NCBI GenBank assembly: GCA_903930515.1
Contig: CAIYYW010000333.1
Span: 1 to 16,389, forward strand
DNA length: 16,389 nucleotides
Direction: 5' to 3'
Source: an uncultured delta proteobacterium
GTDB lineage: Bacteria > RBG-13-61-14 > DRUE01
A model generated the notes under the pieces. It searched no databases. It saw only the letters and a program-made list of their open reading frames with translations, and was not told where the DNA came from. The translations under genes and the position numbers were made by a program. Shown here piece by piece: positions 1 through 16,389 of the stretch (within the stretch, counting starts at the first letter, position 1; every line of letters starts with the position of its first letter).

Positions 1-1
1 A

Positions 2-460
2 GCTTCAGGAGTAAGCGCAATCTCGGCTGGCTGGGGGCATACCTGTGCACTGACCTCTGGTGGCGGAGTAAAGTGCTGGGGGCAGAATAGGATTGGTGAA
101 CTTGGGAATGGGACAAAAACAGATAGTAAGGTTCCGGTGGATGTTTCCGGCCTGGCTTCAGGAGTAAGCGCAATCTCGGCTGGGGATGAGATTAACTGTG
201 CCCTTACCTCCGGCGGGGGGATGATGTGCTGGGGTTCCAATGACGATGGTGAACTTGGGAATGGGGCAACTACCAATAGCAAGGTTCCAGTGGATGTTTC
301 CGGCCTATCTTCAGGGATAAGCGCAATAGATGCTGGTGAGAATCATACCTGTGCCCTTGCCGTAAGCGGCGGAGTAAAGTGCTGGGGGGATAATGCTTAT
401 GGTCAACTTGTGAATGGGACAAATACCACGAGCAATGTTCCATTGGATGTGATCGGATTT
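2..460 (+). repeat. 153-bp tandem repeat encoding RCC1 blades
   Basis: Three consecutive 153-bp units begin near 2, 155 and 308, which is exactly 51 codons each. Bases 2-30 and 155-183 are identical over 29 nt, and the stretches around 95-155 and 249-308 also match closely. The third unit has diverged more. The near-identity at DNA level points to recent duplication or gene conversion within the array rather than only ancient protein-level similarity. Confidence 0.85.
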
Positions 461-469
461 GGCCCGTGA
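2..469 (+). CDS. RCC1-repeat protein, C-terminal part (5' end outside window)
   Basis: The reading frame is open from the left edge to a TGA at 467-469 and holds three 51-residue RCC1 (regulator of chromosome condensation 1) beta-propeller blades. Each blade carries an AG-x3-x-CAL core, a K/M-C-W-G strand, a GxLxNG turn and a VPxDV linker. The paired cysteines per blade (CAL and CWG) are common in secreted bacterial RCC1 proteins and may form disulfides. The N-terminus, where a signal peptide would be, lies outside the window. The last blade is degenerate (QLVNG in place of ELGNG), and the protein ends just after a final VIGFGP, so the C-terminus is native. Bacterial RCC1 proteins usually act as extracellular binding propellers; the ligand is unknown. 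An internal ATG at 137 is not the true start, because the repeats continue upstream of it in frame. Confidence 0.85.
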
Positions 470-502
470 ATTCAATATGGTGAATAACGGGAAAAGTGCG
501 GT

Positions 503-515
503 GAAACATTGTTTC
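503..515. terminator. Small palindrome between convergent genes
   Basis: The 65-bp gap between the RCC1 gene (plus) and lptD (minus) contains GAAAC-ATT-GTTTC, a perfect 5-bp stem with a 3-nt loop. Neither strand has a good T-run after it, so it is at best a weak bidirectional terminator. Nothing else is recognisable in this gap. Confidence 0.25.
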
Positions 516-534
516 GGGTTTGGAGTTCAGCCGC

Positions 535-2802
535 TTAGTCCTGTGGGGTTGGTGGAGGCGGGCTTGATTCTTTGGGCTTGATCCATTCCGGTCCGGTGGC
601 GAGTTGGGACCCGGTCAGGAGCTGGAAGTAAACTGCGGTTGAGAAATCGGGGTTGCGATCCGGGTGTTCGGGATTGAGTCCTTCGGAGATTTTGAGGCTG
701 AGCATCCAGCATTTCTGCCGGGCGAGGTAATTGAACATCAGGCTCTGGGAGTCCAGCATTTGATATTCCACCGAGTAGTTGATCCGGTAGTTGATCCCGA
801 GGTTATCGGTTATGACCAGGTCGGTTCCCCCCATCCAGTTTTGAGCCGAATCCTGCTGATATGAATACCAGTAGGAGCGGAGTTCTTGGTCGCTGTAAAT
901 GTATCCGGCCAAAAAGCGGTCCTTCCTCCGGTCTTCCACCCAGGCGGTGGCGTAAGCGCGCCGCCACCGGCCTTTTTCAGGATTGAAGAACAGGTCGGTC
1001 TCTACCCCGAAATTTCTGGGGGATTGGACATACCCCTTGAATTCGGTATCAAGCCATCTCCGGTTTACCCAGCTATAAAACTGGTTTATTTCCATTTCGC
1101 TCAGGACCCTTGGGGAATCGGTTCCTTTGGCGATTTTTTTCTGGAACAGCAGGCTGTCCAGTTTCAGACCGACGATTCCGTTTTCGCGGCTGTTGGTGAG
1201 CCTCTGCAGGAAGGGATCGTCCGGGTTCTCGGTCGGTCCCTGGTAAAGGACGACCAGGCCTGGCTCAAGGAGATTGCGGTATTTGTTGCCCTCGGTTTTA
1301 TCCTGGTTGAAAATCCGCTCCATTGCCAGACTGAGGTCCGCTCCGGCAACCGGCCGGCCCAGGACCACTGTTTCCGGGTCGGCCTCGGAATAATAAGGAG
1401 AGAAGGCGCCGACCTTATAGCCGGCAAAAGAGAATACCCGGAGGCCCGGTGCCAGGTATGGGGCAAAGGTCAGGCGCGGGAACAGGTCTCCCTGGACCGC
1501 TCTCCCGAATTCGCTCTGCTCGTGCCAGTAGTCCTCGGCCATTCCTCGGAGGTCAAACCCGATCGGGCCGTAGATGGGTAGGTTGAACAGTTGATACGAT
1601 ACCGCGGGCAATTGCTGGATCACCATCTGGTCCTGGTCCGGCCGGAACTCCGGGATTTCCCGGAGGTCCCATCCGGCAATGTCCTCCGCCCATTTCAATT
1701 CGCCGCTCAGGCTGGAATAGGGCAGGGATTGGGAGGCCACGATTTTGCTGTCAAGTTCGCGGGCGGAACGCGGGGACAATTCCTGGGGGAAATCCCGGAT
1801 GTATTCATTGTCGCTGACCATACGGAGGTCCTCTCTCAGCCATCCGGAACCCCAACTGGATTCTCCTTGATACGACCCGCTCCATCTCCATTGATGTTCT
1901 TTGCTGTCCTCAATCGCGTATCCTTCCAGGTCCCCGGCGGAGATGGGGCCGAGGTTGTGTCGGAATTCCGCTCCGGCCATCAACCCCCGCTCCGAATACC
2001 AGGTGGGATATACGGTCAGGTCCGCGCTCGGGCCCAGCGCCAGGTAATAGGGGATTCCGGCGTAATACCCGGTGCGGCTGGAGTATCCGAACTCCGGGGG
2101 CAGCAGCCCGCTTTTTCTCTGATCGGAGATCGGCACTTCCCAATAAGGGAGGTAAAATATTTTCGCGCCCCGGATCAGGATGCGGGCGGAATGTAGCTTG
2201 GCCGTGCTTTGGGTGTCGGCGTTGATTTCCTTGGCCTCAAGCCCCCAGTCGGGCTTTTGTCCTCCCGAGCACTGGCAACTGGTCAGGCTGCCGTTCTTGA
2301 ACAGGTATTGGGTCTCGTTGATCTTTTCCAGACGCTCGCCGCTGATGGTGATCTGCCCCTCGCCCGGTTTCGGCGGTTTCTGGCCGGTTACGCTGACCGG
2401 TTCCTGCTGAGTGGGCAGGGTCATTTTTCCGTTGATCATCCAGCCGGCATCGGTGTCCAAATTCAACTCGGCGTTCTCGGCCACGATCACTTCCCGTTCC
2501 CGGTCCTGATCGTTGCGGACCACTTCCACCGACTTGAGCGCGCGCACCACATTGGTTTTGAGATCAATCTGCATTTCCGGTCCGTAAATGGTGAAGGGCG
2601 GTTTTACGATCACCACATTTCCGGTCAGGGTGAGGATTTGGTTCTCGCGGTCATAGGTCAATTCCCGGGCGGTGGCCTGGACCGGGATTTGCGCGGGAGC
2701 GGCCGGTTCCTTTTTAGCGTCCTGCGCGAAAAGCGGAAGCGCGAGCAACAGATAGAGCAAGATCAGGAAGCCGCTCGGGCTTGGTTTTACGGCGCTCAGC
2801 AT
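535..2802 (-). CDS. lptD: LPS-assembly protein LptD (OstA/Imp)
   Basis: This is the outer-membrane barrel that receives LPS from the periplasmic Lpt bridge and inserts it into the outer leaflet. The 755 residues start with a signal peptide (hydrophobic stretch about 11-26, probable cut after LFA at 26). An OstA/LptA-like jellyroll follows at about 40-160, with the family pattern of a free-standing strand near LTYDRENQILTLTGNV. The LptD-specific segment at about 217-275 contains YLPYWEVPISDQRKSG, followed by GLLPPEFGYSS and tyrosine-rich barrel strands. The C-terminus ends in a proline-rich tail after barrel strands near 685-735. Cys176 and Cys178 in the N-terminal domain and Cys698 near the C-terminus could form the interdomain disulfide known from the E. 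coli protein. It starts 8 nt after the phosphodiesterase stop, with only a G-rich Shine-Dalgarno stretch, so it is the last gene of the signalling operon. The length is normal for the family. Confidence 0.93.
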   Translation of the reverse strand: MLSAVKPSPSGFLILLYLLLALPLFAQDAKKEPAAPAQIPVQATARELTYDRENQILTLTGNVVIVKPPFTIYGPEMQIDLKTNVVRALKSVEVVRNDQDREREVIVAENAELNLDTDAGWMINGKMTLPTQQEPVSVTGQKPPKPGEGQITISGERLEKINETQYLFKNGSLTSCQCSGGQKPDWGLEAKEINADTQSTAKLHSARILIRGAKIFYLPYWEVPISDQRKSGLLPPEFGYSSRTGYYAGIPYYLALGPSADLTVYPTWYSERGLMAGAEFRHNLGPISAGDLEGYAIEDSKEHQWRWSGSYQGESSWGSGWLREDLRMVSDNEYIRDFPQELSPRSARELDSKIVASQSLPYSSLSGELKWAEDIAGWDLREIPEFRPDQDQMVIQQLPAVSYQLFNLPIYGPIGFDLRGMAEDYWHEQSEFGRAVQGDLFPRLTFAPYLAPGLRVFSFAGYKVGAFSPYYSEADPETVVLGRPVAGADLSLAMERIFNQDKTEGNKYRNLLEPGLVVLYQGPTENPDDPFLQRLTNSRENGIVGLKLDSLLFQKKIAKGTDSPRVLSEMEINQFYSWVNRRWLDTEFKGYVQSPRNFGVETDLFFNPEKGRWRRAYATAWVEDRRKDRFLAGYIYSDQELRSYWYSYQQDSAQNWMGGTDLVITDNLGINYRINYSVEYQMLDSQSLMFNYLARQKCWMLSLKISEGLNPEHPDRNPDFSTAVYFQLLTGSQLATGPEWIKPKESSPPPPTPQD

Positions 2803-2810
2803 CCCCGGGC

Positions 2811-3572
2811 CTAGAGCTCAATAATTTCGCCCTGCTCCAGCGGAATGATCCGGGGCTTGGTTTTGGCCAGTTCGCGTTTCAGTTCGGAGAGGTAATTGGG
2901 CTTGAGATGGAAAGCGCGCGCGAGATATCCTTGCCGGTCTATTTTTTCCAACTCGGCCTCGGCCATTTTGGGGGTCAAATGGCCGGTAAGCTCGGCCAGT
3001 TTCTGCATCCGGTTCGGAAAGCTTACTTCAATCACCACCAGGCGCAGGTTGTTGATCTTGCCGGCTTCTTTCCAGATCCGCTCGGTCACGCTGCTGTCTC
3101 CGGTATAAATAAACGAGTTTTTGCCGTCGCTGACGATAAAGGCGCACGAAGGGATCGAATGATTTACCGGGATGGCCCGGATACTCAGTCCCTCAATTTT
3201 GGTCTCCTCGCCGATCTTGATCGGATGATAGGCCAGCACCGGATTTTCCGGGGTGGGTATCCGGGAAAAATCCGGCCAGATCCGGTTGTTCAAAATATGT
3301 TTCTGGATGATCTGGAGGCTCTTGGCCAGACCAACGATAAGGATCGGCTCTTTTCTTTTCCCGAAGACATTATCCGCGATAAACCCCAAATCCTGGATAT
3401 GGTCCAGGTGGGTGTGGCTGATCAGGATGGCATTCACCTTGACCTGATCGGTCAGACTCAAGCCGGAAGTGAGAGCGCCTGCATCCAAGGCGACCCGGTT
3501 GTTGACCAGCAGGCAAGAACTCCTCATCCCCGGGCTTTCGCCCCCATACGCGCCTAAAACCTTGATCTCCAT
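2811..3572 (-). CDS. MBL-fold class II cyclic-nucleotide phosphodiesterase
   Basis: This probably hydrolyses 3',5'-cAMP (or cGMP) to the 5'-nucleotide. The 253 residues form one metallo-beta-lactamase domain. The metal ligands are visible: HTHLDH (His53, His55, Asp57, His58), His138 in NHS, Asp159 in YTGDSS, His198 in GHLTP and His222 in FHLKP. The block IEVSFPN...GHLTP at about 181-201 resembles the class II phosphodiesterase family (yeast PDE1, Vibrio CpdP) more than RNase Z or lactonases. The protein is somewhat shorter than yeast PDE1. There is no signal peptide, so the enzyme should be cytoplasmic, unlike periplasmic CpdP. It starts 12 nt after the Crp-like gene, behind an AAAGGG ribosome-binding site. 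Its position downstream of an adenylate cyclase and cNMP-binding proteins strongly supports a cAMP-removing role. A different MBL hydrolase remains possible. Confidence 0.78.
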   Translation of the reverse strand: MEIKVLGAYGGESPGMRSSCLLVNNRVALDAGALTSGLSLTDQVKVNAILISHTHLDHIQDLGFIADNVFGKRKEPILIVGLAKSLQIIQKHILNNRIWPDFSRIPTPENPVLAYHPIKIGEETKIEGLSIRAIPVNHSIPSCAFIVSDGKNSFIYTGDSSVTERIWKEAGKINNLRLVVIEVSFPNRMQKLAELTGHLTPKMAEAELEKIDRQGYLARAFHLKPNYLSELKRELAKTKPRIIPLEQGEIIEL

Positions 3573-3584
3573 TTAAACCCTTTC

Positions 3585-4238
3585 TTACTGAATATTTTCA
3601 AACTGCTCTTTCATACTTAAGTATTCCAGGTACTTGCGCAAGCGGTTGGTGTCCGCCATAATCAGCCCGTCCGGAACCACCTTCAATAGTTTCCCTTTTT
3701 CCAGACGGCCGATGATCTCCCGGGCCTGCTCCGGCTCCAGGCCGGTCTTGCTGGCCAAGTCCTCAACCGACATATTTATCTTGATCCCGTCCTCAACCTG
3801 CTTGCCGGAAGAGTCCGCGGCCCGGGTCAGGGTGTGGACCACCCTTGAGTTGGCGTCCTTGTAAAGCAGGCTCTCAATCTGGTCATCGGCTTCCTGGAGC
3901 CGCTGGGAAAGCTTCTTGATCATCCGGACCGCGATCTCAATGTTGTTCTTGAGCATCAGTTCAAAGGTCTTGGGATCGATCACCAGCATCTTGCATTCCT
4001 CGACCGTGGTCGCGGTGGCGCTGCGGGGCTTGTTGTTCAGGATCGCCATCTCTCCGAAGAATTCTCCGGCCGGAAGCGTGGCCAGCACCTGCTCTTCCCC
4101 GCGGACATTTTTGGAAATCCTGATCCTGCCGGATTGGATCACATACATCTCCCGGCCGGTTTCGCCTTCCTTGAACAGCACGGTTCCGGGCGGAAATACC
4201 CGTCCCAATTTTTGAAAAAGAACATCCTCGTTACCCAT
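3585..4238 (-). CDS. Crp/Fnr-type cyclic-nucleotide-binding transcription regulator
   Basis: This likely senses cAMP and binds DNA. Residues 10-95 form a cNMP-binding beta-roll. The phosphate-binding cassette (58-78) reads GEFFGEMAIL...KPRSATAT, with Glu63, Arg72 and Ser73 matching the E. coli CRP residues that hold the ribose and phosphate of cAMP. A long dimerisation helix follows at about 98-126. The C-terminal part (about 127-190) has a winged helix: MSVEDLASKTGLEPEQARE is the HTH, followed by IIGRLEKGKLLKV. A short helical extension (195-217) lies beyond it. No Fnr-type cysteine cluster is present. The start has a strong AAGGAGG 9 nt upstream, inside the end of the preceding gene, and the two genes are 2 nt apart. 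Target sites are unknown, and I found no clear TGTGA-N6-TCACA site in the window. Confidence 0.87.
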   Translation of the reverse strand: MGNEDVLFQKLGRVFPPGTVLFKEGETGREMYVIQSGRIRISKNVRGEEQVLATLPAGEFFGEMAILNNKPRSATATTVEECKMLVIDPKTFELMLKNNIEIAVRMIKKLSQRLQEADDQIESLLYKDANSRVVHTLTRAADSSGKQVEDGIKINMSVEDLASKTGLEPEQAREIIGRLEKGKLLKVVPDGLIMADTNRLRKYLEYLSMKEQFENIQ

Positions 4239-4240
4239 TT

Positions 4241-5974
4241 TTAAACGCCTCCTTTTTGTCCAGTTTGTTCTCCTAGTTTATTTTGATTATCCAGGCTTGT
4301 CAAAAGAGCCAATCCCGATTCCGGGGCCGGGCTCCCTTTCGGACGATGCTGGGTGTAAATCCGGCTCTGGCGATAAGCCTTAAAAAAGGCTTCCACCGCC
4401 TCGGGCGACAGTTGGTTCCCGCGGTTCTGCCACAACTCCGTCAGCGCTTTTTCCTCGTCCAGCGCCGCCCGGTAGGGCCGGTCGGAGGTCATCGCGTCCC
4501 AGGTGTCGGCCACGGCGATGATCCTGGCGATCAGGGGTATCTGTTCTCCGGTCAGTTTGAGCGGGTATCCCCTTCCGTCCAGCCGCTCGTGATGATACCT
4601 GGTTCCGGGGATCACCTGCTCCAGGTTCTTGATGTGGCTTAAAATCTCGTAGCCCTGCTCCGGATGCGTGCGCATCTGGGCGAACTCCTCATCATCCAGC
4701 TTGCCCGGCTTGCGCAAAACCCGGTCCTCAATCCCGATCTTGCCGATGTCGTGAAGGATCGCGGACAGCTCCAGTTTCTCCCGCTCCTCCGGCGTCAGCC
4801 CCAGTTCGCGGCCGATCGCGACGGAGAAATCCCGGACCCGCTTGGTATGACCGCCGGTGTAGATGTCCCTTTTTTCAATGGCCAGGGCCAGGGCTTCCGC
4901 GGTCTGGAAAAAGGTCACCCGCTGTTCCTGGTAGAGGAAGGCGTTTTCCAGCGCGATCGCCACCTGGTCTGCCAGGCTGGTCATCAGCTTCAAGTCTTCG
5001 CGGTCAAAGACTTTTCCGGCGAGCTTGTTGATGGCCTGGAGCACGCCGATGATTTTGCCCTTGCTCTGCACCGGCACGGTCACCATATTGCGGGTGTGGA
5101 ACTTGGATTTCCGGTCAACCTTGCTCGCCCATCTCGGGTCCTTTTCCGTGTCCGCGATCAAGGCGCACTCCCCGGTCTGAGCCACCCACCCGGCAACGCC
5201 TTCTCCGATCTTGAGCCGGATTTCCTTCACCTTGTCCGCCACCTCGCTCAAGACCACCTCGAAATAAAGCTCTCCCCGTTCCGCGTCAATCAGGTAGAGC
5301 GACCCGGCCTGGCAATCCAACAGGCGCACCACCGCCTCCATCGCCCGGGTGCGCACGGTCTTGGGCTCCAGGCTGGAATTGAGGATCCGGTTGATCTCCA
5401 AAAGCATCCCGGTCTGTTCCACTTCCTCCCGGAGAGTCTTCTCCAACCGCGCGTTCTCCGCGGCCAGGGTCAGTTCCGGCAGAAGGGTCTGGAACGCTCC
5501 CAGGTCTTTCCTTGACAGCTCCCGTTTTTTTGAAGCCAAAACACAGATGAGCAGGATCTGATTTCTCTTGCCGAAAGACGCCGCGGCGATGGATTTCGGC
5601 TGGAACTGAAAAGCCCGGGAGAAAAATTTCCGGGCCGGTAAATTCCGGCCGCCCAAGTTGAGGATCAACTCGCCCGGTTTTTTTTGCAAGCCGGAAAGGC
5701 CCGCGGCATCAGGACTGAATTTGGCGACCCATCCGGATTTTTTCAGGCTGGACCGGAGCAGGGTAAATTCTTTCCCTTTAGCCCGGCGCCAGATCAGGAA
5801 ACCGTCCAGCTTCAGGATCCGGCGCGCTTGCTCGAGCATTTCCAGCAGGTTTTTTTGAGAGGATTGCGGCCGGTCCTGGAAGGAGCCTGGTTTTTGCCGT
5901 AATTTCCTTGCCGGATTTCCGGGCGATGCTCTTCGGGCTTTGGGCTTCGGTTTTTTCTTTCCGGTTTTATTCAT
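4241..5974 (-). CDS. GAF domain / HD-GYP phosphodiesterase
   Basis: This is predicted to degrade cyclic di-GMP or a related cyclic dinucleotide. It has 577 residues. A very basic N-terminus (1-30) is followed by a divergent GAF-like region (about 45-170), a short coiled coil (about 170-190) and a clear GAF domain (about 190-348). The HD-GYP domain (about 360-540) shows HDIGKIG (His408-Asp409), HPEQGYEIL, HHERLDGRGYP (461-471) and the helix AVADTWDAMTSDRPYR, so the metal site and GYP motif are intact. GAF domains in such proteins bind small ligands, including cyclic nucleotides, so direct control by cAMP is possible but not shown. Its ATG overlaps the previous stop by 4 nt (ATGA), which indicates translational coupling. 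There is no membrane segment. Confidence 0.9.
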   Translation of the reverse strand: MNKTGKKKPKPKARRASPGNPARKLRQKPGSFQDRPQSSQKNLLEMLEQARRILKLDGFLIWRRAKGKEFTLLRSSLKKSGWVAKFSPDAAGLSGLQKKPGELILNLGGRNLPARKFFSRAFQFQPKSIAAASFGKRNQILLICVLASKKRELSRKDLGAFQTLLPELTLAAENARLEKTLREEVEQTGMLLEINRILNSSLEPKTVRTRAMEAVVRLLDCQAGSLYLIDAERGELYFEVVLSEVADKVKEIRLKIGEGVAGWVAQTGECALIADTEKDPRWASKVDRKSKFHTRNMVTVPVQSKGKIIGVLQAINKLAGKVFDREDLKLMTSLADQVAIALENAFLYQEQRVTFFQTAEALALAIEKRDIYTGGHTKRVRDFSVAIGRELGLTPEEREKLELSAILHDIGKIGIEDRVLRKPGKLDDEEFAQMRTHPEQGYEILSHIKNLEQVIPGTRYHHERLDGRGYPLKLTGEQIPLIARIIAVADTWDAMTSDRPYRAALDEEKALTELWQNRGNQLSPEAVEAFFKAYRQSRIYTQHRPKGSPAPESGLALLTSLDNQNKLGEQTGQKGGV

Positions 5975-7374
5975 CCCTGGTCTCCTATAATCTTTTTGAT
6001 GGTTGCCTCCACCCGCTTTTCAATGGTCTGTTCCAGGAGCGAGATCATCTCGGGGTGGCTCTTTGCAAGCTGGTCAAACCCGGCCCGGTCCAGGACCAGC
6101 AGTTCGGTCGGGGTCAGCGCGGTGATGGTCGCGGTCCGGGGCTTGTTCTTGATCAGGCTGACTTCTCCGAAAAATTCCCCGACGCTGAGCCGTGCCAGGG
6201 TCAATCTCCGGCGGTCCTTGGGGTCGAGGGTGGTCACTTCCACCCGGCCGCTCTTGATCAAAAACATTGAACCCCCGGGGTCCCCTTCCCGGACCACGGT
6301 CTCTCCGGGCGCGGCTTCTTTCAACTCTAATTTTTCAATCAACTCCTGCCGGTCCGCGGGGGGAAGGATGCTGGTGAGCGGGCTTAATGCCAAAAGGTTG
6401 TCCAAAACCCGGTCCTTGTAAAACCGGAGCATCGCCTCTTTCACCTGGGGATACTTTTCCAGGATCGCGTCCATATCGGTTTTGGAAATCTCCAACAACT
6501 CCAGGTCGGTTTTGGCCTTGACGGTGGCCTGCCTCTTGCCGCCGGTGAAATATGCGAACTCTCCGAAGAAGTCCCCGGATTTGAGGTTTGCCACCTGCTT
6601 TTCCGGTCCTTCGGGGCTTTTCTTGGTCACTTCCACTTCGCCCTCGGCGATGATGAAGATGGAATCCCCCTCATCCTCTTCCCGGCAGACCCTGAGCCCG
6701 GCCGGGATTTTGACCGAGCGCAGTCTTTGATAAACCTCGGCGAATTCCTCCGGCGCCAAGTCCGAGAATAGCAGGAAATCCAGGCTGGATTTTTCCGCTT
6801 CCGATTCTTCTATTACTTCCGGCTCCGAGACTTCTCCTTCAGCCGGGGATTGCGCTTCCGGCTCTTCAGGAATTTCAATCGGACCCCTCTCCTTCAAGGC
6901 TTCTTTGGACTCGGCCGTTTCCGAATCCCATTCCGGCTCAGGCGCGGGCTTGGCCGGGAAAGGCGCTGGTCTAGGCGCCGCTGGTTGGGGCTCGGCCGGC
7001 TTGAGTTCGGAAGCGAGCATTTTTTTCGGCTCAATCTTTCCGATGATGGGTCCGCGCTTTTTGGCCAGCATCTGCTCTATTTCTTTATTGATCTCCTGGT
7101 CATCCGGGAGAAGCTCCTGGAGAATTTTTCCGACCGCAATGGCCTGGACGAGAAAGCCGGTGTCGAGGTATCCCTTCATCGCCTCGCGGTAGGCCTTCAC
7201 TCCCTGATCCTCCTGGTCCAGCTTGAAATAAATTTCAGCCATTTTCTGAAGGGTCTTGGCGTCCGCTCCCCCGGCCTGCCGGATCTGCCCGTAAATCTCG
7301 ATCGCCTTGTCCAGCTTGTTCTTGCCGCGGAATTTCTCCGCCTCGCTCTTCAGTTTTTTGACATCAACCTTCAT
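5971..7374 (-). CDS. TPR protein with two cyclic-nucleotide-binding domains
   Basis: This is probably a cytoplasmic cAMP receptor or scaffold. It has 467 residues. Helical TPR-like repeats (about 5-105) resemble AEKFRGKNKLDKAIEIYGQI. A Pro/Ala/Glu-rich disordered linker (about 118-195) follows, then cNMP-binding domain 1 (about 200-310) and domain 2 (about 328-440), and a short C-terminal helix. Domain 2 has a good phosphate-binding cassette, GEFFGEVSLIKNKPRTATIT (Glu404, Arg413, Thr414). Domain 1 keeps Glu272 and Arg281 but has Gln282 where Ser or Thr is usual, so its ligand affinity or specificity may differ. No enzymatic or DNA-binding domain is seen. The layout recalls the tandem cNMP domains of protein kinase A regulatory subunits, but that is only an analogy. 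It begins 12 nt after the cyclase stop behind GAGGCGG and overlaps the next gene by ATGA. Confidence 0.88.
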   Translation of the reverse strand: MKVDVKKLKSEAEKFRGKNKLDKAIEIYGQIRQAGGADAKTLQKMAEIYFKLDQEDQGVKAYREAMKGYLDTGFLVQAIAVGKILQELLPDDQEINKEIEQMLAKKRGPIIGKIEPKKMLASELKPAEPQPAAPRPAPFPAKPAPEPEWDSETAESKEALKERGPIEIPEEPEAQSPAEGEVSEPEVIEESEAEKSSLDFLLFSDLAPEEFAEVYQRLRSVKIPAGLRVCREEDEGDSIFIIAEGEVEVTKKSPEGPEKQVANLKSGDFFGEFAYFTGGKRQATVKAKTDLELLEISKTDMDAILEKYPQVKEAMLRFYKDRVLDNLLALSPLTSILPPADRQELIEKLELKEAAPGETVVREGDPGGSMFLIKSGRVEVTTLDPKDRRRLTLARLSVGEFFGEVSLIKNKPRTATITALTPTELLVLDRAGFDQLAKSHPEMISLLEQTIEKRVEATIKKIIGDQG

Positions 7375-7386
7375 AATTGCCGCCTC

Positions 7387-9876
7387 TTATTTTTTAGTCA
7401 GCCGGAACACGCCGTCCCAATCCGGGGGAGGCGGGTTTTCCAGATAGGCCTGGGAGCGATCGAGATATACCTTGCTCGGGGAATCCGCCGGGTCCAGTTC
7501 CAGGGCTTTCTTGAAGAGCGAGACCGCTTGGCCGAAATCTTTCGCCCGAAATAGCTCCAAAGCTTTGGCATAGATTTCCACCACTTCTTTTTTCTTCGGA
7601 TCCAATTCCCCCTTCTTGGCCAGCAACTGATAAACCCGGACCGGCTTCTGCTTCCCCACCACGGCCAGCAGGTCCAGCTCGCGGACTTCAACCGAGTCCT
7701 TGGCCTCCTGGTAAGTGGACTCGCTGATCATCAGGTTGGTTCCATAGGCCTTGTTGGCCCCTTCCAATCTGCTGGCCAAATTGACCTCGTCCCCGATCAC
7801 GGTGTAATCCATCCGTCGGGCCGACCCCATATTCCCGACCTTGACCAGACCGGTATTAAGCCCGATCCGGCAATTGATCGCCGGCCATCCCTCCGCGGCC
7901 CATTCCTGGTTCAGCTCCTTAAGCCTCCGGTGCATTTCCAGCGAACTCAGGCAGGCGATCCGGGCGTGATCCGGATAGTCAAACGGCGCCCCGAAGATCG
8001 CCATCACCGCGTCTCCGATATATTTGTCCACCGTGCCCCGGTTCTTGAGCACGATGTCGCTCATCTCGGTCAGGTACTGGTTCAGCAGGTGGACCAGCTT
8101 TTCGGTCGGGAGCTTTTCGCTGATGGAGGTGAAGCCGGCGATGTCCGAGAAGAACACGGTCACCCGTTTGTCTTCCCCGCCCAGCCTGAGTTTATCCGGG
8201 TGGGAGCACAGTTCTTCAATCACCTCCTGCGACAAATATAGGCTGAAGGTATTGCGGATGAACCTCTTTTCCTTTTCCTCCATCGTGTAGTGATAGAGGG
8301 TGATCCCCATATAGATCAGGACCCATGACAAGGTCGGATAGAGCAGGGTCAGGGAATAATGGAGTTGGTTGAACAGATAATAATTGAACCAACTGTATCC
8401 GACCACCAGGATCGCGATCAGGCCGGCGCTGTAGAGCGGACGGATCTTGGGGTAAATCCAACTGAGCAGTATCCCGAGCGCCGCGATCCCCAGGATGTCA
8501 AACGCCCACATCCAGTTCGGCCGGTAGAGTTCGCGGTTATGGAGCGCGTTGTCAATGATATTGGCGTGGCTCATCAGCCCCGGCATGGTCCCGAACGGGG
8601 TGTTCCAGACATCATAAATCCCGACCGCAGTGGGTCCGACCAGAACGATCTTGTCCTTGAAGGCCTGCTCCGGGTTGAATTTTCCGCTTTTCCTCTGCTC
8701 GGCAAAATCATTGATCACATCGTAAAAGCTGTAAAGCTGGAACCGGTTCAGATTGCCCTGATAGTTGATCAGCATCTTGCCGTCTTCATTCACCCGGACC
8801 CGGTAATCGCCGACCCGGACGCTTTCCACCCCGGACTCGTTGACCACCACCACCGGGTCCTGGTTGCCGGCGTAGATCCGGAGCGCTTCCAAAGCCAGGC
8901 TGGGGAATAAAATATAATCCTCCGGTTTTTTTAAATCCTCCAGGAAAGGCCATCCCGCGATCAGGGCCGCGCTGCGGAGCACTCCGTCCGAATCCGCGAC
9001 CGAAGAGAAATATCCGGTGCCGCTGATGTTCCTGGCGAAAATAGGCAGGTTGACCTGGAACCCGAAGATGGGGGTGACGCCCCCGGCTCTCAGGGGCGGG
9101 TTGCTTTTTGACGCGGCCAGGGTACCGGCGTTGGAACCGTATTTATACTTGACGATCTTGATCGCGTATGGCTTAAGTTGCTCCAGGCGGGAAAGGTTTT
9201 CCGCTGCGCTCACCTGTTTGGCCTCGGTGTCGGTCTGATAAAAAATCCAACCCAGGATCTCATTATCAGCGGCAGCCAGGGCGTCCGCCAGGGCCTGATC
9301 GGTGTTGGCCTGTTGTTCCAGGTCATTGACATAAGCCAGGAACGCGTCCCGCTCTTTCCCTTCCATCCCGAGCAGGGCGTCCTTGACCTTCCGGACCTGC
9401 TCGGCTTCCGCGGCCTGGCCTTTGTCCTGGGACAATCTCTTCAACTCCTGGTCCAAAAGCCGGACTGCCTCCCGGTTTTTTTGGGCAAGGCCTTGGCTGC
9501 CTTGGGTCAGATAGTATTCCTTCAGCTTTTCCAGGAATTGGAGGTTGAGGTTCTGGTCCGGCTCGGAAAAAATCACATCCAGCGCAACCATCTTGGGATG
9601 GTATTTATTAATCGCCTTGAAGAATTGCGCCCAATAAATGCGCGGCCAGGGCCATCTCCCCAGCTTGGTCACGCTCTTCTCGTCCATCGCCACCAGCACG
9701 ATCTCCGGCGCGCCCGTTTGCTCTCCCCGGATCCGGAACCGCAGGTCATACGCCTTAGACTCCAGGGCCTCCAGGAACATCGGCCGCTGGTAGATCACAA
9801 TCACCATCAAGATGGTCAGGTAGATGCCGATCCGGAGGGAATTAAGACGGAACAGAAAATTGAGCAGTTTCTTCAT
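7387..9876 (-). CDS. CHASE2-domain class III adenylate cyclase
   Basis: This is a membrane sensor that makes cAMP. I take the ATG at 9876 (829 residues). An in-frame TTG at 9894 is unlikely because it lies beside the -10 box. A signal-anchor helix (about 13-29) leads to an extracytoplasmic CHASE2 domain (about 35-450: FEALESKAYDLRFR-like start, LDVIFSEPD, VLVGPTAVGIYD, NIIDNAL). Three membrane helices follow (about 458-473, 482-500, 508-527). The cyclase domain (about 565-750) has both metal aspartates (Asp578 in FFSDIAGFT, Asp622 in KYIGDAVMAIFG), the adenine-selecting Lys618 and Thr692, and the transition-state Asn699 and Arg703. The Lys plus Thr pair favours ATP over GTP. A TPR-like tail (about 765-812) closes the protein. 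About 80 charged helical residues (111-190) appear inserted in CHASE2. It is the first gene of the signalling operon. Confidence 0.93.
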   Translation of the reverse strand: MKKLLNFLFRLNSLRIGIYLTILMVIVIYQRPMFLEALESKAYDLRFRIRGEQTGAPEIVLVAMDEKSVTKLGRWPWPRIYWAQFFKAINKYHPKMVALDVIFSEPDQNLNLQFLEKLKEYYLTQGSQGLAQKNREAVRLLDQELKRLSQDKGQAAEAEQVRKVKDALLGMEGKERDAFLAYVNDLEQQANTDQALADALAAADNEILGWIFYQTDTEAKQVSAAENLSRLEQLKPYAIKIVKYKYGSNAGTLAASKSNPPLRAGGVTPIFGFQVNLPIFARNISGTGYFSSVADSDGVLRSAALIAGWPFLEDLKKPEDYILFPSLALEALRIYAGNQDPVVVVNESGVESVRVGDYRVRVNEDGKMLINYQGNLNRFQLYSFYDVINDFAEQRKSGKFNPEQAFKDKIVLVGPTAVGIYDVWNTPFGTMPGLMSHANIIDNALHNRELYRPNWMWAFDILGIAALGILLSWIYPKIRPLYSAGLIAILVVGYSWFNYYLFNQLHYSLTLLYPTLSWVLIYMGITLYHYTMEEKEKRFIRNTFSLYLSQEVIEELCSHPDKLRLGGEDKRVTVFFSDIAGFTSISEKLPTEKLVHLLNQYLTEMSDIVLKNRGTVDKYIGDAVMAIFGAPFDYPDHARIACLSSLEMHRRLKELNQEWAAEGWPAINCRIGLNTGLVKVGNMGSARRMDYTVIGDEVNLASRLEGANKAYGTNLMISESTYQEAKDSVEVRELDLLAVVGKQKPVRVYQLLAKKGELDPKKKEVVEIYAKALELFRAKDFGQAVSLFKKALELDPADSPSKVYLDRSQAYLENPPPPDWDGVFRLTKK

Positions 9877-9885
9877 AAGACGGTA

Positions 9886-9914
9886 ATTATACAATTATTA
9901 GGGGGGATTGGCAA
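9886..9914 (-). promoter_or_regulatory. Promoter of the cyclase operon, possibly leaderless
   Basis: On the minus strand, TTGCCA (plus 9909-9914) is followed by a 17-nt spacer and a perfect TATAAT (plus 9886-9891). The -35 box has one mismatch to TTGACA. Only 9 nt (9877-9885) separate the -10 box from the cyclase ATG, so transcription would start about 1-3 nt before the ATG. No Shine-Dalgarno sequence is visible there, which fits a leaderless or nearly leaderless mRNA. Confidence 0.65.
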
Positions 9915-9922
9915 ACTTTAGA

Positions 9923-9942
9923 GGGTGGGTTGGGGGTTGGGG
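9923..9942 (+). other. Potential G-quadruplex next to the cyclase promoter
   Basis: Four G-tracts of at least three (9923-9925, 9927-9929, 9932-9936, 9939-9942) are separated by 1-2 nt, the classic G4 pattern. They sit on the plus strand just upstream of the -35 box, with another G6 run at 9901-9906 inside the promoter spacer. The plus strand is the template for the minus-strand operon. The same stretch can be read as heptameric repeats (ttggggg, ttgggga). Confidence 0.5.
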
Positions 9943-9962
9943 ATTAGCAAAAGCCTATCCCC
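9939..9962 (-). terminator. Stem-loop after acpP
   Basis: Two 10-nt arms (9939-9948 and 9953-9962) pair with two internal mismatches around an AAAA (plus) loop. The hairpin lies 12 nt beyond the acpP stop and before the cyclase promoter, so it could end the fab transcript. It lacks a U-run and is followed on the minus strand by a C-rich tract, so it is not a standard intrinsic terminator. Confidence 0.35.
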
Positions 9963-9974
9963 TGCAATTCCCAA

Positions 9975-10223
9975 TTATTCCGGGATTTCCTTGCCCACCC
10001 GCTGCTCAACATAATCAATGGTGTTTTGGATCGTGCGCATTTTTTCCAGGTCCTCGTCCGGGACTTCCAGGTTGAACTCATCCTCCATAATCAGCACCAG
10101 CTCCCACAGGTCCATTGAGCTGATCCCCAGGTCCTCAATAAAATTAGCCTCCGGCACCACCTTTTCTTTATCAACCTCCAGGTGCTCCAGAATCAACCCG
10201 ATCACCCGATCCTTAACCAGCAT
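9975..10223 (-). CDS. acpP: Acyl carrier protein
   Basis: This small acidic four-helix protein (82 residues) carries the growing acyl chain on 4'-phosphopantetheine during fatty-acid synthesis. The attachment serine is Ser36 in DLGISSMDLWELVL, aligned with the usual DLGADSLDTVEL. The near-universal DSL triplet is here SSM, an uncommon variant that keeps the serine. Helix II with the following acidic MEDEF matches the recognition helix used by fatty-acid enzymes. GGAGG lies 10 nt before the ATG. It is the last gene of the yceD-rpmF-fabD-fabG-acpP group, 95 nt after fabG. It could serve a specialised pathway, but its place after fabD and fabG favours the housekeeping ACP. Confidence 0.9.
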   Translation of the reverse strand: MLVKDRVIGLILEHLEVDKEKVVPEANFIEDLGISSMDLWELVLIMEDEFNLEVPDEDLEKMRTIQNTIDYVEQRVGKEIPE

Positions 10224-10257
10224 TTTATCTTAACCTCCGATTTACCTTTTTGGGAAA

Positions 10258-10296
10258 GCTCGCGGCGCAGACCCCCTGGTCTCTATGTCTGCGAGC
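10258..10296 (-). other. Stem-loop in the fabG-acpP gap
   Basis: The 95-nt gap holds a strong hairpin. Outer arms GCTCGC (10258-10263) and GCGAGC (10291-10296) enclose AGACC-CCCT-GGTCT (10269-10282). An alternative pairing uses GCAGAC (10267-10272) with GTCTGC (10287-10292). There is no T-run, so this is more likely an mRNA processing or stabilising structure ahead of acpP than a terminator. Confidence 0.45.
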
Positions 10297-10318
10297 CTAT
10301 TTATCATTTTATCAGGTT

Positions 10319-11071
10319 TCATCCTAAAAACAATCCTCCATTGATATGGATCACCTGTCCGGTGATATAGCCCGATCCCGGCAGGCATAAAAATCCGGCC
10401 AGTTCCGCCACTTCCTCGGGCCGTCCCGGACGTCCGAGCGGGATCGCCTTCACAATCTCCCGGCGCCTCCCCTCCGGGATTTTTTCGGTCATCGCCGTCT
10501 CAATCAATCCCGGCGCGAGCGCGTTCACCGTTACCCGGTAGGGCGCGAGTTCCAATGCCAGCGACCTGGTCAGCCCGATCAGGCCGGCCTTGCTCGCCGC
10601 ATAATTGGTCTGGCCGACCTGTCCAAGATATGCCACCACCGAGCTTAAGCTGATGATCCGGCCGTAATGCTTCTTCACCATCACCCGGCTCGCGGCCCGG
10701 GCGCAATTGAAAGACCCGGTCAAATTCACCGCGATCACTTCCATCCAGTCCTCAAACTTCATCCTCGGAAGTATTTGGTCCCGGGTGATCCCCGCGTTAT
10801 TGACCAAAATTTCCAGGCCGCCCAATTCCTTCTCCAGCTTTTTCACTTCTTCCTGGACCTGGGCAAAATCGGTTACGGAAAAGCCGGAAAAAACCGCGCT
10901 CCCGCCCTTCGCCTCAATCAGATTGACCGTTTCCTTGCCTGCGGTCTCGACCAGATCGTTGACCGCGATGCTCGCCCCCAGGCTTGAGAGCTTGAAGGCG
11001 ATCTCTCTTCCGATCCCCTGGCCGGCGCCGGTGATCAGGGCCCGCTGCCCGGTTAGTGGTTTGGGATCCAT
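10319..11071 (-). CDS. fabG: 3-oxoacyl-ACP reductase FabG
   Basis: This NADPH-dependent enzyme reduces 3-oxoacyl-ACP to 3-hydroxyacyl-ACP in each elongation cycle. The 250 residues form a classical short-chain dehydrogenase: nucleotide motif TGAGQGIG (14-21), NNAG (91-94), Asn115, catalytic Ser144, and Tyr157-x3-Lys161 in YAASK. The C-terminal SGYITGQVIHINGG is typical of FabG. The frame stays open upstream to 11188, but I chose the ATG at 11071. It gives the normal family length, lies 1 nt after the fabD stop (TGATATG), and the upstream extension only overlaps fabD. It is translated with fabD and followed by acpP, so the role is in housekeeping fatty-acid synthesis. Confidence 0.94.
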   Translation of the reverse strand: MDPKPLTGQRALITGAGQGIGREIAFKLSSLGASIAVNDLVETAGKETVNLIEAKGGSAVFSGFSVTDFAQVQEEVKKLEKELGGLEILVNNAGITRDQILPRMKFEDWMEVIAVNLTGSFNCARAASRVMVKKHYGRIISLSSVVAYLGQVGQTNYAASKAGLIGLTRSLALELAPYRVTVNALAPGLIETAMTEKIPEGRRREIVKAIPLGRPGRPEEVAELAGFLCLPGSGYITGQVIHINGGLFLG

Positions 11072-11072
11072 A

Positions 11073-11999
11073 TCAGAGGATGCTCCTAAGCGACTGGAGG
11101 TCGGCGGTGGTTGAAAAATTAAACACCGGAATCTCCGGCGCGATTTTCTTGACCAACCCGGCCAGAACCCTGCCCGGGCCGATTTCAATAAAGGCCTCCG
11201 GTTTTTTTTCCGTCAATCCCGCGACGGATTCCGACCATCGCACCGGAGAAATCACCTGCCTGGTCAAAATACCCCGGGCCGCTTCCGGTCCCGGATACGG
11301 CTTGGCCTCCAGGTTGGAAATCACCGGGAACTTTAAGGGATGGAAACCGATTCCCGCCAGGAGACGATCCAGCCCTTCCGAAGCGGACCGCATCATCGGA
11401 GAATGGAACGCGCCGCTGACCTTGAGCCGGATTCCCCGGACCCGGCGCTCCTTTAACAGCTTCTGCGCCCGGATCAGGCCGGCATTGGTCCCGGAGATCA
11501 CCGCCTGTCCAGGCGCGTTTAAATTTGCCAAAACCAAAACCTCTCCGGCTCCGGCCTCTTGGCAAACCTTCTCAACCTCTTCCGGCTCCAATCCCAAAAC
11601 CGCGATCATCCCGGCCTCTCCGCCCTTCCCGGCCTCGGCCATCAACTCCCCGCGCTTGCGAGTCAGCCTCAGCCCGTCCGAAAAATCCAAAGCCCCGGCG
11701 CAAACCAGCGCGCTGTACTCGCCCAGGCTGTGGCCGGCGCCCGCGCACGGGACAAAATTGAACTCGCGCTCCAGGATTTTAAAACCGACATAGGAAATCA
11801 GCAGCAAACAGGGCTGGGCGTTCTCGGTCCGGGTCAACTCATCCTCCGGGCCTGCAAAGCATAGTTCCGGGAATTCCAAATCCAAGACCTCGCCCGCGGC
11901 TTGAAATATTTCCCGCGCCTGGGCGAAATCCTGAAACCACTCTTTCCCCATTCCCGGCGTTTGCGATCCCTGTCCGGGGAACAGCGCGACTATCCCCAT
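11073..11999 (-). CDS. fabD: Malonyl-CoA:ACP transacylase FabD
   Basis: This enzyme moves malonyl groups from CoA to ACP, supplying extender units. The 308 residues match the usual length. Motifs are GQGSQ (9-13), the nucleophile elbow GHSLGEYS with Ser91, Arg116 for the malonyl carboxylate, His199 in SGAFHSPMM completing the dyad, and the C-terminal EIGPGRVLAGL. AAGGAGAGGAG lies just before the ATG. It follows rpmF after 40 nt. Most genomes with this gene order place plsX and fabH between rpmF and fabD, but here there is no room for them. The stop is 1 nt from fabG. Confidence 0.95.
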   Translation of the reverse strand: MGIVALFPGQGSQTPGMGKEWFQDFAQAREIFQAAGEVLDLEFPELCFAGPEDELTRTENAQPCLLLISYVGFKILEREFNFVPCAGAGHSLGEYSALVCAGALDFSDGLRLTRKRGELMAEAGKGGEAGMIAVLGLEPEEVEKVCQEAGAGEVLVLANLNAPGQAVISGTNAGLIRAQKLLKERRVRGIRLKVSGAFHSPMMRSASEGLDRLLAGIGFHPLKFPVISNLEAKPYPGPEAARGILTRQVISPVRWSESVAGLTEKKPEAFIEIGPGRVLAGLVKKIAPEIPVFNFSTTADLQSLRSIL

Positions 12000-12039
12000 C
12001 TCCTCTCCTTAAATAATATCAAACCGGTTGAGCGTCTCT

Positions 12040-12222
12040 TCAGACTTCCTCAACCTCTTTCACCGGCCGGCCTTTGTAATAGCCGCAGTACAAGCACACC
12101 CGGTGGGGAAGGATCTTTTCCGCGCAATTCGGACAGGGGATCAGGCTGGGCGGAATCAAATGGTGATGCGCCCGTCTTTTATTCCGACGCGACTTGGAAG
12201 TTCTTTTCTTGGGAACTGGCAT
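12040..12222 (-). CDS. rpmF: 50S ribosomal protein L32
   Basis: This 60-residue basic large-subunit protein opens with the family signature MPVPKKRTSKSRRNKRRAHH. It has a zinc ribbon with Cys30, Cys33, Cys43 and Cys46 (CPNC...CLYC), the zinc-binding form of L32. GAGGG lies 6 nt before the ATG. It follows yceD in the widespread yceD-rpmF pair that precedes fatty-acid genes, which links ribosome and membrane growth. Confidence 0.97.
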   Translation of the reverse strand: MPVPKKRTSKSRRNKRRAHHHLIPPSLIPCPNCAEKILPHRVCLYCGYYKGRPVKEVEEV

Positions 12223-12235
12223 AATCTACCCTCGC

Positions 12236-12259
12236 AAAAAAAATTTTAGATAGTCTAAA
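12236..12259 (-). terminator. AT-rich hairpin with U8 between yceD and rpmF
   Basis: On the minus strand the arms TTTAGA (plus 12254-12259) and TCTAAA (plus 12245-12250) form a 6-bp stem with a 3-nt loop, followed by a run of eight U (plus 12236-12243). The shape is that of an intrinsic terminator, but the stem is weak. It may attenuate read-through from yceD into rpmF, or act together with a downstream signal. Confidence 0.4.
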
Positions 12260-12262
12260 CCA

Positions 12263-12811
12263 TTATTTGTCTAGTTTCAACTCCCGCAACACCCGGAGCC
12301 TGAGATCCCCGGATTCCTTCGCGCAACCACAGCTCTCCAAATTCAAATTCGCGCAGCAGCCCGGGCACACCCCCTTGCAGTCAGGGCTGCACAAAAACTG
12401 GAGCGGAACATCTAATGAGAACTGTTCCCGGAAATACGGGGCCAGGTCCAAAACCGGTCCCTGATAATAAAGATGAGAAAGGTCGTCCGGAGGCAACCCC
12501 TGTTCCTCCTCCCCCTCAACCTTTTCCCCGCCCGGCATCAAAACCAACTCAAACCTGGAATCCAGGGGGTAATCCATCTCCTGTCCGCAGCGCGAGCAGA
12601 AGGTATGGAGCAGCGACTGGATCTTCCCGCGCAGATGAAGGGTATTGCCTTCCTTGCCCAGGCTCCCGGAAAGCTGGATCCGATCCTTGACAAAGCACAG
12701 GTCATTCTCAGTCGTGTATTCCGGGATGTTGCTCAGCCAGCCTCTCTCCAAATCCTCGCTGATCTGGACGGCCTCTTCCGGTAAACGGTCAATGTGAATG
12801 ATTAAGCTCAT
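12263..12811 (-). CDS. yceD: YceD/DUF177 family protein
   Basis: This is a conserved bacterial protein that normally sits directly upstream of rpmF. In E. coli and in plants (DUF177) it has been tied to 23S rRNA accumulation and processing; the exact activity is not settled. The 182 residues show the family layout: FCSRCG (Cys72, Cys75) in the middle, an acidic segment (about 96-112) and the C-terminal CKGVCPGC...C.C region (Cys141-Cys163). It is notably cysteine-rich, with seven cysteines in the last 45 residues, which suggests a metal site. AAGGAG lies about 8 nt before the ATG. It is the first gene of the rpmF-fab transcription unit. Confidence 0.9.
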   Translation of the reverse strand: MSLIIHIDRLPEEAVQISEDLERGWLSNIPEYTTENDLCFVKDRIQLSGSLGKEGNTLHLRGKIQSLLHTFCSRCGQEMDYPLDSRFELVLMPGGEKVEGEEEQGLPPDDLSHLYYQGPVLDLAPYFREQFSLDVPLQFLCSPDCKGVCPGCCANLNLESCGCAKESGDLRLRVLRELKLDK

Positions 12812-12849
12812 CGGCCGGCTCCTTTCTCGCTTCGGCAGGTCTTACTCAA

Positions 12850-12877
12850 AAATTAACACATTTCCCGCTTAAGTCAA
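12850..12877 (-). promoter_or_regulatory. Probable promoter of yceD-rpmF-fab
   Basis: On the minus strand TTGACT (plus 12872-12877) is followed by a 16-nt spacer and TAATTT (plus 12850-12855), about 38 nt before the yceD ATG. The -35 box is good (5 of 6). The -10 box is poor (3 of 6), so the position is tentative. Confidence 0.4.
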
Positions 12878-12891
12878 ATCCATCGGCCCGG

Positions 12892-12933
12892 AAGTCCGGG
12901 GGCTGAAGTCTGGATCCTGGAGTCCCAAGTCCT
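12892..12933. repeat. Degenerate heptameric repeat tract
   Basis: Near-copies of AAGTCC begin at 12892, 12906, 12920 (as GAGTCC) and 12927, with spacings of 14, 14 and 7 bp. The stretch divides into six 7-bp units related to a consensus near gagtcctg. It lies between the two divergent promoters. Similar 7-bp phasing appears at 9930-9950, 13570-13597 and 15106-15126. Confidence 0.5.
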
Positions 12934-13001
12934 GGAATTACCCCCGAAACCCCCAGATTTAGGGCAAGTTGAAAAAAAATCGCTACAGATTGATTTTTTG
13001 C

Positions 13002-13030
13002 TTGACAAGTGATTAAGATTATGGTAAATA
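13002..13030 (+). promoter_or_regulatory. Promoter of the 76-aa gene
   Basis: A perfect TTGACA (13002-13007), a 17-nt spacer and TAAATA (13025-13030) precede the small gene by 34 nt in an AT-rich stretch. The -35 overlaps a short palindrome, CTTG-A-CAAG. The -10 matches only 3 of 6, but the spacing is ideal and AT content is high. Confidence 0.6.
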
Positions 13031-13064
13031 TGTGCTTAATTAAATAAAATTAAGGGGCGTAAGG

Positions 13065-13295
13065 ATGGCGGATAAAATTGACAAGCTTTTGGAGAGCAAT
13101 TTCCGGCTCGACCCCTGTTATGTGCCGGCGATGCTCAAGGTTTCCACCAAACTCCAAGGCTCTGATGACGCCCACCTGGACGAGTTATTGGAAGGCACTT
13201 TAAGCTCGTCCAACCTGACCCGGCAGGACCTGGAAACCTACATTGACCTGCACCGGGACGAGTTGGAGGAAGAAGCGAAAAGACTTGTCTTTTGA
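13065..13295 (+). CDS. Small acidic protein of unknown function (76 aa)
   Basis: I do not recognise this family. The 76 residues are acidic and predicted mostly helical, with a C-terminal amphipathic helix rich in Asp and Glu (about 52-73: LTRQDLETYIDLHRDELEEE). There is one cysteine (Cys18), and no membrane segment, signal peptide or zinc motif. The gene is convincing because AAGGGG lies 7 nt before the ATG, a good promoter lies upstream, and no other long frame explains the interval. It is divergent from yceD. The following 350 bp hold no gene, so it is probably monocistronic with a structured 3' end. A helical adaptor or regulatory role is possible but only a guess. Confidence 0.75.
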   Translation: MADKIDKLLESNFRLDPCYVPAMLKVSTKLQGSDDAHLDELLEGTLSSSNLTRQDLETYIDLHRDELEEEAKRLVF

Positions 13296-13303
13296 ACAGG
13301 AGC

Positions 13304-13397
13304 CTATTTGCCAGGGGCGGCATTGGGAGATTGAGCGGAATCGCCAGGGGGCTGAGAAGGGATGGGAACGGAAAGATACGCTGACCCTGGCAAATAG
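13304..13397 (+). repeat. 13-bp inverted repeat, possible structured RNA or 3' UTR
   Basis: CTATTTGCCAGGG (13304-13316) and its exact reverse complement (13385-13397) enclose 68 bp, starting 9 nt after the stop of the 76-aa gene. The region 13296-13645 contains no supported gene. It also contains a related direct copy, AGGAGCCT followed by TTTGGCC, near 13426, next to a GCCGG/CCGGC stem. I could not match it to 6S RNA, SRP RNA, tmRNA, RNase P RNA or a known riboswitch by eye. Confidence 0.5.
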
Positions 13398-13569
13398 CCT
13401 CTTGCATTTAGCGGCCGGGATCCAGGAGCCTTTGGCCGGCATATGTTTCCCAGTTCAACTTTCCAACGGACTTGATTAAAAAAGAAACCAGAAAGCGGGA
13501 AAAGGGGTCTAAATCTACGCCTGCGGAAGATCCTAATGTCCGGACGCTTGCGCGGGGGTAAAAAGAGCG

Positions 13570-13597
13570 GGGTCAAGGGTCAAAGACTCCGGTTGAA
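13570..13597 (+). repeat. Heptameric repeat upstream of htrA
   Basis: GGGTCAA occurs twice in perfect tandem (13570-13576 and 13577-13583), followed by two degenerate 7-bp units up to 13597. It runs into the -35 box of the htrA promoter. Confidence 0.5.
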
Positions 13598-13621
13598 ATC
13601 AAAAGCTAAAGGTGATATTTT
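13593..13621 (+). promoter_or_regulatory. Probable htrA promoter
   Basis: TTGAAA (13593-13598), a 17-nt spacer and TATTTT (13616-13621) precede htrA by 24 nt. A TGA directly before the -10 box resembles the extended -10 (TGn) motif. No sigma-E-like element was seen. Confidence 0.5.
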
Positions 13622-13645
13622 GCAGAAGCAGGAGGGCTGAATTAA

Positions 13646-15103
13646 ATGAGCCGAAGGACCAGCAAAGTTTTTTGGGCGCTGATTTTGATTGCGGTCTGCG
13701 TTGCCGGGGGATACTGGCTGGGGAAGAGCAGCCAGGGCTTGCGCTTTCCCTGGCGACTGGGAACGCCGACACCTGCGGGGGGGAAGCCGGCCACGGTCTT
13801 GCCGCAGCAGGTGATCATCCCGAAGGGGATGGCGGAATTTGAGCAGCGGGTGATGCTGGCGGCGAACAAGGCTCTGCCGGCTGTGGTCAACATCAACACC
13901 GAGCGGCGGGTCATGGTTCAGGGGACATCCAATCCCTTTTTCTACACGCCTCCCCGGGAGCAGATTCAGAAGAGCCTGGGCTCGGGCGTGATTGTCACCC
14001 AGGACGGATACATCCTGACCAATAACCATGTGATTGAGGAAGCGGATGTGATTATGGTCTCGCTTGTGGACAAACGCGCGTTCAGCGCCAAGGTGGTGGG
14101 CTCGGACCCCAAAACCGACCTGGCTTTGCTCAAGATCGACACCACTGATCTTCCCACCCTCCCGCTCGGCGATTCCGGCAAGCTGGAGGTGGGACAGTTC
14201 GTGCTCGCGGTCGGGGACCCCTTCGGGCTTTCCGGGACCGTTACCATGGGGATTGTCAGCGCCAAGGGCCGCGCCAACTTAAAGATCGCGGATTACGAGG
14301 ATTTCATCCAGACCGACGCCTCAATCAATCCGGGCAACTCTGGGGGCGCCCTGGTGAATTTGGACGGAGAGTTGATCGGGATCAACACCGTGATCTTTTC
14401 CCAGACCGGGGGTTCAGTCGGAGTCGGCTTCGCCATCCCCTCCAATATGGCCAAGGCCGTGATGTATAATTTGATTGAATACGGAAGGGTGGTGCGCGGC
14501 TGGCTCGGGGTCGGAATCCAGGACCTGAACCCGCAATCCAGAAAAATCCTCAATTACCAGGGCGAGGGGGCGCTGGTGGGGTTGGTGATGGAAAAGAGTC
14601 CCGCGCAAAAGGCCGGAATCAAAACCGGGGATATTATCAGCAGCTATCACGGCCAGCCCATCAACAGCGGCAGCGAATTAAAGAACCTGGTCGGCGATAC
14701 TCATCCGGGAGATAAGGTTGAGTTCAAGGTGATCCGGAATGGCCAGGAGCTGACCCTGAGCGCGAAGATAGAGGAGATGAAAGAGGAAGGGATGGTTCAA
14801 CCGGGAGTGGCGATCGTTCCCACCCTGGGCTTGCAGGTGGAAGATTTGAATGATACTTTGCGCGAACAATTCGGCATTCCCCGCGAACTGCAGGGCGTGG
14901 TCATTACCGCGGTGGATGAGAGAAGCCGGGCGGAAGAGGCCGGGATCCAGATCGGCGATGTGGTTTTGCGGGTGAACCAAACCATTGTCAAGAGCAGCCA
15001 GGATTTCTGGAAAACCGTGGAGCCGGCTGGAAAGGATCAAATTATGCTCTGGATCTGGAGGCTGTCCCAGACCGTGGTCGTGGGCATCCCGCCGGAACAA
15101 TAA
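13646..15103 (+). CDS. htrA: HtrA/Deg-family serine protease with two PDZ domains
   Basis: This ATP-independent protease/chaperone removes damaged envelope proteins. It has 485 residues. A short basic start and one hydrophobic helix (about 9-25, ending GGYWLG) make an uncleaved anchor or signal sequence, placing the rest in the periplasm. The trypsin-like domain (about 65-275) has the full triad: His128 in TNNHVI, Asp158 in KTDLALL and Ser232 in NPGNSGGAL. PDZ1 (about 284-378) contains GWLGVGIQDL and AGIKTGDII. PDZ2 (about 395-480) contains LGLQVEDL and AGIQIGDVV. Two PDZ domains match DegP/DegQ-like proteases rather than DegS. GGAGG lies 10 nt before the ATG. It appears monocistronic: over 200 nt follow before the next gene. 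Which E. coli Deg protein it corresponds to cannot be said. Confidence 0.94.
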   Translation: MSRRTSKVFWALILIAVCVAGGYWLGKSSQGLRFPWRLGTPTPAGGKPATVLPQQVIIPKGMAEFEQRVMLAANKALPAVVNINTERRVMVQGTSNPFFYTPPREQIQKSLGSGVIVTQDGYILTNNHVIEEADVIMVSLVDKRAFSAKVVGSDPKTDLALLKIDTTDLPTLPLGDSGKLEVGQFVLAVGDPFGLSGTVTMGIVSAKGRANLKIADYEDFIQTDASINPGNSGGALVNLDGELIGINTVIFSQTGGSVGVGFAIPSNMAKAVMYNLIEYGRVVRGWLGVGIQDLNPQSRKILNYQGEGALVGLVMEKSPAQKAGIKTGDIISSYHGQPINSGSELKNLVGDTHPGDKVEFKVIRNGQELTLSAKIEEMKEEGMVQPGVAIVPTLGLQVEDLNDTLREQFGIPRELQGVVITAVDERSRAEEAGIQIGDVVLRVNQTIVKSSQDFWKTVEPAGKDQIMLWIWRLSQTVVVGIPPEQ

Positions 15104-15146
15104 AAGCGGGAAACGGAAAACCGGGAACCCGCCTTCGCTCCCGCTT
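15104..15146 (+). terminator. Inverted repeat after htrA
   Basis: AAGCGGGA (15104-15111) starts directly after the htrA stop and pairs with TCCCGCTT (15139-15146) across 27 nt. There is no T-run, so this is a 3' structure and only possibly a terminator. The left arm overlaps 7-bp units gcgggaa and acggaaa (15106-15119). Confidence 0.3.
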
Positions 15147-15169
15147 CGGCCGGGAATACCGTGGGCAGT

Positions 15170-15235
15170 CGGGCAACGGATCCATTCCCCTTTAATCGGT
15201 CCCCGTTGCTCATCCTTCGTTCATATCGTTGCCCG
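15170..15235. repeat. Competing inverted repeats between htrA and the kinase gene
   Basis: The left arm CGGGCAACG (15170-15178) can pair with CGTTGCCCG (15227-15235, 9 bp). The overlapping GCAACGG (15173-15179) can instead pair with CCGTTGC (15203-15209, 7 bp). The two hairpins exclude each other. Confidence 0.45.
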
Positions 15236-15244
15236 CCGCGGGGC

Positions 15245-15272
15245 TTGATTTAAACCGCGGATGCCATAATAT
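15245..15272 (+). promoter_or_regulatory. Tentative promoter of the kinase gene
   Basis: TTGATT (15245-15250), a 16-nt spacer and TAATAT (15267-15272) lie about 53 nt before the ATG, each box matching 4 of 6. A perfect 10-bp palindrome, CCGGCGCCGG (15297-15306), falls in the would-be leader just before the ribosome-binding site. Confidence 0.35.
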
Positions 15273-15325
15273 TCTATTAGAATGACCCGGTTCCATCCGG
15301 CGCCGGGCTTCCAAAGGTAACAAGA

Positions 15326-16389
15326 ATGGCAAAATGCGCGAAATGCGGGGAAGAGGTTCAGACCGGGAAGAAGTTCTGCCCGGAATGCGGGGAATCTACG
15401 ACCCGCCGCGACCCCGGCACGGTGGAACTGCACAAGACCGAGGACCGGTTTGAGGAAGCGATAAATTCGACCGGGAGATATAAGGTCAAGAAGCTGCTGG
15501 GCCGCGGAGGGATGGGTGTGGTCTATCACGCCCTGGACAAGGAGCTGGGGATTGATGTCGCGATCAAGAGCCTGCCCCCCGAGCTGTCCGCAGATGTCCG
15601 GAGTCTGAACCAGCTTCGGCAGGAAGCCAAACTGAGTATGCAACTCACTCATCACGGGATCGTCCGTCTCTACGACCTAAAGGAGGCCCAGGACTCAAGG
15701 CTGTTGGTGATGGAATACATCCCCGGCTTTAACCTCTCCGATTACCTGTTCCTGCGCGAGAAACTTTCGGAGGAAGAGGCCTGGGAGATTTTAAAGCCGG
15801 TGGCCGACGCGCTGGATTACGCTCATTCCCGGAAGGTGATCCATCGCGACATCAAGCCGAGCAACATCCTGTTCAAGACCACCAAAACCGTCCAGGAAAT
15901 CGCCGAGTCCTATCAGAAGGAAAAGAAATTCCCCGCCGACCTGGAGATCAAGGTGGCCGACTTCGGCATCGCCCGGACCGTGAGCGATTCCATGAGCCGT
16001 CTGAGCAATATGCCGGTTTCCGGAACCCTGAGCTATATGAGTTCGGAACAGATCCGCGGCAAGCGCCAGACCCACTTTACCGATGTTTATTCCCTGGCCG
16101 TGGTCGCCTACGAACTGCTCTGCGGCCGGCCTCCCTTTTACCAGGGCGAGATCACCTACCAGATCATCAACGAATCCACGGAGCCGATCTCCGGGATCAA
16201 GCCCGAATATATGCAGGCCATCCTCAAAGGGTTGTCCAAAAACCCCGAAGACCGGCCCCAGACCTGCTCGGAATTCATCCAACTCCCGCAGCAACTTGCC
16301 CAAAGCAAAGACCACTGGGAATTGGTCCCGGCCCAGCCCTCTACTCCGGCGTCAACCCCGGCCGCGCCCGCGGCCGAGCCGAGCCTTTC
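15326..16389 (+). CDS. Zinc-ribbon Ser/Thr protein kinase (Hanks type), 3' end outside window
   Basis: The frame is open to the right edge (354 codons visible). A short N-terminal zinc ribbon has Cys4, Cys7, Cys18 and Cys21 (CAKCGEE...FCPECGE). The kinase domain (about 52-325) has the glycine loop GRGGMGVVY (59-67), Lys81 in VAIKS, Glu100 in helix C, HRDIKPSN (173-180), DFG (212-214) and ARTV. The activation-segment block SGTLSYMSSEQIRG (232-245) replaces the usual GTPxYMSPEQ, and CGRPPF and NPEDRPQT follow, so it should be active. About 20 extra residues lie between the catalytic loop and DFG (184-206). A Pro/Ala/Thr/Ser-rich linker begins near 336, so a further sensor or membrane domain is expected past the window. 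AAAGG lies 8 nt before the ATG. Targets are unknown. Confidence 0.9.
   Translation, partial: MAKCAKCGEEVQTGKKFCPECGESTTRRDPGTVELHKTEDRFEEAINSTGRYKVKKLLGRGGMGVVYHALDKELGIDVAIKSLPPELSADVRSLNQLRQEAKLSMQLTHHGIVRLYDLKEAQDSRLLVMEYIPGFNLSDYLFLREKLSEEEAWEILKPVADALDYAHSRKVIHRDIKPSNILFKTTKTVQEIAESYQKEKKFPADLEIKVADFGIARTVSDSMSRLSNMPVSGTLSYMSSEQIRGKRQTHFTDVYSLAVVAYELLCGRPPFYQGEITYQIINESTEPISGIKPEYMQAILKGLSKNPEDRPQTCSEFIQLPQQLAQSKDHWELVPAQPSTPASTPAAPAAEPSL

Follow-up and report, generated by a model that had tools for sequence, protein, structure and literature searches.

A candidate cAMP signalling operon with an HD-GYP enzyme adjoins lptD in an uncultured delta proteobacterium

Results

Gene content of the locus

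The analysed DNA (the window; 16,389 nucleotides of the genome here called G000) carries six minus-strand genes between positions 535 and 9876, separated in reading order by gaps of 12, -4, 2, 12 and 8 nt. The ORF coordinates agree with the six reading frames and the spacing of -4 to 12 nt given in a first-pass annotation of the sequence, and its domain assignments were reproduced by Pfam (CHASE2 and Guanylate_cyc; two cNMP_binding domains; GAF and HD_5; cNMP_binding and HTH_Crp_2; PDEase_II/Lactamase_B_2; LptD). The five junctions of the operon were scanned for terminator-like sites on the coding strand and none was seen, including at the junction dividing lptD from the other five genes, in keeping with the grouping of all six in one operon by that annotation.

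The first gene (7387..9876, minus strand) encodes a membrane cyclase composed of a CHASE2 sensor (Pfam, 8e-60), a class III nucleotide cyclase domain of the IIIb type (Guanylate_cyc, 8e-26) and a C-terminal TPR part. Its closest solved relative is CyaB of Pseudomonas aeruginosa (3r5g, 1e-46), and alignment with CyaB revealed that the two metal-binding Asp residues, the purine-site Lys/Thr pair and the transition-state Asn and Arg are kept (FFSDIAGFT, DKYIGDAVM and DYTVIGDEVNLASRLE). Under the residue code established for class III cyclases, this set of residues points to a IIIb-type adenylate cyclase.

The second gene (5971..7374, minus strand) encodes a protein with two cyclic-nucleotide-binding (cNMP_binding) domains and neither a helix-turn-helix nor a kinase domain, hereafter the dual-CNB protein. 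It resembles the regulatory subunits of PKA, with FFGE and the Arg kept in both phosphate-binding cassettes. Its description as a TPR-dual cNMP protein holds for the two cNMP domains, while the TPR part stays below the Pfam thresholds in the window copy and is detected in a relative (locus L164). The third gene (4241..5974, minus strand) codes for a candidate cyclic-dinucleotide phosphodiesterase with GAF and HD_5 domains. It matches PmGH of Persephonella marina (4mcw) at 4e-60 and keeps the HD and HHExxDGxGYP motifs; the Glu that binds the third metal in PmGH (Glu185 position) is replaced by Tyr, so that the trinuclear site of PmGH, a feature of one HD-GYP subtype only, is not matched in this alignment, and a binuclear metal site is possible. 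The enzyme further has a long extra N-terminal region, which is absent from the 426-aa copy of the congener G001.

A Crp-type transcription factor is encoded by the fourth gene (3585..4238, minus strand; cNMP_binding and HTH_Crp_2); the Arg-Ser pair reported earlier for its phosphate-binding cassette is present in GEMAILNNKPRSATA, from residue 62 on. The fifth gene (2811..3572, minus strand) encodes a putative cyclic-nucleotide phosphodiesterase (PDE) of the class II type with a metallo-beta-lactamase (MBL) fold, scoring 61 bits against PDEase_II (cut-off 23.7). Yeast PDE1 is its closest solved relative: HLDH and QKHxxNxxIWPD are common to both, the HxHLDH motif is present as SHTHLDH, and the segment QKHILNNRIWPD matches yeast PDE1. 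Lactamase_B_2 scores as high as PDEase_II, and RNase Z-like NCBIfam matches lie far below their cut-off. A single-sequence AlphaFold model of low confidence (pLDDT 52) was placed by fold search in the MBL superfamily, where class II PDE, RNase Z, PhnP and Apyc1 were not separated. The sixth gene is lptD (535..2802, minus strand), which codes for the LPS-assembly outer-membrane protein with LptD_N, LptD and LptD_2 domains.

Start of the operon and flanking genes

A sigma70-type promoter (TTGCCA-17-TATAAT, 9886..9914, minus strand) precedes the cyclase gene, matching the consensus in 11 of 12 bases and representing the best match in the window. Its -10 box ends 9 nt ahead of the cyclase ATG; TTGCCA and TATAAT are found at the same place directly upstream of the cyclase ATG in G001, where this distance is 7 nt. 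Since the promoter boxes are kept in G001, transcription probably starts at the cyclase itself, with little or no leader. The interval from 9876 to 9914 marks a near-leaderless start, the transcript having no room for a Shine-Dalgarno site. An RNA element or attenuator ahead of the cyclase was considered and rejected, as there was no Rfam match and the hairpin between the upstream acyl carrier protein gene and the cyclase does not outperform shuffled sequences (z -0.63) and is not kept in G001. A search upstream of the operon for palindromes of the E. coli CRP type, the one kind of site that it covered, gave nothing above chance; a site of this kind would be expected if the Crp factor regulated its own operon.

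Upstream on the same strand lie an acyl carrier protein-like (ACP) gene (9975..10223, by translation), 98 nt from the cyclase and preceding it in G001 too, fabG (10319..11071, by domain search), likewise kept in G001, and fabD (11073..11999, TIGR00128 above cut-off). These three genes may form a unit separate from the operon. On the plus strand, the end of an RCC1-like repeat protein, recognised by eye (2-469), is convergent with lptD, and a zinc-ribbon Ser/Thr protein kinase gene, also identified by eye, occupies 15326-16387; the latter is adjoined by a gene for a DegP-type protease (13646-15103).

Conservation in the phylum

The phylum of the window is represented by three genomes in the collection, namely G000, its congener G001 and G002 of another family. 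One contig of G001 carries fabD-fabG-ACP-cyclase-dualCNB-HDGYP-Crp-PDE, the last five spaced by 9, -4, 1 and 9 nt, and ends inside the PDE gene. A second contig (C13) opens with the end of the PDE (LEQGEVIEL*), followed at once by lptD, and therefore all six genes stand in order in G001. The encoded proteins are 54-84% identical to those of the window, and because the arrangement is conserved at such divergence, it is not due to chance. The tight order of source, readers and sink described in the first-pass annotation is thus conserved in G001, and the synteny of all six genes, which it proposed to look for in relatives, holds there in full, whereas in G002 the row is split between a contig with cyclase-dualCNB-HDGYP and one with Crp-PDE-lptD. 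The trio cyclase-dualCNB-HDGYP also occurs in a further genome, G016.

Pairing of the phosphodiesterase with Crp-type factors

Among 386 genomes sampled across the domain, 60 hold a relative of the PDE at 1e-40. The surroundings of the PDE loci were gene-called, and families were marked with HMMs built from clusters. In 14 of 58 PDE loci the gene immediately ahead of the PDE encodes a Crp-type factor (12 of them, in 10 families, by the strict count, plus L101 and L111, in which it was missed by the gene caller). Crp matches are concentrated at position -1, which has 14, while the remaining positions within seven genes together have 6. GAF-HD-GYP stands directly ahead of the PDE in five families, and seven have a cyclase no more than 1 kb away from the PDE. 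Cyclase, Crp and PDE occur together in three other families, and with the cyaD1 locus of Sinorhizobium meliloti (PMC4222275) these clusters make the initial statement that bacteria usually scatter such parts too strong. The PDE tree is star-like, with Crp, HD-GYP and cyclase contexts spread over its deep branches. PDE and Crp are also fused or joined in paralogues of G000, G001 and G002, and their pairing and fusion recur across phyla. Fusion proteins paralogous to the window pair are encoded at L037 (4711-6264; 517 aa, in G000) and L069 (8354-9643).

These data bear on the identity of the messenger, which might not be (or not only be) 3',5'-cAMP: cGMP could be the product of the cyclase, or 2',3'-cyclic nucleotides or further phosphodiesters could be the substrates of the PDE, in which case the parts would not form one circuit. 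A precedent comes from S. meliloti, whose cyaD1 locus encodes Clr (a Crp factor) and SpdA (PDE-like) besides a CHASE2 cyclase: no activity of SpdA on 3',5'-cAMP could be detected (PMC4222275); caution is therefore due in assigning a function to the window PDE, since PDE adjacency can mislead. In addition, enzymes of the MBL fold process a wide range of phosphodiesters, the fold search did not decide among them, and the NCBIfam matches, though far below cut-off, are RNase Z-like. The cyclase, however, carries at its purine site the Lys/Thr pair of class IIIb adenylate cyclases, the PDE shares a class II-type signature with yeast PDE1, and the adjacency and fusion of PDE and Crp recur. We therefore regard a different messenger as unlikely and retain cAMP as the preferred one.

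An older neighbourhood of lptD

lptD is present as a single copy in G000, G001 and G002, and its junction with the PDE measures 8 nt in the window and is overlapping in G002. Beyond the phylum, accD follows the PDE directly in about 17 loci (18 counted, with L142 at only 41 bits), folC is found in 15 PDE loci, and lptD lies within 3 kb of the PDE in 9-10 loci of six families (10 with L111). In several families trpBA is located upstream, giving the order trpB-trpA-[Crp or HD-GYP]-PDE-accD-folC-lptD, from which some genes are missing in some loci. At L110, L111, L116, L126 and L130 the PDE, with Crp or GAF-HD-GYP, sits inside such a cluster. Given this neighbourhood across families, the PDE-lptD adjacency of the window is probably what is left of an older and longer cluster, and a cyclic-nucleotide PDE is a long-standing member of a set of lipid and envelope genes. 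The specific proposal that a cAMP operon recruited lptD is weakened by this. The link to lptD drawn in the first-pass annotation stands as regards the tight junction in the window, in G001 (across the contig break) and in G002, but the link is older than the operon. Within an open-access library, no paper on trpBA-PDE-accD-folC-lptD clusters was found, nor one tying lol/bam/lpxD clusters to cyclic nucleotide-binding.

lptD may accordingly be an inherited neighbour: the trio of cyclase, dual-CNB and HD-GYP genes would have come to lie beside Crp-PDE-lptD, a remnant of the old trpBA-(Crp/HD-GYP)-PDE-accD-folC-lptD cluster, and the cAMP module would regulate another process, such as surface behaviour or the carbon/energy state. 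This explanation has a considerable chance of being correct, if one short of even. It draws on the recurrence of accD, folC and lptD beside the PDE, on the two halves lying on separate contigs in G002 and on the fact that housekeeping clusters can hold their order without a regulatory reason. On the other hand, the tight junctions make co-expression likely whatever the origin of the arrangement, and dual-CNB genes have been placed independently in clusters of lolC, lolD, bamA and lpxD.

Dual-CNB genes in envelope clusters

Relatives of the dual-CNB protein were detected in 20 of the 386 genomes. In the phylum of the window and in G016 the gene is flanked by those for the cyclase and HD-GYP; family f22 has it immediately ahead of HD-GYP; in G002 the cyclase is flanked by two dual-CNB genes (L034, 4993-10754). 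A different setting is seen in three lineages, G173 (L164), G234 (L167) and Deltaproteobacterium SM23_61 (L001), where the gene separates lolC from lolD in clusters of the order lysS-lolC-dualCNB-lolD-bamA-skp-lpxD; the positions concerned are 7866-11202 (L164), 8491-11573 (L167) and 3490-6686 (L001). Two of the lolC-lolD copies are the nearest kin of the window protein outside its own phylum, a grouping that is weakly supported. The placement between lolC and lolD is an independent pointer to an envelope connection, and the clusters supply testable partners for dual-CNB proteins.

Discussion

Taken together, the six genes are read here as a cyclic-nucleotide signalling operon with a cAMP source, readers and a sink, an HD-GYP arm and read-through into lptD, a reading to which we give slightly better than even chances. 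The HD-GYP enzyme would add a c-di-GMP-type side arm to a cAMP module that is probably tied to envelope biogenesis. The sequence data show which genes are present and in what order, their catalytic and binding motifs, their conservation and the lack of terminator-like sites between them, whereas we infer the substrates and activities of the enzymes, a single transcript, feedback, and envelope biogenesis as the regulated process. In the proposed mechanism, CHASE2 would sense a periplasmic or envelope condition and set the cytoplasmic class III cyclase, yielding cAMP. The messenger would be read by Crp, leading to a change in transcription, and by the dual-CNB protein, which would use its TPR part to alter a partner protein. 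Removal of cAMP by the class II-type PDE would reset the signal, while GAF-HD-GYP would lower a cyclic dinucleotide and couple the two messengers. From a strong near-leaderless promoter ahead of the cyclase, transcription would probably read through into lptD, so that the module and LPS export would be made together.

The circuit was initially called self-contained, which did not hold up: G000 encodes four PF00211 cyclases in all, three besides that of the operon, a fused PDE-Crp paralogue and several other CNB proteins, and cAMP from the operon can therefore be shared unless it is localised. Also weighing against the proposed operon are its division in G002, the failure to find a CRP-type palindrome above chance, and an lptD neighbourhood that is older than the full operon and may be passive.

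Extending the envelope connection beyond the phylum, the PDE (with Crp or HD-GYP) wired into accD-folC-lptD and the dual-CNB protein wired into lolCD-bamA-lpxD might represent a so far undescribed cyclic-nucleotide checkpoint, widespread in little-studied diderm phyla, that acts on outer-membrane and lipid synthesis and through which envelope assembly would be set by cAMP and c-di-GMP. We consider this wider proposal doubtful. The known controls of LPS and lipoprotein export are envelope stress systems and proteolysis. If cAMP did control outer-membrane assembly in these lineages, a second messenger would have a direct role in both export processes.

Among known systems, Pycsar anti-phage defence (PycC with PycTIR or PycTM) likewise combines a cyclase with CNB proteins, and the cyclase and CNB domains of the window cross-match the PADLOC models of PycC and PycTIR. 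These matches are confined to the generic cyclase and CNB regions, the operon holds no TIR or transmembrane killing effector, and its order is conserved among housekeeping genes; a Pycsar-like system was rejected as highly improbable.

The cyaD1-clr-spdA locus and the NsrA-Cya-Clr pathway of S. meliloti resemble the operon in that a CHASE2 cyclase, a Crp-type factor and a PDE-like gene occur at one locus, and signals reach the cyclase by way of an outer-membrane beta-barrel protein (PMC4222275, PMC13001267, PMC7529298). This protein is NsrA, a receptor working with CHASE2 cyclases (PMC7529298). Unlike the window PDE, SpdA is a class III metallophosphoesterase acting on 2',3'-cAMP, and a dual-CNB protein, HD-GYP and lptD are not reported at the S. 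meliloti locus (PMC4222275, PMC13001267, PMC7529298).

At the level of single proteins, the window PDE shares the PDEase_II domain, the HLDH motif and the IWPD segment with class II PDEs (yeast PDE1, PF02112; bacterial CpdP) and is a candidate member of this class by its sequence, but it is smaller (253 aa) and adjoins Crp and lptD. The cyclase shares its class IIIb domain with CyaB and differs from it in the CHASE2 sensor and in the TPR part following the cyclase domain. Finally, the HD-GYP enzyme follows PmGH in the order of GAF and HD-GYP and in the HD and HHExxDGxGYP motifs, and is set apart from it by the Tyr at the third-metal position, the long N-terminal extension and its location in a putative cAMP operon.
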